From IMG/VR virus record IMGVR_UViG_3300032523_001141, positions 55,991-119,990 of that record: a stretch of DNA of 64,000 nt; one strand, written 5' to 3'. A program made the position numbers and the translations under genes. Below the pieces are notes generated by a model. It had not been told where the DNA came from and did not search any database. It saw only the letters and a program-made list of their open reading frames with translations. The stretch's first letter is position 1. Each line of letters begins with the position of its first letter. Source of the stretch: a virus. Below, piece after piece: positions 1 to 64,000 of the stretch.

Positions 1-688
1 TAACACTTTGCGGTAGAAGCCCGCGGCGCGATAAGTCCGTCATCATGCCGCCAACGCGGCCAGCAGAAAAACCAGACACATCATTCAGGTCAGCGTCGGG
101 GCCGTATAGATTGCCATACAGCGCGTCTGAAAACTCAGTTAGCGACTCCCCGCTCATTGAGTCTGTCCCGTTAACACTGTCTGAACGGGAAAAGCCTACC
201 TGATTTACAGCGCGCTGGAGTTGAACCGGATCTCCACGCCGCCCAAAAAATAAATCTTCGGAGGCCTGCGGCCCGATCAGCATTTCAGACATCATCATGC
301 CGAACTGACTATTTACAGTCCCAGCAAGATTGTTTAACTGCGCTGCGCCCATCTGACTTAACGGGCTGTTGTCAAACTTGTTACGGATGCCCTTAAACTG
401 CTGGAACATGATTCCGGTGCCGCGATCCCGCGCAGACTGCTCTGCCGTCCGGGACGCCTGCATGTACTTCGAGGACGCCATTTGGTCCATTACGCTTTGA
501 GCCGGAAACTGCTCCGGAATAAAAGCGCCGCCCATAAACTGCTGCAGCATCGGCATGCCGAACTGCGCAAAAGCAAGATCTATTTGCGGGTTTCCGGTCC
601 CGAGCGAGTTAAACATGGGCCGCGGAGTGCCCATTATCGGCTGCTGATTGCCGTAGCCTTGCATCGCTGGGTTAAACGGCTCAGCCAT
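1..688 (-). CDS. Probable tape-measure or internal virion protein, N-terminal part (runs off the window)
   Basis: An open frame starts at the ATG at 688 and stays open to base 1, so only the first 229 residues are visible. The start lies 2 bases after the stop of the preceding gene and has a GGGAAG-like ribosome binding site. The protein is rich in Met, Gln, Gly and Phe and predicted helical, with repeated short MG/MM stretches. No catalytic motif is visible. The assignment rests on position: in contractile- and long-tailed phages the tape-measure gene directly follows the frameshifting tail-assembly chaperone pair, which is the arrangement seen here. It could instead be another internal virion protein. 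The total length, which would help decide, is not visible. Confidence 0.55.
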   Translation of the reverse strand, partial: MAEPFNPAMQGYGNQQPIMGTPRPMFNSLGTGNPQIDLAFAQFGMPMLQQFMGGAFIPEQFPAQSVMDQMASSKYMQASRTAEQSARDRGTGIMFQQFKGIRNKFDNSPLSQMGAAQLNNLAGTVNSQFGMMMSEMLIGPQASEDLFFGRRGDPVQLQRAVNQVGFSRSDSVNGTDSMSGESLTEFSDALYGNLYGPDADLNDVSGFSAGRVGGMMTDLSRRGLLPQSV

Positions 689-690
689 AG

Positions 691-1101
691 TTAACTTCCC
701 GCGTCTTTAATTTCTTCTTCGGCCGGCGGTTGTTGGCTAGCGACCAGAGCCCGATATTGCGCTATTAAATGCCCGTATTTTCCGTCTATTGTATCGTTTT
801 TACTCGACTTTTCCTCGACCTCAATCCACGGGAATATATTAGCCTGGATTTTCTCTAAGGCGGCTGCTGCCCGCGCTTTCATATTTTGCCAGCTATCCGC
901 CTCCAAATTGCTGTGGCTAACGTAAGCTAGCCAGTGATTATGCGCCGCAGCAATTAACTTGCTGTCCTCTTGCCGCGCCATTTCACGAATAATTAAAACG
1001 TGCTTTACGCGCCACTTGCTGTCATAGGGATCGCATTTCGCGTAATCTATAGCGCCCGATGCAGCGGCCCGCACCATTAGCGCAGCGATTCGATCCCTCA
1101 C
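691..1101 (-). CDS. Tail assembly chaperone, frameshift extension (gpT-like) or coupled small protein
   Basis: A 136-residue helical protein if translated alone from the GTG at 1101, which overlaps the upstream TGA as GTGA; an in-frame ATG at 1077 is an alternative. The same frame stays open upstream to about 1173, inside the preceding gene. This is what a -1 frameshift product needs. The slippery heptamer A AAT TTT at 1104-1110 would join the first 330 residues of the upstream protein to 137 residues read in this frame. Paired frameshifted chaperones just before the tape measure are a known feature of tailed phages (lambda G/GT type). The protein has Trp- and Ala-rich helices and an acidic C-terminus with no enzyme motif. 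Confidence 0.6.
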   Translation of the reverse strand: MRDRIAALMVRAAASGAIDYAKCDPYDSKWRVKHVLIIREMARQEDSKLIAAAHNHWLAYVSHSNLEADSWQNMKARAAAALEKIQANIFPWIEVEEKSSKNDTIDGKYGHLIAQYRALVASQQPPAEEEIKDAGS

Positions 1102-2093
1102 CAAAAATTTGGCTCTAGCGCCATGGCCTCCAGTGCTTCGTATAGCCGCTGAAACTGCCGAAACTGATTGCAAACTAATCTTCGTGTAACCTCTATTTTT
1201 AACACGTCCAAAACTACGTAATTCCGCAAACGGGTCAAAGGATCTAACTCTTTATTGTCGGTTTTGTTTGGAAGCTCCACGCTAGCAACGTTTTCCAGTT
1301 CAGGCACGAGCGCGATTACTTTGTCGTCAACTACCACCGCTTCTATTGAACAAGCGAGCCTATACTCGAAAAAGCGCAGGAACCATTCTGTGTCGCTGCC
1401 GAATCCGTCGCGTTTCTGATCCAACAGCATTTGATGGTGGATTTGTCTGTTCTCTTCTGCTAGCATTCCGCGAAACTTAACGTTGTAACGCCCGCCCATA
1501 ATTGAGTAATTTTTATGCATTCGTGCGCCGCCAAGAATGCTGGCCACAAATATCTCTTTATCGACCTCAGTTGGATTACTTTCATATTTTTGCCGCATAT
1601 CCCAGCTGCAACGCGGGCAGAACGGCTCAATAACAGGCGCCAGTAAATTTACGGGCGGCTCGGGTGGTTCAGTCACAATTGGCGGGACGGGCTCCTCTGT
1701 TGCGCTCGCTTTGGTTTCTGCGGCCGCTTCTTGCGTGTCGGCGGATGCTGTCGCGCGGTCGTCAACTATTGCCGGCCCCGCATCCATTTCCGATACTTTC
1801 TCGTATAACTCGCGCATATTCGGCGACATGCCCGCTGTCTTCTTCGCTTTCTCCGCGCGTTCTTGTTCTGCTATAGCTTGTACTTTTGCAGCCGCGAGTT
1901 TCTGCTTTATTAGCTCTACGTCTTTTTCGCTCATGGCGCTGGCGTCTACGTATAGCCCGGGGACTTTACTAGCCGGCGTACGTTCGTGAATACTGGCAAG
2001 CAACTCGCCCATGTTCTCTGGAACTGGATCGCCTAGCTGCCACCCAAATTGCTGCAGCGTCTTTTTCGTCAGTTCCGACATATACTCGGCCAT
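1098..2093 (-). CDS. Probable tail assembly chaperone with CxxC motif (gpG-like)
   Basis: 331 residues, starting at the ATG at 2093 with a strong AAGGAG site. Residues 1-115 are charged and helical. A Pro/Glu/Ala-rich linker follows (about 115-155), then a C-terminal domain opening with FCPRCSW, a CxxC that may bind metal or be half of a zinc knuckle. It ends in MALEPNFW, where the slippery heptamer lies two codons before the stop. The location between a baseplate spike gene and the probable tape-measure gene, plus the frameshift signal, supports a chaperone that coats the tape measure during tail assembly. Family membership is inferred from context, not from a recognised domain. Confidence 0.55.
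   Translation of the reverse strand: MAEYMSELTKKTLQQFGWQLGDPVPENMGELLASIHERTPASKVPGLYVDASAMSEKDVELIKQKLAAAKVQAIAEQERAEKAKKTAGMSPNMRELYEKVSEMDAGPAIVDDRATASADTQEAAAETKASATEEPVPPIVTEPPEPPVNLLAPVIEPFCPRCSWDMRQKYESNPTEVDKEIFVASILGGARMHKNYSIMGGRYNVKFRGMLAEENRQIHHQMLLDQKRDGFGSDTEWFLRFFEYRLACSIEAVVVDDKVIALVPELENVASVELPNKTDNKELDPLTRLRNYVVLDVLKIEVTRRLVCNQFRQFQRLYEALEAMALEPNFW
1104..1110 (-). promoter_or_regulatory. -1 ribosomal frameshift slippery heptamer (A AAT TTT)
   Basis: On the minus strand the heptamer AAATTTT fits the X XXY YYZ rule and is in phase with the upstream gene, which reads CCA AAT TTT TGG TGA. Slipping back one base after TTT gives TTG GTG AGG, exactly the frame of the downstream gene. 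It lies six bases from the upstream stop codon. Placement between a putative chaperone pair and a probable tape-measure gene matches the conserved frameshift of phage tail genes. Confidence 0.6.
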
Positions 2094-2104
2094 CTTGGCT
2101 CCTT

Positions 2105-4942
2105 TTATTCAATGATCATGTATCCGTCATTAATCGTCTTTGTTTCAGAGTTTTTAAATTTGGGTGTTTTGTAAACGTCTGCCAGGTCGCCGGAGCCTGA
2201 GTTCCTGTCTTTGTCTCTAAATCCAGCGCCAGTTGCCTCGACGATTGTGAACTCTTGTTGCCTAAAAATTGGCTCGTCAAATTTCTTTTTGCCTGGGAAT
2301 GGCCACGACTCCACGCCGTTACCGTCCAGCACAGACTTTTCTTTCCACGTCCCTGTGTTCTGGCCGGCAATGCGCGCATACTGCTGCCAGCGATCCTCGA
2401 ATAACTCAAAGTCAGAATCAACGCGATAATCTTTATCAGACCGAAACGAGAAGCCGGCAATATCGAGTACTGTGTCATTGCCGGCTTGTTTTTCGCCGTA
2501 CCACCTGTTTTCAAGCTTGGACTCGTATTCTTTTCTCGCGTAGTCCGGCAGCTTATTGCGTACGTAATCTGTAATCTTATTTGCCGCTTCCTGCAGCGCT
2601 TGGTGGCACTCGTCCTTACACGGCGCGACGAACATATCGCGACCTGTTACGGTGCCGTACGAATACAAGAACTCAGGCGCCATTAGGCCGCCAGTAGCGT
2701 AAATATCGCCTTCCACATATGTCGTGCCGGCCAGAACGTTTTCCTTGCCCGTAAACAGATTTCCGATTTGCGGCTCGTCAATATCTGCGCGGCTAAAGAA
2801 GTGCGAAATTTGGCCGTCCTTACCAACGTAATGCCGAATGTTATTTGAAACTGTTATTATGTCCGTTTCGCCCTTACCGGCGTCGAGCGTAATTGTTCCG
2901 GGTTTAATCCGACTCTCACCGCCGCCAGACCGTAGGTACACGTTCTGCGATTGCGCTACGACGTTGGAGTCTGGCGCCCGCAATACGATACCGCCAAAAG
3001 AAACCTCGTCTCCAGTTTTCGGACTTGCGAAATCCATAGATTCCGTACTAGCGCGGCTTTCAATAAGCACACCGCCGTTTTTTGTCTGGTCATTACCGGC
3101 CAGAATCATCACGTCTTTTTCGGCTTTTATACGTACGCTCTTCTCGGTGGTGGAGATATCAATTGCGCCGTGGGCTCGGTGTATGATGTCGCGACCGGCC
3201 CACACTTGCGCGTTTTTGCCGGGCTTAAGCCAGACATCGCCCGGGGCTGAGATAATAATGCTGCCGGCACACATGCGAATCTCGGCGCCATAGCCGTCGC
3301 CGATAACAATAGCGCCGTCTTCCAGTAAAGAAATAAACGACTCAGATTGATAAAACTTTTGATTTTTGTACCGGTGATCAATGTCAATGTTTTGGTGCCC
3401 GGGCTCAATTAAATACATTGAGCCCTTAAGCTTTGTGTAATCTGGCACTTGGTGGTTGTACTGTGCGTGCTGAAGCTCGCTTTGCTCCCACGTTTTGTAG
3501 TCTTTGTAGTGCCAATGAAACGGATGCAACCCGACGTAGTTAAATAAGTAACCGTGCAAGTCTAAAATGCCTGCGGCGCGCTGCATGTTCGGTAGGGCGT
3601 CAGTGGCTTCAATATCGCCTGTGATTTTGTGTTCTGGCCCGTCGCCTTCTTTTCCGGCAAATTTATAGTTGTCCTTTGAGTCGCCGACGCCGTTTTCTGG
3701 GCGCCGCATACGCGCGGGTACCGGCAGCAATAAACGCTTGGCCAACGTAATGCCCTTAGCCGACGCAATAAAACGCCGGCCGTCCATTGCCGTATTGTCT
3801 TCAGATAGCCCGATCGGCGGGGAGTCTTCTTGGAAGTCTTGTGTGGGCTTAGGACTTCCCGGATTAGCTGTAACTTTTTCCGTGATTTGCGCGTTAACTA
3901 TTGTTGACTCGTACGGCGCCGGCGGCTCTCCGCCTTTTTCAAGCTTGTAGACCCACCACTCAAGATCTTTTGGCGGGGCTGAAACGACAGTTCGGCCGCC
4001 CTGTCCGTAATAGCCGTAAAACTGCTGTGTTCTGTGAAAAGGCTGGAGATTTTCGTATTTGTTTTCCCAATGCGCGTAATACGGCCGGCCGCCTGAGACC
4101 GCAAACGTATTGTGCTCATATTCCTGAATAATATCTTGTCCGGGATTCAGCGCGCCCATCGCCTCCCACGGATACGGCGAATAACCTTGCGTATCGTTAT
4201 ATTCTGCCTCGTCCATGAACGCGTCACGTTCGTGACCGGCAGTCCACGTTTGCATGTTGTAGCCGCTGACACGTAATAACTGATCGTGATAAAAACCAAA
4301 CACCCCTGTAAACTCATTTACGGCCATCTGGACCATAAAATCGTCAAGTGTGACTTTCAGCCCGGTAGTCGTAATTGCGCCCCACTCGCCGGCCTGTGTA
4401 CCGTCGAAAGGTTTCCAGCAGCTGTAATTAGCAAGCCCGCCGCTATCTACCATGTTAAGATAGCGTTTTTGAGCTTCGTCTACGCGGTTTCTGGAAGCTT
4501 GCGTAATCCAGTCGTGAACAGATTCTCGGCCGACTGTCGCTGGCTCGGGCACTACACCAAAAATAAGCCCGTGCGGTTGCGTATTGTGCCTGTAAGCCAG
4601 CACTAAGGTGCCGGGAACATAGGCTTTAATTTCTACAGCGCCGATAGACGTCTGACTGGTGCCGCCTATTTCAGTGCAGATAATCGGCATTGTCCCGCGC
4701 TCAAACTGCACGCGGTAGCAATTAGCTAACGGTGTGCCGTCTACGATCTCGCCAATGAGCAGCTGGCCGTTGTTGCCAAAGCTTGTGGCGTACGAAGTGT
4801 AACGACTGCGCGGGTCGGCAGTTGGCGTTAAATTACTTTCGTGAGCTGTCGAGCCGCCTTTGCTGCCTGCTACAGTCTCTAAGCGGTGCTCGCGCTCACC
4901 AGAGCCCGGCAAAGGCTCTGCGCGATTTCGTCTATCGAGCAT
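2105..4942 (-). CDS. Baseplate spike / gp5-VgrG-like protein
   Basis: 945 residues. After a low-complexity start, residues about 60-155 resemble an OB-fold domain (LLIGEIVDG, YRVQF, GTLVLAYRHN, HGLIFGVV), as in gp5, gpV and VgrG spikes. The middle (roughly 530-700) has short valine/isoleucine strand repeats such as SIIISAPGDVWLKPG, QVWAGRDII and VRIKAEKDVMILAG. These are typical of the triple-stranded beta-helix of membrane-piercing needles. No lysozyme or amidase motif is visible. The spike would sit at the tip of the contractile tail and pierce the outer membrane. The gene lies between the tail tube and the chaperone pair. The start codon lacks a clear ribosome binding site, and hairpins precede it. 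Confidence 0.7.
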   Translation of the reverse strand: MLDRRNRAEPLPGSGEREHRLETVAGSKGGSTAHESNLTPTADPRSRYTSYATSFGNNGQLLIGEIVDGTPLANCYRVQFERGTMPIICTEIGGTSQTSIGAVEIKAYVPGTLVLAYRHNTQPHGLIFGVVPEPATVGRESVHDWITQASRNRVDEAQKRYLNMVDSGGLANYSCWKPFDGTQAGEWGAITTTGLKVTLDDFMVQMAVNEFTGVFGFYHDQLLRVSGYNMQTWTAGHERDAFMDEAEYNDTQGYSPYPWEAMGALNPGQDIIQEYEHNTFAVSGGRPYYAHWENKYENLQPFHRTQQFYGYYGQGGRTVVSAPPKDLEWWVYKLEKGGEPPAPYESTIVNAQITEKVTANPGSPKPTQDFQEDSPPIGLSEDNTAMDGRRFIASAKGITLAKRLLLPVPARMRRPENGVGDSKDNYKFAGKEGDGPEHKITGDIEATDALPNMQRAAGILDLHGYLFNYVGLHPFHWHYKDYKTWEQSELQHAQYNHQVPDYTKLKGSMYLIEPGHQNIDIDHRYKNQKFYQSESFISLLEDGAIVIGDGYGAEIRMCAGSIIISAPGDVWLKPGKNAQVWAGRDIIHRAHGAIDISTTEKSVRIKAEKDVMILAGNDQTKNGGVLIESRASTESMDFASPKTGDEVSFGGIVLRAPDSNVVAQSQNVYLRSGGGESRIKPGTITLDAGKGETDIITVSNNIRHYVGKDGQISHFFSRADIDEPQIGNLFTGKENVLAGTTYVEGDIYATGGLMAPEFLYSYGTVTGRDMFVAPCKDECHQALQEAANKITDYVRNKLPDYARKEYESKLENRWYGEKQAGNDTVLDIAGFSFRSDKDYRVDSDFELFEDRWQQYARIAGQNTGTWKEKSVLDGNGVESWPFPGKKKFDEPIFRQQEFTIVEATGAGFRDKDRNSGSGDLADVYKTPKFKNSETKTINDGYMIIE

Positions 4943-4967
4943 TTTACAACCACTAGGGTCAGGTTAT

Positions 4968-5034
4968 GGGCCGAAGCCCCGGGCATTACTGCCCAATACC
5001 ATAAGCGGCGGCTGCGTTTTAAGCAACCGCCGCT
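4968..5034 (-). other. Cluster of three hairpins between tail tube and spike genes
   Basis: The 129-base gap between the tail-tube stop and the spike start holds three adjacent inverted repeats. These are a 12-bp stem at 5004-5015/5023-5034 with one wobble pair, GGGCA/TGCCC around a GTAA loop at 4981-4994, and GGGC-TTCG-GCCC at 4968-4979. On the minus strand no U-run follows, so a simple intrinsic terminator is unlikely. RNA processing, stability control or partial attenuation are possible. Confidence 0.5.
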
Positions 5035-5071
5035 CTTGGTTTTATTAATTAACGCGTAATTGCTTTTGTAA

Positions 5072-5623
5072 TTAAATCGTCGCCCCGCCGCCGCCTCCAG
5101 CTGCAGTACCGGGGGTCATGCCTGCGGCTGTTTCTTCGTACTTCAGCTCAAGGAAGACCATCTGCACCGTCTCCATGATTATGATATCTTGTGCCGATAC
5201 GCTACCGCCTAGCGCTGTGATCTTCGGGTATTTGAGGGTGTAGGTAATCGTTTTGCTGCCGGCGATCGCACCGCCACCGATAGCGCACCCGCCCTTAGCC
5301 TTAAGTATAATATCTGCACCCGTCGCTGCGCACAAAGGCCCATAGTTATCGATAAACGCTTTAAACGTACCTGAGCCGCCTACGACGCGCTCAAACGTGG
5401 CCGTACCGCGGCGGCGGCCACCGATGTAATAGACGTTTTGTCCAGGGGAGTTCTCCGGGCTGATCTCATAAACAAAGTTGATCGGCCGCTCAATGTTAAA
5501 TTGCACACGCTGTACAATGGCGCCGACAGTGCCGTTAAGGTCCAGCGTGCAATTTTCAGCGGTAAATGCGCCGCCAATTGTCTGGTCTTTGGTTTCAAAA
5601 ATATTTGCTCTATGTGCTGGCAT
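5072..5623 (-). CDS. Tail tube protein
   Basis: 183 residues, close to the length of T4 gp19. The sequence is beta-rich, with QRVQFNIERPINFVYEIS and GRRRGTATFERVVGG segments and a long strand near FLELKYEE, a pattern found in gp19-type tube proteins. The C-terminus is a short Gly/Ala tail. The gene lies directly downstream of the tail sheath, the usual sheath-tube order in contractile tails, with a 40-base gap. The product would polymerise as hexameric rings around the tape measure and form the DNA channel. The start ATG at 5623 is preceded by an ACGGAG-type site. Confidence 0.8.
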   Translation of the reverse strand: MPAHRANIFETKDQTIGGAFTAENCTLDLNGTVGAIVQRVQFNIERPINFVYEISPENSPGQNVYYIGGRRRGTATFERVVGGSGTFKAFIDNYGPLCAATGADIILKAKGGCAIGGGAIAGSKTITYTLKYPKITALGGSVSAQDIIIMETVQMVFLELKYEETAAGMTPGTAAGGGGGATI

Positions 5624-5663
5624 GTTCTAGCTCCGTTGCTTTGTTGTTTGATTCGCCGTTAAA

Positions 5664-8552
5664 TTATACGACCAAGTGAAGTTCAATATTGTTCAACGGC
5701 GCGGGCACGACCAAATCAAGCACGACTTCGATCCGGTCTTTGAGCAGTGGGTGAATACGCAGCACGCGGATTTCGCCGCTTATTAGCTGCGCGCCAAGCT
5801 CTGCTGTGTAACCGCTTGTCGCGAGAAAATCGAGGATTTCGTTAACACGATTCAGGATGTAGTCAACCATTCCTGGCGTGGCGTTTGTGCGGCCGATGTA
5901 CGGGCGCAGACGACGCAGGAACAAGTACGCCAGCGAATCGACGTTACGCCGAATCATCTCTTCTCGGCGGTTGAGGTCAAGGTTATCGGTCGTGAGGCCG
6001 TGCCGCGTGAACGGCGTGCCGTCTCGATCCTCCGTTACGATCCACACGCCAGCTTCGGCCATACGGTTAAGCTGCGTCTCGTTAAACATCTTGTACGAGC
6101 GCGTGTAGTCGTCAAAACCCGCAACTTCAACGTTTGTCATGCCTTGATGCGGTACAACACCGGACACAAGACCCCCGAGCGCGGCCGCCAGATAATATCC
6201 GGGCTGCAGGCGACCGGCGGAACCAACCTGATCAGGCCATATCGCGCAGATACGCCGACTGCCCCAAGCACCAGCTTGCGAGGCAATGTCGTCAGCCATC
6301 TCTGTGCGACTCAGGTTGTGCCAAACTTCAACGCGCTCAGCTTCAGTCACCGGGGCTCCGGTACCTGTGTAAAGCAGCAGCGAGTTTTCAGAGAGCACCT
6401 CGTCAACAACGTATTCGCTGTACGTTGTCTCGCCAAAACCGTTAACAGCAAAACCGTATCGCACGATGTCGCCCGGAACCACGCCGTTTGTAATAAAGTA
6501 GCTGTTGTTCTCTTCTACGAGGAGCAGCGTGAACTGGTCGCCGCTAGCACTGTCGTTATCGCTGACAGTTGCAAGCACTACGTCAGACACATTGCCGGAA
6601 ACGCCGTCGATGGCCGCGCCCTCGCCGACTACGAGCCTTGTCGAATTTGACTGAATGCCGAAGAACCCGGCCTTCCAGTTATTTGCAATCTCGTTCGACT
6701 CGTTATTGATGTGCGCTGCGTATAACGACTGTACCTGCTTGTTGAACGTCATCGGCACGAGGTTATACAGATCGTCGCGACCCTTGAGCCGCTCAAGTAC
6801 CTCGCCCCAGCTGTCCAGATCGTCAGGCTCGCATACGCCCGTGTACTTAACGGCTGTTCCGTTTGAGTTTGAGAGCGCCTTGAAAACGCCCCACTTTAGC
6901 GGGTTATCAGGGTCAAGCTGGCCGGGGATGACGTTAAGGTCGCCGACACTTGAAATAGACTCTACTGTGTCGCACAGATCAGCGACCCATTCGCGGTACT
7001 CAAGGTATAGCTGCCCGCGCGAAACAGGCAACGGCAGCGCTGTGCCGGCGTCCGTCCACTCGGGGTGGAACGCGGTCACGCCAGACTTAACAACAATCTG
7101 AGTAGCTTCCAGCTCGTAATTAACGCCCGAAGTCGTATTTAGCCGGTTCTCGGAAATTTGAATATCGTCTTTGATGAATAGGCTCATGTCCAGACTGGAA
7201 AGCTCCAGCATATCGGCCGGGAGATTGTCGCGAAGGATAAGTTTGTTTACAGCGCCGGCCGTGCTGGCCACGACCGAAACGTACCACTTATCTCCCTTGA
7301 CCATAGTCGTAACCGGCGATGTTCCGTCGATGTCGGCTACGAAAGCAACGCTTACGCCGTACTGACCTACCGGGAAGTAATTACCGGCAGCTGTGCCGGA
7401 GCTCGTTACCTCAAACGGGGCCGCGTAGTCGAGGCCCTTGGTCGTGCGGACGCTCACCTGCGGCGGCGTGTCGCCTTCGCCTGCGCCGGAGATGTAGCCG
7501 CCCTTTACGCACTCTAAAATATACGTGTCGTTGTAATTGCCGGTGTAGTTACCACTGATGTTCGACTTTGCACGAACTTTCGTGAAGTCCTGCCGAATAG
7601 TGATGCTCCACTTCTGCCCGATTACAAAGTTACTAGCAATGATGTCAGCGGCTGCGGCCGAGGCTATGCAACCAGGGCTCGATAGGGCGCTAAATGTAAC
7701 TTTTAACCCACGCGCGCCGATTACAATTTCGTCCCCGATGTTACCGGGGTTTAACTCGGCCACATCGTCAAGGCTGCTAGTCGAGCGCACGCGCATACGC
7801 GTACCTGTGCAACCAGCAACAGACGAATTAATTACTTCAATTGTGTACGTCTCGGTAAGAGCGCCGTCAACAAGGCCGTCATACTCGCTAACATCGATAT
7901 CTAAAATGGCAACGCAATTAACTGGACCAGAGATTTGAGCGCTGTCCAGCACTTCGTTACCGCTCTCCGAATTAAAATCACTCTCGTTGCCGCTGTCCAT
8001 TACTGCGGCGTTAATTACAGAGGCGACCGTCTCGCTGGCAAAACCGGCAACGCTTGTTTCCAAAATTTTCTCTACGCATGTCTCGCCGCTATCGACGACA
8101 CCGCGAAGGCGGACCACGTCACCAATTTTTACATCGCGTTCGTAGAACGCTCCGCTCCGCTCGAATGTTCCGTTCGCCTTAAAATACAACGGCGAGCCGG
8201 CCTCATTTGCCTCGACAGCTTCGACCCAGTTACGCTTACCGGCGACCGCGCGAATAACTGTGTCAGCGCTGGCTGTGGTGTGTTCAAGGTAACGCAGCAG
8301 CGCGTTATCGGCGAACAGTTTAACGTAAGCGCTATCAACCTTGGAGCCAGCCCGACGCTGCGGGTAGGCGTAATTTGTATCAACGGCCGAATTGTAAGCG
8401 CCGAGGCCGGACAGGGCCTTCTCAGACACATCTAAATAGCGATGCAGGATCGCATTCGGGCCGGAAATGTGTGCGCGCAGCGGTTCCGTGATTTCCGTCG
8501 GAACAATAGTGAATTCCTGAAAGACAAGAACCTGCGGTTTTACGTATGCCAT
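5664..8552 (-). CDS. Contractile tail sheath protein
   Basis: 962 residues from the ATG at 8552, chosen because GGAGAG lies seven bases upstream; an in-frame ATG 15 bases earlier has no such site. The N-terminus MAYVKPQVLVFQEF is typical of sheath proteins. The last 250 residues show the conserved gp18-like C-terminal domain, with VWIVTEDRDGTPFTRHGLTT, a run containing NVDSLAYLF, and the final strand IEVVLDLVVPAPLNNIELHL. The protein is longer than T4 gp18 because of beta-rich insertions (about residues 150-500), probably displayed on the tail surface. It forms the contractile outer tube that drives the spike through the envelope. Its neighbours are the tail tube and a tail-completion protein. 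Confidence 0.9.
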   Translation of the reverse strand: MAYVKPQVLVFQEFTIVPTEITEPLRAHISGPNAILHRYLDVSEKALSGLGAYNSAVDTNYAYPQRRAGSKVDSAYVKLFADNALLRYLEHTTASADTVIRAVAGKRNWVEAVEANEAGSPLYFKANGTFERSGAFYERDVKIGDVVRLRGVVDSGETCVEKILETSVAGFASETVASVINAAVMDSGNESDFNSESGNEVLDSAQISGPVNCVAILDIDVSEYDGLVDGALTETYTIEVINSSVAGCTGTRMRVRSTSSLDDVAELNPGNIGDEIVIGARGLKVTFSALSSPGCIASAAAADIIASNFVIGQKWSITIRQDFTKVRAKSNISGNYTGNYNDTYILECVKGGYISGAGEGDTPPQVSVRTTKGLDYAAPFEVTSSGTAAGNYFPVGQYGVSVAFVADIDGTSPVTTMVKGDKWYVSVVASTAGAVNKLILRDNLPADMLELSSLDMSLFIKDDIQISENRLNTTSGVNYELEATQIVVKSGVTAFHPEWTDAGTALPLPVSRGQLYLEYREWVADLCDTVESISSVGDLNVIPGQLDPDNPLKWGVFKALSNSNGTAVKYTGVCEPDDLDSWGEVLERLKGRDDLYNLVPMTFNKQVQSLYAAHINNESNEIANNWKAGFFGIQSNSTRLVVGEGAAIDGVSGNVSDVVLATVSDNDSASGDQFTLLLVEENNSYFITNGVVPGDIVRYGFAVNGFGETTYSEYVVDEVLSENSLLLYTGTGAPVTEAERVEVWHNLSRTEMADDIASQAGAWGSRRICAIWPDQVGSAGRLQPGYYLAAALGGLVSGVVPHQGMTNVEVAGFDDYTRSYKMFNETQLNRMAEAGVWIVTEDRDGTPFTRHGLTTDNLDLNRREEMIRRNVDSLAYLFLRRLRPYIGRTNATPGMVDYILNRVNEILDFLATSGYTAELGAQLISGEIRVLRIHPLLKDRIEVVLDLVVPAPLNNIELHLVV

Positions 8553-8599
8553 ATTAAAGCTCTCCATGCCGTAATGCTGTGGTCGGTGCTCTGGTAATC

Positions 8600-8623
8600 A
8601 GTATAAGTAACCTGTTACTGCAA
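8600..8623 (-). promoter_or_regulatory. Possible promoter/operator upstream of tail sheath
   Basis: In the 106-base gap before the sheath gene the minus strand reads TATACT at 8605-8600, close to a -10 element. It is preceded by the inverted repeat GTAAC-AG-GTTAC at 8607-8618 and a T7 run. No properly spaced -35 box is seen. The ATACT core recurs upstream of several other units in this window. The rest of the gap shows nothing else. Confidence 0.3.
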
Positions 8624-8658
8624 AAAAAGCACCTACACAAAGTTTATGAAGTTGGGTT

Positions 8659-9342
8659 CTAGCACGCAAACAATTCAGACGCCTTTAGGACAAACCGCTT
8701 AAGTCGCGGCGCAGCGGGCTGGAGTTCCCAAGACTCCTCGGCCACATATGCTACGGTAACAGGTACGGCATAGCCCTGTACCACCTCTTGCACCTCACCT
8801 ATTCCGCCCACTTCGCTAACAATAAAGCGCATAAACCCCATCTGCTCGCGAATCCATGGGCCGAAGTGCTGTAAAAATTTAACAACTTCAACTGTTAACA
8901 ACTCGGCTTCTAGGCCAGTTAACGCTAAACAGTATAACGTATGACTACCCTCCCACAAACCATGATACTGACTAGAACCGCTAAAAACATTAGCGCCAGC
9001 CTGATCGCCTATCCCGGTTCTTTTCCACGCCCAGCTGCCTCTTTTAATAAGGATAGCGGGACGGTTGTCGGCTTCGTTTGGGAGCCAGCGGGTAATACTT
9101 TCAATAATTATGCTGCTGTTGCTCAGGCCGTTTTCGTCTTTAACCCACGGGCCCTCATCAATAAATTTCTGACGAAGCTGCGGCTCTTCTATGTTATTTG
9201 CGTCGGAGAAGTGCGCGATGAGCAGCTGGCGTAAAAGTCCAGTCACGACGTGCGGGCGCATGCCGTAAGAGCAGAGAGAACTTACGCGCGCAATGCGGTC
9301 TTCCGGGACACGGTCAAGCGGGCAATTATCTTCGTCTGACAT
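8659..9342 (-). CDS. Putative tail completion/terminator protein
   Basis: 227 residues with no enzymatic motif. It has an acidic, Cys-containing N-terminus, a helical segment RPHVVTGLLRQLLIAHFSD, and then alternating strands in a pattern (ITRWLPNEADNRPAILIKRGSW, HTLYCLALTGLEAELLTVEVV, VTVAYVAEESWEL) like gpU/gp15-type tail terminators. Those proteins cap the tail tube and dock it to the head. Position fits: it lies just upstream of the sheath gene and downstream of neck proteins. The start overlaps the end of the preceding small gene by 17 bases, implying coupled translation. The call is from context and secondary-structure pattern only. Confidence 0.45.
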   Translation of the reverse strand: MSDEDNCPLDRVPEDRIARVSSLCSYGMRPHVVTGLLRQLLIAHFSDANNIEEPQLRQKFIDEGPWVKDENGLSNSSIIIESITRWLPNEADNRPAILIKRGSWAWKRTGIGDQAGANVFSGSSQYHGLWEGSHTLYCLALTGLEAELLTVEVVKFLQHFGPWIREQMGFMRFIVSEVGGIGEVQEVVQGYAVPVTVAYVAEESWELQPAAPRLKRFVLKASELFAC

Positions 9343-9499
9343 TTTGTAGGTAATTCTTTAAAAAATCGTCTGTTTGGGGCTCAAGGCGAATTTTAATTGG
9401 CTCGATAAGTTTTATTGGCTTATCCGCAAATTTTAACGGTTTATCCAATAGCCGAATAGTCTGCTGCAATTTTATTTTATCGTCGTTTGCGTCAGTCAT
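9326..9499 (-). CDS. Small charged protein of unknown function
   Basis: 57 residues from the ATG at 9499, which overlaps the upstream stop as TAATG with GGGAA just before it. A Lys/Ile-rich central pattern repeats (LDKPLKFADKPIKLIEPIKIRLEP) with a KP-I-K-L periodicity, and the end is basic. No domain is recognised. Overlap on both sides with neck and tail-completion genes makes translation likely and suggests a minor virion or assembly factor. Confidence 0.55.
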   Translation of the reverse strand: MTDANDDKIKLQQTIRLLDKPLKFADKPIKLIEPIKIRLEPQTDDFLKNYLQNVRRR

Positions 9500-10734
9500 T
9501 AAATTTCCCAAAAATTGTTAACTTTGCGTTTTGACGCCGATGACGACGAGGAGCTGCTAGCCGCAGTGGACGAAGAGCCGCTAGAAGAACTGCTAGACAA
9601 ATGCGAAATAACTAGTTCTTTTGTGTCAGGCCCGTACTCGTGATGCTTTTCATACAGCAATACGTGAGGGCCGTAGTTTAAATGCAGCGTTGAAGTCCAG
9701 TCGCCATTTGCGTCTGTAGTTGTGGCGGCTACGGCGAGGTTTCGGGGCGGGAATTGCGGTTCTGACTCGTCAAACGTTTCTTTTTCAAACGCAAACAAGT
9801 ACGCGTCGGCGACGGGGTTGTCTTCAGCCGTGCGGTATCGCAGGTCGCCGCCGTTGTAGCTGGACGTTACCGCGACGCACCCGGTACCTAGAATCGGCAC
9901 GTCTGGGTAATCTGGCTCATCGTGCGCTAACTGTATTGTATACGCTATGTTGGCAAACGGGATTAAACCCATGATGACTTCATAAATAAGCGGCACACCA
10001 CGAATAGCTGCAGCGACTTTTATGTCATCAATTCGCCACCGCTCGTCGGTTTTGTCGTTGATCCAAATATCGCGGTAATTTAATCCCGGGAAACCTATGA
10101 CTCGCGCTGTGACAACTGGATTCTCGCGCGTAGAGCCGCGGAGCTTGTCGTCTGAATCTTCTTGAATAATTTGCGGGCTTAAATCCCAACACTGCATAGC
10201 AAGCGGTGGATGATAACCACCCTCGTAATTTGTGCCGTAGCAGAGCGGGCAGTCGCCATTGGACGCTTCTTGCGTTAGGGTTTCGCGGCATCTTGAGCAG
10301 GGCGTGCCATAACGCAGGATCTTAAGCAGATAGCCGCTTGTCGATACTTTCTGATGCCGCAACGTTTCTTTGCGAATAATCTCGCGCGCGGTAACCCAGT
10401 CGTGTTCCGCTAATTCTCCCCAGCAAGACGCCGGAGCTGAAACGTACTCCCCAGTCGCTGTTGTTAAAATTACGCGATAATGACTAATAATTAAATCGCC
10501 GGCGTCGCGGCGTTTTGCGTCAGTAGCGTAAACGACGTTAGTTACCGGCGCGCCTACTGTACGCCAGTTATGCGCGTCAGGCAGCCCGGTGTCGCTGGTC
10601 TGCAATTGAAATACGTACGGGCCCGGGTCATTAAAACTGGGCTCAAGCTGCCACCAAACGCGCGTAACGCCCCGGATCATGTGATCTACGGAAACGCGCC
10701 TAAACGGGTAAGACTTTTGCAGCGACATAGGCAT
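9499..10734 (-). CDS. Neck/connector-type virion protein with zinc ribbon
   Basis: 411 residues. A four-cysteine zinc-ribbon-like cluster occurs at about 145-167 (CSRC, then CPLC followed by YGTNYEGGYHPP). Beta-rich regions flank it on both sides, including a short immunoglobulin-like stretch near AVAATTTDANGDW. The C-terminal 35 residues are almost all serine, ending in KRKVNNFWEI. Similar C-x2-C pairs followed by a GT-GGY motif occur in phage head-tail adaptor proteins, but this comes from memory rather than a search. The gene lies in the neck-protein cluster between capsid and sheath. The serine tail is low-complexity and may be a flexible tether. Confidence 0.5.
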   Translation of the reverse strand: MPMSLQKSYPFRRVSVDHMIRGVTRVWWQLEPSFNDPGPYVFQLQTSDTGLPDAHNWRTVGAPVTNVVYATDAKRRDAGDLIISHYRVILTTATGEYVSAPASCWGELAEHDWVTAREIIRKETLRHQKVSTSGYLLKILRYGTPCSRCRETLTQEASNGDCPLCYGTNYEGGYHPPLAMQCWDLSPQIIQEDSDDKLRGSTRENPVVTARVIGFPGLNYRDIWINDKTDERWRIDDIKVAAAIRGVPLIYEVIMGLIPFANIAYTIQLAHDEPDYPDVPILGTGCVAVTSSYNGGDLRYRTAEDNPVADAYLFAFEKETFDESEPQFPPRNLAVAATTTDANGDWTSTLHLNYGPHVLLYEKHHEYGPDTKELVISHLSSSSSSGSSSTAASSSSSSSASKRKVNNFWEI

Positions 10735-10779
10735 TACCGGCGCAAGCAGTAAAACGTTATTATGACCGCGCTGATAGCT

Positions 10780-10820
10780 AAAAAAAAGGGGTTGCGGTCT
10801 TGGACTACCGGAAACCCCTA
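10780..10820 (-). terminator. Intrinsic terminator
   Basis: On the minus strand AGGGGTT (10819-10813) and AACCCCT (10793-10787) form a stem followed directly by a run of T residues to 10780. A short inner CGGT/ACCG pairing can extend it. It lies after the stop of the 118-residue gene and before the zinc-ribbon gene, so it would end or attenuate the upstream unit. The rest of the 110-base gap shows nothing else. Confidence 0.75.
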
Positions 10821-10845
10821 AGATAACATAGCCGAACGAGCAAGA

Positions 10846-11202
10846 TCAGCAGCCGGCCGGTTGAAGCACTCGGCCGGATACGACGCGAGTACCCGGCTTT
10901 CGGCCGGTGTTCTTGATCTCCACAGCGACGCCGAGACTAATCAAGCGATTTGCCTTATGTGGCTTGAAGATATAGTTATTTCCGATTATTCGGTCGGGAA
11001 GGAACGGATTACGGTCCAACCCTCGGTTACCGTGCGGATGCGCGTCCAGAAACTTTTCCGCAACCTTTTGCCGCAGCGTGTAAAAACGAATCGCCGTCAG
11101 TGGCCGAAGGCCCTGCAGCTCACGACCAAAATTAATACGGGCCCGAATTTCGCGCATCGTAATCGCGCACTCACACAACCAAGGCATGGCGCTCTTTGCC
11201 AT
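10846..11202 (-). CDS. Conserved-looking hypothetical protein, 118 aa
   Basis: Starts at the ATG at 11202, with AGGAGC six bases upstream. The protein is basic, with paired cysteines in the N-terminus (WLCEC), a helical arginine-rich segment, and a strand-rich second half ending VVSGRVLQPAGC. No domain is recognised. A longer plus-strand frame covers the same bases, but it has no supporting signals and runs against every other gene. A twelve-residue reading frame with its own strong ribosome binding site ends two bases before this start and may couple or regulate its translation. Confidence 0.6.
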   Translation of the reverse strand: MAKSAMPWLCECAITMREIRARINFGRELQGLRPLTAIRFYTLRQKVAEKFLDAHPHGNRGLDRNPFLPDRIIGNNYIFKPHKANRLISLGVAVEIKNTGRKPGTRVVSGRVLQPAGC

Positions 11203-11204
11203 TG

Positions 11205-11243
11205 TCAGCTCCTGTCGGCCTTGAACATGCAGTTATTACGCAT
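11205..11243 (-). CDS. Candidate 12-residue leader peptide
   Basis: The ATG at 11243 is preceded by AAGGAGCGGTT, one of the best ribosome binding sites in the window. It encodes MRNNCMFKADRS and stops with TGA two bases before the next ATG. The stop region also carries the AGGAGC site of the 118-residue gene, so translation of the peptide would open or couple that gene. It is too short for function by homology. Supported only by the ribosome binding site and spacing. Confidence 0.4.
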   Translation of the reverse strand: MRNNCMFKADRS

Positions 11244-11300
11244 AACCGCTCCTTAGGTAAACCGACGCCATAAATTTAGCGCCGGCTTGTCTTGCCGCTT

Positions 11301-11387
11301 GGCGCGCAAAAAAAAACGCGCCAAAAAACGACATACGCTAACGCAAAATGATAGCTATTTAATATGCCGCTTTTTTGCGCGTTTTTT
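11301..11387 (-). terminator. Large compound inverted repeat / terminator
   Basis: Downstream of the 335-residue gene, the minus strand carries AAAAAACGCGC and AAAAAAGCGGCATA. About 25 bases later come the near-complements TATGTCGTTTTTT and GGCGCG followed by nine T, and then GCGCGCC. Several alternative stems are possible, including an 11-bp outer stem and the tight GGCGCG/CGCGCC hairpin around the T-run. Both strands end in T-runs, so it could terminate in both directions. Confidence 0.6.
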
Positions 11388-11392
11388 AGCTG

Positions 11393-12400
11393 TTAATAAC
11401 GCGAGCGAATACCTGACGAGTATGCGCCGTATTGATATAAAGAGCCCACCTCGCCGTAGCCGCCCTCGAGGTTAATAGACGCCTTTTTACCGCGCACCCA
11501 TTCTCGGTAAGCCTGCCACCGAGCCTGCCCAGCGCGCTCGTAATTGGCTTCTTTATTTTGGTCGCTAATCTGCACCCCAGCCGCTGAGTAATCTAACTGA
11601 TTGCGGCGGTACTGCTCCGCCACCATAAAAAACAAATTAGCGCAAATACCTTCAAGCCAATGATATCTAAACGGAAAATTCTGCGTCGTGAACGTGCCGA
11701 TTGGCGGCGGTACTTCATTCCAATACTGAACAGGCCGCTGGATAGCCAAAGCAATTTCCGCGTCGTCGAACATTAGGTTATCGAGCAGAAAACTCTCGCC
11801 GGGGGCAGAGTCGCGTAGGTGCAGCCTGATTTCAGCTATTGATGGTGGGCCGTCTGGCGTAGCGTTTCCGTGCAAACTACGCGAGATAATTAACGAGAAG
11901 ATATTTGAGAAAACTACGCACGGGGATACTGCCGGGTCTTCACTTACCGTCACTAAAGCAGCTTCGGCGTAGTATATGCCCGGAAACGCCGCCAAGGCCG
12001 CTGTAAGGGCAAACTGCACCTTGCCCACCGCGGCGTCAGTTATTTGCCCGATTAACTCTGTTGGAGCCTGCTGGTTGCCCAGCGAGATCTGTTCTTTTAC
12101 TCGAAGCGTAATCGCGTACCCCGCGACCTGCGCCACCCCCGCGCTAAATCCGACGGTTGTCAGATCTACAGGGTGCCCTGCGTTATCGTGCAATTGCCAG
12201 TCAATTGTTGCGCACTGCCCCTGATTAATGCTGATAGCGCGCATTCGGGTCAAAACGGGCTGGCCGTTAACAGTCGAAACAGGCGCGCTGACGACGTTTT
12301 GTGTAACGGCGGATACCGGGGTAAGCGGCGATGGTGCCAGTTCGTTTACATTGCAGCACGGGGCAGCTGGCGCCGAGCCGGGAGTCGCAATTACGACCAT
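11393..12400 (-). CDS. Putative neck/baseplate-type structural protein with BppU-like domain
   Basis: 335 residues. After a Pro/Ala-rich, Cys-pair N-terminus (PCCNV), residues about 55-165 form a beta-sandwich-like region (QGQCATIDWQLHDNAGHPVDL, YAITLRVKEQ, GIYYAEAALV). It resembles the N-terminal domain of BppU-type baseplate upper proteins. The C-terminal half is helical, with many aromatic residues (YHWLEGICANLFFMVAEQYRR), like a head-tail connector. It starts at the ATG at 12400 with GAGGTG upstream, just after a terminator. Exact role is uncertain, but the neighbours are all structural. Confidence 0.5.
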   Translation of the reverse strand: MVVIATPGSAPAAPCCNVNELAPSPLTPVSAVTQNVVSAPVSTVNGQPVLTRMRAISINQGQCATIDWQLHDNAGHPVDLTTVGFSAGVAQVAGYAITLRVKEQISLGNQQAPTELIGQITDAAVGKVQFALTAALAAFPGIYYAEAALVTVSEDPAVSPCVVFSNIFSLIISRSLHGNATPDGPPSIAEIRLHLRDSAPGESFLLDNLMFDDAEIALAIQRPVQYWNEVPPPIGTFTTQNFPFRYHWLEGICANLFFMVAEQYRRNQLDYSAAGVQISDQNKEANYERAGQARWQAYREWVRGKKASINLEGGYGEVGSLYQYGAYSSGIRSRY

Positions 12401-12420
12401 GTTTCACCTCATTGGGGAAA

Positions 12421-12450
12421 AATAAAAGGCTGACCCGAAGGCCAGCCTTT
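12421..12450 (-). terminator. Intrinsic terminator downstream of 107-aa virion gene
   Basis: The minus strand reads AAAGGCTG, a ten-base loop region containing the compact CCTTCGG hairpin, then CAGCCTTT followed by TATTTTT. The stem is GC-rich and the T-rich tail is clear. It follows the stop of the 107-residue gene, ending the capsid transcription unit 20 bases before the next start codon. Confidence 0.8.
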
Positions 12451-12485
12451 GTATCTTATCACGACGAATCGCAATAATTAAATTG

Positions 12486-12809
12486 TCAATCAAAGCCCGC
12501 CGGCGATGCAGTGCCCAGCGTGTTGCTGGACAGATTGACCTCGTCGATGCTGTTGTCAGCTGTATCGGTAAGGTAAACCGCCGGAGACTTAGTGATAACC
12601 AGGTCTCCGCTATTGAGCGCCTTCTCGAGCGCCTTAAACGCCCGCTGCGAGCCTTTACCGCCGTTGCCAAGCTTAGCTACGAGATCGCCGGGCACAGTGT
12701 ACGTGCCGTTGTCCGCGAGCCGCTTGCCGTGGGCGCCAAGAAAACCAAAGGTCGCTTCCGCGCCTGAGATGTTCTTAACTGTTGTGTATAAACCGGGTAC
12801 AAGTGCCAT
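12486..12809 (-). CDS. Small capsid-region virion protein, 107 aa
   Basis: Starts at the ATG at 12809 with CGGAG eight bases upstream. It is compact and beta-rich: VPGLYTTVKNISGAEATFGFLGAHGKRLADNGTYTVPGDL resembles small barrel proteins. A helical Lys-rich middle follows, then TKSPAVYLTDT. No enzyme motif. Position after the major capsid protein and before a strong terminator suggests a highly expressed minor capsid, cement or head-completion protein. The plus-strand frame over the same bases is a shadow. Confidence 0.55.
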   Translation of the reverse strand: MALVPGLYTTVKNISGAEATFGFLGAHGKRLADNGTYTVPGDLVAKLGNGGKGSQRAFKALEKALNSGDLVITKSPAVYLTDTADNSIDEVNLSSNTLGTASPAGFD

Positions 12810-12828
12810 TGTTCACTCCGTTTGTTAG

Positions 12829-13212
12829 TTAGCCTGCGTCTTGAGCGGCAATCGCCAGCGCGGCCTGCAGACGCAACACCGCGTCAGCGATGTGCGGCTG
12901 CTGGGCCACGACGTCGGCAGCTTGATTAAACGCCGCAACCTTTTCCGAGCCGGCCAGACCGGCAGCGACAAGAACAGCGTCGAGCTGCTCGTTGGCGCTA
13001 GCCAGTTTGGACGTTTCGACCGCGGCGGCCTTTTGCTGCTCTGCCGTATAGAGCACGTGAAGTTTCTGGGCTGCAGCCCACATACCCGAGGCTTCACTTT
13101 CATTACGCGGACGAATGCCGTGCGCTGAAAGCTTCTCGAAGAAGTAGGGCGCCGCCAGCTCGTTTACGAGTACCGCAACGCTCTGATCGGCGGCTTGCTT
13201 AACCTGATCCAT
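12829..13212 (-). CDS. Helical virion-associated protein, 127 aa
   Basis: Almost entirely alpha-helical and Ala/Gln-rich (AEQQKAAAVETSKLASANEQL), with coiled-coil-like heptads in the second half. It starts at the ATG at 13212, with AAGGAG eleven bases upstream. It has no Cys or catalytic motif. It lies between the major capsid gene and a small beta-rich protein with 15-30-base gaps, so the three are probably co-transcribed to the terminator at 12421. A structural or assembly role is inferred. Confidence 0.55.
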   Translation of the reverse strand: MDQVKQAADQSVAVLVNELAAPYFFEKLSAHGIRPRNESEASGMWAAAQKLHVLYTAEQQKAAAVETSKLASANEQLDAVLVAAGLAGSEKVAAFNQAADVVAQQPHIADAVLRLQAALAIAAQDAG

Positions 13213-13238
13213 GTCATGTGCTCCTTGTTACGTTGTTA

Positions 13239-14168
13239 TCACTTGAAGTCCACGCGAGCGAGACCGTTCGTATGACCGAACGAGCCGCCCTGCGTGTTGT
13301 AGGCGAAGTACTCAAGCATGAACGCCTCACGACGGATATACATCGTGGTGGGCTCGAGCTCGTAGTTCTTGCCGATGAACTTCGGCGACGCGAACATGTA
13401 CATCGTGTCCGTCGGGACAAGACCGGTCTTGATCGTGACGATCCAACGGCAGTTGAGGAAATTGGTTTCCGCCCAGCCGTTCTTGATGATGTCTTGCGAG
13501 AAGTCACCACCCATCTCGTCGCGACCGAACTTGAGGAGCTCCTTGATCGTGAGGTTATTCACGAGGCAGGTTTCAACCTCAAAATGCGACGGCGTACGGG
13601 GCATGATCTTGAGAGCATCAACCAGCGTCTCGCGGGTGATACCACCATAGATTTCCTCGTACTGCACAGCGCCCGAAGCGAGGTTAGTCGCGCCGGGAGT
13701 GTCGCCAAGAACGGCGTTAAGAGCAGCAATAAACTTCGAGTCTTCCTCGGCGAGCATGTCCTTGATCATGTTGTCCGACAGAACCTGTCGGATGTCCATG
13801 ACGTACGTACGCAGCTCGTCGACGTCCTTAACAGCGCGGGGCGACACGATCCGGTCAAACATGACGCGGTAGCGAGGGCCACGGATGTAAAAGTTAATCG
13901 GGAGCGTCGCGAACGGAAGCGACACAGCCGCCGGGGAATCGGGCTCCTTGTCCACAACCTTAACGGGCTTGTCAGTATCAACCTGACGGTCGAGCTCGTC
14001 GTTGGTGATGGTCAGCGGCGGCATAATCCGCCGGTAGAACCCGTCTTCACGCATCTTGGTGCGCGTGAAGTCGTTAACCGCATCAATGGCCTGCTTTTGC
14101 ATGCCGGGGGTGTCGAGCTGCTCAAAGAGAGTCTCGTTAAGCAGCTGGATTTCTTGCTGAGTGGGCAT
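13239..14168 (-). CDS. Major capsid protein (HK97-fold type)
   Basis: 309 residues, with a very strong GGAGGT site seven bases before the ATG at 14168. The order fits HK97-fold capsid proteins of contractile phages: a helical N-arm (NETLFEQLDTPG); beta strands and an E-loop-like region (ITNDELDRQVDT, LPINFYIRGPRYRV); the long spine-helix region around DIRQVLSDNMIKDMLAEED; a P-domain; and C-terminal strands with WIVTIKTGLVPTDTMYMFASPKF. Its neighbours are a scaffold-like acidic protein, a prohead protease and decoration-like proteins. Codon use is strongly biased, and this leaves a long antisense frame open over the gene. It is shorter than T4 gp23 but within the family range. Confidence 0.8.
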   Translation of the reverse strand: MPTQQEIQLLNETLFEQLDTPGMQKQAIDAVNDFTRTKMREDGFYRRIMPPLTITNDELDRQVDTDKPVKVVDKEPDSPAAVSLPFATLPINFYIRGPRYRVMFDRIVSPRAVKDVDELRTYVMDIRQVLSDNMIKDMLAEEDSKFIAALNAVLGDTPGATNLASGAVQYEEIYGGITRETLVDALKIMPRTPSHFEVETCLVNNLTIKELLKFGRDEMGGDFSQDIIKNGWAETNFLNCRWIVTIKTGLVPTDTMYMFASPKFIGKNYELEPTTMYIRREAFMLEYFAYNTQGGSFGHTNGLARVDFK

Positions 14169-14207
14169 TGTTGGAACCTCCGTGTTCCGGTGAAGTTAAA
14201 AGGTTAA

Positions 14208-14768
14208 TTATTCCGCAGTGCCGGGGAGATAAGCGCTCCAAAAGGAGAGAGTATCAACGCCGTTGTGGTTGACATGCTTGCCGCTCGATACGACGCCGAC
14301 GACCGGCGTGACGTATACAGTGACAGCAGCGTTCGTAAGAACACCGGCTGTAGCAGCAGAGCCAGAAGAGGTGCCAGTCGGGGCCGTCAGCAGATCGCCG
14401 GGGGCGTACGACAGATTGGCGTTGAACTCAGTCGAGTCAATTTCGTAACCGCCAGTCGCAACTACGCCAGACAACTTACCAGACGGCGAGATTGCCTGAT
14501 GCATAAACCGACCAGACGCAGTTGTGCCCGGGTTGGACACATCGGCATCGGACGAGCCATTCAGCAGGAAGATTGCAACGTCGGTGTTGCGTACGCCGGG
14601 CAGAAAAACTTCTGCGCCGCCGACAACCTCGAGATGCACAACTCGGCCGCGGGGGACTACGAAGCTGACAGTACCCAGCTTAGCCGAGTAGTCGAGCGAC
14701 GCCATGTCGAACCAGCCCTTTTTGATATCAAGGCCATGTTCGAAAGGAAGATCAGGAGAAACAGCCAT
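14208..14768 (-). CDS. Probable capsid decoration/head protein
   Basis: 186 residues, beta-rich and Gly/Ser/Thr-rich (RGRVVHLEVVGGAEVFLPGV, FLLNGSSDADVSNPGTTASG, AAVTVYVTPVVGVVSSGKHV). It has a strong GGAGGT site before the ATG at 14768. The gene sits immediately upstream of the major capsid protein and has the same type of expression signal. This matches decoration or stabilisation proteins that coat the head, which need matching amounts. No motif gives an activity. Confidence 0.6.
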   Translation of the reverse strand: MAVSPDLPFEHGLDIKKGWFDMASLDYSAKLGTVSFVVPRGRVVHLEVVGGAEVFLPGVRNTDVAIFLLNGSSDADVSNPGTTASGRFMHQAISPSGKLSGVVATGGYEIDSTEFNANLSYAPGDLLTAPTGTSSGSAATAGVLTNAAVTVYVTPVVGVVSSGKHVNHNGVDTLSFWSAYLPGTAE

Positions 14769-14814
14769 TGTAAGACCTCCGTGTCTTATTGGTGGTGAAG
14801 TAACGTATTAGAAA

Positions 14815-15237
14815 TCAACTCGTGGGCGGATTAAGACCAAGACCTGTGAACAACTTAATGTCACTTGCCCTGAGCTTGCCGTCACGAGCTCCCACGTACG
14901 AGCTTGTGACGCTAGTATTCGGATCGTACCCGGCCGACTTCTGCGTTACCGGCGCACCAATGCGAGCCATTTCGGCGGCATTCTTGTGCGACGCTAACTT
15001 AATGACCAGTTCCATAGCGCGAACTGGATCTTGCAGAGCAGCGGCCAGCGCTTCCTTCTGGTGCGATTCGATGCGCTCGTTTTCAGTGCACGCCTTCACA
15101 GCCTCGGGAATTAACTGAGCAATTTTCTCTTGCTGCGCGTCGCGACTAGCGAGCACCGACGCAGCCTTGCTCATCGCGACATCGGAAAAACCGATGTAGT
15201 CGATGACTTTTTGAACTAACTGATTCGTATCAGGCAT
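14815..15237 (-). CDS. Helical head-region protein, 140 aa
   Basis: Helical protein beginning MPDTNQLVQKVIDYIGFSD, with a strong GGAGG site before the ATG at 15237. The middle is charged and helical (EAVKACTENERIESHQKEALAAAL). The C-terminus is Gly/Ser-rich with RASDIKLFTGLGL. No recognised family. Its place between the acidic scaffold-like protein and the capsid genes suggests a prohead core or head protein. Confidence 0.5.
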   Translation of the reverse strand: MPDTNQLVQKVIDYIGFSDVAMSKAASVLASRDAQQEKIAQLIPEAVKACTENERIESHQKEALAAALQDPVRAMELVIKLASHKNAAEMARIGAPVTQKSAGYDPNTSVTSSYVGARDGKLRASDIKLFTGLGLNPPTS

Positions 15238-15255
15238 GGAAACCTCCGTTTAAGT

Positions 15256-16536
15256 TCAGCGACCAACGAGTTCGCGCACATGATCTTTCATGATGTCTCG
15301 CAGATGGCGCGACCGCTTGGTGCGAGCCTCTTTGACTTGAAAATTACCGGAACTCTGAAAATTAATAACAGCGTTACCGATCATTTGTAGCTCCCGAGCA
15401 GCCGCCATTTTCGGAGCCATCTCGGGCGCCATTTCAGGGGCCATCTCAGGAGCCATCTCCGGGGCCATCGCCCCTTCGCCACCGCCCTCGGCGGCAAGAC
15501 TCTGAAGCAGCGCTTCAGGCGGAATGCCAAGTTCTTGTAATGCCATCGCCAACTCTTGCAGCGCCTCGTCTTCAGACGGCGGAGCCTGCTCAAGTCCGGG
15601 CTCGCCGCCCGGTGCCGCGCCGCCCATCATTTCTTCAACGCTAACAGCTGGCGCTTCTTCGCCGCCTTCAGCTTCGCCCTCTTCGGCGTGATCTTCGCCT
15701 TCTTCAGCGGCGTCGTCGTCAGCTTGCTTCGCTGTGTAGAACCCAACGAACAGGTCAGCCATCTCGTCAGCTTCGCGCAGGGTGTTCGCGCATACGTCGC
15801 GGACACTGGCCTCGGCCGCAGCCTTATCCAGACCAAGCGCAGCGGCTAACTCGTAGCCAGCCGAAAAAGCGGCAGCCTTGTCGTTATTACGCAGCGCGGC
15901 AAAGTCGGAAGCCTCAAGCTTGCCGTCACGGGGGTCGACGTCGAGCTTGTGTTGGTTGCCCTTTAAATTGCCGCTATTGTCTTTTTTTTCTGTCACCGCT
16001 TCGGCAACGTCTTTTTCAGCCTTTTTAAAAGTAGCTGTTCCGAAGTTGACGAGGTCAGCCAGAATCTCGTTACCAAGATTGCTGCACTTGGTGTGAGCTT
16101 GTTTGAACGATACGTGGCTGTACTTCTCGCCGTCGTTGGTCTTGGCGGGATGCGAGGTGCCTGGGTCGTCTTTCGTACCCTTGTAATCTTTTTCAGCGGA
16201 CGGATCTTCGCCTGTCGCAGCGGCGTTGGTGTTGATGTTTAATTGAACATCGTCCTGACGACCTTCTTGCGACATCTCAGGTGTGTTATCAACAGCGAGG
16301 GCACCCTGCTGTTTCTTAACATCAGCCTCGTACTCAGACGCACGAGCGCCAGTCGTTGCCTTCTGCACATCGTTATCGACGTGCGCGCTGGGGTGCGTCG
16401 ACGCGCCCTGATACCCACCCGGGTCAGCGGGAACCGGCGAGGCCTGCTTAGCAGCCGCGACCTTTTCCGCGTTCTGAGAAATTTCTTCAGCCAGCGCGTT
16501 CAGTTGCGCGAAGAGCGAACGTTGCATCCGTGCCAT
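15256..16536 (-). CDS. Putative prohead scaffold/core protein, acidic with EMAP repeats
   Basis: 426 residues from the ATG at 16536, chosen because AAAGGAG lies eight bases upstream. An earlier in-frame ATG has no site. It is strongly acidic and low-complexity, with a helical N-terminus, a Glu/Asp/Ala-rich centre (DDAAEEGEDHAEEGEAE) and five near-identical four-residue units of EMAP type. The basic C-terminus is TKRSRHLRDIMKDHVREL. Acidic helical proteins with a basic capsid-binding tail next to the prohead protease and major capsid gene are typical of phage scaffolds that are degraded during maturation. No sequence family was recognised. Confidence 0.55.
   Translation of the reverse strand: MARMQRSLFAQLNALAEEISQNAEKVAAAKQASPVPADPGGYQGASTHPSAHVDNDVQKATTGARASEYEADVKKQQGALAVDNTPEMSQEGRQDDVQLNINTNAAATGEDPSAEKDYKGTKDDPGTSHPAKTNDGEKYSHVSFKQAHTKCSNLGNEILADLVNFGTATFKKAEKDVAEAVTEKKDNSGNLKGNQHKLDVDPRDGKLEASDFAALRNNDKAAAFSAGYELAAALGLDKAAAEASVRDVCANTLREADEMADLFVGFYTAKQADDDAAEEGEDHAEEGEAEGGEEAPAVSVEEMMGGAAPGGEPGLEQAPPSEDEALQELAMALQELGIPPEALLQSLAAEGGGEGAMAPEMAPEMAPEMAPEMAPKMAAARELQMIGNAVINFQSSGNFQVKEARTKRSRHLRDIMKDHVRELVGR
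15405..15470 (-). repeat. 12-bp tandem repeats encoding EMAP units
   Basis: About five imperfect 12-base units (gccatctcaggg type on the plus strand) lie inside the scaffold-like gene and encode repeated Glu-Met-Ala-Pro. Copies differ at third positions, so the repeat is not very recent. Confidence 0.75.
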
Positions 16537-16578
16537 AGTTGTCTCCTTTGTACACCGCACATTTTATGTCGGCGTTTG

Positions 16579-18054
16579 TTACATCACATAATTCTGCATA
16601 ACACAATGCTGTGCTGTCAACCCATCAGCATCATATTTTTTCATGATTTCCGAGAACGCAGCAATTTTATACAGAGCGTAATGACGCGCAAGGGCTTTCA
16701 CTGCCGCACTGCTTGTTTCTGCTTTCTTAGTCATCGATTGAAAATTTGTTTCGTTAATAGCCGCCGGCGTTGCATTACGAATCACAGCCAGATAAGCGCG
16801 CTTTTCAACGGCTTTCGGCAACATGCTTCGCGTAGCTGCAACCCGTTCTGCCCAACTGTGAAGTCGGGCATTTGCTGCATATGCTGGATTATAAGCATTT
16901 TGCTCCAAACTTGAAACAATATCTTGCTCAGCAGCCAACTTTGAAAATATGCCGGGCAGGGCGTCGGTCACGGACGTAACCAATTCTTGTCCAGCGGCCT
17001 TAACAGTGAGGTTTAAAAAGTCCTTAACAGGCAGGATAACGCCCGCATCAGCAAGCGCGCGAAAAGCTTCAGCCAGTTTTACGTTGGCTAGTTCCGCGAT
17101 ATTAATTGTTTCCTGTACAGCCGGCGATTCGGCCAATACTGTCTTAGCCCAATTGCGGCCAAAGTCAGGGGCAGACTCGGCAGAGGCTAGCTTTTCTAGG
17201 GCAATAAGTTGCCCACGGGTATGCGCTGAAACGCCGTCTAAGTCTAAAAACATAGGGGCGGTAACGCCAAGCTGCTCTGCCAACTCAGCGCCGGAAATTA
17301 CGCCGGCGGACGCTGCTTTGAGGCGCCCCGAAATATAGGCAATACGATCGGCTGGGCGGTAAACATGAGAAATGTCAAAGAATCGAGGTTGGGTATTATC
17401 GGCGAATAAAATACTGCCGTCATACGCGCACTTGCCCATGTTGTGTTTTAAACCGCCGGCCTTGCAGTGCCCGCCGTTTTCAATTGAGTCGCAGTACTCC
17501 GCGCGGGTGCGGGCTTTGTTGCCACAATGGCTGCAAACGTCAAACGGAATGGTGCACGCCATAGACACGCCGATATCGTCGCCGTTGGCCAGCTTCTCGA
17601 GTTCTTTATCGGCTAATAACCCGCCGTTGTGGTCAGCCGCTTCTTTTGTCGCGTTGAGCACGCAGACAAGTTCAATGCGCCTCATGGGATCGTGGTACGC
17701 CGAGGCCTTTACGATTCCGTAGCTTTTAGCCGGATTTTTGTTGATATGGTCGCGGTAAAATCTTGCATGCTTAACAAACGTATCGTGATATTTTTCGCAG
17801 CATGCGCGTTTGAAACCGTCACCGTTACGATTGGGGCCGTAATCTTCAGTGGCGCCAATTGCAATTAAGTGCACAGGAACTTCATCTTTTGCGAATTTAA
17901 TGTGCTGCATTTTGTGCACAAATTCTGCGCCAGCCCGCTTTACAAGGTCAAGCTTATCGGCGCCAATAATCCCGCGGCTAGAAATTTTGATAAGCGACGC
18001 AACCGGTTCGCTGAAGTCTTGCGAATTTGGCTGGATAACCTTGATCATGCTCAT
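16579..18054 (-). CDS. Prohead maturation protease with zinc-binding insert
   Basis: 491 residues from the ATG at 18054; earlier frame extension lies inside the upstream gene. An N-terminal protease-like domain shows GPNRNGDGF, then FYRDHINKNP with a candidate catalytic His at about 103, and a Ser in DIGVSMAC at about 164. This is the His/Ser layout of herpesvirus-type prohead proteases. A CSHC pair (174-177) with a later Cys marks a probable zinc knuckle straight after the Ser motif. The C-terminal 250 residues are helical and may be a scaffold-like extension. It would cleave scaffold and capsid precursors. Its neighbours are scaffold and capsid genes. Confidence 0.7.
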   Translation of the reverse strand: MSMIKVIQPNSQDFSEPVASLIKISSRGIIGADKLDLVKRAGAEFVHKMQHIKFAKDEVPVHLIAIGATEDYGPNRNGDGFKRACCEKYHDTFVKHARFYRDHINKNPAKSYGIVKASAYHDPMRRIELVCVLNATKEAADHNGGLLADKELEKLANGDDIGVSMACTIPFDVCSHCGNKARTRAEYCDSIENGGHCKAGGLKHNMGKCAYDGSILFADNTQPRFFDISHVYRPADRIAYISGRLKAASAGVISGAELAEQLGVTAPMFLDLDGVSAHTRGQLIALEKLASAESAPDFGRNWAKTVLAESPAVQETINIAELANVKLAEAFRALADAGVILPVKDFLNLTVKAAGQELVTSVTDALPGIFSKLAAEQDIVSSLEQNAYNPAYAANARLHSWAERVAATRSMLPKAVEKRAYLAVIRNATPAAINETNFQSMTKKAETSSAAVKALARHYALYKIAAFSEIMKKYDADGLTAQHCVMQNYVM

Positions 18055-18055
18055 G

Positions 18056-19228
18056 TTATTTTTCCTGCTTTGTTGTTGCGGGAACATTGTTAAACGCGCG
18101 GTCTGTCGCGTTGCCGAGAATCCGCCCAAGAAGATTAGTGATCGCGCTCGCGCCGACGGCGCCCAAGCCGCCGCCACCGACACGCGCAATGCGCCGCCCG
18201 GTAGTGCCCTTTAAATGCGGCTTAACATCTGTTAGTGTTCGCCCGCTGGGTACGCCTTTGTTGTTTCTAATCATCTCATCAAGAATCGCTGCGCGGCGGG
18301 CTTGCTCAGCCGGTGTTCCGCCCGGACTTTGCGTCCGCACAATAGCTTCAGCATCTTGCAATTTTCCAGCTAAGCCTGCGCGCGCGGCTTGAAATTGTTT
18401 AAGTTGTGTATTGTACGCTGCTGCGTCGCCCCGCCACGCTTTGACCTCGTTATTGTATGCCGCTACGGCGTTGTTGTAATCAGTCATTGCCGTTACACTG
18501 CTCGGGTGGCCGTAGATGAAGCCGGGGAGCGTTTCGGGGCTGCGCGGCATAACCGGTGCCGGTCTAAGTCTAGGCGGTACTGCCGGCAGAGCGTCTAAAC
18601 TAGCCGCGATGGGCTGGTTGCGCTGGTTATGCGCCTCAAAAATTTTCTTTAAAACCCCGTATTCGTTTTTTGCTGCCGGACCTGTTTTACCTTTCGTGGC
18701 CTTACCGGCCGCGTCAGCGAGGCGAGCAAGAGAGCCGTGATCCGGCTTAGTGCCGGTTACTCTGTCGTAAAGCCAGCCGCCGGATCGGGCGCCGCCAACA
18801 CCGCCGGCTACGCCGCCCGCGAGCACGGCCGCACCGCCAAGCGGAGTCGAGTTCGGCCCGCCATAAACGCTCCCCGGCGGTTCTTTTTTACCGGCCGTGT
18901 CGGCTGCCGGGGCCGCAGCAGGGTCGGCCTTTGCCGAAAGCATTTCTTTGACTACCGGCGTCAATGCCGCGCCAGCAAATCCACCTAGTCCGCCCGTCAG
19001 CGCGCCGTATAGCGCATTACGCTGTTTCTGCTTTTCTTTGCCCGATGTCCCGAAATAACCGCTAGCGCCGCCGATTCCCGCGCCAATAAGTGGCATGTAC
19101 ATTAACGAACTAATAGCTGATTTAATTAGTCCACTTTCAGCGGCTTCTTTTTGCAAGCCGGCGCTATTGCCGGTAGTCGCATAAACACCGAGAAGGCTAG
19201 CAAATTTTTCAGTTGTCTGCTCGTTCAT
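18056..19228 (-). CDS. Glycine-zipper virion protein, 390 aa
   Basis: Starts at the ATG at 19228 with GAGGAC upstream and ends two bases before the protease start. Hydrophobic, glycine-rich segments (MPLIGAGIGGASGYFG, GALTGGLGGFAGAALTP, AAVLAGGVAGGVGGARSGG, GGGGLGAVGASAITNLLG) have GxxxG spacing suitable for packed membrane helices. They alternate with Pro-rich and coiled-coil-like parts (NNAVAAYNNEVKAW). At least seven other proteins in the window share this architecture. A virion protein that inserts into the host envelope is a reasonable guess, but no family is recognised. Confidence 0.5.
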   Translation of the reverse strand: MNEQTTEKFASLLGVYATTGNSAGLQKEAAESGLIKSAISSLMYMPLIGAGIGGASGYFGTSGKEKQKQRNALYGALTGGLGGFAGAALTPVVKEMLSAKADPAAAPAADTAGKKEPPGSVYGGPNSTPLGGAAVLAGGVAGGVGGARSGGWLYDRVTGTKPDHGSLARLADAAGKATKGKTGPAAKNEYGVLKKIFEAHNQRNQPIAASLDALPAVPPRLRPAPVMPRSPETLPGFIYGHPSSVTAMTDYNNAVAAYNNEVKAWRGDAAAYNTQLKQFQAARAGLAGKLQDAEAIVRTQSPGGTPAEQARRAAILDEMIRNNKGVPSGRTLTDVKPHLKGTTGRRIARVGGGGLGAVGASAITNLLGRILGNATDRAFNNVPATTKQEK

Positions 19229-19235
19229 AACGTCC

Positions 19236-20570
19236 TCAAACTAAACCGCGTTGTTTATCTTGTACGTCAATGAGGTTACGCGTCCGCTCGGCCTTAATTT
19301 TTTCAAGCTCTAACAGTTGCTTTATGTCAAAATCAGCAAGCTGCCCGGCCTCGAGTCGTTTTCGCAAAAGAGCCTGCACGGTTGCGGACGAATCCATGAA
19401 ACTAGGAGCGACCTCAGCCAATTCATTAAACGCATTTGCAACCTCCCTAGGGTCGTGGCCTGAAATAACAGGATCGTTAGTTACCAAATCAGCCAGCACG
19501 CCCTGCGCCCGAATATTGCGCAGCTTCCGGTCATGGTCTGGATCTGTGATGTCTTTAAATGCCTCATTGCGCATTTCATCTGGTGATTTAATGTAGCTGT
19601 TAGCGCCCTGCCACATCGTCTCACCCAGTGCACGCGTTGCCGAAACCGGGCCGGTCGGGTATCCCGACAACGCGTCAGCTTTTTTTAGTTCGACTGGTTC
19701 CTCGGCGGGGTTTCGCAGAATCGAACCTGTTGTAACAACTATTTCCGCTTTCTTCTCTTTAGGCGGCGGGCTGGCAGCGTTAAATTTGCCCTGATACTCC
19801 TTGTATGCAGCCAGTTTTTCAAGAACTGTCTGCACAGTGGTGTACGGGCCGTTGTCGCCGAAGTGGTGTTTGCCGGTGGCGGCTTGTTTATTCAGCCATG
19901 GGTAAACTTCCGCAAGCTTTTTGAGCACTGATACGCCTTCGTCGCCAAGTCGCAGCTCAGTCTCCCGAACAGCGTCGCCAAAACTCATATTGCCCGGCGA
20001 CCGAAAATACGTCGTAAGCTCGTCCATCGCGACCGCGGCTTTGCTGTACGCCACGGTAGCAACACGGCGAATTTCTTCTGTCGCACGCTTTTCTGCTACC
20101 TTGCGGCTTTGCTCGCGCATGACCGCAGCGTGCTCGTCTCTCGGTGGCGGCGTAAACGTCTTTTCCGGAAGCGGCAGAAGCGCAGCAGCCGCTTTTTCCA
20201 TAGTCGCTTTTCGGCGGGCTAAAAACCCGGACGGCGACACCGCGTACTCAGTTGAGATAGCCGTGTCCCGAATAATCTCGCCCGAGGTTTTTACGGCTTT
20301 CGGATAAAGCGCGTCAATAATTGTGTCTACATCGGCAAGCTTGAAGTCAGCTGATTTTTCACTAACTGTTTCACCGAGCTCGCGTTGTTTAGTGGTGCGG
20401 CCTGTGTTGTAGGCATGCACCATAAGGTTTACGTAATTAGCGGGAAAATTCTCCGCTGCCGCGACTTTTATAATCGCGTCGTTAGGTTCCGCGCCGTCAT
20501 TCACGAGCGCGGCGGCCTTTTCAATAGCCGAGAGCAGTTTTGTCTCGGCGTCTTTGCTTAAAGGACGCAT
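19236..20570 (-). CDS. Helical virion-associated protein, 444 aa
   Basis: Mostly alpha-helical and rich in Lys, Glu and Ala, with no membrane segment or catalytic motif. It starts at the ATG at 20570, with GGGAG overlapping the upstream stop. A region with TTYFRSPGNMSFGDAVRETE and a C-terminal Lys/Glu helix (KQLLELEKIKAERTRNLIDVQ) suggest coiled coils. It sits between the HTH-like protein and the glycine-zipper protein in the head-gene cluster. An internal virion or portal-associated role is possible; I cannot assign a function. Confidence 0.5.
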   Translation of the reverse strand: MRPLSKDAETKLLSAIEKAAALVNDGAEPNDAIIKVAAAENFPANYVNLMVHAYNTGRTTKQRELGETVSEKSADFKLADVDTIIDALYPKAVKTSGEIIRDTAISTEYAVSPSGFLARRKATMEKAAAALLPLPEKTFTPPPRDEHAAVMREQSRKVAEKRATEEIRRVATVAYSKAAVAMDELTTYFRSPGNMSFGDAVRETELRLGDEGVSVLKKLAEVYPWLNKQAATGKHHFGDNGPYTTVQTVLEKLAAYKEYQGKFNAASPPPKEKKAEIVVTTGSILRNPAEEPVELKKADALSGYPTGPVSATRALGETMWQGANSYIKSPDEMRNEAFKDITDPDHDRKLRNIRAQGVLADLVTNDPVISGHDPREVANAFNELAEVAPSFMDSSATVQALLRKRLEAGQLADFDIKQLLELEKIKAERTRNLIDVQDKQRGLV

Positions 20571-20573
20571 TCG

Positions 20574-21503
20574 TTATTCTCCCGGGAACTTTAAGTTCTC
20601 AAGCATCTTTTGATTTTCGAGCTTGCCGCCAGCCGCCACAATCATTAATTCGTCACTGCGCAATTCTGCGGCGTTATTATCAAATGGTACCATTTTATCC
20701 CCCTCGGAATCCAGCTTTGTCCCAATTTTGAACGGCAGATGACTAAGCATAGCGCCAATATTTTGAACAATACTAATTTGAGACTTTTCGGTGTTTTCCG
20801 TGGTCCGCTCAATTTCAACGTACTTAACGTACGACTCGAGGAGCGGAAGCTGGGTGTGTGTGTTAATTGGAACCGTAAGCGCGGCAACGGCGGCTTTATG
20901 TCGCATAGAATTAATGGCCGAGGTCTGGAAAAACTCAGAAACCTCGTTGGCATTTTGCGGCTTATGGATATTTGTGAACTTACCGATAAGCGCGTCGAGA
21001 ACGTAAACACCGCCTTGGTAGCCAAACATTTTCCACAGCAGGTCGTATTGGCGCTCGGTCAGCCCGCGGGAAACGGCGTCTGCCATTACAACGTTTACGA
21101 TATAATTGCCATTATGCAGCTTTCCGCGCACATCAAAAAACACGGCAGCGTATGCGGCAATTACGTCCGGCTCGCAACCCACTTTTTCGGCAATTTCCTC
21201 GTCAGACGCGCCGGCCAGAATGTAAGCCTCGATAGCCCAACGTGTCGGGGCCTTTTCTTCTGCCCAAACTGAATGCGCCCAGAATAACCCACGGTCTAAA
21301 CGCACTAAGGCGTATACAGCGTGTGGTTTATTTGCAGCCATAGCGTGACGACGCTTTAGCCGCACAATGCGCCGAATCCACTCAAAACCATCGGAGCCGT
21401 CAACGGCTTTGGACGGCTTTGGGCCACCAGCGTCAATTTGCACAGCCCGCAGCCAACGCCAGTTCGGCGCGCGTAGGGGATTGTCGCGTAAGGCGGTCAG
21501 CAT
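20574..21503 (-). CDS. Helix-turn-helix-like protein of the structural cluster
   Basis: 309 residues from the ATG at 21503; a TTG 30 bases earlier is possible. Residues roughly 80-120 (AYILAGASDEEIAEKVGCEP, then VIAAYAAVFFDVRGKL) form a helix-turn-helix pattern like those of small terminase subunits or sigma-like DNA-binding modules. The remainder is helical, with another helix-rich segment LTERQYDLLWKMFGYQGG. The protein might be a DNA-packaging or DNA-binding factor. No terminase large subunit is visible nearby, so the packaging link is only a guess. Confidence 0.45.
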   Translation of the reverse strand: MLTALRDNPLRAPNWRWLRAVQIDAGGPKPSKAVDGSDGFEWIRRIVRLKRRHAMAANKPHAVYALVRLDRGLFWAHSVWAEEKAPTRWAIEAYILAGASDEEIAEKVGCEPDVIAAYAAVFFDVRGKLHNGNYIVNVVMADAVSRGLTERQYDLLWKMFGYQGGVYVLDALIGKFTNIHKPQNANEVSEFFQTSAINSMRHKAAVAALTVPINTHTQLPLLESYVKYVEIERTTENTEKSQISIVQNIGAMLSHLPFKIGTKLDSEGDKMVPFDNNAAELRSDELMIVAAGGKLENQKMLENLKFPGE

Positions 21504-21544
21504 GTAAAACTTTCTTAGCCGTATTGGTCGCAATTACCAGGCTA

Positions 21545-22597
21545 TCACGGCGAGTTTTGGTCAACAAACCCGAAACAGACTGTGCAGTAATATTCGCTGA
21601 CGGTGTAGTTAAACTTCACGCTAGTCATTGTGCCGTCGATTCGAATAATGTTGAACCCTTCTGCGCCAGTAAATTGTGTGTACTGAGTAGCGCCTACGGG
21701 ATTTTGATATGTCGTTTCGCCGCCTGACTCCCAGATTGGCGTAAACGGTTTTGGCGCGCCATTCTCGTCGAGTACCTGTACTGGGACCCCCGTGCCGGGA
21801 TTACCGACACTAGCAAAAGCAACTAGGGCGTCTGTGACGGGCGAACTAAACGTCGCAGTAAATACCCCGGTCTGCGTGTTTCCAATTTGCTTGCCGCTGC
21901 TTGGTACGCCGTAGTCTGCCGGGAAAGTGCCGGGGTTGTACATGCCGCTGTGCTCGAACATCCCGCCACCACTTTGGGTAATTGCGACTGTGATGGCGTT
22001 CTGCCCGATTCCAGACGCCGTGGTGGAATCTATGCTCAGCATTCTCATCCACTTGAAACCAGAGTCGCCAGTACACGAAGAGTCATCGCAAGTCGCTAAC
22101 GGGTTGTAATTGTCGGCGGCTGGGTTCGTGCAGCCATAGACGCATGGAATACATGAGCCGTCGTCACACGTTGCGCTTGGGTTGTAGTTTGTGGCTGTGT
22201 TATCCGTGCAGCCATTAACACACGGAGGGCAAACCTGCTCAGCCGTAAATGGCGCCGGCCAATTTACCAACCACGGCCGGGTCGCATAACTATACGCTCT
22301 GGCGAGTTCTGCGCCTTCGTTCGTGTAAAGCCACACGCCTGTTATGTAGCGAACCGTTTCATCTCCGTAAACATATGTCTCACGGCCATACGGCGCGTAG
22401 TTAATAGGAGAGAGAGTGCGCTCACCAGCAACCCAGCCGGTCATTTTGACGGGGGCAGTTGCCTCCGAGCAACACGAATCGCCGCGACAAAACACCAACT
22501 TATCGCCTATAAACACGCGTGCAACATCGTCATCGCCTATTTTAATAGACGTGATGTTGGTGCTGCCTATGTATGTATCGCTGTCTACTATTGGCAT
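21545..22597 (-). CDS. Fibre/adhesin protein with two NYNP-type cysteine repeats
   Basis: 350 residues. Two tandem repeats at about 127-175 follow the pattern GCT-x-A-x-NYNP-x-ATCDD-x-SC (first GCTDNTATNYNPSATCDDG, second GCTNPAADNYNP). This is a disulfide-type module seen in many secreted proteins of environmental bacteria and phages. The rest is beta-rich. An early Cys pair (DSCCSE) and a second half rich in Gly, Thr and aromatics suggest a receptor-binding fibre. The gene is adjacent to another fibre-like gene with a 5-base gap. Binding target unknown. Confidence 0.6.
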   Translation of the reverse strand: MPIVDSDTYIGSTNITSIKIGDDDVARVFIGDKLVFCRGDSCCSEATAPVKMTGWVAGERTLSPINYAPYGRETYVYGDETVRYITGVWLYTNEGAELARAYSYATRPWLVNWPAPFTAEQVCPPCVNGCTDNTATNYNPSATCDDGSCIPCVYGCTNPAADNYNPLATCDDSSCTGDSGFKWMRMLSIDSTTASGIGQNAITVAITQSGGGMFEHSGMYNPGTFPADYGVPSSGKQIGNTQTGVFTATFSSPVTDALVAFASVGNPGTGVPVQVLDENGAPKPFTPIWESGGETTYQNPVGATQYTQFTGAEGFNIIRIDGTMTSVKFNYTVSEYYCTVCFGFVDQNSP

Positions 22598-22602
22598 AGC
22601 GA

Positions 22603-23538
22603 TTACTCGGCAACAATGTAGTACACAGTTGCCGGATCTTTAGTCGCCAATGCGTTATAGCCGGCCTGGGTAATTTTGACGATGTTTGTAAGCACTGTCC
22701 CGCCTGTAAGCCCGGTAATGTCGCTCTCTACGTAGTTGTTTGCTCCGCCGCCGCCAATCTCTACCGCCGTGTTGTCTGCAAGTCCGGCGTACAGTTTATT
22801 CTCGTCTTCGTCGTACAGCATCTCACCCGGCTGCACGTTGATCGGCGTCAGATTTATTTCGCTGACAATCTCGCGGCGGCGGCGTGGAAAATGCAACGCG
22901 CGGAATACGCGCGTAAAAATTTCACCCGGCTCGGCGCTAATTTCGAGGTACGTGAAATAAGCCTTATCGCTAACATCGGTATCCACATCGGCGTGAAAAC
23001 CGATGCGGTACGCGCCAGCAGAAAGCCGCTCGTTTTCAAGCACAATTGTGTCGACAAGGTCGGAGGGGTCGGGGCTACTGCCTACAAACAATTCGTGCGT
23101 AATAGTTTCTGCAACTGGGTCATACGTCACGCGCGCTGTGTAAGTAATGTCAACTGTGAGTGTGTATTCTGAATACACGACGCTTTCTGCAACTTGCCCC
23201 ATCACGCGCGGATTGCCGCAATTGTACTGAACGGCAATACGTGACGTGTCATCGTCCCAACTCCAGTACGGCTCAGCGTCGGCTTTGAAAAAACAAATGC
23301 CGTGATCGGGGCAGGCCTCATCCTCGTCCCCGTCGCTAATGTTGCTGTGCACAAACGTGTAAACGACTACGACAGTTGTTTCGCCACCGATGTCATAGTT
23401 CGTGCGAATAGGGTACAGCGCATTTTCCGCGTCGCCAGAGAACCACATGCCGGTAGAGTCAAAACCAAACGCTAAGTTTGCGTCTGGGAACGTATCAAGC
23501 CACGCTGGCTGTGTCTGCAGATTGCTAGAAACACTCAT
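22603..23538 (-). CDS. Tail-fibre-like protein
   Basis: 311 residues, starting at the ATG at 23538 with GGAG upstream. The N-terminal 190 residues are beta-rich (NLAFGFDSTGMWFSG, TSRIAVQYN, YRIGFHADVDTDVSD, KAYFTYLEIS), resembling a concanavalin-like jelly roll. The middle has INVQPGEMLYDEDENKLYAGL, a motif common in phage fibre and minor tail proteins. The C-terminus AGYNALATKDPATVYYIVAE matches a short terminal motif shared by many phage fibre proteins. It likely binds a cell-surface glycan or forms part of the fibre shaft. Its neighbours are a cysteine-repeat fibre and a small beta protein. Confidence 0.6.
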   Translation of the reverse strand: MSVSSNLQTQPAWLDTFPDANLAFGFDSTGMWFSGDAENALYPIRTNYDIGGETTVVVVYTFVHSNISDGDEDEACPDHGICFFKADAEPYWSWDDDTSRIAVQYNCGNPRVMGQVAESVVYSEYTLTVDITYTARVTYDPVAETITHELFVGSSPDPSDLVDTIVLENERLSAGAYRIGFHADVDTDVSDKAYFTYLEISAEPGEIFTRVFRALHFPRRRREIVSEINLTPINVQPGEMLYDEDENKLYAGLADNTAVEIGGGGANNYVESDITGLTGGTVLTNIVKITQAGYNALATKDPATVYYIVAE

Positions 23539-23561
23539 GCTATTTCTCCAGTATGTGGTAT

Positions 23562-23981
23562 TTACCGAAGCATCGGCGTTTCGACGGTGACAGTCAGCAC
23601 AAAGTTCTTGCTGCCGCTACCGTTCGGTTTGATTCGCAGGTACAAAAAACGCTGCGGGAGCGTAGGTGTTCCGTCGCGGTTAAGGTAGGCAACATTAACA
23701 TCACTATTTTCAGCAATAGCCACGACGTCTTGATCAGAAACTACGTCGGCAAAATCCGAAAGACTTAAAACGTGAAAAGCCTCAGCGGGCAATGTACTGT
23801 TCGGCGCTGTCTCTTGGCTGCTGGAATACAGATCGGCTTCAAACTTGTTGTCAGCGCCGTTTAGTTGAACAAGCGCGTATCCGCGCAAAATTGCTCGGTG
23901 CGGCATCTTTACCGGCACAACTGTTTCAGTGCCGCTTGCTGCTGTAAATGTAGTAGTGCCCGCCCAAATAGTGCCAGCCAT
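23562..23981 (-). CDS. Small beta-rich virion protein, 139 aa
   Basis: Starts at the ATG at 23981 with AGGTG nine bases upstream. Nearly all strand-forming (TIWAGTTTFTAASGTETVVPV, AILRGYALVQLNG, RFLYLRIKPNGSGSKNFVLTVTVE), consistent with a single jelly-roll or beta-sandwich. It is located with two fibre-like genes, so a head fibre or fibre adaptor is plausible. No motif settles this. Confidence 0.5.
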   Translation of the reverse strand: MAGTIWAGTTTFTAASGTETVVPVKMPHRAILRGYALVQLNGADNKFEADLYSSSQETAPNSTLPAEAFHVLSLSDFADVVSDQDVVAIAENSDVNVAYLNRDGTPTLPQRFLYLRIKPNGSGSKNFVLTVTVETPMLR

Positions 23982-23991
23982 TTTTCACCTA

Positions 23992-26394
23992 TTAAGAGTT
24001 AGCTACAGCGCTCAGGTCGATATCCTGCGCGCTATTGTCCGGGTTCGGGTCGATTGTCTTCTGCTTCAGGAAGAGAATAACATCGCCGAGCATTTCAAAC
24101 GCGTTACGAAGCGAGTCTTCAAGTTCGGGCATGTCGCTCTTGCCATAGCGGTCAGCAAATCGATCTCCGTGCCAGTAGAACATAAACAAGATGCGGCCAA
24201 GCTTATCTAACCCCTTGGTTAAGTCGCCCATGTAGCGATCCACAAGCGAGTCGTCACGCACGGCACGTAACATGCTGCCGATCATAGCCGTATCAAATAC
24301 TTCTTTTTGACCAGACTGCGCCGCGTCAAGAACGCGTTGCAGTTCTTGATCAGTTCCGGAGCCCAGCACGCCCTTATCGTACATTGGGTTTGGATTGTAA
24401 ACGCTGCGGTCCGTATTAAGAGCAAGCATGTCGGGAACTGGTACGCCCTGATCAATACCGAGTTGCGTGGGCACATTTGTACCCATGACAAACTCGCCGC
24501 CCATTACCGGTGACGGCATAGTGGGCGCACTGGGCGCGCCGTTAATCATCATCGGGCCGCCATACGGGTCAGCAGCTAGCTTAAGCCGGCAGGAGAACTT
24601 ACGGGACGAAGCAGCTCGCGTCAAAATCTCGCGGGCGGCGTCTTCTCGCAGGTGGTGCTCAACAAGCAGATTAACTAGCGCTTGTTTTTCGGAAAGTTTC
24701 TTTTCGCCATTTATCTCGACTTCCGTGCCGTTATGTGTTACCTCCAACGAAGCCGTTTTGCTCATTAAGCAAAGCTGCGCGTCAATAAGATTTCCGGGCA
24801 TGAGAGCTGGCGGGTCGCTTTCGCCGCAACCGCAAGCGCCTTGGTCGTCGGCAGACTCGGCGTCGTCTTCACCCTTGCTGACTTTGAGCAACTTGTAGCC
24901 TTCGGGGACAAAGATGTCGCCCATGCTTGAACGCAGGCTGCCGCCCTTTTTGCCGTTAAGGTGGATGCGCACGCCGTCGCGCCATTTATCGTAATTTAGT
25001 GGGTCGGTGTAGCAGCACGGCGAAATGTGCCCCTTGGGCGGGAATTTCGAGTGATCTTCAAGATGCGCCTCGTAACTTGTCGTGCCGTACTCCGACTCGC
25101 CGTACTCGCGGATAACGCGGAACGGAACTGTCGCGTCGCCGCGCTTGCAGATCGCCATGTGGCGGCCAGACTTGGACACGCTATTGGCTTCTGGCAGTGC
25201 GTCAAACCACTTGTCAAACTCTTCGCCTTCAATTCGGGCTAGGGCGAACACTTGATCCGCGCGGGTATTAATCCAGTCCGGTTTGCCGTCTACGCGAACT
25301 ACGGTAATAAAGTCTGTGCGCTTGGACGCGCCCATCGGATAAGCGGCTACGTAGCAGCGTTCAATGTCACCCGGCTTAACGAGGATGTCGTACAGCCCGC
25401 TTTGAGTGGGGTTGAAAAGCTTCTTATCTACTTGGATATGATACGGAATTGCCACGTTATCGCGGTCGCGCTGATCGTCGATAAGAATACCGTCGTTTAG
25501 AAGTTTTTCTTGATCTTCTTCTGTGTGTCCGGGGGGCAGCATCGTTTGGATCGTTACGTCCATAGTTACGATCTTTAAGCCCTTGAGAGCCTTTGGCTTC
25601 TCAGGCGCCTCTGACACAATGCTGGCGATTTTTGGCGCGTTTTCACGAATCTTGGCCGCGTCAATGGCTTCTTTAATAATATTGAGCCCGTGAAACTGCT
25701 CAATAGCCGACGCTAGTTGCGGCGCGCGCTGACAAGCCTTAACGAGGAAGTCGAGCGTCTCAAGCCGGGCCGACTTCAAAAAAGTACCCAGGTCGAGGCT
25801 CACGCTGATTTCTTGAAATGCGGCGGTGGTGTTCAGCGTTGCAGCTTTTGCAAACGCCGGCATGGCTTCTGTGATCATTTCTTTAAGCGTCGGGTTTGCC
25901 GAGCCGAACTTAGACGGCGAGCGGCTAAGCTGCGTAAAGTCAGGCTGCCGTTGGCCAAGCCGAGAAAGGCTGCGGTCGACGCCGTGGCCGAGAATACCGG
26001 GTTTTCGGTTAATGAGATAATTAATCCAATTTTCTTTGAGCGGTACAAACATGTCCTGATTTTTCAGGTACAGCAGTTCGTGACCCTTTAAGTCGCCGTT
26101 TAAAAAGAACATAGGCGCGTACAGCCACATCGTCCCGAGCTTAAACGCAAAAACACCAACAGCCTTGGTATTTTCGTTATTGCGGTCGAGAAGCTGAAAG
26201 CCGACTTCGTGGTCAAGTAGGCCGGGAGCTTTGTCTTGCAGGTAAGCGTGAGCTAAGTTGCTAAATGCCTGCTCAAACGGGGTGTCGTCACCATTGCCGC
26301 CTAACGCCGCGTACTTAACATTCGAGCGGGAGTATTGCCCCAACTTCTCAAGTTGTTGCTTCCAAGCGGGTTTGTTACTTTTTTTGTTGTACAC
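23992..26394 (-). CDS. Large protein of unknown function next to RNA polymerase
   Basis: 800 residues from the GTG at 26394, favoured because GGAGGT lies just before it; the ATG at 26406 has no site. Features: an N-terminal region with KAVGVFAFKLGTMWLYAPM and FLNGDLKGHELLYLKNQ; a long mixed alpha/beta middle with several Cys (CCYTDP, GACGCGES) that may bind metal; and a Met/Pro/Gly-rich linker (TMPSPVMGGEFVMGTN) before a helical C-terminus. I recognise no enzyme family and it does not look like a portal. It follows the beta-prime C-terminal gene by about 80 bases, so it may be co-expressed with the polymerase. It could be a virion protein or a polymerase-associated factor. Confidence 0.5.
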   Translation of the reverse strand: MYNKKSNKPAWKQQLEKLGQYSRSNVKYAALGGNGDDTPFEQAFSNLAHAYLQDKAPGLLDHEVGFQLLDRNNENTKAVGVFAFKLGTMWLYAPMFFLNGDLKGHELLYLKNQDMFVPLKENWINYLINRKPGILGHGVDRSLSRLGQRQPDFTQLSRSPSKFGSANPTLKEMITEAMPAFAKAATLNTTAAFQEISVSLDLGTFLKSARLETLDFLVKACQRAPQLASAIEQFHGLNIIKEAIDAAKIRENAPKIASIVSEAPEKPKALKGLKIVTMDVTIQTMLPPGHTEEDQEKLLNDGILIDDQRDRDNVAIPYHIQVDKKLFNPTQSGLYDILVKPGDIERCYVAAYPMGASKRTDFITVVRVDGKPDWINTRADQVFALARIEGEEFDKWFDALPEANSVSKSGRHMAICKRGDATVPFRVIREYGESEYGTTSYEAHLEDHSKFPPKGHISPCCYTDPLNYDKWRDGVRIHLNGKKGGSLRSSMGDIFVPEGYKLLKVSKGEDDAESADDQGACGCGESDPPALMPGNLIDAQLCLMSKTASLEVTHNGTEVEINGEKKLSEKQALVNLLVEHHLREDAAREILTRAASSRKFSCRLKLAADPYGGPMMINGAPSAPTMPSPVMGGEFVMGTNVPTQLGIDQGVPVPDMLALNTDRSVYNPNPMYDKGVLGSGTDQELQRVLDAAQSGQKEVFDTAMIGSMLRAVRDDSLVDRYMGDLTKGLDKLGRILFMFYWHGDRFADRYGKSDMPELEDSLRNAFEMLGDVILFLKQKTIDPNPDNSAQDIDLSAVANS

Positions 26395-26475
26395 AGCCAC
26401 CTCCATGCGGCATTTGCGCTATTCGGAAACAGATAACTGATAATTTACCTGTATTTGACTTTGCGATCCACTGTT

Positions 26476-28356
26476 TTATGGTTGCGATTGCCATCCGGCA
26501 GTCGCGCCGGACAGGCCAAACGTCTCTCCACGAGCCAAAGTAGGCACAAAACTGCTACCAGCCGTGTCGCTCACGCCGCCGCGATGAGTAGCATTTAATA
26601 AGCTTTTTTGCTGATACGAGCCCATCATGCGCGTCATCCAGTCCGGGTCTGTAGCAACGCTTGCCATACCCCGCACCATCTCTGGCTCAAAAGGTGGCGG
26701 CTCTTTGTGGGCTTCAATGTCTTTGATGCCGTATTTGTCAAAGTTGTCTAAAACAGATTTGCCAATTTTAGTGCCAATTGAGTAATGCAGCACCGGCTTT
26801 TCTAAATAATGTCCAGTTAGGCTTTTTGGGTTACCGTGTACGCTCCCGGTTCTCGGCTGCCATGACCGCTCCAGCATAGAATACGGCACAATATCGTCTG
26901 GCACATAATCGCCGTATTCGTCGGTCAACCGGACATGATTAATGAGTCCGCGAGATAACAATTCAATGTTACGCCGATGTCCAGTGATTCCGCTATTACC
27001 TAGTACTTGCCTCATAGCCTGTACGAAATAACGGCGGCCCTCTCCGACTCCTTTGTATTTGACTATTTCGGCCGGGCTGGGCATACCCTCTGACAACACG
27101 TCACCGGCTTCAAGTACATCGCCTTTTTTCACCTTAAGCGCCACGTCTGTCGGCACGTAATGTTCTTTTCCGGCAACAATCACGTAATGGCCGCCTTGTG
27201 GCGCCAGCCGAATATCTTGCACTGCACCGTCTAATTGAGAGTGGGTGGCGCCACTGGGGTATTTTTCCGGCACCTGCACTAAAGCATTAAGCGCTTTAAA
27301 TCCAGAAATAGCGCCAGCTCCGCCTACGCCGCCAGAGTGCTTAGAAGAAATCTGGCTTTGTGTAACTGGCTCAGCTAATGCTTGGGCGGCGGCAATTCCA
27401 ACATAATCACCAATCGGCGGTAACCGGTTCTTTTCGCGGTATCCGACATCCTTAGAGTACACACCGCCGTCGGCTGGCCCGCCTACTGCGGGGCTACGCA
27501 CTAGTATGTCTTTAATGTCAAGTTGCTTTAGGTCTTTTAATATTTTTGGCGTAAGCACCGTGTTCCGTTTGTACGGCCCGGAGGCTCTGGCCAGTAGCGC
27601 ACCTTCGTTGTCTACATCGTCAACGTCCGACGGAAAGCCGCGATTATCGGCGCCGGCCAGTAACTCAGGCTGATCCTCATCATCAGACGTGACGAGCAAC
27701 CTGTGATTCATTTGCGTTAACTGTTTGGCAAAAAATCCAGCGTCAGACGTCGCAGTTTTTAAGTCCATCAAACCTTTGCGCGTGCCGAACGCCCCAGCAA
27801 AATACTCCACCGGACGCAAGCCCTGACTGTAGCCGTGCATCACCGGAATTGGAATTGGTTGGTTGCGATGATCTACGTACTGCATGTCGGCGCCAAGAAT
27901 GCTATTAAGCTGAAATTTATTTCCCTTAACGCCAGACGACACTTGATGAAAGAGCGGGTTATCTTGCTCTTCAGCGTCTTTGTAAACAATGTCGATAAGT
28001 TCTTTTTGAGCCTGCGACGATAACTCAAGTATTTTAAGGTTCCGAGATTTGTCGTCGAGGCTAGCGTCGCTCAGCACGCCGCGCAGCTTTTGTTTAATTT
28101 CTTGTTGCTTTTTTTGCGCAACAATCGACGTGGTGATGGCGTCTAAACCGACGGACATACCGTTTGTCGTGTACGCAGTTTCAGCGCCGATATCTTGCAT
28201 CTGCTTCATGACCTCGCGGTACTTGTCTGGGTACCGCGTGGCCAGATCAGTAGCGAGTCCAGTCACGTTTTTCTTCGTCAGGACGCGATTGTAGTCTCGC
28301 ATGTCCGCGGGAAGCGCGCTATTTATCAGAAGTTGTCCAAGCGTTGTTTTTAACAT
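26476..28356 (-). CDS. DNA-dependent RNA polymerase beta-prime, C-terminal half
   Basis: 626 residues that match bacterial beta-prime from about its midpoint to its end. Residues 3-72 (TTLGQLLINSALP, GMSVGLDAI) match the segment after the active-site barrel. Residues 140-160 (SSGVKGNKFQL, NSILGADM) match the bridge-helix region. YFAGAFGTRKGL, then MDLKTATSDAGF (to about 208), match the trigger loop. Later EPVTQSQISSKHSGG matches the EPGTQLTMRTFHTGG element. The C-terminus RNIELLSRGLINHVRLTD matches the final beta-prime domain. It must assemble with the separate 1482-residue beta/beta-prime-N chain to form a catalytic centre. The start directly follows the stop of an 80-residue gene, with a weak ribosome binding site. 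Confidence 0.9.
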   Translation of the reverse strand: MLKTTLGQLLINSALPADMRDYNRVLTKKNVTGLATDLATRYPDKYREVMKQMQDIGAETAYTTNGMSVGLDAITTSIVAQKKQQEIKQKLRGVLSDASLDDKSRNLKILELSSQAQKELIDIVYKDAEEQDNPLFHQVSSGVKGNKFQLNSILGADMQYVDHRNQPIPIPVMHGYSQGLRPVEYFAGAFGTRKGLMDLKTATSDAGFFAKQLTQMNHRLLVTSDDEDQPELLAGADNRGFPSDVDDVDNEGALLARASGPYKRNTVLTPKILKDLKQLDIKDILVRSPAVGGPADGGVYSKDVGYREKNRLPPIGDYVGIAAAQALAEPVTQSQISSKHSGGVGGAGAISGFKALNALVQVPEKYPSGATHSQLDGAVQDIRLAPQGGHYVIVAGKEHYVPTDVALKVKKGDVLEAGDVLSEGMPSPAEIVKYKGVGEGRRYFVQAMRQVLGNSGITGHRRNIELLSRGLINHVRLTDEYGDYVPDDIVPYSMLERSWQPRTGSVHGNPKSLTGHYLEKPVLHYSIGTKIGKSVLDNFDKYGIKDIEAHKEPPPFEPEMVRGMASVATDPDWMTRMMGSYQQKSLLNATHRGGVSDTAGSSFVPTLARGETFGLSGATAGWQSQP

Positions 28357-28357
28357 T

Positions 28358-28600
28358 TCACAACAAGCTCTTTGTTTCTTCTATTGATTTTGGCTTAACG
28401 TCGTGTACTGTTGTAACTTTATCAAAACCTAACGCTTTAAGAACGGCAGCAAAATTACTGTCGCCCGCCTGCGCCGTTACAATCGCGCCGTTATCGACTT
28501 CTACCGCTACGTACAGAATATTTCCAAAACGATCTTCAACGATAACGCTATGCGCGTCAGTAACACTTGGTTGAAGATAGTGCTGCGTTTTAACGAGCAT
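28358..28600 (-). CDS. Small protein between RNA polymerase halves, 80 aa
   Basis: Starts at the ATG at 28600, overlapping the upstream gene by 11 bases, and ends one base before the beta-prime C-terminal gene. Two beta strands (AHSVIVEDRFGNILYVAVEV) are followed by a helix and a short C-terminal acidic/basic tail (FAAVLKALGFDKVTTVH). No family recognised. Conserved linkage would suggest a polymerase-associated factor, but a passive linked gene is equally possible. Confidence 0.55.
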   Translation of the reverse strand: MLVKTQHYLQPSVTDAHSVIVEDRFGNILYVAVEVDNGAIVTAQAGDSNFAAVLKALGFDKVTTVHDVKPKSIEETKSLL

Positions 28601-29300
28601 TCCGCATCAAGCTCCTGTACAGCGCTGAAGCTGCGGCTGCTGAAACTTGTAAGTTAATTTGCTGCGCTTCTGTACGCGCAACCGGGTCACCGATATACGA
28701 AGCCGATTTCGTCGAGTCGTCAACCTGCCACCAAGCGGCTTTCTCGGGCGGGATCGGGGCTACTGCGCCGCCGTTTTGCGTGGGGTCTTGCCCGGCGTAC
28801 ACATCCGGCGGCAATTGCCCACCGGCGGAGGGATCGGCTGCGGCCGTAGGCGCGTTAGCAGCGCCCGGCAAAGCTGACTCAACTGACGGCGCGCTGGTCG
28901 AGCCCGGCGGGAGAACAATCGCCTCAGGCGGTAATTGCACGCCCATTGCATTCATGATCGCCGTAAGCTGCTGCTGCATGTTGTACATGCGGTAATCAAT
29001 CATTTGCATCATTTGTTCCGGCTTAAGTTTTTGCTGCGCGCCAGCAGGTGCGGCGGCGGGGGCCGGAGCAGGAGCCGGTGCGGGGGCAGGGGCCGGTGCG
29101 GGGGCGCCAGCGCCCATACCCATGTCCATAGGAGCAGCGGCCATCGCGGCCATCGGGTCAGCGCCCATAGCAGCCGGATCCATCGGGGGCGCTCCCATAC
29201 CGCCCATGGCGGCAGGATCAGCCGAAGGTGGTGGTACGGCGGCAGCTTTTTGCATGGTCGCGCGGGCAAGGCGCAAAAGTTCGTAATTGATCATGGACAT
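28590..29300 (-). CDS. Met/Pro/Ala-rich low-complexity protein between RNA polymerase halves
   Basis: 236 residues, starting at the ATG at 29300 (or the second ATG six bases later) with AAGGAG upstream. The first half is highly repetitive: MGAPPMDPAAMG-type units, then a run of about ten Ala-Pro dipeptides. A predicted helix (PEQMMQMIDYRMYNMQQQL) follows, and a C-terminal helical region NLQVSAAAASALYRSLMRNAR. The helix and C-terminus could be interaction modules on a flexible linker. It lies 24 bases after the beta/beta-prime-N gene. Function unknown. Confidence 0.55.
   Translation of the reverse strand: MSMINYELLRLARATMQKAAAVPPPSADPAAMGGMGAPPMDPAAMGADPMAAMAAAPMDMGMGAGAPAPAPAPAPAPAPAPAAAPAGAQQKLKPEQMMQMIDYRMYNMQQQLTAIMNAMGVQLPPEAIVLPPGSTSAPSVESALPGAANAPTAAADPSAGGQLPPDVYAGQDPTQNGGAVAPIPPEKAAWWQVDDSTKSASYIGDPVARTEAQQINLQVSAAAASALYRSLMRNAR
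29048..29108 (-). repeat. Ala-Pro dipeptide-coding repeat
   Basis: A 6-base imperfect tandem repeat (ggcgcc/ggagcc types on the plus strand) encodes about ten consecutive Ala-Pro units in the low-complexity protein between the RNA polymerase halves. Such repeats change length easily by slippage. Confidence 0.75.
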
Positions 29301-29323
29301 GAAAATCTCCTTGTTTGGTGGCC

Positions 29324-32300
29324 CTAATCATTCTCCACAATATGTACCGGCGTGTCGACCTCAATATCACCACGCCGATAAGCGGCAATGGCATCTTTGG
29401 CGGATTTAAAGACTCGCGCGGGCGACTTCTTGTTAATCCGGTTGGAAGCAACATACAGGCCAGATTGTAATTCAGCTACTGGGGTGTAATGACCCTTAAA
29501 CGTTGACGCCGCAAATAAATTACGACTTGGCAGCATTTTTTCAGCGGCTTCTCGGCCGGCTGCGTCAGTGCTAGGCACATGGAATTGCATGGCGTCGCCA
29601 TCGAAGTCAGCGCCGAAACCATTGGTTACAAGCGGGCTCACTTCCATTGTTTTGTTTTTAGTAAGACGCGGATAAAACGCCATTATGCCGTAACGGTGCA
29701 GTACCGGCGCGCGATTAATAATAATTGGCCGAGAATTCATTTGCTGGTTTAATTCACCGCGGGCCATATTGTTTTTGTCGTCAAACGACTTAATTGCTTC
29801 CATGCGCGGTAACCCCCGACGCACCAGCCCGCGCACAATAAACGGCTTATAAATTTCCCACGCTTTTTCTTCGGGGAGGGCAACCTGATCCATATCCAAA
29901 TCAGGATTAGGCGTAATTACAGCTCGACCAACAAGATCCACAGTTGAACTAAGAAGTTTGCGCTGCACAGTGCCGTACTTTGGCGAGCTTCCAAAAATCT
30001 GCGATAAAAAGCCGCGCACTCGTCGCTCGACGTTCTTGGCCTGCACAGGGTCGCCCATGCCCGTGACGCCCTTCATTGCGTCGTATAGTCCCAGGCGTTC
30101 GTTGCCGACTTCAGTAAATACGCCAGCAGAATCTTTTAATACAGAGTTTGCGTCGAGCAGTTCTTTGTACAGATAATTTGCGTCGGCAACGAGCGGTAGT
30201 TTTTTCTGCCCCATCGTCGAGACGGGCCGGAACGCTGGCGGTATTACCGGCATCTTGGTCAGCATCCACTCCTCGGGATGTGTGCCAGTCTTTTCTGAAG
30301 TTTTTAAAAACGCTAGTTTTCGAACGGCGGCATCCCGCGCGACCTTGCGGCCGGACTGAATATCTTGACGCGCCTGCTCTATAGCTTTAGGCACATTAAT
30401 ACGCTTTAGCGCGTTCTTAATAGCCATTGGGCCGGTTTCGTCATTAAGCTTCTCTTGTCCGGCTAAGATATCTCTGAACTTTTTCTCGGTAAGCCCAAGA
30501 GTGCGCCTAATCGGTTCTTCCATAACCGGATTTGGCATAGGCTCGTGCAGAGTGATCTTAGCCCAACGATTACCGTTATGGCCGCCAGTAAGCCCTTCGT
30601 CAAAAAGCCCGCCGGTCTTGGGGCGCAGGCCAGATTTCCAATCAACTGTATCGGCGTTCTGTATTTCGCGGTCGCCCGTAAGCTTGTCAATTTCTTTGTC
30701 AGTCAACGCCATGATGTGCGTCTTTGTGCCTTCGCGGACGGTGGTAATACCTGCACCCCGAAGCTGCTCAACAAATTTTGTGTAAACTTGCGGAATCTTT
30801 GGAAGCGGCGGCGTATAGCCCGCCATTACCTGCGACCAATATTCTGGATTAGCTTGCCCGCGCACCATTTTGGCGTCGCGAATAACCTGCCCAGCGCCGT
30901 GCGAAAGCAAAGCACCCAGATCGAGCATGCCGATGCGCTTAGCGCCTTCAGGCCCGCCCTTGGCTGGCGTGCCTTCAGCCGTGTATCCGCCAGTAGACCG
31001 GCCCTGCGCTTTGCTTTCGCTCGTGTGGTGCAATTTCATGAAGAAACGATTACCAGTAAGCACGCCTTTAATTTTGCGCCCAGTCTCGGGGTCAGTAACG
31101 TCCTCGAGATCCGTAAGTTGATGTTTTCGTAATTCTGCTTTTGCAAAAGCAATAAGATCAGTCTGGTCGTCAAAGTCTTTAATCTTGAACGGCTGCCCAG
31201 TTTTTTCAGCTACTTTACCGAGCGCTGCTTCTACGATCTGAGACGGATTAATTCGGCTGGCTAAACCGAGCGGGCTGACAAGCACCTCTATTGGCCGGCC
31301 TTGCGCATCCTGCGGCATTTGATCGTCAGCAATAATGCCAGCCACGACGCCCTTGTCGCCGAAGCGCCCGGTGAGTTTGTCGCCTACTTCCATCTGCGCT
31401 TTGCTTTTAACAATTGCGCTGTACCCCTTTTTTGTTTTAGCGATGTCAGTGACGACGCCCGGGGAGTGGTGATCCCAAGTAACAGAGTCATTAGTGAAGT
31501 TAGCCGACTTGCCGCGAAACACCTGCCCGTATGTGGTTTCCCGCGCTTTGCTCACGAGAATAAGCGGGTCGCCGTACGTGACAACAGCGCCTTTTTTGAT
31601 TACGCCATTATCGTCAAAGTTATCTAAAGTTTTTTTGTCATACTCACTTGGGAACAAGCTAACAAATTTCTTCTTGTCTATGTGCGTGTTGTCGTCCGCG
31701 TCGGCTTCGTGCTGATACATGTGCTCAGATGTCAGGCGCTTTGCTGCAGACTCAGATATCACCACTGAGTCGTCGTACACAAGCCCGCGGAACGGCAAGT
31801 AACCTACGCGCATATTTAAACCAAGCGCCGCAGTGCCGTTCTTGTCTGTAAAATTTGACTGCGCAATAAGCTGGCCGGGTTTAACTGTATCGCCGGGTTT
31901 TACAGCTGCTGTTTGTGTCCAGAAAGTTTTTCGATTAAACGGCGCGTCATTGTAAAGCTCAACTGTTTTTTGCTCACCGTCTTTGTTGCGTAAAACAATC
32001 TCGTCTGGCGTAACAGATACAACCTGCGAAAGTTCGTCGGCGTATGCGGCACCCATGCTCTTGCCCATATCGTCTTCGTACGAGCGCGATGGATCGTCGG
32101 CGATAGCTGATTGAATAAACGGCGATTCAGCGTTGACAAGGGGCAGCGCCTGCGTAAACATGCGCGAACCCATGATAACGCGGTGACCTTTCATCATGGA
32201 TTTGAGCGGCACCATATTAGACAACATCGAGAAAGACGCATCCATATTTGGAGCCATGTACTGCGCTTGATCGCGCGGAATGTATTTCATTTTGCCGTTA

Positions 32301-33772
32301 ACAATTGCGGCCACGGTTGGGAGGTCGCTTTTATCCTCGCCCGGGAACACAAGCGGCATATCAGCAATGTCCTGCGGCGACTTGTACTCAAGCTCGCCTG
32401 TCTTCAGATTCTTCACTTTCATGTATATTTTGCCATCAGAGCCTTTTACAGCACCGCGGGCGAACCGCATGTCTACACCTACTTTTCCAGACTCCGGCGT
32501 GCGGAGATAATCTACAAACCCGAAGTGACTCGGCTGCACGCTGCGCGATTCTTGCGGCACGGCGTCAAGCGAGCTAATGCCACCTTCGCCTAATCTGGTA
32601 ACCCGCGTTTGATGGTCGTAAATTTCCGCCGGATTAATTTCTTCGAGACTAGACCCGAGACCGCTACCAATAAGCGCAGCCACAATCGCTTTATTAAACG
32701 CACCAGTCGGTACATGATCGAGTGTTTTCTTCGCCGTGGCTTTCCATAGCAGTTGCCGCAGCATGGCCCTATCTTTTGAGAAGCGTTCAGCAATTAAATC
32801 TTCAGGGCCAAGGACTTGTTGAAAAGCCATGCTGTCGCGGTCGTCTGATTCGGTCTCTTTCCGGTTTACGGCAATCAGCTTCTTCGTGATCTTGAGGATG
32901 GCGTCAGGCGTTAAATTTTTGATAGGCTCGCCAAGCGTGCGCTTTGTCACCTCGGGATCCATCTCCATTTTTAAAAACTCGTCGGCGATGGCTTTTTGTT
33001 TTCCTGGGGCGTCAATGCCGGGTATGGCTTTGTAGACAAGCCGGCTATACAGCTTGTCGAGCGTGCCGGCGTCGCCCTTTTCCATATTCACAGCGGTGAG
33101 CTCGTTGCCCCACGCCTTGCGAATATCTTGCTCTGAAGTGCCTAGCGCTTTAAGCAGCGGCATAAGCGGAATCTGCGCTTGGCCAATATTGATCTTGAAT
33201 ACGCCCGTTTTAGGGTCAAGATAATATCGGTGCATTCGGCCTTTTCCGGGAAGCACATTTACATGCGCTTCAAGTTCGCCGTTGTCTTTTTCGCGGGTGT
33301 ATACGCCCGGGCGAAGTCGCATCTGATGGGCCAGCGTGTACTCCACGCCATTATGCACAAACGTACCAGCGTCGGTCATATACGGCACATTAGCCAACGT
33401 TGACCGCTTTTGCGCAATAACCGCGCCTGTTTTGTTGTCCGTTAGATTCCACGTACCGCGCAATTTTCGCGCGAGGGAGCCGTGAGAGAGCACAGCCTGC
33501 TTGTGATCTTTTTTCGTAAAACGCTCGGGGCCTTCGTAACCTACCTCGCCAAGGCTGAGCGTATACAGATCGTTCTGGACAGGTTTAATACCGCGGGCTT
33601 GAGTCGCCGCAGTATCAAAAATATCTTCTCGAGTAAAAACGGGCTCGAACGGCGCTACGCCAATTGCAGACTGCTGCGATTGCTGAAAGATATTTTGGCG
33701 TAACGCGTTAACGTCGCCAAATTCTCGGGCTTGCGGCCCTAAGATCGAGTTTGACTGTTCGGGAAGTGGCAT
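29324..33772 (-). CDS. DNA-dependent RNA polymerase: beta fused to N-terminal half of beta-prime
   Basis: 1482 residues in one frame. Beta features come first: LGEGGISSLDAVPQESRSVQ (394-413) then PSHFGFVDY match the conserved fork region; GLNMRVGYLPFRGLVYDDSV (651-670) and ISESAAKRL follow; then GDKLTGRFGDKGVV (797-810) with the two active-site lysines. Without a stop, beta-prime N-terminal features follow: VDLVGRAVI, INRAPVLHRYGIMAF and the catalytic GADFDGDAMQFHVP (about 1387-1400), whose three aspartates bind magnesium. The chain ends shortly after, where beta-prime continues in a separate gene. The fused length is well below the sum of bacterial beta plus half of beta-prime, so many lineage inserts are absent. 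No alpha, omega or sigma gene was recognised here. Confidence 0.93.
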   Translation of the reverse strand: MPLPEQSNSILGPQAREFGDVNALRQNIFQQSQQSAIGVAPFEPVFTREDIFDTAATQARGIKPVQNDLYTLSLGEVGYEGPERFTKKDHKQAVLSHGSLARKLRGTWNLTDNKTGAVIAQKRSTLANVPYMTDAGTFVHNGVEYTLAHQMRLRPGVYTREKDNGELEAHVNVLPGKGRMHRYYLDPKTGVFKINIGQAQIPLMPLLKALGTSEQDIRKAWGNELTAVNMEKGDAGTLDKLYSRLVYKAIPGIDAPGKQKAIADEFLKMEMDPEVTKRTLGEPIKNLTPDAILKITKKLIAVNRKETESDDRDSMAFQQVLGPEDLIAERFSKDRAMLRQLLWKATAKKTLDHVPTGAFNKAIVAALIGSGLGSSLEEINPAEIYDHQTRVTRLGEGGISSLDAVPQESRSVQPSHFGFVDYLRTPESGKVGVDMRFARGAVKGSDGKIYMKVKNLKTGELEYKSPQDIADMPLVFPGEDKSDLPTVAAIVNGKMKYIPRDQAQYMAPNMDASFSMLSNMVPLKSMMKGHRVIMGSRMFTQALPLVNAESPFIQSAIADDPSRSYEDDMGKSMGAAYADELSQVVSVTPDEIVLRNKDGEQKTVELYNDAPFNRKTFWTQTAAVKPGDTVKPGQLIAQSNFTDKNGTAALGLNMRVGYLPFRGLVYDDSVVISESAAKRLTSEHMYQHEADADDNTHIDKKKFVSLFPSEYDKKTLDNFDDNGVIKKGAVVTYGDPLILVSKARETTYGQVFRGKSANFTNDSVTWDHHSPGVVTDIAKTKKGYSAIVKSKAQMEVGDKLTGRFGDKGVVAGIIADDQMPQDAQGRPIEVLVSPLGLASRINPSQIVEAALGKVAEKTGQPFKIKDFDDQTDLIAFAKAELRKHQLTDLEDVTDPETGRKIKGVLTGNRFFMKLHHTSESKAQGRSTGGYTAEGTPAKGGPEGAKRIGMLDLGALLSHGAGQVIRDAKMVRGQANPEYWSQVMAGYTPPLPKIPQVYTKFVEQLRGAGITTVREGTKTHIMALTDKEIDKLTGDREIQNADTVDWKSGLRPKTGGLFDEGLTGGHNGNRWAKITLHEPMPNPVMEEPIRRTLGLTEKKFRDILAGQEKLNDETGPMAIKNALKRINVPKAIEQARQDIQSGRKVARDAAVRKLAFLKTSEKTGTHPEEWMLTKMPVIPPAFRPVSTMGQKKLPLVADANYLYKELLDANSVLKDSAGVFTEVGNERLGLYDAMKGVTGMGDPVQAKNVERRVRGFLSQIFGSSPKYGTVQRKLLSSTVDLVGRAVITPNPDLDMDQVALPEEKAWEIYKPFIVRGLVRRGLPRMEAIKSFDDKNNMARGELNQQMNSRPIIINRAPVLHRYGIMAFYPRLTKNKTMEVSPLVTNGFGADFDGDAMQFHVPSTDAAGREAAEKMLPSRNLFAASTFKGHYTPVAELQSGLYVASNRINKKSPARVFKSAKDAIAAYRRGDIEVDTPVHIVEND

Positions 33773-33789
33773 AGTAGCGGCTCATCGAG

Positions 33790-34755
33790 TTAGTCAGCGA
33801 TTTGCTTAATAGCCGCAATTTGTTCCGGGTCAACATAAATTGGCGCTGCCCCGGCAATGCGCGCTCGTGCTTTCTGTGCACGCGATACAGCCTTATCTCG
33901 GCTGCGTTCACGCGTCCAGTCGTATGTCATTTTCCCAGACAGCGCGCCAAGCCCAAGCGTCGACATTACGTACGCATTCCAAACAGCCGGATACTGCCGC
34001 ATAATGTCAAACGGAAGCTTGGCCAGGGCGGTGCCGCCGGCCGCCGCGGCCGGCATTACAGCTTTTGCGGCGCCAGAAACCGCGGTAAGCGGGCCTGAAA
34101 ATGTGCTACCGATAGCAGTTAAAAGCGGATTATCGGCTTGCTTTGTAACTTCGGCAAATTTATTAAACGCCGCATCAAGCGCAGCGGCTTTACGCCCGAT
34201 TAACGCGCGCTGATATTCTTTCTTTGCGGCGTCAACTTGGTCGTTCAGTTCGTCTTTTTTCTTTTGAGCTATAATAGCATTCATAAGCGACGAACCGCCG
34301 TAAATGCCGAGGCCGGTGGTCGCGACTAGCGCGGCGGCTCGGGCCGCACCGCGGTCGGCTGGATTGCTCAATACTTTATTGAGCAAATTACCGGGGGCGC
34401 TGCTAATAGTCTCTAAAATACCTGCTTCGGCGATCTTCTCGTCCTCGTCGATTGACTTAGAGCCCGGGCCAAACTTTGTGTATTTTTGTTTTGGCTTATT
34501 TATTCCGCTGAGTAAGTGATACAGCTTTGCGCCGCCCAGCCCTAGCCCCGCACCGGCAAGCGTGTACTTCAACAGGTCGGGTCCAAGCACCGCGGCCGAG
34601 GCGGCGTCCGACTTCGCTGCCGCGCGGGCGGCGATAGCGGCGGCGTTTTGCTCAGTAGCGCCATTCGGCATTGAGCCGCCCAAGGCGTAATCAAGCCCCG
34701 AACTCAGCGGGTCTGTAACGTATTGAGTGAGCCAGCTAGCTTTTTTTGTTGTCAT
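33790..34755 (-). CDS. Glycine-zipper/membrane-associated protein, 321 aa
   Basis: Starts at the ATG at 34755, which shares an A with the upstream stop (TAATG). Hydrophobic glycine-rich segments LLKYTLAGAGLGLGGAKLYHL, ALVATTGLGIYGGSSLMNAII and AVMPAAAAGGTALAKLPF alternate with charged helices (KKKDELNDQVDAAKKEYQ). The gene lies directly upstream of the polymerase genes, with a 17-base gap. Architecture matches the other glycine-zipper proteins. Likely a membrane-interacting virion or injected protein; no family assigned. Confidence 0.5.
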   Translation of the reverse strand: MTTKKASWLTQYVTDPLSSGLDYALGGSMPNGATEQNAAAIAARAAAKSDAASAAVLGPDLLKYTLAGAGLGLGGAKLYHLLSGINKPKQKYTKFGPGSKSIDEDEKIAEAGILETISSAPGNLLNKVLSNPADRGAARAAALVATTGLGIYGGSSLMNAIIAQKKKDELNDQVDAAKKEYQRALIGRKAAALDAAFNKFAEVTKQADNPLLTAIGSTFSGPLTAVSGAAKAVMPAAAAGGTALAKLPFDIMRQYPAVWNAYVMSTLGLGALSGKMTYDWTRERSRDKAVSRAQKARARIAGAAPIYVDPEQIAAIKQIAD

Positions 34756-35105
34756 TATTGCACCTTTGGCGGCAACATGCCGTAAACTTGCGCCCACTCT
34801 ACCCAGACACGAAAATGCTTATGTTCGTCGTCCCAGTTGTCGTTGCGGCGTTGAAGTAAGTACCATCCATTAACTATTTTATCGTTTACGTCGTCAAATT
34901 CCGCTTTCTGCGCCGGATCCCATAATTCAAACATTTTGCTCTTAAAATCGAGGCGGAGATCGATATTCTCCATCTCTTCTTTTTTAAGATCGGGCGGCAG
35001 CGCATTTCCGCGGACAGGGTACCCGTCCACTGTTCCGGGCCAGTGCAGACGTTCGCCGCCATGCGACTCGCCACCGGTTTCGCCATAGTATTTTTTAAGG
35101 CTCAC
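34755..35105 (-). CDS. Hypothetical protein, 116 aa
   Basis: Compact, acidic and aromatic-rich: HWPGTVDGYPVRGNALPP, then charged helices LDFKSKMFELWDPAQKAEFDD, VNDKIVNGWYLLQ and HFRVWVEWAQVYGMLP. The Trp/Tyr-rich C-terminal helix looks like a protein interaction surface. Overlap with the downstream start (TAATG) indicates coupled translation with the glycine-zipper protein. Family not recognised. Confidence 0.55.
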   Translation of the reverse strand: MSLKKYYGETGGESHGGERLHWPGTVDGYPVRGNALPPDLKKEEMENIDLRLDFKSKMFELWDPAQKAEFDDVNDKIVNGWYLLQRRNDNWDDEHKHFRVWVEWAQVYGMLPPKVQ

Positions 35106-35107
35106 GA

Positions 35108-35521
35108 CTACCCACGCCCCAGCCGGTACTGCCGAACCTTTTTACGATTTTTAGCTTTATCCGCATAAAGCTTGTAGGTTGCGGCTAATTCTTGCGCTTT
35201 AAGCTCGTCGTCATCTAGTGCTGGCTCAAGCATTTTGGCGGTACCGTAACCAAGCCCCGCGCCACCAATAATTGACCCGGCGATCGGGACGGCCGTGATC
35301 ATCTGGAGAGCACCCGCTAAGGTTTTACCGGCACCGACGATCATGCCCGCCGCCGTCCCGCCGCCAATAGTCACGGGCGAGAGTTTAACTAACTCTGTAG
35401 CCCGTTTATTAAAACTAGCGACTTGATCCAGCCGCGCGTCGAGCTCGGCGCCAGTCAGCTTTTCTTCGGCGCATCGGGTCAAAAACCCGAGCTTAAACCC
35501 ATCCTGCGCTGTAATATCCAT
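35108..35521 (-). CDS. Small glycine-zipper protein, 137 aa
   Basis: Begins MDITAQDGFKLGFLTRCAEE. It then has a hydrophobic Gly/Ala segment (VTIGGGTAAGMIVGAGKTLAG) and a second one (ITAVPIAGSIIGGAGLGYGTA), followed by charged helices and a basic C-terminus (KNRKKVRQYRLGRG). The ATG at 35521 overlaps the preceding stop as TGATG. Two potential membrane spans with glycine zippers suggest a small membrane or injected virion protein. Confidence 0.5.
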   Translation of the reverse strand: MDITAQDGFKLGFLTRCAEEKLTGAELDARLDQVASFNKRATELVKLSPVTIGGGTAAGMIVGAGKTLAGALQMITAVPIAGSIIGGAGLGYGTAKMLEPALDDDELKAQELAATYKLYADKAKNRKKVRQYRLGRG

Positions 35522-36021
35522 CAGAAGTCTCCGGGGAGGATGAGCTTCTTTTTACCAGATTGCCCCGAAAAAACAGAAAAGTCAGGTGATACATGCTTGC
35601 CGGTATCCCGACCTACAGGCAGAGAAGGGGGCAGGGCGGTTGAGAAATTCCCAGACGAGGACAGCGAAACAGCACTTTTACGGTTTGGCCGGTGACGCAT
35701 AAACCACGCGTCGACTTTCGGGTCTGTCCTGTCGCCTTGATTTTTAGCGTCACGCGCGCACTCGGCCATCATGTCAACGCCCTGCTGTAAATCCATGCGG
35801 TCGTGGGAGAGCCACCGCTTGCCGGGGTTCTTAACCATCATCTCGCGCAGCTGTTTCGCTTCAGCACTAAGCGCGGTGGCACGCTCCAAAAACTCCCGGC
35901 GGGTTAGCACGAAGAACTCGCCCGTCTGCTCGTCGTGCAGACACACAAAGCCGTTTTGCGCGTAAAATTTAAGTCCGCGGTACGTGTAGCACTTACCAAT
36001 CACATCCTTGCGGTCAGCCAT
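35521..36021 (-). CDS. Hypothetical protein, 166 aa
   Basis: Starts at the ATG at 36021 with GAGGAC upstream. The N-terminal 55 residues are beta-rich (GKCYTYRGLKFYAQNGFVCLHDE, GEFFVLTRREFLE). A helical centre follows (ALSAEAKQLREMMVKN), then a Ser/Pro/Gly-rich tail ending KKKLILPGDF. No catalytic motif. Coupled to the downstream glycine-zipper gene by stop/start overlap. Probably a minor virion or assembly protein. Confidence 0.5.
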   Translation of the reverse strand: MADRKDVIGKCYTYRGLKFYAQNGFVCLHDEQTGEFFVLTRREFLERATALSAEAKQLREMMVKNPGKRWLSHDRMDLQQGVDMMAECARDAKNQGDRTDPKVDAWFMRHRPNRKSAVSLSSSGNFSTALPPSLPVGRDTGKHVSPDFSVFSGQSGKKKLILPGDF

Positions 36022-36028
36022 GATGTCC

Positions 36029-36367
36029 TCATTTATTTACCGGAATTGTGCATGTACCAGATACGCAATTATCAGGTAACGCGCGTTGCTGTAATTTCAT
36101 AACCGGCGCCAGTTTTGACTCAGCGTTTACTTTGCCGTCTTTCGGTTCGCAATCCGGGCAGTCCGTCCAGTGCAGATCGTCACCTGTGCGGATTCTACCC
36201 GTACCTTTACATCTTGTGCAGTCCTTTGTGTCGACTAATACTTTTGGCGGAATTGCGTCAGGAAGGAAAGAAACATAAGCAGCCTCTGCAGCGACCATGC
36301 CGACACAATCTTTTTTGGGCGATTCGGCATACGTCACCGGGGCTAAAAGCATAAGCCACTCAAACAT
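36029..36367 (-). CDS. Small exported protein with DnaJ-like zinc motif
   Basis: 112 residues. A short hydrophobic N-terminus (MFEWLMLLAPVTYAES) looks like a signal peptide. At about 50-75 it has CTRCKGTGRIRTGDD, then TDCPDC, which is the CxxCxGxG / CxxC layout of a DnaJ-type zinc finger with one repeat pair. The C-terminal CVSGTC could form a disulfide. It lies just downstream of the papain-like protease gene, suggesting an envelope-acting pair. Function unknown. Confidence 0.55.
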   Translation of the reverse strand: MFEWLMLLAPVTYAESPKKDCVGMVAAEAAYVSFLPDAIPPKVLVDTKDCTRCKGTGRIRTGDDLHWTDCPDCEPKDGKVNAESKLAPVMKLQQRALPDNCVSGTCTIPVNK

Positions 36368-36394
36368 GTGAACTACTCCAAATCAGACGTGTAT

Positions 36395-37420
36395 TTAAAT
36401 ATTGCCTAACGAGCCATAATGCGGTAGTTTTTTACGCGGCCAACCGTTTACGCCAGAAATCGCCACCATGTATCGGTTTTTGATATCAGACCATTTTGCC
36501 CAAAACGCGCCAATTGGAATATCGAAGGCCGTGCCTAAAATCCTGCGGCCACCTTCATTCCACGCGCCCCAACTATTTTGGACTAATATAAGCGGCTCGC
36601 CGTAAAGTTTAATAGTCTCGGGTCGGTCGTCCGCGGCCAGATAAGCAAGCGCGTGCGCCCAGCTCCCGCTGCGCTTAGACACGCCATTAGCGTCGCGCTG
36701 GTCCGAAAAGCCCTCACTACCGCAAGAACTTACGCAATAACCGTTAGCGAGTAAGTCACGCAAGACTTCGTATGTCTCGACCTCGGTAATTGTTTGTACG
36801 CGGTGGTCTTTGCCTACTGCAAGCCAAGAGGTTGGCGGAGTGCGGGAGCCATAGAGCCCAGCGTTACGCGAACTGTATTGCGTAAAATCAACGTTAATCT
36901 CGTCGTATTTTTTACGCAGCCAGAGGCCACTCTCGTTTAGCGCTACTTGAGCAGCTTCGGCGCAGCTCCAGCCGTCGCCACCGTGCCGGCGCCAGTTATA
37001 AAACGCTTCTGTGCTTAACACGCCGTTTAAACGCGCTGTGTCGCTAACTTCTGGCGGGCCTTCAAGCCGCTCTGATTTTGGATCAGGAACGCCGCAAGTA
37101 ATATCGCAGCACATGGTGCCGAGACACGCGTTTCGCGTCGACCAACTTACACAGTCACCGCGGCCCTGCGCTCCGCCCGGTAGGCAGTCTGGATAAATTT
37201 TTAAGATCTCGAGGAAGGGCGCAGAAAGTTTTCCTTTGCCCGTCTCCTCGAGCCTATATGCGGAGCACGCCATAGCCCCATCCGGAATACCGCCCGCACT
37301 TTTAATTTGCGCGCGCAATGCTTCCGCAGCTTCGGGGTTGCTGTAAGCGCCCACGAAACCTGTCTGATATGCCTTTGCAACGTCAAAGACGCTGTCAAAG
37401 AATTGCTCTTTATCGGCCAT
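36395..37420 (-). CDS. Papain-like (C1-fold) cysteine peptidase
   Basis: 341 residues, GGAG before the ATG at 37420. The three papain motifs are in order: GRGDCVSWS with Cys90, GSWAHALAY with His256, and QNSWGAWNEGG with Asn282 of the NSWG motif. Other Cys residues (CCDITCG) may form disulfides. No signal peptide is obvious, so the enzyme could act from within the virion or after lysis. A target is not deducible; cleavage of cell-wall peptides or of surface proteins is possible. It is grouped with small membrane and exported proteins and a matrixin-like protease, which looks like an envelope module. Confidence 0.8.
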   Translation of the reverse strand: MADKEQFFDSVFDVAKAYQTGFVGAYSNPEAAEALRAQIKSAGGIPDGAMACSAYRLEETGKGKLSAPFLEILKIYPDCLPGGAQGRGDCVSWSTRNACLGTMCCDITCGVPDPKSERLEGPPEVSDTARLNGVLSTEAFYNWRRHGGDGWSCAEAAQVALNESGLWLRKKYDEINVDFTQYSSRNAGLYGSRTPPTSWLAVGKDHRVQTITEVETYEVLRDLLANGYCVSSCGSEGFSDQRDANGVSKRSGSWAHALAYLAADDRPETIKLYGEPLILVQNSWGAWNEGGRRILGTAFDIPIGAFWAKWSDIKNRYMVAISGVNGWPRKKLPHYGSLGNI

Positions 37421-37437
37421 GGCGTGCTCCAGCTAGT

Positions 37438-37944
37438 TCACTCAGCCGACTCAGGCTCGACTACTGCCTCAGGCTCGACTACTGTGTTGGTATCGACCAC
37501 GACTTGCGTTGCCGCTTCGTGTGTCTCGCCGACAAGCGTTACCCCGAAAAACCCGGGCTGCGTCGGGGCAACCGTATCAACGGCAACAAACGTTACCGTG
37601 GCGGGCTCCGACGAATTGCCGGCGTCATCGACGTCGACAAGCGTTAAAACAACATTCGAATCTTGCGGCACAGAGATTACGCCGAGCTCAACTGAATCAC
37701 CGGCGTACGACGTCGAACCCTTCGATTCGCCGTTTACGGTTACCGTTACAACACGCGACACGACATCCCCATCAACGGGGGCGCCGGCGGAAACTTTATA
37801 TGAAAGCATATCTGCCATTTGGTTACTCCTAAGTTGAACCACCCTCAAACCAACTGGTGTACTTGTGGACAACGCTAGCGCGCGCCACATTGAATACACC
37901 AACAAAACAACGCCTAAAATTACAAACGCCAAAAAACTAATCAT
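37438..37944 (-). CDS. Membrane-anchored Ig-like domain protein with possible internal start
   Basis: 168 residues from the ATG at 37944. Residues 4-24 (FLAFVILGVVLLVYSMWRALA) form one membrane span. A beta-rich domain follows (VVTVTVNGESKGST, VVLTLVDVDDAGNSSEPATVTFV) of fibronectin/Ig type with an acidic tail (VVEPEAVVEPESAE). An in-frame ATG at 37818 has a much stronger ribosome binding site (TAGGAG, eight bases before it), so a soluble 126-residue form is likely, either alone or in addition. The neighbours are short exported or membrane proteins. Possible adhesin-like or lysis-related part; no function assigned. Confidence 0.5.
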   Translation of the reverse strand: MISFLAFVILGVVLLVYSMWRALALSTSTPVGLRVVQLRSNQMADMLSYKVSAGAPVDGDVVSRVVTVTVNGESKGSTSYAGDSVELGVISVPQDSNVVLTLVDVDDAGNSSEPATVTFVAVDTVAPTQPGFFGVTLVGETHEAATQVVVDTNTVVEPEAVVEPESAE

Positions 37945-37946
37945 TG

Positions 37947-38417
37947 TTACTTTTTCTCAGCTGGTGCCGATTTGGTCACCGCAGAATCAGCAATGATATC
38001 GCAAGCTGTTACCAACTTTTTAACCGTGTCTGGGTTTAGCTGCACGACCTCTTCGGTACCCATTTGCGCTTTAATCACGTCATTAATCGCAACGTCAAGC
38101 CCAGGGTACTTATTTACTTGATCTACGGCTAGTTTTAATGTGTTTGCGTGCAGTACCGCAAAACGCTCTGTTGTATTTACTAGTTTGCCGTTATCTCGCG
38201 CTACCACGGTCTTTAAACCAATATAAATGCTTTGTACCCGAGCGCGATCGGCGTCGGTGGCGTTTTGCAGCAGCTTTACGATAGTCGGATCGGTAACGAC
38301 AACGTGGTCCGGCGCAACAACAGGCGGCTTAACAGGAAATTTAATGTCTGCTAGGCCGTTCGGGAATACGAACGACAGCAACAGCAAAAGTCCAAGAAAC
38401 CAAACTACTTTTTTCAT
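37947..38417 (-). CDS. Secreted or membrane-anchored protein, 156 aa
   Basis: An N-terminal signal or anchor (MKKVVWFLGLLLLLSFVFPNG) is followed by a Val/Pro-rich stretch. A helical domain with TDADRARVQSIYIGLKTVV and YPGLDVAINDVIKAQMGTEE comes next, and a short basic end. The ATG at 38417 overlaps the preceding stop as ATGA. No lipobox is visible. An N-terminally anchored periplasmic protein next to single-span proteins is compatible with an inner-membrane spanin, but this is only architecture. Confidence 0.5.
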   Translation of the reverse strand: MKKVVWFLGLLLLLSFVFPNGLADIKFPVKPPVVAPDHVVVTDPTIVKLLQNATDADRARVQSIYIGLKTVVARDNGKLVNTTERFAVLHANTLKLAVDQVNKYPGLDVAINDVIKAQMGTEEVVQLNPDTVKKLVTACDIIADSAVTKSAPAEKK

Positions 38418-38701
38418 ACAACACCCTTAGACGGTTGTTGGTACTCGACAATTACGCGAAGCAGCGTTGTGCACGCAGTTACGCCATCTTCGCAGCCTTC
38501 CGCGGCCAGCCGATCACGCAGCTCTGTGACAGATTTAATATCCGCTACGAGAGAAACAGCAATTGACGGTTTAACCTTCGGGGCTGAATCGTTAAAAAAA
38601 GCGGGAACAGCCAGCTTGACGAGAGGCGCTAGTTGTTTGACGTACGTCAAAACTAGCGTAAACAAAAATAATCCGGCTAAAACGCCTTGAAACAAACTCA
38701 T
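38414..38701 (-). CDS. Small single-span membrane protein, 95 aa
   Basis: N-terminal membrane segment LFQGVLAGLFLFTLVLTYV followed by a helical domain with two cysteines (EGCEDGVTACTTLLR) that could form a disulfide in the periplasm. It overlaps the downstream gene as ATGA. It belongs to a run of four small membrane or exported proteins near proteases and holin candidates. Function not recognised. Confidence 0.5.
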   Translation of the reverse strand: MSLFQGVLAGLFLFTLVLTYVKQLAPLVKLAVPAFFNDSAPKVKPSIAVSLVADIKSVTELRDRLAAEGCEDGVTACTTLLRVIVEYQQPSKGVV

Positions 38702-38736
38702 AGTAACGCTCCGTTTATTGAGATACGAGTATTTTA

Positions 38737-39552
38737 TCAGAACTGCGGCACAAGCCTATATGGTTTTCCATTAATTAAAATTGTGCCGCTAACGTCTACA
38801 ACGCCCTTGTTCTTTTTTTGTGTGTTTTTACTGACTTTACCGTAAAGTTTTACCATCTCGTCGATGTCGCCTTTTTGCGGCTTGGTGACAGTTGGGTCGT
38901 AGTAGGGCGCCATTAAGTTACCACGGCCAAGGTGCTCTAAACCAAGCGCGTGTCCAAGTTCGTGGCAGGTAACGGCTACTGCCATGTCAAAAGTCCACTC
39001 CTCCGCTTCGTCGTACATCTGGTCAAGCTGCATGTTTGCCGTAACACCGCACGGCAGCTCGCTCCACGCGAGCGTGCCGCCGCGGTCGTCTAGGTTCACG
39101 CCGCGGCCTTTCCCAGACCGCGCGTGGATGTTTGCGTGATTAACGTCGTCTACACGCACGGGCTCGATAGCGCACACATTAGCCCACTGCATAATAGCCG
39201 CGTCAAACGCCAGCGTAGCCTGCACATCAGTAATGCCGGGCAGCACTAATTTAGAGTGATACGTAATGTTTTTATGCGGCCATTTACACACGTTATCTTT
39301 GCTCGTGATATTAAAGTCTGGCAAACCACAGCGGTGGCGGGCCATGACGTGCGCCGTACGCGGGCCCACAATGCCGGTCGGCTCAAGGCCGTGAAAATTC
39401 TGATACTCACGAACAACGGCTTCTAATGACTTGCCGCTAATTTTTTTAATTTGCGCCCACGACTGGCTACCGAAGTAACCAAGCTTCTGCAGCCGCTTGA
39501 GTATCTCTGTTGCTGATAAAACGTTTTTTTGTTCTGATTTTGATTTTGCCAT
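38737..39552 (-). CDS. Matrixin-like (M10) zinc metalloprotease with peptidoglycan-binding prodomain
   Basis: 271 residues. Residues about 14-72 form a PG_binding_1-type helical domain (LKRLQKLGYFG, EYQNFHGLEPTGIVGPRTA). It is followed at 74-79 by RCGLPD, which matches the cysteine-switch PRCGxPD motif that keeps matrix metalloproteinases latent. The catalytic domain has HELGHALGLEH (197-207: three zinc-binding His, Glu198) and the Met-turn NLMAPYY with Met214. This is the full prodomain plus catalytic core of a minimal matrixin. It has no signal peptide, so it would be released by lysis, exported by holin action or carried in the virion. The C-terminal 45 residues are a short basic/beta extension. 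Confidence 0.85.
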   Translation of the reverse strand: MAKSKSEQKNVLSATEILKRLQKLGYFGSQSWAQIKKISGKSLEAVVREYQNFHGLEPTGIVGPRTAHVMARHRCGLPDFNITSKDNVCKWPHKNITYHSKLVLPGITDVQATLAFDAAIMQWANVCAIEPVRVDDVNHANIHARSGKGRGVNLDDRGGTLAWSELPCGVTANMQLDQMYDEAEEWTFDMAVAVTCHELGHALGLEHLGRGNLMAPYYDPTVTKPQKGDIDEMVKLYGKVSKNTQKKNKGVVDVSGTILINGKPYRLVPQF

Positions 39553-39576
39553 GATTTGCTTCCTTGCAAGTGTTAT

Positions 39577-39984
39577 TCATGCGGCACCTTCTTGCGCCGC
39601 CAATTGCAAAATTTCTGATAGCTCTTCGTCAGAAGCGTTTTCTGAGGCGTCCAGCAGAGCATCAAATAACACGTTTTTGCCGCAGTCTGGTTTGCCGCAA
39701 GTTTCTTGCCACAGCGCGTCTAGTTTTCTACGCAGCCGAATTGTGCGTAAGCGCGGAAGCGTCCGAGCATTGCGCAACCAGTTAACAATCTTTGCGTCAG
39801 AATTTCGATTGCGGCACGCTATGATAACCTGCACGATAATCGAAATTGCCATTAAGATCAGCATAGGATCGAATCGAGCCAGCCCGTCAGCGCGAAAAGA
39901 AAGCTCACTTAAAAGACTTTCCCTTGCTCGCCGCAAAACCTGACTCGATTCGATCCTAGCGATTAACGGATCGTTAGTAGGCAC
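39577..39984 (-). CDS. Small membrane protein with CxxxxC motif, start uncertain
   Basis: Reading from the GTG at 39984 gives 135 residues overlapping the upstream stop by 11 bases. A TTG at 40008 and an ATG at 39864 (95 residues) are alternatives. A membrane span (MLILMAISIIVQVIIACR) begins at the latter ATG. It is followed by an Arg-rich segment and a helical acidic end with CGKPDCGK. A 15-bp inverted repeat (39864-39878 with 39944-39958) in the transcript ends exactly at the A of that ATG, so folding may control the start. Function unknown; lies in the putative lysis/envelope module. Confidence 0.5.
   Translation of the reverse strand: MPTNDPLIARIESSQVLRRARESLLSELSFRADGLARFDPMLILMAISIIVQVIIACRNRNSDAKIVNWLRNARTLPRLRTIRLRRKLDALWQETCGKPDCGKNVLFDALLDASENASDEELSEILQLAAQEGAA
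39864..39958 (-). repeat. 15-bp perfect inverted repeat inside coding region
   Basis: TAGGATCGAATCGAG at 39864-39878 and its complement CTCGATTCGATCCTA at 39944-39958, separated by 65 bases, lie within the membrane-protein gene. In the transcript they would form a 15-bp stem whose 3' end touches an in-frame ATG. Perfect conservation within coding sequence suggests selection on the RNA or DNA structure. Confidence 0.7.
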
Positions 39985-40357
39985 TGTCCGCACGCATACG
40001 CTCAACAAGCAGCGTTTCCGCGTAGCGGTATTGCGCTTGAATAGCTTCCTTTTTCACAGCCTCGCGGCCGCCTAAGTATTTCCACACAATAAAGCCGTTA
40101 ACGCTAATTGTGCCCGCGGCGGCAATAAGCGCCGTAACAGCCTTTGTGACTTCTTGTGCGTTGTTCGAATCAAGCCAACCAACTACTGTAGCGGCAGTAA
40201 TTAAATTTATGGCCACTGAGCTCACCATCGAAACAAATTCGGGTGTAACCCAATTTTTGTTATCTACTACGTCAGTAGCGGCGTTATTTAATACGCGCAG
40301 CTCGGCACGAAGGGCGTCAACGGGCTGCTTACTAACAGATGTTTTCTTTGTAGTCAT
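39974..40357 (-). CDS. Putative holin-like protein with two membrane spans
   Basis: 127 residues from the ATG at 40357, chosen for its AAGGAG site; earlier frame extension lacks one. After a basic N-terminus, two membrane segments (FVSMVSSVAINLITAATVVGW and VTALIAAAGTISVNGFIVWKYL) are joined by a short polar turn. A charged helical tail (GREAVKKEAIQAQYRYAE) follows. Size, two spans and charged C-terminus are like class II holins. It is adjacent to the matrixin-like protease with a peptidoglycan-binding domain. Holin identity is inferred from topology only. Confidence 0.5.
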   Translation of the reverse strand: MTTKKTSVSKQPVDALRAELRVLNNAATDVVDNKNWVTPEFVSMVSSVAINLITAATVVGWLDSNNAQEVTKAVTALIAAAGTISVNGFIVWKYLGGREAVKKEAIQAQYRYAETLLVERMRADSAY

Positions 40358-40431
40358 GTAAATAAATCTCCTTGTAGCTGATATTCTCGCTAATCGACAT
40401 GCGCAACGCAAGACGCTGTTTAATTATATTG

Positions 40432-41472
40432 TCACCGCATACCAAAAAGCGGCGGTACAACAGCGTGTAACATGCCAGCCCACAACCCGGCATCTTGGAT
40501 TTTTTCTTGGGCCATAGGGGTTAAACCAGCTAAAGCTCCGAGCGTCCGCCCAGCGATGTTCGCCGTGGCTAAACCAACGCCCGCAGAAACCAAACCGGTA
40601 ATAACAGTAGCCGGGCTAATAATAGAAGACCGGGCCTGTGTAGAAAGCCCTGTCATTAAGCCGGTAGTGGCAGCAGCTACCGCGGGGCTCGTGTGCGGTA
40701 CGATACCCGCCTGACTGTAACCTTTGCTAGCGTCAGACCAGACAGCGCGGTTAAACGCGTCTACAGGGATGGTCGGAGCGTATAACCCAGTGTTGCCTTG
40801 CGTTTTATCGGCGCCAAAAAAATTCGCTTTTTTTCCGGGGACAGGCGGTTGCTCGTTTGGAAGCTTAGCGTTGTTGCTGGTTACCCAAGAGTTTAAATAA
40901 CCCGTACCCGGCAGCTGCCGCCGAATTTCTCCGGCGTTTAACGCTCCGTAACCTAATCCAATTAAACCGCCGGCAATACCTAACGGTTTTCGTAATTGCC
41001 CGGGCTCTAAAAAACGTTCTGGAAACAACTGCTCGGCTAACGTGCCGGCGCCGTAACCAATTCCGCCAAGAAGCAGGCTCGACACAATAGCGTTTGATAG
41101 AGGGGTCGGCCCGCCGAGGGCCGTATTTGCTGTGTTCCAGCCAGCGCCGATAGTTTTCGTCATACTGGCTTGCTTAATTAAAACACTATGCGTGCTGTCC
41201 GGGGTTGTTTGCGTAAACAAAATTGGCACGCCGGCGTGGAGCGTATTTGCGTACGCTTCTTTTACGCGATTTGACAGTCGGTTTGGCGTATGTACAAATA
41301 TTTCATTTTTCTCAGGTTGCCAGCTAATTGTTGCAATAGCCAAAATGCCGGTCTCGCTGGCTACCTTGTTATGCATTAACTGTAACGCGCACGCTGTCGG
41401 CAAGAGAGCCTGCACGCGCGCAGGAACTTGCTGCCACTCCGCGAGCGTAAGTTGTGTCGGTGGAATACTCAT
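40432..41472 (-). CDS. Glycine-zipper membrane-associated protein, 346 aa
   Basis: Starts at the ATG at 41472, overlapping the upstream TGA as ATGA. The first 110 residues are a soluble mixed domain (TLAEWQQVPARVQALLP, KNEIFVHTPNRLSNRVKEAY). Four hydrophobic Gly/Ala segments follow (NAIVSSLLLGGIGYGAGTLAE, PLGIAGGLIGLGYGALNAG, VAAATTGLMTGL, VITGLVSAGVGLATANIAG). This is another member of the glycine-zipper class. Likely inserts in membranes in multiple copies; function not known. Confidence 0.5.
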   Translation of the reverse strand: MSIPPTQLTLAEWQQVPARVQALLPTACALQLMHNKVASETGILAIATISWQPEKNEIFVHTPNRLSNRVKEAYANTLHAGVPILFTQTTPDSTHSVLIKQASMTKTIGAGWNTANTALGGPTPLSNAIVSSLLLGGIGYGAGTLAEQLFPERFLEPGQLRKPLGIAGGLIGLGYGALNAGEIRRQLPGTGYLNSWVTSNNAKLPNEQPPVPGKKANFFGADKTQGNTGLYAPTIPVDAFNRAVWSDASKGYSQAGIVPHTSPAVAAATTGLMTGLSTQARSSIISPATVITGLVSAGVGLATANIAGRTLGALAGLTPMAQEKIQDAGLWAGMLHAVVPPLFGMR

Positions 41473-41801
41473 GACAGAAACGCTCGCCAAAGTTGCACTA
41501 CAAATAAACAAGACATAACAACCCAAATAAAAATGCCGCACACATACGCGATGTTGAGCCACGGTAACTTTGCAAGCTCTTTTTTTAGTTTTGTTATTGG
41601 GATACGTTGCAAAATTATCAAGGCGCGGATGTAGTTTACGAACTGAAGATTGCTTGGGCGGATTGCGGGAATTTCTGGTTCCGGTGGTGTTGGTGGTGTT
41701 GGTGCCGGCACAGGTTCTGGTAAAGGCGCGGGTGCCGGATCAGGCTCTACCTTTTTTGGCGTAAACCAATCTATGATTTTTGTTATGACAGGGGCGGCCA
41801 T
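41469..41801 (-). CDS. Pro-rich, C-terminally membrane-anchored protein, 110 aa
   Basis: An N-terminal helix is followed by a proline-rich spacer (PAPAPLPEPVPAPTPPTPPE). A basic amphipathic region (ALIILQRIPITKLKKELAK) leads to one C-terminal span (IAYVCGIFIWVVMSCLFVVQLW). The layout is tail-anchored, with the Pro-rich rod in the cytoplasm. ATGA overlap with the glycine-zipper gene suggests a functional pair. No family recognised. Confidence 0.5.
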   Translation of the reverse strand: MAAPVITKIIDWFTPKKVEPDPAPAPLPEPVPAPTPPTPPEPEIPAIRPSNLQFVNYIRALIILQRIPITKLKKELAKLPWLNIAYVCGIFIWVVMSCLFVVQLWRAFLS

Positions 41802-41802
41802 T

Positions 41803-43731
41803 TTATGACAACGCAGCGAGTACGTTGCCTCCGTGACGGTTAATCATCTGCGTCGCGAAACCGGGCTGTTTAGGAGCCTCACCGCGAGCTAGTGCCATAT
41901 TTTGCTGATGCCGGTAAGCCGGGTCTAGTGTTTTGCGCCAGCTTTCAGTATTTGCCTGCATATGCAGTTGATTGTCGCCTCTATTTTTTACGGTCATTAG
42001 ATGCTTTACGAAATTACGCCACACAGATTCATCTTTGCTGTAAGCGACAGGCGTAGCTTTAAGTTGCGCTAGATACGGCTCAGCTTCTGCTGCTTTTGCG
42101 CGCACCTTTACGTCAGGCGGAATAATAGTCGGGTCGGCGTGGAACTTGAATTTAGTGGGGTCATGCGTGACGCCCATGTGATGCGGCAGCGGGTCGTCCA
42201 CGTACCACTCATTCGGGGCCTTGAGCATTAATTCGCGTAAGATAGCATTCTTTTGATCGTATCTTTTAGCGTCAGAATGCTCTTTGGCGGCACGCAGCTG
42301 CAAAATAATTGCGGGTGTTTTATTTACCGTTTCTTTTTGCTCTTTGTGCGTATAGTAGGCGGGCTCTGTTTGCAGATAATCCTTGGCAATTTCTTTGGCG
42401 ATTTGATCATTGTCGGTATGTTCTCGCTCATCTTCGACTCCCGTAGCTAATTGTTTAGGTGAGAATTTACTGTCGGGGATATTGTCCGCCGTAACGCTCG
42501 GAAGAATATCGGCAGCTGTCTTTTTAGCGGCGTTAGCAATAATATGCTGCAAGGCCGCGAGTCGGCCGGCGGCGACACTTGGCGCCATAAAGTTTTTGTG
42601 GCCTGCCATCATTTCCGCTGCTGCGGACGGGTTGTACATCTTGCGCTGGGCTGCGTCCCACTTATCAAGATTTTTTCGTCGCAACTTATTAAGAATGTCC
42701 ACCGCGACAAAATGAGTGCGAGACCCCGCAAAATTGCGCTGTTTTTCTTGACGATGTTTTTCGCTCCACGCATTGTCTACCGGGGCTACTGGCAATACAC
42801 GCGGATTTGTCGCTTTTATGCCGGTCTCTTCTTCAAGTTCGCGAATCGCCGCTTGCCCGGGATCTTCACCGGGATCTATACCGCCCCCCGGAACAGCAAA
42901 AGATTTGTCTGTATTCCAAATTCCGCCGTAAATGCGGCCTTTAGGGTCGTGCGCGTAAACCTCTACTCGTTCGCGCCACGGTAATTTGTCGGCCGGCGTA
43001 TCCCACGGCGCGCCTTCGTGCGCTGCAGTCTTGCGCGTGCTGCAACAACCAAACTTTTTACAAACACATGTCGCGGGGCAGGTGCACGTTCCAGAACAAC
43101 TGCAGTCGTAAGTTGTTTTATCGTCAGATGCGGCTTTTAGCTCGCCGCGACCAGACGCAGCATCAAATTTGCTTACGGCATTATTACCAAGAACTCGGCG
43201 GCGGCGGCAAGCAACTGTAATGTGAAACGCGTGGTCGCCGTTCGGTAACGGTGATAGGCCGTAACTTTTGCGGAGCGCGGTCAGCGCGGGGCTAACAACT
43301 TGCACAGCCCAGACGCGGCTAATACCGTCTACGTTGCTGACTGGTATTTCCTTTACAGGCCCGAGCCCGTAGTTGAACATTTGCCCGCGTTCATTAATCT
43401 TGTCCGCACCGATAGCCGCTACCTCATCGGCCGTAAGCACCGAGATATGCGCATTTAACGCGTCTTCAGCCACCCCGGGGACGTTCATTAGGCCTGCAAT
43501 CGGGAGCTCAGCGCCGGGCGCGGTTAACGCCGAAAACAGACCGCGCACGAAAGCGTTCGGCACTGACAGCAGCAGCCAGCCGCTTTTAGACAGGTACAGG
43601 CGGCCGGCAAGATGATAGTTTGTAGCGGCAGTTTTGCAATTAAGCGCTACACAGCCGTGCGCGTGTCCGCGCGCGTAGAAAACTTCCTGCAGTTCAGGAG
43701 ATAGCGGCTGTAAAAAAGATATACCATCCAT
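41803..43731 (-). CDS. Fusion: 2H phosphoesterase-like domain, Cys cluster, Nudix hydrolase, C-terminal helical domain
   Basis: 642 residues from the ATG at 43731, with GGAG right after the tRNA-Asn. The N-terminal ~180 residues show two HxSx/HxTx motifs (AHISVLT with His95, FHITVA with His170), plus an SPALTALRKSYGL segment. This is the pattern of 2H phosphoesterases that open 2',3'- or 1'',2''-cyclic phosphates. A dense metal-type cluster follows at about 207-230 (CSCSGTCTC, CVCKKFGCC). A Nudix box lies at about 275-300 (GGGIDPGEDPGQAAIRELEE then ETGI), with the expected G-x5-E-x7-RELEEETG spacing. The remaining 300 residues are helical and unassigned. Domain order suggests stepwise processing of an ADP-ribose- or nucleotide-type substrate. 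Confidence 0.75.
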   Translation of the reverse strand: MDGISFLQPLSPELQEVFYARGHAHGCVALNCKTAATNYHLAGRLYLSKSGWLLLSVPNAFVRGLFSALTAPGAELPIAGLMNVPGVAEDALNAHISVLTADEVAAIGADKINERGQMFNYGLGPVKEIPVSNVDGISRVWAVQVVSPALTALRKSYGLSPLPNGDHAFHITVACRRRRVLGNNAVSKFDAASGRGELKAASDDKTTYDCSCSGTCTCPATCVCKKFGCCSTRKTAAHEGAPWDTPADKLPWRERVEVYAHDPKGRIYGGIWNTDKSFAVPGGGIDPGEDPGQAAIRELEEETGIKATNPRVLPVAPVDNAWSEKHRQEKQRNFAGSRTHFVAVDILNKLRRKNLDKWDAAQRKMYNPSAAAEMMAGHKNFMAPSVAAGRLAALQHIIANAAKKTAADILPSVTADNIPDSKFSPKQLATGVEDEREHTDNDQIAKEIAKDYLQTEPAYYTHKEQKETVNKTPAIILQLRAAKEHSDAKRYDQKNAILRELMLKAPNEWYVDDPLPHHMGVTHDPTKFKFHADPTIIPPDVKVRAKAAEAEPYLAQLKATPVAYSKDESVWRNFVKHLMTVKNRGDNQLHMQANTESWRKTLDPAYRHQQNMALARGEAPKQPGFATQMINRHGGNVLAALS

Positions 43732-43742
43732 ACTCACTCCAG

Positions 43743-43814
43743 CTGCCCGACTAGGATTTGAACCTAGAACCTAAGCATTAACAGTGCTCCGCGCTACCGT
43801 TGCGCCATCGGGCA
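43743..43814 (-). tRNA. tRNA-Asn (GTT)
   Basis: 72 bases fold into a full cloverleaf: acceptor TGCCCGA/TCGGGCA with discriminator G, D-arm GCGC/GCGC, anticodon arm GAGCA-CTGTTAA-TGCTT with anticodon GTT, and T-arm CTAGG-TTCAAAT-CCTAG. CCA is not encoded. It sits between the holin-like genes and the Nudix fusion, with the next ribosome binding site starting at its 3' end, so processing from a shared transcript is likely. Confidence 0.95.
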
Positions 43815-43817
43815 GAA

Positions 43818-44000
43818 TTAAGCAGCTGTATTGTTCCGGGTGCTGTAATTAAAATCGTGCGTTTGGATGTCTTTGGATTGGCTACTAACGTCCGCACTGG
43901 CTGCAAAAAGCAAACCCAGCGCGCAAACAGCGGCTAAAAACCACGCTAAAAGGCTAAGCCGGTAGCGCTGATCAATCGTCATTGTTGCGGAGTGTGTCAT
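43818..44000 (-). CDS. Small membrane protein, 60 aa
   Basis: Starts at the ATG at 44000, with a GAGA-type site, or at the ATG at 43982; it overlaps the end of the holin-like gene. One membrane span (SLLAWFLAAVCALGLLFAAS) is followed by a short polar tail. It ends 4 bases before the tRNA-Asn. The small size and partnership with a multi-span protein are consistent with a lysis accessory or exported peptide. Confidence 0.45.
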   Translation of the reverse strand: MTHSATMTIDQRYRLSLLAWFLAAVCALGLLFAASADVSSQSKDIQTHDFNYSTRNNTAA

Positions 44001-44322
44001 CGCGATCTCGCTCGTGGTGAATAATTACTTTAATTCCAGCGCCAGACAAGATAGAAATTAAAATGTCAGTAACGGTTGATCCGCCCATGCCAGCTAATAC
44101 GCATATCCCAATCAAGCCACTTACATTTTCGGCGTTTCGGTAGTTTTGATACCACAAAAGTGCGACGGCTAAGCCGAGAAACCCGGCGTTTAACATCGCG
44201 CTTATTAACGCCAGTTTAGAGAGTTTTCGAGCGAAACGCAAAAATGTCGCTAGCCCGGCGAAAGCCGCTACACCGAACGCGCTGGCAAATACAGCTAGCG
44301 AATGAGAATATTCGTCTAACAC
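43972..44322 (-). CDS. Holin-like multi-span membrane protein, 116 aa
   Basis: Start taken as the GTG at 44322, with TAGGTAG upstream; the frame is open further but covers a hairpin-rich leader. Three membrane segments are seen: SLAVFASAFGVAAFAGLATFL; ALISAMLNAGFLGLAVALLWY, followed by a short polar loop; and GLIGICVLAGMGGSTVTDIL. The polar end is acidic/basic (HHERDRDDTLRNNDD). This topology and the LNAGFLGLAVALLWY segment resemble phage holin-like families. It could be the pinholin/holin or a membrane spacer. Regulated by its structured leader. Confidence 0.55.
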   Translation of the reverse strand: MLDEYSHSLAVFASAFGVAAFAGLATFLRFARKLSKLALISAMLNAGFLGLAVALLWYQNYRNAENVSGLIGICVLAGMGGSTVTDILISILSGAGIKVIIHHERDRDDTLRNNDD

Positions 44323-44601
44323 GTTGCTACCTAGTAAGTTATGTAAAATTTGTGTGTGTATTTGTTGTAAGCTCCTGTGATCCCCTCCACAGGCCCGGAC
44401 CTCGTCGAAACGAGGCATGCAATGACTTTCTAAGGCGTAAACTCAACCTCGTGCGGCATTCATTGCTCCACCAACCGTGAGCGCGGCCAAAGCCTGACCA
44501 CGGATTCCTGTCAGCCCGTAAAACATCCCTGTTGTACGAACTGCTTCCCTAACCAGTCGGCCACCACGACTAACTTACAACATGTCAAGTTTAACAGAAA
44601 T
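44323..44601 (-). other. Structured intergenic leader upstream of holin-like gene
   Basis: 279 bases without a confident gene. Two perfect hairpins lie near the downstream start: CCTCGT-TTCG-ACGAGG at 44400-44415 and CCTGTG-8 nt-CACAGG at 44374-44393. Upstream there are short overlapping frames (one of about 27 residues, MFYGLTGIRGQALAALTVGG with seven more, without a good ribosome binding site). At 44586-44600 is an element similar to two other intergenic sites. A TTGACA near 44582 has no matching -10. Untranslated leader, small regulatory RNA or decayed gene are all possible. Confidence 0.4.
44586..44600 (-). promoter_or_regulatory. Candidate phage promoter element TTTCTGTTAAACTTG
   Basis: Minus-strand TTTCTGTTAAACTTG resembles TTTTCTGTATACTTGTA (54885-54901) and TTTTCTGTGTGTTTGTA (49924-49940). 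Each lies in an intergenic gap in front of a gene group. Shared core TTTCTGT...TTG. Could be the promoter recognised by the phage polymerase, but only three copies were spotted by eye. Confidence 0.35.
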
Positions 44602-45606
44602 TTACAAAATTTTTGCGGCAATCAAACAGCCCCTGGCAACTGCGTGAAGCGGATCCGCTGCATGCCTAACTTCTTTAACGGCCAGCGGAAACCCATTTGC
44701 AGCCAATTTTTCGGCAAGTAATTTAACAAAACCCGCAGCTTTTGATGTTCCGCCCGCTACGGCAATAGGTAGCGGAGCTTTGAACTTCGGTAGCAACTTG
44801 TGCCCGGTTAGCGCCGCGGCAAGTTGCTTTGTGGTGTAGTCAATCAGCCGTTCGTAATACGCCGACACAGCAGCCAAAATGTGATTTTCGTTTGGCTCGC
44901 CTACTTGAAACACGCCGTGCTCTTTTTCCGCCTGCACAACGCTATCCGGCTCGTTAACAGCTACGGCCGACATTCGATCAACCCAGTCGCCGGATTTGGT
45001 TGTCGAAAACATTACAGTAGGCTCGCCGCTAAGCATTACGCAGACATTTACCATACCGGCACCAAAAGATAAGCCAATACCGGTGTAATCGTCGTTTTCA
45101 AATTCTGAGTAGCACAGCGCCTCAGCTTCGTTAATAGCCCGCGCAAGATAGCCGGCCCCGGCCAAAATAAGCTTAACGACGTCTTCGTGGTACCCGACGT
45201 CAAAATCCGTGTCTTCTTGATCTACAGGCTGCGCCGGAATACAGAACACGATCTTTTCGTCCGCCTCGTCGGCTTTACCCACGACTTCTTGCAGAATAAA
45301 AGCTAGTATGCGTTTTGCGTCTTTTTCTTTAGGGCTAACAACTCCGCGATACATCGGACGTTTGGCCGAGTCATTGCGCTCAACGGCTTTCTCGATTGCG
45401 TCCTGCCCGAGCAGAATAAAGGTACCGTCCTCGTCTTTTACAAATATTTTGCCGGCGAGCCCCTTTTCAATCATTTTGGTAGCGACTGGCGTGGTTGGCT
45501 TAATTGCGTAAAACGCGTCGCGAAAGTCTTTGTAGTCCACGTTTCCCTCTGCGCCGTCTTTCGCGAGGACAATGAACGATGTACCAACGTCTAAACCTTT
45601 TGCCAT
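44602..45606 (-). CDS. Actin-like ATPase (ParM/MreB/Hsp70-fold)
   Basis: 334 residues. Phosphate-1 loop: GLDVGTSFIVLA (4-15). Phosphate-2: GIGLSFGAGMVNVCVML. Adenosine motif: PIAVAGGTSKAAGF near the C-terminus. A connect segment is seen at LARAINEAEALCY. All are in the order of the actin superfamily, and length fits ParM-type segregation actins. It would form filaments in the host, for example to position phage DNA or virions. A 102-residue membrane-anchored protein is encoded one base upstream and could be an anchor. No centromere-like repeat array was seen next to it. Confidence 0.85.
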   Translation of the reverse strand: MAKGLDVGTSFIVLAKDGAEGNVDYKDFRDAFYAIKPTTPVATKMIEKGLAGKIFVKDEDGTFILLGQDAIEKAVERNDSAKRPMYRGVVSPKEKDAKRILAFILQEVVGKADEADEKIVFCIPAQPVDQEDTDFDVGYHEDVVKLILAGAGYLARAINEAEALCYSEFENDDYTGIGLSFGAGMVNVCVMLSGEPTVMFSTTKSGDWVDRMSAVAVNEPDSVVQAEKEHGVFQVGEPNENHILAAVSAYYERLIDYTTKQLAAALTGHKLLPKFKAPLPIAVAGGTSKAAGFVKLLAEKLAANGFPLAVKEVRHAADPLHAVARGCLIAAKIL

Positions 45607-45607
45607 A

Positions 45608-45916
45608 TTATTTGCCCTTTAACTGAGCGAGTTTAGAAACCGAGGTTTGAATATCATCCTGTGTTGTCGTAGTTTTGCCAATAGCGGTATCTTGCATTTT
45701 AGCTAAACCGTCCGTCCGAATTGTCGTTACGTATTTAGTGTCGTCAATGTTTACAGCTGCTTTTATTGCTGCTGAAGTTTTAGCAGCCTTTAGAAAGCTA
45801 GCGGGCTGTTGTGTATTAGATTGCAACGCGCCAGCTATTTTGTCTACGCGCCCAACAAGATAACCAGCGACAAAACTACCCAAAATGCCTAAAAATACGA
45901 TAAGGTTTATTGTCAT
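45608..45916 (-). CDS. Membrane-anchored protein paired with actin-like ATPase, 102 aa
   Basis: An N-terminal span (LIVFLGILGSFVAGYLVGRV) is followed by an Ala/Lys-rich soluble tail (FLKAAKTSAAIKAAVN) and a Thr-rich C-terminus. It ends one base before the actin-like start and overlaps the homing endonuclease stop as ATGA. Position suggests it recruits the filament to the membrane. No family recognised. Confidence 0.5.
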   Translation of the reverse strand: MTINLIVFLGILGSFVAGYLVGRVDKIAGALQSNTQQPASFLKAAKTSAAIKAAVNIDDTKYVTTIRTDGLAKMQDTAIGKTTTTQDDIQTSVSKLAQLKGK

Positions 45917-46539
45917 GGTTTAGACCATCCTTTGTGGTTTTTTCGCGAGCCTCGATGCACGCAGCACATGTGAGCGTGATCTAAGTTATTTTTGCGACAA
46001 AACGCTCTTAAATTGTGCACAGTCTTTGAGTTACCAGCAGGATCTAAAAATTTAAAAGTTTTGGCTTGCTGGGCTTGCGCCATAGCTGCACCAAGTCTTT
46101 GTGGTTGCCCTCTGCGGTCATAGACAAACGCGTGAATGCCGGCGCATGCGGCCGCCGACTTCTTACCGCCAAGTGAGCCCCATTGGCGCCGCTCATCTGT
46201 TGTCGCGTATATGCGGCCGCCAATATTGCGGTTTATGCAGATCGCGGGCCCGACGTGACTAGCCTCTAAAGCTTCTCTAATTAACGTATTTTCCCGTTCA
46301 GCAAGTCGCCGTAAACTAGTGCGAGAAACAGCCCGATATTCTGCGTGCAGCACGACTTTTAAGGCGTCTGCCTGATATTCGGCGTTTTTTGCGTCGTTGT
46401 ACTGCGCGAACGTAACCAATGAGCCAAAATACTCAACGTCCGCTGCAGGGGTCACGTCGGTTATGCGTGACCCGTAGTAAAATTTGTAATCCAGTGCGGG
46501 ATACAAAATAACGTAAACATAATGCCAGCGCTTTTCCAT
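45913..46539 (-). CDS. GIY-YIG homing endonuclease with NUMOD-like DNA-binding repeat
   Basis: 208 residues. N-terminal WHYVYVILYP followed by FYYGSR matches the GIY...YIG core, with Arg and Glu residues in RRLAERENTLIREA. The C-terminus has FLDPAGNSKTVHNLRAFCR, then MCCVHRGSRKNHKGW, a NUMOD-type repeat used for target DNA contact. Free-standing homing nucleases cut related phage genomes and spread by repair. Its ATG at 46539 follows a hairpin whose loop holds the ribosome binding site. It lies in a likely accessory island next to an actin-like gene. Confidence 0.8.
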   Translation of the reverse strand: MEKRWHYVYVILYPALDYKFYYGSRITDVTPAADVEYFGSLVTFAQYNDAKNAEYQADALKVVLHAEYRAVSRTSLRRLAERENTLIREALEASHVGPAICINRNIGGRIYATTDERRQWGSLGGKKSAAACAGIHAFVYDRRGQPQRLGAAMAQAQQAKTFKFLDPAGNSKTVHNLRAFCRKNNLDHAHMCCVHRGSRKNHKGWSKP

Positions 46540-46540
46540 A

Positions 46541-46558
46541 CACTGAGTCCTTTCAGTG
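46541..46558 (-). promoter_or_regulatory. Hairpin presenting the ribosome binding site of the homing endonuclease
   Basis: On the transcript, CACTGA and TCAGTG pair perfectly around the loop AAGGAC, one base before the ATG at 46539 (TATGG). The only good ribosome binding site is in the loop and partly next to the stem. A second hairpin (GCGGTTAG/CTAGCCGC at 46567-46588) lies upstream. Similar sequestering hairpins silence T4 homing nuclease genes in early transcripts. Confidence 0.6.
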
Positions 46559-46606
46559 CTGTAGGCGCGGCTAGGCCAAACTAACCGCTAGTATTAATTT
46601 AACCTT

Positions 46607-47062
46607 TTACGGGGCGGTTTCAGAAGCTAATTTGGCGTCCAGTATTAGTAATTCAGGCGCCCAAATGGCTGCTGGGTCTACAGCGCCGGGCGCAAACACG
46701 GGCAACGTCTCAGTAATAGACTGCCGAGATTTAATGTTGTCTAGAACTGTTTGACTGGCGTCGCCGACAAACTCCGGCAAGTCATCAATCCATATGTCAA
46801 TTTTTATGTTGCGCGCTTCGGCGACAGCGCGCTTTGGCTTGTGATTGGAAAAAATAGTGCCGAGGATAAGTTCTGCCGTTTGCGCGCCAATAACGTCGGC
46901 GAGCTGGGCATGGTTCTCTGGCGTATCGTGTCGCGCAGTGATAACCCACACACGATGACCCCGCATAACGCAGAGCCGAACAAAAAGCCGCCAAAACTCA
47001 ATATCAGCCGTAAACGTGCAGTCAAAATCAAGAGCAATAACCAGCGTCCTATGCGGCGTCAT
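46607..47062 (-). CDS. HAD-superfamily phosphatase
   Basis: 151 residues. Motif I is ALDFDCTFTAD (nucleophile Asp12 and Asp14), motif II is VITARHD with Thr42, and motif III/IV are a Lys and WIDDLPEF with Asp93/Asp94. The short length lacks a large cap, which suits a small substrate or a nucleotide/sugar phosphate. It overlaps the GT9 gene as ATGA. In this context it may act on sugar phosphates for the neighbouring glycosyltransferases or on nucleotide ends. Confidence 0.8.
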   Translation of the reverse strand: MTPHRTLVIALDFDCTFTADIEFWRLFVRLCVMRGHRVWVITARHDTPENHAQLADVIGAQTAELILGTIFSNHKPKRAVAEARNIKIDIWIDDLPEFVGDASQTVLDNIKSRQSITETLPVFAPGAVDPAAIWAPELLILDAKLASETAP

Positions 47063-48042
47063 TTTTTAGGCTCGTATTCCAAGTTGTCCATATACCGAGA
47101 GATAATGCGCGCTACATCGTCAACCTCGATCATAAACATGCACTGCGCAATCCATTGCCCGTCTTCAAGCATGACGGGCGACAGGCATAAGCTCTTATCT
47201 TTGTCGTCGCCGTCGCCTAATGGGATAACGCGACTTTTCCAGCAGCCGCCTTGATCGCAGCAAGGCAGCATGCCGCACGTGTGTAAAAATTGCTGGTCCG
47301 GCCCTTGCTCCCAGTGTGCCGGTTCACGGCCACCGGCAATGACAATACTCGCGCGAGACTTGCGATTAAATCGGGGGTGCGGCGGGACAGCATACGATAA
47401 ATGCATAGGAAAGCTAACGCCGCTGATAACCCCGAAACTATGATAAACAAGACGAATAAGCTGCCGCGTGTCCGTCTTTCCGATCATGTTAATTACGTTT
47501 TTGCCGACTAGCGTTGGATGAATGTGTTCGTTTGCACCTACCTGCACGAACCATACGTCAAGGAATTTGTCCACAAGTTCTTGATACCGATAAAACGCCC
47601 AAGCTTTAGCGGTAAAATCTTGTTTGTGTCCCGCGTTGATTATCCAATACGGCACGTCTCGCCCAACAATCTCGTGTACCGCAGACAGCCAAGATTGCTC
47701 AACGGCTGTAATGTTAATTAAACTGTGAAACCGTGTCGGTTTAATTGTCACGCCAAGGCGCTCGGCTAAGAACTCTCCGAAGGCTGTCGAAAACCTTACC
47801 GGATGCGTGTTGCTGCGGTGAATAGCAGGATAATCGCACCGCATCACTGTGACCTCTGGATCTGCGTCATCCAGCGGCGTGATAAATTTGCAGCCGTCAA
47901 ATATCTCGCGCGCGGGTGTGCGCACATCAGTAATAAACTTGCCCGGATTGGATTCGTGCAAGCTCGCGATGGCATACATCAGCATCACAATATCACCGGG
48001 ACTTTGGTGATTTTTTAGAATCAGTTTTTGCGGCGTTGTCAT
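47059..48042 (-). CDS. Glycosyltransferase family 9-like (heptosyltransferase-like)
   Basis: 327 residues. Early SPGDIVMLMYAIASLHE is like the N-terminal GD loop of ADP-heptose transferases. The C-terminal half has QVGANEHIHP, MIGKTDTRQLIRLVYHS, then GVISGVSFPMHLSYA, matching the GT9 nucleotide-sugar site. Cysteines in CGMLPCCDQGGCW near the end may bind metal. The next gene is a second GT9 fused to a methyltransferase, so the two probably act on one glycan. Targets could be virion proteins, phage DNA bases or the host surface. Confidence 0.75.
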   Translation of the reverse strand: MTTPQKLILKNHQSPGDIVMLMYAIASLHESNPGKFITDVRTPAREIFDGCKFITPLDDADPEVTVMRCDYPAIHRSNTHPVRFSTAFGEFLAERLGVTIKPTRFHSLINITAVEQSWLSAVHEIVGRDVPYWIINAGHKQDFTAKAWAFYRYQELVDKFLDVWFVQVGANEHIHPTLVGKNVINMIGKTDTRQLIRLVYHSFGVISGVSFPMHLSYAVPPHPRFNRKSRASIVIAGGREPAHWEQGPDQQFLHTCGMLPCCDQGGCWKSRVIPLGDGDDKDKSLCLSPVMLEDGQWIAQCMFMIEVDDVARIISRYMDNLEYEPKK

Positions 48043-48043
48043 G

Positions 48044-49555
48044 TTAACGCGTAAGTACTACCTGATGTCCGGCAAATAAAATACGCCACCCATTGTTCAG
48101 CAGCCACGGCACGGCTTTAGCGCCCTTGCCACTGCACTTCGCGCCTTCGTACAGCGTGTCGTCAAATACAATCAGACCCCCGGGCGCTACCTTATCAGCG
48201 CAGAGCTGCGCTTCCGCGAGGCCGTGCTCTTCATGGCCGGCGAGGTATGTGTCCATGCTGTCGAGATAGAACAGATCTACTGGCTCATCTATTTCTTGCA
48301 GCGCGACCAGCGAGTCGGCGCACTTGGTTGTGACTGCGTGGAGGTTATTGCAAATACGGGCGGCATACGCGCTGTGCTCAAGGCTTAAATCGATGCTGAG
48401 CAGCCGGCCTTTTAGGCGTTGCGCAAATAACCCGAATAAAAACGTCGAGTACCCGGCGCCGGCCCAGTCGTTGTCAGAACGTATACAGCCCGTCTCTACC
48501 ATGACGGGTGGGCGACAACGGGCGACCAAATGGTCGAAGATCAGGCCAAAACTCAAGTGGCGGTCGACAAGCACTTTGGGCGCGTGCGCCACGCCTACTA
48601 CGCCGCCATTGCACTTTTTTGTGCAAAGCTGCAGCTGTACATCATGCGCCTGATTTTCTTCAATCCAGCGCGGCGGGGCGAGCATAAGCTGCGCTGCTTG
48701 CGCCACGTACTCCGCAGTAATCTCAGGCTGCGGCACAGTGTTGTACACATGCGCGCTGGCCGTATTTAATTCAACCTGATTGCGGACAATGTTTACGCAA
48801 TTTTTGCGCGGAATAGCGTAATTTGCCGGATTGTGGCCGAACCACACGCCCAACGACGGCGCGTCAATCATGCCGGCCAGATGATACGGACCGCTATCTA
48901 CGCCAATCACTAAATCGGCAAGGCCGATCAGCCCAACAAGCGCGTCGAGGCCGATAAGTTTACGCTCGTAATGATACAAGATGTTCCGTGAGCGCGCAGA
49001 GTGAAACCACGATGTTCTGTGATCCCAATCTAGAAAGATAACTGAGCCGGTCGTGTTTGACAGCAAGATGCGCGCGATGTCGCTGGCCATGTCCGGCGAC
49101 ATGTTTTTCTCCGACGACGACGTGTTGCCCTGCGAGTGAATTAACGTAATCGGGCGCTGCAGATCGGCCACAATTGGCGCCACACGTTCGGAGTAAGATT
49201 TAAACGCCAGCAAGTCGCGATTTTCAAGATACTCGTCCCAAAGCTCAGTGGTGGCTTTGACGCGCGGGGGCATCGGCAAACTGCAAAAATTTCGCCGGAT
49301 TTTATTCTCAACCAAAAAGTCATCCGGACCTAACGCGCGGTGTCGGTTAGGCTCGTACCACGGATGCGGGCGAGCCGTCCCGTTCTCTGTGGTTAGTTGC
49401 GTCGGAACGCCGACGGCCTCGAAGACCGCGCGTTTGTTTTTTGCGCACACAACCACCAGATCAACGCCGCGGCGTCGATACAGCAGCACTTGGTGCGCAA
49501 AATTTGCGCAATCTCCGAGGCCGTGATGAAACGCTACGTAAAATGGCTCAGACAT
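48044..49555 (-). CDS. Bifunctional GT9-like glycosyltransferase and class I methyltransferase
   Basis: 503 residues. The N-terminal ~300 residues are GT9-like (HHGLGDCANFAHQV; ITLIHSQGNTSS; GLADLVIGVDSGPYHLAGMI). From about 350 to the end is a class I methyltransferase-like domain of Methyltransf_24 type (VETGCIRSDNDWAGAG for the SAM loop, SIDLS, FYLDSMDTYL, APGGLIVFDDTLYEG). The fusion and the adjacent GT9 gene suggest a modified sugar such as an O-methylated glycan. Ends 1-2 bases before the next start. Substrate unknown. Confidence 0.7.
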   Translation of the reverse strand: MSEPFYVAFHHGLGDCANFAHQVLLYRRRGVDLVVVCAKNKRAVFEAVGVPTQLTTENGTARPHPWYEPNRHRALGPDDFLVENKIRRNFCSLPMPPRVKATTELWDEYLENRDLLAFKSYSERVAPIVADLQRPITLIHSQGNTSSSEKNMSPDMASDIARILLSNTTGSVIFLDWDHRTSWFHSARSRNILYHYERKLIGLDALVGLIGLADLVIGVDSGPYHLAGMIDAPSLGVWFGHNPANYAIPRKNCVNIVRNQVELNTASAHVYNTVPQPEITAEYVAQAAQLMLAPPRWIEENQAHDVQLQLCTKKCNGGVVGVAHAPKVLVDRHLSFGLIFDHLVARCRPPVMVETGCIRSDNDWAGAGYSTFLFGLFAQRLKGRLLSIDLSLEHSAYAARICNNLHAVTTKCADSLVALQEIDEPVDLFYLDSMDTYLAGHEEHGLAEAQLCADKVAPGGLIVFDDTLYEGAKCSGKGAKAVPWLLNNGWRILFAGHQVVLTR

Positions 49556-49557
49556 GT

Positions 49558-49893
49558 TTACAGCGCGTCAGGGTCGAGTGCGCCGACAGCCGCGCCCGAA
49601 AAGATCCGCACTGTGTACTGTTCACCGTTTACCTGCACGCCATCCTTAGTAGAAATGATCGCGCTTTTAGTAATTTCCATAGCACGCGTCAAAGTAATCA
49701 GCTGCTCATTGAACGCTTTTTGCAGAAGAGCTAGTAACAGGCCTTCTGGCGCTGCTGTCTCGGGATTGCCGAAGTTTGAGCCGCTACCAGTTTCAGACGG
49801 GCGGTACGTTAACTCCGCTGCGGCGCCAGTTCCGGCAATAGCCGCGTTTCCGCCGAACAACGTTGTGATATCTACGATATAGTCCATAGCCAT
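49558..49893 (-). CDS. Small virion-like protein, 111 aa
   Basis: AAAGGAG lies before the ATG at 49893, with a second in-frame ATG six bases on. An N-terminal Gly/Ala-rich stretch (TTLFGGNAAIAGTGAAAELTY) is followed by a helix (LLLALLQKAFNEQLI) and a beta C-terminus (GVQVNGEQYTVRIFSG). Family not recognised. It begins the transcription unit after the tRNA-Ser and a candidate promoter element. Confidence 0.5.
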   Translation of the reverse strand: MAMDYIVDITTLFGGNAAIAGTGAAAELTYRPSETGSGSNFGNPETAAPEGLLLALLQKAFNEQLITLTRAMEITKSAIISTKDGVQVNGEQYTVRIFSGAAVGALDPDAL

Positions 49894-49923
49894 AAAAAAG
49901 CTCCTTTAAAGGTACAATCAATT

Positions 49924-49940
49924 TACAAACACACAGAAAA
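49924..49940 (-). promoter_or_regulatory. Candidate phage promoter element TTTTCTGTGTGTTTGTA
   Basis: Located between tRNA-Ser and the 111-residue gene. It matches the element at 54885-54901 in 14 of 17 bases and shares TTTCTGT with 44586-44600. Downstream are AT-rich sequence and AAAGGAG. Confidence 0.35.
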
Positions 49941-49954
49941 TAACGCAACCTATG

Positions 49955-50041
49955 CGGATGGGGAGGGATTCAAACCCCCGGAACAAGTTAAAGTTCGTCT
50001 GTTTTCAAGACCGGCGCATTAAACCACTCTGCCACCCATCC
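49955..50041 (-). tRNA. tRNA-Ser (TGA), class II, with weak anticodon stem
   Basis: 87 bases: acceptor GGATGGG/CCCATCC with discriminator G, serine-type D-arm with GTGGTTTAAT, anticodon loop CTTGAAA (anticodon TGA), long variable arm GAAC/GTTC, and T-arm GGGGG-TTTGAAT-CCCTC. The anticodon stem CCGGT/ACAGA has two mismatches (C-A and G-A). An alternative GTCT/AGAC pairing competes but would misplace the anticodon. CCA is not encoded. It may be functional, tuned or decaying. Confidence 0.85.
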
Positions 50042-50298
50042 AAGTTAAACAGGCTGGACCGTTGGCAGCAGGACCGCTCGCGTCCTGCTTGTGCTCGTGT
50101 TGCGTAGGGGCGAAAGGGGCGGTCGGACACCGTTAGAACCCAGCAACCAACGTCCGGCACAGCGGCTTATCCGACGCCGTGCAATTCCAGCTGTATGTGT
50201 ACAGCCGGAACCAACAAGAATCACTCGCGCGCGCCGCCAAAATTAGGGAGATGCGTCGCACTACGCGCCATCCTTGTTGCTCTCCTGAAACTCCTTAA
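50042..50298 (-). ncRNA. Candidate structured non-coding RNA with possible pseudoknot
   Basis: 257 bases with no gene except a 16-residue frame (MARSATHLPNFGGARE) behind AGGAG. Strong helices on the minus strand: 11 bp with one wobble at 50185-50195/50200-50210; GCAC-GGC hairpin at 50157-50182, whose loop GTCGGA (50170-50175) can pair with TCCGAC at 50122-50127 to form a pseudoknot; and AGCAGGAC/GTCCTGCT at 50067-50089. It runs into tRNA-Ser. No known class was recognised. Confidence 0.5.
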
Positions 50299-50769
50299 TC
50301 AAGCAAGAATTCGTTTAATTCGATCTAAATCTTGCCGGCTGTCCTCGATTTGTTTTTCCAAAAATATCTCAATCCATTTCAGGTCTGCTGCCGTAAGCCC
50401 GACTGGCTGAGGACCGCCGTCAGCTGTAGTCAGCGTAACTACCGGTACGCTATCTAACGAGGCAATTAAAGCTGTGTAATTCTCTACGACCTCTGTTTCT
50501 ATTAGCAGCGCGTATGACATAGTGTACTCAATGTTTTCATACACCGGGAAGGCCTTGGAGCCGAGCGATAGCGAGGCTCCAAGGCCTAATAATAGGTCTT
50601 GAAACTGCTTTACGTGCTCGAGCTCGCTCTTGGCCTGCTCAAACAAAAACTCGCTGTACTCTTGCGCGTGCAAACCAATAACAGCGCTAGCGTGGTAAAG
50701 ATAAAAACCTAAATGCTTGCGTTCTTGCTCAAGGGCGTCGTTTAACTTCTGCAGTAACTCGACTGACAT
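50299..50769 (-). CDS. Ferritin-like (bacterioferritin/Dps-type) protein
   Basis: 156 residues from the ATG at 50769, chosen for GAGGT upstream. A GTG at 50835 would add a CKDC-containing extension covering a palindrome. The four-helix pattern has ERKHLGFYLYHASAVIGLHA, an ExxH in AKSELEHVKQF, LIETEVVENYTAL, and a final helix with EKQIEDSRQDL. The second ExxH is replaced (EKQIED), so a complete diiron site is uncertain. It may store iron, bind DNA or protect against oxidation. Confidence 0.65.
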   Translation of the reverse strand: MSVELLQKLNDALEQERKHLGFYLYHASAVIGLHAQEYSEFLFEQAKSELEHVKQFQDLLLGLGASLSLGSKAFPVYENIEYTMSYALLIETEVVENYTALIASLDSVPVVTLTTADGGPQPVGLTAADLKWIEIFLEKQIEDSRQDLDRIKRILA

Positions 50770-50821
50770 GGTTACCTCGGGGCGGCGGCGTGGTTGTGCC
50801 AGGCAATCTTTACAGAGCGCC

Positions 50822-50841
50822 AAGTGTAACGACACTTACAC
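50822..50841 (-). promoter_or_regulatory. Palindromic operator-like site between PhoH and ferritin-like genes
   Basis: AAGTGT-AACG-ACACTT at 50822-50837 is a perfect inverted repeat, overlapped by GTGTAA-N6-TTACAC at 50824-50841. A further CAAGTGT copy follows. This nested symmetry in the short gap after the PhoH gene looks like a repressor site or an RNA hairpin regulating the ferritin-like gene. Confidence 0.45.
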
Positions 50842-50853
50842 AAGTGTGCAATA

Positions 50854-51585
50854 CTAGAGGCGGTTCAAAATCTGAGTAATTAGCGGATGGCGCACAACGT
50901 CACTGTTGGCGAACTCCATCATGCCTACCCCGTCTAATTCCTGCAGTTTTTTCTGCACTTCACTTAACGCACAATAATCGTAATGCGCTTTATTAAATAT
51001 ATCGCTTTGTTCAGGATCGCCCGTCACGATTACTTTGGTATTCTCGCCAAAACGGCTGAGAAACAGCTTTAATTGCGTGTACGTCGCGTTCTGCGCTTCG
51101 TCAAAGATACAGACGGCGTCGTGAAACGTGCGGCCACGCATGTAGCACAACGGTGCCAGCATAATTGAGCGGTTAACGAACTCCCGGGCGGCGGATTGCT
51201 TGCCTAGAAGCAAATCCATTGTGTCGTAAAGCGGCTGCATGTACGGGTTTACTTTGTCGCCAAACGTGCCCGGAAGAAAGCCAAGTTTCTCGCCGGCCTC
51301 GACGATAGGTCGCGTAAGCACGATCTTGTTACGCGTGCCCGCGAGAATCTCATTAATGGCGTACGCCATTGCCAGAAACGTTTTGCCGGAGCCAGCTGAG
51401 CCGAGCAAAAACGTAATGTGATTTTTCTCAATTAACTTTAGCGCCTCATGCTGCGCTTTAGTGCGCGGCTTAACTTCTATCGGCGCAATAATAGCTTGCT
51501 GCGTTTTTTCTTTTTTTTCTTGTCGTGTAGTTTTTCGTTGCGCGCTGCGGGTCGATTTGTACGCTGATCGTTTGGGCTTAACCAT
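50854..51585 (-). CDS. phoH: PhoH-family ATPase
   Basis: 243 residues. Walker A GSAGSGKT (62-69) and Walker B CIFDEAQNAT (159-168) are clear. TRPIVEAGEKLGFLPGTFGDK and VIVTGDPEQSD are PhoH signature segments. PhoH proteins are common in large phages and are thought to be RNA-handling ATPases. The Lys/Arg-rich N-terminus (about 30 residues) suits nucleic-acid binding. An ATACT element lies upstream (51603-51607). Confidence 0.92.
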   Translation of the reverse strand: MVKPKRSAYKSTRSAQRKTTRQEKKEKTQQAIIAPIEVKPRTKAQHEALKLIEKNHITFLLGSAGSGKTFLAMAYAINEILAGTRNKIVLTRPIVEAGEKLGFLPGTFGDKVNPYMQPLYDTMDLLLGKQSAAREFVNRSIMLAPLCYMRGRTFHDAVCIFDEAQNATYTQLKLFLSRFGENTKVIVTGDPEQSDIFNKAHYDYCALSEVQKKLQELDGVGMMEFANSDVVRHPLITQILNRL

Positions 51586-51625
51586 AAAACGTCCTTGTTC
51601 TAAGTATTAGCTATTGCGCGATACA

Positions 51626-54478
51626 TTACCGCACTTTCGGTGGCGTTGCCGGTTTTGCTGGCGCGGCGAGGGAGGTCGGCTGGCGACGAGCGTTGATGGC
51701 CGCCTGCTTTATTGCCTGCTGCTTAAAACTGTGGTCCCACCAAGCCTTCATGCCAGCAGCGTCCAGCGTAGCGGGGTTCTGCATATGACTGGGCTTTTTG
51801 GCAGGAGTGCCAGTGGCTACGCTCGTCGCCGGGCGGGGAGCTGCCTTAAACGGTGACGGCGCTGGCGCTGGCGTTAAAGACGGCGGGTCAATATCGGTGG
51901 ACGGAAGCACCCTTGGGCGCGCGACGGTCGGCTGTAGAGGCGCCGGGCGCAAATAATTGTGCCGCGCCCCGACGGTTGTTTGAAATGGCGTCATCTTTTT
52001 CCCGGGCTGCACTGAGCCTTTATTAACGTAAAGGTTGTACAACTGCTGGTCAGTAGCTTTTGGGTTATAGGCTATTCCGTGCTGTTTAAACGCCGCTTCC
52101 GCATAAGCGCGGTCAAATGGTGTCTTACTAAACTGCGGCTGCGCCGGTTGTTGCGGGGCGGCTTGAGGCGGACACACGCCGCCCGGGCACGCAACCTGCA
52201 CTGCTTTTTTCTCAATCTTTTTCTTCTTTTTCTTGCCGCCAATCGGGCGGCAGGAGTCGTTGCTGTAAGGCTTCTTGCCCGGCACAGGCTCGTAACCAGA
52301 CCAGCAACGCGCAGCTTTACGCATAACGTGCAGGCTAGTTTTTTTCCAGCCGCGGTTGGCTAGCTGCTGCGCTTCAAATTTAGCGCGTTCTGGTGTGCCG
52401 GGAGCGCCAAAGTAACGCGCACTCCATGTTCCGGGTTTAGCTGCTTCGGGAGAAAGTCCGAGCGTGCGGGCGGCGAAAGTATCCCACCCAGGTTCTTGTA
52501 ACCGCTCTTTTGCCAACGTATTAAAATTTTGATTTACGTGTTGGGCAGCGTTGTTATACATGTAATTAGGATCCTCTGAATCAGCCATAAACTTTTCAGC
52601 CGTTGCGCTAAAGTTAGCGTAAGGCCCAACTTCTTCACGCACTTTTGCAAGCTCTGCTTTAGCTGCGTCTGGGCCTTGCTTAGAAGCCGCTTCAAGCCTG
52701 CCGCGGATATCAGCTTCGTTAGGTGCTTTGCCGCCGAGCGCGCCAATTACACTTCCAATACCGCTGTTAGCAGCCTCAGCCGCTTCTTGGCCAAACAAGC
52801 CGCCACTAGCGCCGGCTAACCCCGCCGCGCCAATACCGAGCGCCCCCAGTAACATACCGGCTCCGCTGCCGCCTAACACTCCGAGAAGCGCTAACGGTAC
52901 GCCAATGGCAAAAGCCATCTGCCCGGCAGTTCCTAAACCTTCCCACATCTGAGTAATTTGCCCAAACTCGCGCGGACTGTTGGCGCCGGCCCCGCCTGTG
53001 GCATCGTTAACAAAATTGCCGAGCGCAGGCTGCATATATTCTTTTTCAAACGCTTGCGCCTCTGGCGTCTTTTCGCCTCTTGCAAACGCGGCGGCAGCTG
53101 TTTGCGTCGGCGCGTCAAGGTTTAACGTGCTAGCGTAATCAGTGATAAGCGTTTCGCGCGCTTTCGGGTCCGTTGTAGTTTTAAGCTTAGCCTGCAGGTC
53201 AGTAGCCGCGGCGGTTTGCTGCTCTGGCGTAAGTTGCGGCTTATCAGCAACTGGAGCCGCTGTACCGGCACCTGTAGCAGCTACGCCGCCCGCACCACCA
53301 GCGGCATAAGGCAGGCGCTCTTTGTCCGCCGCCGGTGCCGCTGTGGGTGGTGTAGCCGGCGGCGGCACTACCGGTTTTGGATTAGCGCCAACAGCGTCAA
53401 CTGCTAGCGTATTAAACTGCGCTTGCAGCTCGGGGCTAAGTTTTGCGACATCATCCATCGAACTAATGTTATTATTGGCTAAGAACGTTTCAAATTGGCT
53501 TGGCGGCTTATCAGCAACTGGAGCCGCGGTACCAGCACCTGTTGCAGCTACGCCGCCCGGACCACCCGCGGCGTAAGGCAGCCGCTCTTTATTTGCAATC
53601 GGAGCTGCGGAGGCGGGCAGCGGTGATGGCGCTAAATCTGCCTGCGGCTGATTAGAGCCTGGAAAAATATAGTTACCAACCGCGCGGGAAACATCGGCGG
53701 TGGCGTTCAACGCCGTCGGCATCGGGAACATTAGGGTGCCAGCAACTGGATTTGATGTTAACGGTACTCCTGTATTTTCTTCAATTTGTTGTGCGCCTTG
53801 ATGCAATGCAAAGTTGCCCGTGCCCACGTAGCCCATGTTAGGGCCGGCAGTTCCAGTTAAACGCCGCCATCGATCAAAAATAGCTTTAGCCGGATTTCCG
53901 CCAGCAGCGGCAGGGGCAGGAGCAGGCGCCGAAGGCGCTGGCACACCGCCTGCAGCCGGAACAGGCGCAGGAGCAGAAGCCGGCGCTGGAGTTGGAGCGG
54001 GTTTGGGCGCGGGCGCTGGAGTTGGCGCTATCTTTGGCGCCGGTGCCTGCGCGTTTGGAGAGTTATACAGTAATTTATTAAGAGCCTCTGGGTCGCCACT
54101 CTTTCGCGCGGCGTCAATAGCTGCGCGCTGTTTAGGAGAAATCAAAGGAACGTTCGGAAACCGAAGCGCTGGTTTTGCCGTTGTCGCGGCAGCGTCAACA
54201 ACTGGCGCTGCAGCATTAACGACAGGTGTTACGGCCTTTGCTGCTGGCTTTGCGGCTGTTGCGGCTGCATCAACAACTGGCGTTACAGCTTTAGCCGCAG
54301 GCTTTGCTGCGCCTCTGAAAGCTGTAACTGCGTTTCCCGCAAGAGTTCCAAGCGCGGCCAAGGCATTAGCAGATTGTTTTACAGTGTCCAGTTTATCTGC
54401 GCGGGCCAGCGCCAAATTAACTAAAGCTTTTGCGTATTCGCGATGCAGGATCTCAGTCGCTAATTTCTTCTGCGCCAT
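51626..54478 (-). CDS. Large repeat-rich glycine-zipper virion protein
   Basis: 950 residues from the ATG at 54478 (AAGG upstream), overlapping the cupin gene by 26 bases. The N-terminal third has Ala/Pro repeats (KPAAKAVTPVVDAAAT twice; APAPKPAPTPAPAS) and two copies of a block with KERLPYAAGG and GVAATGAGTAAPVADKP. The middle has membrane-type glycine zippers (VPLALLGVLGGSGAGMLLGAL, AAGLAGASGGLFG). The C-terminal third has RCWSGYEPVPGKKPYSNDSC, a small Cys motif I recall from other large-phage proteins, then a Lys run and CPGGVCPP. It looks like an internal virion or injected protein. No enzyme domain was seen. Confidence 0.6.
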   Translation of the reverse strand: MAQKKLATEILHREYAKALVNLALARADKLDTVKQSANALAALGTLAGNAVTAFRGAAKPAAKAVTPVVDAAATAAKPAAKAVTPVVNAAAPVVDAAATTAKPALRFPNVPLISPKQRAAIDAARKSGDPEALNKLLYNSPNAQAPAPKIAPTPAPAPKPAPTPAPASAPAPVPAAGGVPAPSAPAPAPAAAGGNPAKAIFDRWRRLTGTAGPNMGYVGTGNFALHQGAQQIEENTGVPLTSNPVAGTLMFPMPTALNATADVSRAVGNYIFPGSNQPQADLAPSPLPASAAPIANKERLPYAAGGPGGVAATGAGTAAPVADKPPSQFETFLANNNISSMDDVAKLSPELQAQFNTLAVDAVGANPKPVVPPPATPPTAAPAADKERLPYAAGGAGGVAATGAGTAAPVADKPQLTPEQQTAAATDLQAKLKTTTDPKARETLITDYASTLNLDAPTQTAAAAFARGEKTPEAQAFEKEYMQPALGNFVNDATGGAGANSPREFGQITQMWEGLGTAGQMAFAIGVPLALLGVLGGSGAGMLLGALGIGAAGLAGASGGLFGQEAAEAANSGIGSVIGALGGKAPNEADIRGRLEAASKQGPDAAKAELAKVREEVGPYANFSATAEKFMADSEDPNYMYNNAAQHVNQNFNTLAKERLQEPGWDTFAARTLGLSPEAAKPGTWSARYFGAPGTPERAKFEAQQLANRGWKKTSLHVMRKAARCWSGYEPVPGKKPYSNDSCRPIGGKKKKKKIEKKAVQVACPGGVCPPQAAPQQPAQPQFSKTPFDRAYAEAAFKQHGIAYNPKATDQQLYNLYVNKGSVQPGKKMTPFQTTVGARHNYLRPAPLQPTVARPRVLPSTDIDPPSLTPAPAPSPFKAAPRPATSVATGTPAKKPSHMQNPATLDAAGMKAWWDHSFKQQAIKQAAINARRQPTSLAAPAKPATPPKVR
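53237..53323 (-). repeat. 87-bp direct repeat, copy 1
   Basis: Matches 53504-53590 with about ten mismatches, 267 bases apart. It encodes the repeated KERLPYAAGG / VAATGAGTAAPVADKP block inside the 950-residue virion protein. Confidence 0.8.
53504..53590 (-). repeat. 87-bp direct repeat, copy 2
   Basis: Second copy of the repeat at 53237-53323. Differences are mostly synonymous, suggesting selection on the peptide after duplication. Confidence 0.8.
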
Positions 54479-54869
54479 TTGGTACATCCTTGTCTGGCTG
54501 GCCAGCACGAACGACGTCCTTGTCGCTGTGGTGCGTGCTGAACTCAAACATCATCGACTCTTCAAGCCCATGAAACTTGTGCCACATTCCCGGCGGAATA
54601 TGGAAGGCCATATCAGGCGTCAGTATCAACTGTGCGGCGGCGTTTACGTCTTCGTCCCATCCGTAGGTTAAAAGCACTTTGCCGCGCTCTAGATACATCA
54701 CCTCGTCTTTAACTTTGTGGTAGTGAAAGCTGCACTCTTTGCTTTTTTCAATAAACAGCTTTTTGCCGCAATAGCGCCCGTTCCAAATCCAATCTTCGTA
54801 GCCCCACTTCTTTTCAACGTATACGCGTTGCTCAGCGTTAACTACAAACCGTTTTTGGTTGACGCCCAC
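54453..54869 (-). CDS. Cupin-domain protein (sugar-phosphate isomerase-like)
   Basis: 138 residues from the GTG at 54869, with GAGGAG upstream. Cupin motif 1 is FHYHKVKDEVMYLERGK and motif 2 is LTPDMAFHIPPGMWHKF, giving the His/Glu metal ligands. The N-terminus VEKKWGYEDWIWNG is typical of mannose-6-phosphate isomerase/GDP-mannose pyrophosphorylase type II cupins. The product may act in nucleotide-sugar metabolism with the glycosyltransferases, although they lie 5 kb away. The gene is first after a strong terminator and a candidate promoter. Confidence 0.8.
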   Translation of the reverse strand: MGVNQKRFVVNAEQRVYVEKKWGYEDWIWNGRYCGKKLFIEKSKECSFHYHKVKDEVMYLERGKVLLTYGWDEDVNAAAQLILTPDMAFHIPPGMWHKFHGLEESMMFEFSTHHSDKDVVRAGQPDKDVPNGAEEISD

Positions 54870-54884
54870 GATATGGCTCCTCAG

Positions 54885-54901
54885 TACAAGTATACAGAAA
54901 A
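54885..54901 (-). promoter_or_regulatory. Candidate phage promoter element TTTTCTGTATACTTGTA
   Basis: The element lies between a bidirectional terminator and the cupin gene, where a transcription start is expected. It resembles sites at 49924-49940 and 44586-44600 and contains TATACT. Confidence 0.4.
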
Positions 54902-54976
54902 TGACGTACGCGACGTATTACAGCACAAAAAAGCAATTTAGAAAATAGCAAACAACGTAAAACACCGCATACCAAT

Positions 54977-55009
54977 AAAAAACCGCAGAAGTTTTGCTTC
55001 TGCGGTTTT
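54977..55009 (-). terminator. Strong intrinsic terminator, bidirectional shape
   Basis: AAAACCGCAGAAG-CAAAA-CTTCTGCGGTTTTTT on the minus strand: a 13-bp perfect stem with A-run before and T-run after. It lies 28 bases downstream of the glycine-zipper gene stop, and so ends that unit. Confidence 0.9.
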
Positions 55010-55036
55010 CGTTGTGTCAGCGCTAGTTTAAACGCG

Positions 55037-55507
55037 TCAGACTTGGCCGGGCATTTTTGATTTGCCGTCAAGCGAGCCTGCGTCGCCAAGCTCTTCAACA
55101 GGGTTACTCTTTTTTGGCTTAAATGAGTCAACAAGCCTGAAGCTTTGCGGTGCTTTTGGATTCAAATCTGGATATTGATTGCCTGCGGGCAATTGTCCGC
55201 TGACTACCGGCTTTGCGGCTAAAAGCTTTGCCAGTTCTGGGCCAGCAGCGTAGCCGCCAGCGCCGCCAGCAAGAGCGGCAAGAATAGCCGGCATATAGGA
55301 GCCGTCGCCGCGCTCTTCGTCTTCCTTTGAGCGCATAAGCTTCTGGATCCCCATCGCGCCAAGGCCGGCTGCCGTAGCGCCACCAGCAGCGCCCATAACT
55401 TCCGGCGTCATGTACTGCGACAGAGCCGAAAAGTCAGGAAGCATGCTTTCGCCTGCGGCGATCTTTTGCGTAAACCGGCGTAAAACCTGTACGTCTTTAG
55501 CACTCAT
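55037..55507 (-). CDS. Glycine-zipper protein, 156 aa
   Basis: Two Gly/Ala-rich hydrophobic segments (VMGAAGGATAAGLGAMGIQKL and MPAILAALAGGAGGYAAGPEL) are separated by a charged loop (RSKEDEERGDG), with a Pro/Ser/Lys-rich C-terminus. The start at the ATG at 55507 has a GGAG-type site. Similar architecture to the other glycine-zipper proteins. Virion or membrane role inferred. Confidence 0.5.
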   Translation of the reverse strand: MSAKDVQVLRRFTQKIAAGESMLPDFSALSQYMTPEVMGAAGGATAAGLGAMGIQKLMRSKEDEERGDGSYMPAILAALAGGAGGYAAGPELAKLLAAKPVVSGQLPAGNQYPDLNPKAPQSFRLVDSFKPKKSNPVEELGDAGSLDGKSKMPGQV

Positions 55508-55558
55508 AATAATACTCCAATTGGTCGGTAACTGGTTTAATTCTAACTATTTGCGGGA

Positions 55559-55666
55559 CTAACCGCAACGCCCGCCTTCGCAGCAGGTCTCTAAAATCAT
55601 ATGGCATTTTGGGCAGACTAATTTGCCCCTAATTTCAATAGCTTTTACGCAACACAGCGGGCACAT
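55559..55666 (-). CDS. Small zinc-ribbon-type peptide, 35 aa
   Basis: The ATG at 55666 is preceded by GAGGTTGTT. It encodes a Cys-rich peptide: MCPLCCVKAIEIRG, then a CPKC pair and ETCCEGGRCG. Two CxxC pairs fit one zinc site. Short proteins of this pattern are common in environmental phages in my recollection. It lies 7 bases after the AlkB-like gene. Function unknown; possibly an RNA polymerase or nuclease adaptor. Confidence 0.65.
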   Translation of the reverse strand: MCPLCCVKAIEIRGKLVCPKCHMILETCCEGGRCG

Positions 55667-55673
55667 AACAACC

Positions 55674-56204
55674 TCACTTTTCGCTGCAGCGAAAAACCAC
55701 GGAATATCGGTGCCCCGGAACCGGCAAAATAGAGTGCAACCAAATATACCGAATTTCCCCGCGTATCTGCACTAAGCTTCTTCGCGGGAGCTCCACGTCA
55801 AACGTAATATTTTCTCGTTCAAACCGCATGATCGCGGCAGACTCAAGGCTCAGTACCGTAATTATGGCGCCAGAGTTTTTACTGTCAACGTGGGGCTGAA
55901 TAGTTTGGCCGTGCTCGTATTCGTTAATTGACACAGAGTCGGGCTTAGTGAGCAGTAGGTTGTGCGCCAACAGCCGCTCTGAGTAATCGTCCAAATAGTC
56001 GGGCACGTACTTAGCCTGCATAAACGAATTGTACGGAATGTTCGAGCCAAAGCGTTGAACGTTCGAGCGGCCAGCGGTTTTTAATTGCTTTTTGCGCTCG
56101 GTGTTATTGAGCGTAGCGATAAGCGCAGCTTCTTCTTCTACCGTAATAAAATCTGCGTAGAGGCTTATCCCGATGTTTTCGCGTCCTGTGACAAGTTGCT
56201 GCAT
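55674..56204 (-). CDS. AlkB-like 2-oxoglutarate/Fe(II) dioxygenase
   Basis: 176 residues. Iron ligands are His105 and Asp107 in QPHVDS and His157 in WLHSILP. The 2-oxoglutarate arginine lies in HRYSVVFR. A substrate lid (SINEYEHGQTI) and RFGSNIPYNSF are like AlkB. It would remove alkyl groups from DNA or RNA bases or hydroxylate a base or protein. Overlaps the preceding small Cys protein gene by 40 bases. Confidence 0.82.
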   Translation of the reverse strand: MQQLVTGRENIGISLYADFITVEEEAALIATLNNTERKKQLKTAGRSNVQRFGSNIPYNSFMQAKYVPDYLDDYSERLLAHNLLLTKPDSVSINEYEHGQTIQPHVDSKNSGAIITVLSLESAAIMRFERENITFDVELPRRSLVQIRGEIRYIWLHSILPVPGHRYSVVFRCSEK

Positions 56205-56320
56205 GCGGTCACCTCAGTGCTTCCAGCTTTGTACTTGGGAATGTACGGGCAGTTTTTACATTTGTGTCCGCAACACCGGCCGTACTTCAAAAGCTGTTCG
56301 GCAGTGAGCGGTTTTGTCAT
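56165..56320 (-). CDS. Small Cys-rich protein, CCGxxCxxCPY type, 51 aa
   Basis: The ATG at 56320 overlaps the preceding TGA as ATGA. The sequence has LLKYGRCCGHKCKNCPYIPK followed by YKAGST. The CCG-x2-C-x2-CPY cluster is like the small DUF5522-type metal-binding family (remembered signature). The reading frame continues 40 bases into the AlkB-like gene. It likely binds zinc or an iron-sulfur centre. Confidence 0.65.
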   Translation of the reverse strand: MTKPLTAEQLLKYGRCCGHKCKNCPYIPKYKAGSTEVTACSNLSQDAKTSG

Positions 56321-56565
56321 TTTTTAAATTTGACCACAAGATACGTTCCAAGAAATGCGCCGGCGGCTAGCGGTAGGATATAAACTGGATTTCTTGAGTA
56401 CGTCATGACGCCAAGCGCGGCCAACGTATAAATTCCCGAAGTCATGGTTGCCGCCACGACCGGCTGCCTATTGTTTACAGCAATAATATACCATGCGTAG
56501 AGTACATCAATTACAACGTACACGCAAAAAATAGTAAACGCAGTCTGCAGGTCAAAGTCTTTCAT
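56317..56565 (-). CDS. Small integral membrane protein, 82 aa
   Basis: Three hydrophobic segments (FTIFCVYVVIDVLYAWYIIAV; TSGIYTLAALGVMTYS; VYILPLAAGAFLGTYLVVKF) and a basic end. It overlaps the Cys-rich gene downstream as ATGA and the HExxH gene upstream. No known transporter motif was recognised. Confidence 0.6.
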   Translation of the reverse strand: MKDFDLQTAFTIFCVYVVIDVLYAWYIIAVNNRQPVVAATMTSGIYTLAALGVMTYSRNPVYILPLAAGAFLGTYLVVKFKK

Positions 56566-56909
56566 AGTACAGACTGCATAAAACTACGTTCGTACGCCGA
56601 ATACACCTCGCTGTACGCGACGCCCCACGCCGGGTCATGCGCAAGTTTATTGAACAGCTCATCGGTGGGGGCAGCGTCCAGCATGTGGTTCCACGCCCGC
56701 GCGTGCGCCCACTCGTGGACTAGCACGTCCATGGCGCGGGCCTCGTCCAGCGAGGTGTCAATTTGAATAAGAAATTTTTTACCTTGTTTCCAACAACGGC
56801 CTTCAAGTCTTTTATTTAACTTTATGCGGCGGACTGATATGGGGTATGCGGGCGGGACCGCCGCCCGAAGCGCCTTAATCAGGTTTTTGTAAGTCTTGAA
56901 ATTGGCCAT
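56562..56909 (-). CDS. Small HExxH zinc metallopeptidase-like protein
   Basis: 115 residues. VLVHEWAHARAW is an HExxH helix with a following aromatic region. AWGVAYSEVYSAYERSF provides a Glu-rich helix that could give the third ligand. The size resembles SprT/ImmA-type small peptidases found in phages. No signal peptide. Target unknown. The upstream gap (56910-57003) has a hairpin CCGCA/TGCGG and an ATACT element. Confidence 0.65.
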   Translation of the reverse strand: MANFKTYKNLIKALRAAVPPAYPISVRRIKLNKRLEGRCWKQGKKFLIQIDTSLDEARAMDVLVHEWAHARAWNHMLDAAPTDELFNKLAHDPAWGVAYSEVYSAYERSFMQSVL

Positions 56910-57003
56910 TCCTTGGCTCCTTATCCCGCAGCCTTTGCGGTTAGTCAGTGTCGCACAGTATGTACTTTGGGGGTAGAGCTATTTTACGGAAACGGCCTCC
57001 TTC

Positions 57004-60000
57004 TCAGTCGTCAGCATTAGGGTCTGAACCGACTAGGAAATCTCGGAGCTTTTCGTAAGTTGTCCGCTTATCGTCTGGCTCGTCTTTAAATTCTTTTTCA
57101 GCTATTACTTTGTGTTTCTTTGGCGAAAGGTATTTTTGATACGCCAACCCCGGGATTGGCGTGCCAACATATAATCGGGGGGCGCGATTTCCAAACGTCA
57201 TGCTTGTGCCCGGAATAATTTTTTTCAGTGTGAGGCTAGGCCCGCCAAGTGATAAATTAAGCGCCATATTCTCGTTTACTGGAAAACGTTTGTACCAACG
57301 AAAACCAGCCTGCTTGCCGAACGCCACAAGTTCTGCGCTGCATTTACATCGCCATTTGCGTAGTGATTTGTTAATGCGCGAGTCAGGATCGTTAGCGGTA
57401 CTGGCGCCGGTGTTCACCCGCTTCATGCCGCACATGCGGGAACAAAACGAATTCTGCCGATCTGCCCGTTCGCCGGTCGGTTTGCTTTCTGTAACAGGCG
57501 CTTTTAAATTTCCCCCGGTTGCGCGCTCGTAACTTTTTCGGCCCTTTTCATTAAGACCGCCCTCTTCGTTCTTGCCCGCTGAGCGCTGCCAAGCCGGCGT
57601 TCCGCCGGCTTCTTTTTGATTTTTGCCCTCTGCTGTATCCGCAAAACACTCGTCGTCGCTGTCTAAATCTTCGGGGTCCGGGGGCAGTGAAAGCTGCATG
57701 CTGGTAAGCGCAGCTAATGCTTCATTACCCGCAGCGCGTTTGCCAAACTCAAGCGCGGCTGTCTTTTTAGTGCCCATCTCGCGCAGCAACTCTCGGAAAC
57801 GTTCGTTGAGCTTTTCTTTTTCGTTAGATAGTCTTTCCAAGATCTCGTCTCCTGTGCGTTCGCGGCGGTGGCCCATTAGCTTGCCCAGCCAGCTCGGCTC
57901 TTCTGACTTTGAGATAAACCGCTGCACACGTACGTCTTTAAGTTCTTCTGGTAAATCGTCGTGGCTGTCAAAGCGCAGACCACGGCCACGCGCCTGCTGT
58001 GTGCGGCTTTCATGCCAATGCGGGTCCAAGAGCTGAATCAAGTTAGTGCCCTTTGTAGACAAGCCTTCGGCGCCAGCAGGGCCAATTAACAGTGCGCGGA
58101 GCTTGCCGGCGTTATAATCCGAAAGCGCCCTCTGTCGCGCTTTCATTGGGACGCCGCCGTGAAACACGCCGTACGGCACATTAAATTTATCTAGTGCTGC
58201 GGCATAAGGCTCTACACCTGCGCCAATATGATTTGAGTAAATAATCGCTTTTTTGCGCGGATCAGAGTCGAGCATTTCTTGTAACTTGGAATAGGCGTTT
58301 TGAAGCTTTCCAGACTGCTGAAATGACTTAAATGCGTCGTTATCTTGGCGGAATGGCCGAGTGCTCACCGAGTTCTGCCGCAAGCCAGTTAAAAAGCTAT
58401 TGAGCTTTGCCAACTCGTCTTTGCTCAGCGGAAACTCGCGGTCTAGTTTCCAGAGAAAACCCGGCGGAATCTTTGTACGCAGCGCTTTCTGAATCTTCTG
58501 CTGCGAACCAGACATCGGGACTTCAATCTTCTCTTCGTTGACGTTCACGCCCTCAGGAGTTTTGCTGGCTTGGTAATCAACGCGACCCTCAAGCAAGCTG
58601 CGCAACTCCGCCTCGTTTTTAATAACAGGCTTTACGCCGGGCTTTACACCGCCAAGAAAATTAAACAAACCCGGGTGCACGGTCTTGTAACCAATAAACT
58701 TCTTCTCAAACTCTTGCGGGGAAATATTCTTTCGCGCAACAATCGAAATAAGATTAGCAAGGTCCGTCGGCGAGTTCGTGATGGGCGAGCCGGTCAGCAG
58801 TAAGACGCGCTTGGCTTGGTTAGCAGCCTCGCGGGCAGCTTGAGCCGCAGATCCCCCGGGGTTTCTAAGCCTGTGCGCTTCGTCCATAATGAGCGTCTGC
58901 GGAGCGCCCTTAAACTTCTTGCCCATTCCAAGCGCTGTATAGCTCAAGATCTCGGGGCTTGAGCCGGTCGTGAATTTCTCGACTTCTTTCTGGAAGTTCC
59001 CCCGCAAACTTGCCGGGGCTACGATTCCATAGTCGTCCTGATATTTCTTTTTAGCAGCTTCGGCAGCAGCAAGGGCCGAGAGAGATTTTCCAGAACCTAA
59101 CCCGTGATACAAAATCATCCGCGGGTTTTCGTCGTTTACGGCATCTTGAATGCGCTCTTGATGCGGCTGAAGATTAACTTCGGGAAGCAGAGCGGATTGC
59201 TTGGTTAGCTCGCCAAACCGCTTGCGTAATGATTCTTTGTCAGCAAACTGTTCGATGTTTTTCATATGATCGACCAGCTTCACAATATGCGCTTTTGTTG
59301 GCGTAACGTCATTCGGAACAGCCCAGCCAAGATTAGGGTCTGTTGCTGGTGGCGGTGAATACTTATCAGATGCGTATTCGTAAACGTGGCCCTCGGGGAG
59401 CAGCTCGTTGTCTTTGTGGATAAGAAGCTTTGGATTCTCACCACCCACAACAGCCATACCGCGGCGATCCTTAGCCAAAGCGTATAGCGCAGCCCAATTT
59501 ATATTGTCAGCCCCGTAAACTCCCGCGCCACCCATGTTCGGCTGAGTGGCTTTGAGCGACGTTAAGCCGGGCGTAGTTGAGCCGTGGTAGAACGTCTTTT
59601 GCGCCGCCACTTTCTCTGCTACATACTTCTGCATAGCTTTTGTTTTGTATGTATCAAGCATCTCGTCTACTGCACCATTTCGCGGCTCGTTAGTGACCAA
59701 TTTCGCAGGGTCGATTCCCCAATTACGTAACGCCCAGCCGCGCCTTGGAGTTGGGTTTTTAGCAAATGGCTTACCATGGCGCGCTTTAAAACTCAGCCAA
59801 CGCTTAATCTGCCGGGTGTCTTCCTCAGGAATCCTACGGCCAGACGAATACCGCTTGTACCACTGCGCCCAGCCCTTTGGGTCGTGCTCTGACACCCATT
59901 CGGGCTTCCATTCGCCCAGACTAGCTAACCTTGGCCCTTGGCCCCTGTACAGCGAGTCATACACGCCCAGAGCTTCAAGCTGTTCGGGTGTGTAATCAGG

Positions 60001-60039
60001 CTGGAACTTGGCCGCGGTGTCAGTGGGTTGTTCATCCAT
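57004..60039 (-). CDS. Multidomain SNF2-type helicase with N-terminal and ART-like domains
   Basis: 1011 residues. Residues about 14-115 carry the DPKGWAQWYKRYSSGRR...RQIKRWLSFKARH motif, seen in large-virus and phage proteins. At about 149-222 FYHGSTTPGL and GGAGVYGAD resemble ADP-ribosyltransferase-like folds. A superfamily 2 helicase follows: YHGLGSGKS (Walker A, 311-319), MDEAH (384-388), LLTGSPITNSP, and a late QARGRGLRFDSH (motif VI). The C-terminal part has SFCSRMCGMKR then TANDPDSRINKSLRKW, a DUF6321-like motif by memory. It might be injected to remodel host DNA or act in anti-defence. ATP hydrolysis and DNA translocation are inferred from motifs. Confidence 0.8.
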   Translation of the reverse strand: MDEQPTDTAAKFQPDYTPEQLEALGVYDSLYRGQGPRLASLGEWKPEWVSEHDPKGWAQWYKRYSSGRRIPEEDTRQIKRWLSFKARHGKPFAKNPTPRRGWALRNWGIDPAKLVTNEPRNGAVDEMLDTYKTKAMQKYVAEKVAAQKTFYHGSTTPGLTSLKATQPNMGGAGVYGADNINWAALYALAKDRRGMAVVGGENPKLLIHKDNELLPEGHVYEYASDKYSPPPATDPNLGWAVPNDVTPTKAHIVKLVDHMKNIEQFADKESLRKRFGELTKQSALLPEVNLQPHQERIQDAVNDENPRMILYHGLGSGKSLSALAAAEAAKKKYQDDYGIVAPASLRGNFQKEVEKFTTGSSPEILSYTALGMGKKFKGAPQTLIMDEAHRLRNPGGSAAQAAREAANQAKRVLLLTGSPITNSPTDLANLISIVARKNISPQEFEKKFIGYKTVHPGLFNFLGGVKPGVKPVIKNEAELRSLLEGRVDYQASKTPEGVNVNEEKIEVPMSGSQQKIQKALRTKIPPGFLWKLDREFPLSKDELAKLNSFLTGLRQNSVSTRPFRQDNDAFKSFQQSGKLQNAYSKLQEMLDSDPRKKAIIYSNHIGAGVEPYAAALDKFNVPYGVFHGGVPMKARQRALSDYNAGKLRALLIGPAGAEGLSTKGTNLIQLLDPHWHESRTQQARGRGLRFDSHDDLPEELKDVRVQRFISKSEEPSWLGKLMGHRRERTGDEILERLSNEKEKLNERFRELLREMGTKKTAALEFGKRAAGNEALAALTSMQLSLPPDPEDLDSDDECFADTAEGKNQKEAGGTPAWQRSAGKNEEGGLNEKGRKSYERATGGNLKAPVTESKPTGERADRQNSFCSRMCGMKRVNTGASTANDPDSRINKSLRKWRCKCSAELVAFGKQAGFRWYKRFPVNENMALNLSLGGPSLTLKKIIPGTSMTFGNRAPRLYVGTPIPGLAYQKYLSPKKHKVIAEKEFKDEPDDKRTTYEKLRDFLVGSDPNADD

Positions 60040-60048
60040 TGCCCGGCC

Positions 60049-60297
60049 CTAAAACAGTTTCTTTATTGCCTTGTAAACTGCAAATATACCAAATCCGGCC
60101 GAAACTAACCCAAGATAGCGCGGCCACGTATAAACCCCGGTAAACCAGTGCACGCCTAAAAAAACAGCTAAACAGCCAATAAGTACAGCCATCCATAAAT
60201 TAAGCCAATACACGCTAAATGATAAAACCAGCGCCAACGGGCCGCACAGGTGGGTAAAAATAAATAACCATACAACTAACAGGGCAAGGCTTTCCAT
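60049..60297 (-). CDS. Small membrane protein, 82 aa
   Basis: Three hydrophobic segments (LLVVWLFIFTHLCGPLALVLSFSVYWL as a double span; AVLIGCLAVFLGVHWF; YLGLVSAGFGIFAVYKAI) with a basic end. It lies between the helicase and the trypsin-like protease with few-base gaps. Function unknown; possible secretion or envelope helper. Confidence 0.6.
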   Translation of the reverse strand: MESLALLVVWLFIFTHLCGPLALVLSFSVYWLNLWMAVLIGCLAVFLGVHWFTGVYTWPRYLGLVSAGFGIFAVYKAIKKLF

Positions 60298-60301
60298 AAG
60301 T

Positions 60302-61135
60302 CTATTTTTCTAGTGTGTGAAGGTGGGGGCTCAGCGTTAACCGACTTTGAATGCTGAGCTCATGCAACTCGATTTGCGAGTTAATCCAGTCATAATACAG
60401 GCTCACGCGCGTATGGCCGGATTCTGTATGATACCGGCTGTCTGGTTTTTTTCCGATATCACACATGACAAACGAGTGAATGCCGGCTAGTTTGTTACCG
60501 AGAAAAAGGCCGCCGCCTGAGTCTCCTGAGCAAATTAAATACTCAAGCTCAGTTCGGTTTTGCTGGCTAGGGGTAAGAATAAGCGCAGGGCCGCGGGCTA
60601 GCTCTATTTTATTGCTGCCCGCGCGCCGTTTTTCGTCATCAGCGTTTGGGCCCGTTAAGAATGTGCCGTTTGAGCCATAGCCGGCCAAGCTGCAAATCTG
60701 GTCTTGCTCGTCAAAGTCTTTATAGAGTTCTGGATAAAACGCTAATTTCATATCATCGGCGATATAGCACAGCGCTATGTCGTGCAGGCCCAAAATTTGA
60801 GGCTCTGGCGTATAGTCTGCGTGAATAATCTGCTTTGCAACCGCGACCGTACGGCCGTCGTCAAACATTAGTACCGCTTCGTCGGCTTCATAAAGCACGT
60901 GCGCGGCTGTAATTGCCCAATTGGGCCGTATGAGCACCGCAGACGCAAAAGCCGTCGTGCGGCCATTTTTGCGGGGATAGATAGCCCGCAAACGAGCGAC
61001 GCAATTAAATTTTGCGCCATAAGCAAGATATTTAGTATCTGGAGTGTTGGGGTCGCGGGTGCCTGAGTAACTTGGGGCTGGTAGAAGAAGCGTAATACCC
61101 AAAATTAAAGATAGCAATAGATTGACGCGTCGCAT
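60302..61135 (-). CDS. Secreted trypsin-like (S1) serine protease
   Basis: 277 residues with a strong AAGGAGG before the ATG at 61135. Signal peptide: VNLLLSLILGITLLLPAPSYS. Catalytic triad: His79 in WAITAAHV, Asp119 in LHDIALCYI, Ser206 in CSGDSGGGLF. Other Cys residues could pair in the periplasm. A signal peptide means it is made for export from the infected cell. It could cleave envelope proteins or receptors, or process virion proteins outside. The downstream membrane gene may be linked. Confidence 0.88.
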   Translation of the reverse strand: MRRVNLLLSLILGITLLLPAPSYSGTRDPNTPDTKYLAYGAKFNCVARLRAIYPRKNGRTTAFASAVLIRPNWAITAAHVLYEADEAVLMFDDGRTVAVAKQIIHADYTPEPQILGLHDIALCYIADDMKLAFYPELYKDFDEQDQICSLAGYGSNGTFLTGPNADDEKRRAGSNKIELARGPALILTPSQQNRTELEYLICSGDSGGGLFLGNKLAGIHSFVMCDIGKKPDSRYHTESGHTRVSLYYDWINSQIELHELSIQSRLTLSPHLHTLEK

Positions 61136-61229
61136 GTTCGCCTCCTTGCGGCTGAGTGCTGCGTTATAAAATGTGCATAGTATCCCCCGGCGTTAACTCA
61201 TAGTTTATCGAAAAGAGGCGCGATGGCTG

Positions 61230-62513
61230 CTATTTGTGTTTAAGCTCTAATTGCGGCGCACCAGCTTCATTCATAAACTGCATGCTTTTTGGTTCTGTAA
61301 ACCTAAACCGCTGGCTTACCCACGGATGCTCTTCAGTAAGCACGTTGTCCCAGAAAAGCCGGCCGAGCAAGCTGCCAATAAAAGACGTATTTGTTTGGTC
61401 TTTTGAATAGCCGGGCAGCTCTGCTTGCGCGCCATACCACTTTGGATTCAAAACTTTTCGGCCGGTGATCGCGTCCCAGATGTATTTCTTCTCGTTAGAA
61501 GTTGGCGTAACGTCCCACCGATCAAGCACGCGGCCTTCAAGATTTTTACCGTCTGGCTTTGTCGCAAGCAGCTGATCGCCAAGCAGCGTACTAGAACCAA
61601 ACAAGCCAAAATCTGATGTAGTGACTCCGCTAGAGCCGCTATTCATATTGGCTATAGAACTTTGTGGAGACACCAGCATTTCATTCCTATGTTGCATTGA
61701 TGCGCCGTGCTCGTCTTTGGTTTTCCACGGCAAATTGGTTGGCATAAACAAATTATTCAAGCGCCGCAGATAATCCGGTGACTTCTCGTTAAGCGAGTAA
61801 TAGTCTGGGCCTTTGCCGCCTTTATTTTTCTGCCAGTAATCTGCCCCCGCGTCACTATGCACGCCAAAAGACCGCCGAGTAAGTTCACGGCGCGATTGCA
61901 CAACGTCGTCAAGTACATCTTTGTTCCCGCCCAACGCTGGCAAAAGTGCCTTGAGCTCTTCGGGGTCGTAGGCCGGCTTGTCTGCAAAAAACGCGCGACC
62001 AAATTGCGCAAAAGATTTAGGCGTTAAATCAGCGCTGCCGTACCCAGCCGGAATTTTAACGTTAGAGATATACCGACGCGCGCGGTCACCGACAACATTT
62101 GCGCCCACGCCACCGATTGCCGCGCCCGTAAGAATACGCCGCAATGCTGTCGGCAACTTTTTCTTGTCTTTAGGCGTCGGAGAAAGCATGTCATAAAGCG
62201 CGCCACCACCAGCTCCCGCAGCAGCTCCAAGCAGAATATCCTTGGTATGCACGCCCGGCAGCTGCGCTTTAATGCTCTGCCAGTCTGCAGCTTTTAAAAG
62301 TTTCTTGCGCTGCTGGTCTTCCTGATGCCGTTTATACAGCAGCATTAAGCCCAGTGCGCCGACGCCTGCAAGCGGCACGCCAGCAGCCAAATAACCCTTT
62401 GGGATATTGGAGTATGGCGTGTACGTGTTCGTAAACCCCGGCTCAGTGTTTGCACTTAGCGTGGGGTCTGTCTGTGCAATTTGTGCCGCGTCGTCAACGG
62501 TGAAGTCTGCCAT
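61230..62513 (-). CDS. Glycine-zipper membrane-associated protein, 427 aa
   Basis: Hydrophobic segments YLAAGVPLAGVGALGLMLLY and ILLGAAAGAGGGALYDML, then ILTGAAIGGVGANVVG, lie in the first 145 residues. Charged and beta/helical soluble parts follow, with SPQSSIANMNSG and a Trp-rich end (RLFWDNVLTEEHPWVSQRFRF). Belongs to the same architecture class as its upstream neighbour. Virion or envelope role inferred. Confidence 0.5.
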   Translation of the reverse strand: MADFTVDDAAQIAQTDPTLSANTEPGFTNTYTPYSNIPKGYLAAGVPLAGVGALGLMLLYKRHQEDQQRKKLLKAADWQSIKAQLPGVHTKDILLGAAAGAGGGALYDMLSPTPKDKKKLPTALRRILTGAAIGGVGANVVGDRARRYISNVKIPAGYGSADLTPKSFAQFGRAFFADKPAYDPEELKALLPALGGNKDVLDDVVQSRRELTRRSFGVHSDAGADYWQKNKGGKGPDYYSLNEKSPDYLRRLNNLFMPTNLPWKTKDEHGASMQHRNEMLVSPQSSIANMNSGSSGVTTSDFGLFGSSTLLGDQLLATKPDGKNLEGRVLDRWDVTPTSNEKKYIWDAITGRKVLNPKWYGAQAELPGYSKDQTNTSFIGSLLGRLFWDNVLTEEHPWVSQRFRFTEPKSMQFMNEAGAPQLELKHK

Positions 62514-62545
62514 GAAAAAAGCTTCCTAATGTGTGAGCCGCTTTT

Positions 62546-64000
62546 TCAGCCTTCTTCGTCGCTACCGTCTTGTTTCTTTTTCTTCTTCTTGCTCATAAGG
62601 TGATACGCCAGCGCGGATAACCCAGCAGCGCCAAGCCCAGCACCGCCAATTGCGCCCCACGGCAAGTCAGCTAAACCAGCCATAGCGCTTGGCGCGTCAG
62701 CTTTAGGGGCGTCAGCTTTAGGGGCGTCAGCTTTAGGGGCGTCAGCTTTAGGGGCGTCAGCTTTAGGGGCGGCGGGTTTGGTGCCACGTGGGAATGGCGT
62801 CATACCCGGCTTATCGGGGCCGGTAAAAAGCTCAGGGCCGAGCGTGCTGGCCGCATAAGCGCCCTCGCCTATTGCTTTACCGGCGCTAAGCCGCGCGTTG
62901 TTTACCGCAGATGCGCCCGAGCTTATTGCGTTACCGGCACTACTCGCAGCACTACGGCCGGCGTTAAGTAACGACGCCAGCAGCGTGAGTTTTTCCGGAA
63001 CAAGGTCGAGTTTCTGCCCCCCGACTGGCGGCATTCGCGACGGTGCTTGCCCGGGCGCATACTCAGAAGCGTACGGCGACATTTTTGCCGGCATTTGATC
63101 TAGCAGATTAGATCGCACCGGCCGACTCGAGGACGGCGCAACATTACCTGTTAAATTCTCTAAATCATATGCGACCTTCCAGCCAAACGCGTAAGCGCTT
63201 TTTTGGCCAGAGTTATGAATGTCTTTTTCAGCGTGCTCGGTCTCTTCGGTAGCTTCTACGCCGCCGTTAGCTTTTGAAATAGCCTCGTCGGCGTCCATGG
63301 CTTGCATCGGGCCAGTTTGATACACGCCGCGGTCATAATTCTTGTACATGCCCGAATCACACGGAACGCACTTGCTCTTAGCTTCTTTTTTGGCTTTTTC
63401 CTTGTATTCGCTGTCGCTGCTGTTAAATAGCTCGGCGCTCGGCTTCTCGCCCGCAGCTTCAGCCCGCATCAGCGCGTTGTTAAAGCTCTCGTGGTCGGGC
63501 AGCTTCTTTTTAGTCTCGTCTTTTGGGGCCCGTTCGTAGAAGTCCACGCGGTTTGCGACCTTGCGGCCAAAATTAGCCGCGCCAGATTTCACAGGAAGCC
63601 GAGGAGGCGGCGGAGGAGGCATAGCCGGCGAAGGGTTGCCCGCACCAGCACGACGCGCGGCAAATTCCCGAAATTGCGGACCCATGACCTGCTGCAGTTC
63701 TTGAGGAGTACCGCCGCCAGCGTTAAGACGAGCTCGCATAGCCGAGTCCGCGTTTTGTTGCGTTGCGCGGGTGACCACGGGAGCTCGACTAGTCGGCAGA
63801 GTATATCCTAGGCCAGCGTCATTCATGCGCTTCATTTCAGCCATTTCAGTTGGCGTTAATTTGGGTGGCGTCGCAGGAGTGGCCGCAGGAGTGGCCGCAG
63901 GAGTGGCCGCAGGAGTGGCCGCAGGAGGTTTGGGCGCAAGAGGTTTGGGCGCAAGAGGTTTGGGCGGAGCAGGCATAGGCGGAGCAGGCATTTTCGGGAC
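62546..64000 (-). CDS. Repeat-rich glycine-zipper protein, 5' end possibly outside the window
   Basis: The frame is open to the window edge, so the ATG at 63991 may not be the true start. N-terminal Pro/Ala repeats (PAAT, KPLAP), a Met/Gln-rich helical part, a CVPCDSG pair, and KVAYDLENLTG in the centre. A KADAP fivefold repeat leads to a membrane segment (WGAIGGAGLGAAGLSALAYHLM) and a Lys-rich end. Repeats and the final glycine zipper resemble the 950-residue virion protein. Function unknown. Confidence 0.55.
   Translation of the reverse strand, partial: VPKMPAPPMPAPPKPLAPKPLAPKPPAATPAATPAATPAATPATPPKLTPTEMAEMKRMNDAGLGYTLPTSRAPVVTRATQQNADSAMRARLNAGGGTPQELQQVMGPQFREFAARRAGAGNPSPAMPPPPPPRLPVKSGAANFGRKVANRVDFYERAPKDETKKKLPDHESFNNALMRAEAAGEKPSAELFNSSDSEYKEKAKKEAKSKCVPCDSGMYKNYDRGVYQTGPMQAMDADEAISKANGGVEATEETEHAEKDIHNSGQKSAYAFGWKVAYDLENLTGNVAPSSSRPVRSNLLDQMPAKMSPYASEYAPGQAPSRMPPVGGQKLDLVPEKLTLLASLLNAGRSAASSAGNAISSGASAVNNARLSAGKAIGEGAYAASTLGPELFTGPDKPGMTPFPRGTKPAAPKADAPKADAPKADAPKADAPKADAPSAMAGLADLPWGAIGGAGLGAAGLSALAYHLMSKKKKKKQDGSDEEG
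62694..62768 (-). repeat. 15-bp tandem repeat x5 (KADAP-coding)
   Basis: Five identical copies of gcgtcagctttaggg on the plus strand. Perfect identity points to recent slippage; the repeat is in frame, so copy number changes only spacer length. Confidence 0.9.
63873..63920 (-). repeat. 12-bp tandem repeat x4 (PAAT-coding)
   Basis: Four identical copies of gcaggagtggcc on the plus strand, in frame in the same gene. Confidence 0.9.
63921..63965 (-). repeat. 15-bp tandem repeat x3 (KPLAP-coding)
   Basis: Three near-identical copies of gcaagaggtttgggc on the plus strand (the first has gcagg) directly follow the 12-bp repeat. Confidence 0.85.

Follow-up and report, generated by a model that had tools for sequence, protein, structure and literature searches.

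Matrix metalloproteinase (MMP) zymogens with a cysteine switch have been described mainly in animals and plants. The stretch of DNA analysed here (64,000 nucleotides, called the window in the following) is part of a 119,990-bp virus record of IMG/VR and carries, on the minus strand at 38737–39552, a gene with an ATG start for a matrixin (M10) zymogen of 271 amino acids. A Shine-Dalgarno-like AAGGAAG was read from the sequence 6 nt 5' of the ATG (39559–39565, minus strand). The explanation favoured by us, to which we give a probability of about 45%, is that this protein is a protease kept latent in the cytoplasm which, once outside it, attacks host-envelope proteins when virions leave or enter the cell.

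A first, sequence-only reading of the DNA had proposed a phage-encoded matrix metalloproteinase with a cysteine switch. The open reading frame, Pfam, phmmer, profile comparisons and invariant motifs agree on this point, and a matrixin zymogen with an MMP-type prodomain and a cysteine switch is thus confirmed as far as the sequence can tell. The prodomain (residues 1–82; 39307–39552, minus strand, as for all further parts of the gene) was assigned from a match to Pfam PG_binding_1 (PF01471) at residues 18–70 (1.2e-11, above the curated cut-off) and from model helices, of which the main ones are predicted by AF2 at residues 14–23, 40–53 and 64–70. It is followed by the cysteine switch RCGLPD (residues 74–79; 39316–39333), in which Cys75 is encoded at 39330–39328, and by the M10 catalytic domain (residues 90–238; 38839–39285), which is supported by the model, by profile and by a Peptidase_M10 match over the same residues (6.7e-17, above the curated cut-off). 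The catalytic domain contains the zinc-binding helix HELGHALGLEH (residues 197–207; 38932–38964), recognised from sequence and conservation, and the Met-turn with the invariant Met214 in GNLMAPYY (38911–38913). A short C-terminal hairpin, GTxxINGxPYxLVPQ (residues 256–271; 38740–38787), is conserved specifically in the phage clade according to alignment and model. In a phmmer search of PDB sequences the protein matched full-length proMMP-7 (4e-17), and the family profile matched karilysin (1e-17) and, more strongly, proMMP-1 (1e-30), the latter over positions 34–247, which take in both the prodomain and the catalytic domain. HExxHxxGxxH with a Met-turn and an N-terminal prodomain with a PRCGxPD-type switch, which define the matrixins of M10A, were all found.

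With human proMMP-7, -1 and -3 (MEROPS M10A) the phage protein shares the prodomain, the RCGxPD switch, HExxHxxGxxH, the Met-turn, an acidic DExExW motif and, in the predicted model, the zymogen fold. It differs from them in having conserved cysteines at positions 89, 127, 168 and 196 and in lacking a signal peptide, the structural-zinc histidines and a hemopexin domain. The absence of a signal peptide, already stated in the sequence-only reading, was borne out by a hydropathy scan: the N-terminus is hydrophilic, without a hydrophobic stretch, and the highest 19-residue hydropathy (1.31) lies inside the catalytic domain. Instead of the structural zinc site of animal MMPs (His/Asp/His/His), the aligned positions carry no His, with LAW for LAH and QLDQ for AHFD. 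Both are differences from animal MMPs that lie outside the definition of the fold, and as the structural zinc site is likewise no part of the catalytic definition, the assignment to the matrixins is kept; stability and activity may differ from those of MMPs. Bacterial matrixins such as karilysin and those encoded on Planctomycetota chromosomes have the M10 catalytic domain in common with the phage protein. The non-prophage Planctomycetota matrixins differ in that most match with the catalytic domain alone and much more weakly (58 bits for the best, compared with 181 for a prophage copy).

IMG/VR and genomes of Planctomycetota supplied the relatives. An alignment of 40 sequences showed R74, C75, P78, D79, H197, E198, H201, H207 and M214 to be invariant, and C75 stayed so in 48 sequences after three from Planctomycetota had been added, in which the flanking Pro-Asp is altered (CGVAD, CGVVE). 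Some relatives carry a Pro before the switch (PRCGLPD), where the window has RCGLPD. This invariance is not an artefact of the search pattern CGLPDFN, since loci found through catalytic-domain patterns alone (e.g. L078, L084, L098, L116–L118 and L120) retain the switch. The dN/dS of the matrixin is ~0.03–0.13 between relatives and the gene is under strong purifying selection. Together with the invariant switch and zinc ligands and the presence of the gene at the 71 related loci of the synteny comparison, this shows that the reading frame did not arise by chance. As an independent check, 65 clade contigs were found via the papain-like gene of the same neighbourhood, and the matrixin is present on 64 of them. 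The sequence of the 65th (L197) stops 26 bases short of the papain-like gene, so that the position of the matrixin falls off the contig end. The matrixin is a core gene, in strict synteny, of an uncultured clade of ~200-kb myophages.

For this clade, the fused RNA polymerase beta/beta', the tail sheath and five more core genes are 25–37% identical to those of Salmonella phage Arash, and polymerase and sheath are also related to those of Vibrio phages D69/D148/D181; these distant relationships mark it as a group of contractile-tailed phages. Eleven clade records span 194–205 kb and look near-complete, as their sizes are similar. Arash, which shares further core genes, and the Vibrio phages are the nearest named phages by fused polymerase and sheath, but they are without a matrixin, and in Arash no gene of the matrixin cassette was found at all. 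Within the window, a 1482-aa open reading frame (29324–33772, minus strand) comprises a fusion of the polymerase beta subunit with the N-terminal portion of beta', the remainder of which is a separate reading frame (26476–28356, minus strand), and the same arrangement is present in Arash.

The search for other phage homologues suggested by the first reading was successful in the IMG/VR clade, in a different phage contig (L213) and in Planctomycetota prophages, whereas none was detected in 50,697 named phage records (E 1e-3). A trace match of the L213 copy in named phages (7e-2) was disregarded. The papain-like protein had no homologues in named phages, and no phage matrixin with a cysteine switch was found in the literature. 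When 84,980 species genomes were scanned with peptide patterns, which set the limits of this search, relatives turned up in three genomes alone, all of Planctomycetota. In two of the three the matrixin lies beside portal and capsid genes, and a terminase was identified in one; terminase and DnaB genes are also present on a further phage-type contig (L122). In Planctomycetota prophages, secreted-looking proteins with CxxCH haem-type motifs follow the matrixin (L123:5782-7599, L124:5895-8260, L122:8207-10554), which is unusual in phages. The main text of a study on the transfer of MMP genes, published in 2025, makes no mention of phages (PMC12587646); with a core phage matrixin and its Planctomycetota prophage relatives, phages are added as carriers to the horizontal history of MMPs.

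The matrixin relatives and the papain-like gene in Planctomycetota prophages make a host from this phylum plausible, and by such gene sharing the host of the clade is probably a member of the Planctomycetota or a bacterium with a similarly protein-rich envelope. In later work than the description of proteinaceous planctomycete walls, peptidoglycan has reportedly been found in Planctomycetes too. That description was of proteinaceous sacculi linked by disulfides (PMC2754498).

Structure prediction, proposed earlier as a check of the switch, gave a favourable if inconclusive answer. A first AF2 model from 40 sequences (pLDDT 74.8) had a domain orientation unlike that of proMMPs (rmsd ~11 Å), whereas in a model from 48 more diverse sequences (mb7893a8309b8; pLDDT 79.9, pTM 0.74) the prodomain is predicted to cover the active site, as it does in a zymogen. 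The best 20 PDB matches of this second model were all latent proMMPs (proMMP-9, -10, -3, -1 and -7), with superpositions of 3.2–5.1 Å rmsd over 223–246 columns and a target-normalised TM of up to 0.82. The switch segment itself is modelled, without a metal, at a pLDDT of ~59, and the geometry of the Cys75 switch is tentatively supported at modest model confidence.

According to the explanation favoured here, the zymogen would behave as a minimal, matrilysin-type animal MMP does: Cys75 in RCGLPD would cap the catalytic zinc and keep the enzyme latent during its synthesis in the cytoplasm. Late in infection the matrixin would leave the cytoplasm, whether released by lysis, passed through the membrane proteins encoded next to it or carried on the virion, and its prodomain would be displaced or cut, either by the matrixin itself or by a partner protease, for which the papain-like neighbour and a trypsin-like protease with a signal peptide are candidates. 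The active enzyme would then cleave proteins of the host envelope and so let virions out or in. Activation at lysis or entry, as the sequence-only reading had it, can reasonably be inferred. Within the large-phage clade the cysteines 89, 127, 168 and 196 are invariant, which suggests disulfides and hence action outside the reducing cytoplasm; equivalents of C89 and C168 are missing in L213, and that of C196 in L124. Cleavage of envelope proteins is a reasonable proposal in view of planctomycete walls described as proteinaceous (PMC2754498) and of a Listeria metzincin of phage origin, which alters the cell wall, promotes phage lysis and sensitises cells to phage lysins (PMC8235301). Likened by description, this Listeria Mtz/Tim pair also links a phage-derived metzincin to wall change and lysis, but it differs in being secreted, in having a TIMP-like partner and in being a residual locus in a bacterial chromosome (PMC8235301).

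The neighbourhood of the gene is a cassette of membrane and secreted proteins to which the matrixin is linked throughout the clade. The next gene downstream encodes a 95-aa protein with one transmembrane (TM) segment (38414–38701, minus strand), conserved with the matrixin by synteny and TM reading, and L213 has a TM protein in the same place. It is followed by a small protein that begins with a hydrophobic, signal-like segment and is likewise conserved with the matrixin (37947–38417, minus strand), and, beyond an Ig-like protein, by a highly conserved putative peptidase of 341 aa (36395–37420, minus strand) with the papain-like motifs GDCVSWS ... H256 ... NSWG. For the latter no convincing Pfam match and, by profile, no PDB match was obtained, so that the name papain-like refers to its motifs alone. 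Immediately upstream of the matrixin lies a conserved one-TM protein (39577–40008, minus strand), and next to this a two-TM protein with a weak likeness to holins (39974–40411, minus strand). Three of 13 homologues of this two-TM protein match Phage_holin_10 (best E 0.0024), the window copy staying below the cut-off with 15 bits against 27, and its identity as a holin is weak but plausible. The sequence-only reading had placed holin candidates next to the matrixin; a cluster of membrane proteins is indeed there, including this weakly holin-like one. In the clade, the gene order is RNA polymerase, five small genes, papain-like, Ig-like, secreted small protein, TM protein, matrixin, TM protein, two-TM holin-like protein and a further membrane protein. 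The cassette recurs in L213, where the gene for a matrixin with PRCGCPD comes before those for a TM protein, a secreted protein, a homologue of the papain-like protein (40%) and a protein of the CxxC/thioredoxin-like kind. When Planctomycetota genomes were searched, the papain-like gene was also found in their prophages. A thioredoxin is encoded by one relative. Elsewhere in the window, a trypsin-like serine protease with a signal peptide and the motif GDSGGG (60302–61135, minus strand) has a counterpart in G396, one of the near-complete relatives, and is a possible activator of the zymogen.

None of Phage_lysozyme, Amidase_2, Peptidase_M15_4 and SLT was found in the near-complete records tested, and no peptidoglycan hydrolase was among the Pfam families listed for the open reading frames of one 203-kb genome. 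In Arash an endolysin and cell wall hydrolases are annotated, for which tblastn gave no counterpart in the 203-kb genome or in the window. A canonical peptidoglycan hydrolase is thus not recognised in the clade, and an unrecognised endolysin may exist. It is tempting, if rather speculative, to propose that this phage lineage passes the host envelope mainly by proteases (the latent MMP, the papain-like and the secreted trypsin-like enzyme) and not by a peptidoglycan hydrolase, in hosts with a disulfide-linked protein wall such as Planctomycetota. If this were true, the matrixin would perhaps stand in for the ordinary lysis enzyme that cuts the cell wall. The clade, in which no canonical endolysin was recognised, lends itself to testing whether phages can cross a bacterial envelope by means of proteases.

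Other roles for the matrixin appear less probable. It might be a virion-associated entry protease, located for example on the baseplate, that breaches a proteinaceous surface layer of the host, which we regard as unlikely. In line with such a role, the L213 matrixin directly follows a baseplate-J-type gene, the matrixin of the clade lies on the same strand as the RNA polymerase genes, a few kb away in a long co-directional block, and a signal peptide is lacking; however, its neighbours are mostly small membrane or secreted proteins and not recognised tail parts. More doubtful is a secreted or released effector that would target competitors, grazers or surface proteins of the host and serve superinfection exclusion or community effects rather than lysis or entry. 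The phage-origin metzincin of Listeria does act in trans on neighbouring cells (PMC8235301), but strict core-gene conservation and fixed synteny are unlike a typical accessory gene, and here the lack of a signal peptide counts against the proposal.

The matrixin may also process proteins of the phage itself, for example by trimming collagen-like (Gly-X-Y) fibres. MMPs are the classical collagen cutters, and collagen-repeat proteins were found in the L213 record and in each of the 11 near-complete genomes of the clade that were tested, whereas Arash, which has no matrixin, showed no collagen-repeat runs. On the other hand, there was no collagen match in the window's own 120-kb record or in the matrixin prophage loci, and collagen-like fibres are common in phages generally. 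Fibre processing is thus attractive but weaker than cleavage of envelope proteins, and we consider it quite improbable. The collagen Gly-X-Y proteins of the near-complete relatives (G396–G406) are large (e.g. L222:5440-10753).

Least probable is a genuine peptidoglycan-binding prodomain that would tether the protease to the cell wall, as the first reading had assumed from a prodomain that does match PF01471 and weakly resembles endolysin families in PHROGs: the prodomain of human proMMP-7 gives the identical Pfam family in the same kind of scan (8.3e-7, above the curated cut-off), so that the match points to an MMP propeptide no less than to a wall-binding module, and the whole protein superposes, as modelled, on proMMPs. 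After this control, peptidoglycan binding was rejected as unsupported.

Two further genes on the minus strand of the window may be mentioned. A Volactin-family actin (PF25216, 4e-63) is encoded at 44602–45606 and conserved in the clade, and a 644-aa protein at 41803–43737 combines a NUDIX domain with a 2H phosphoesterase domain.
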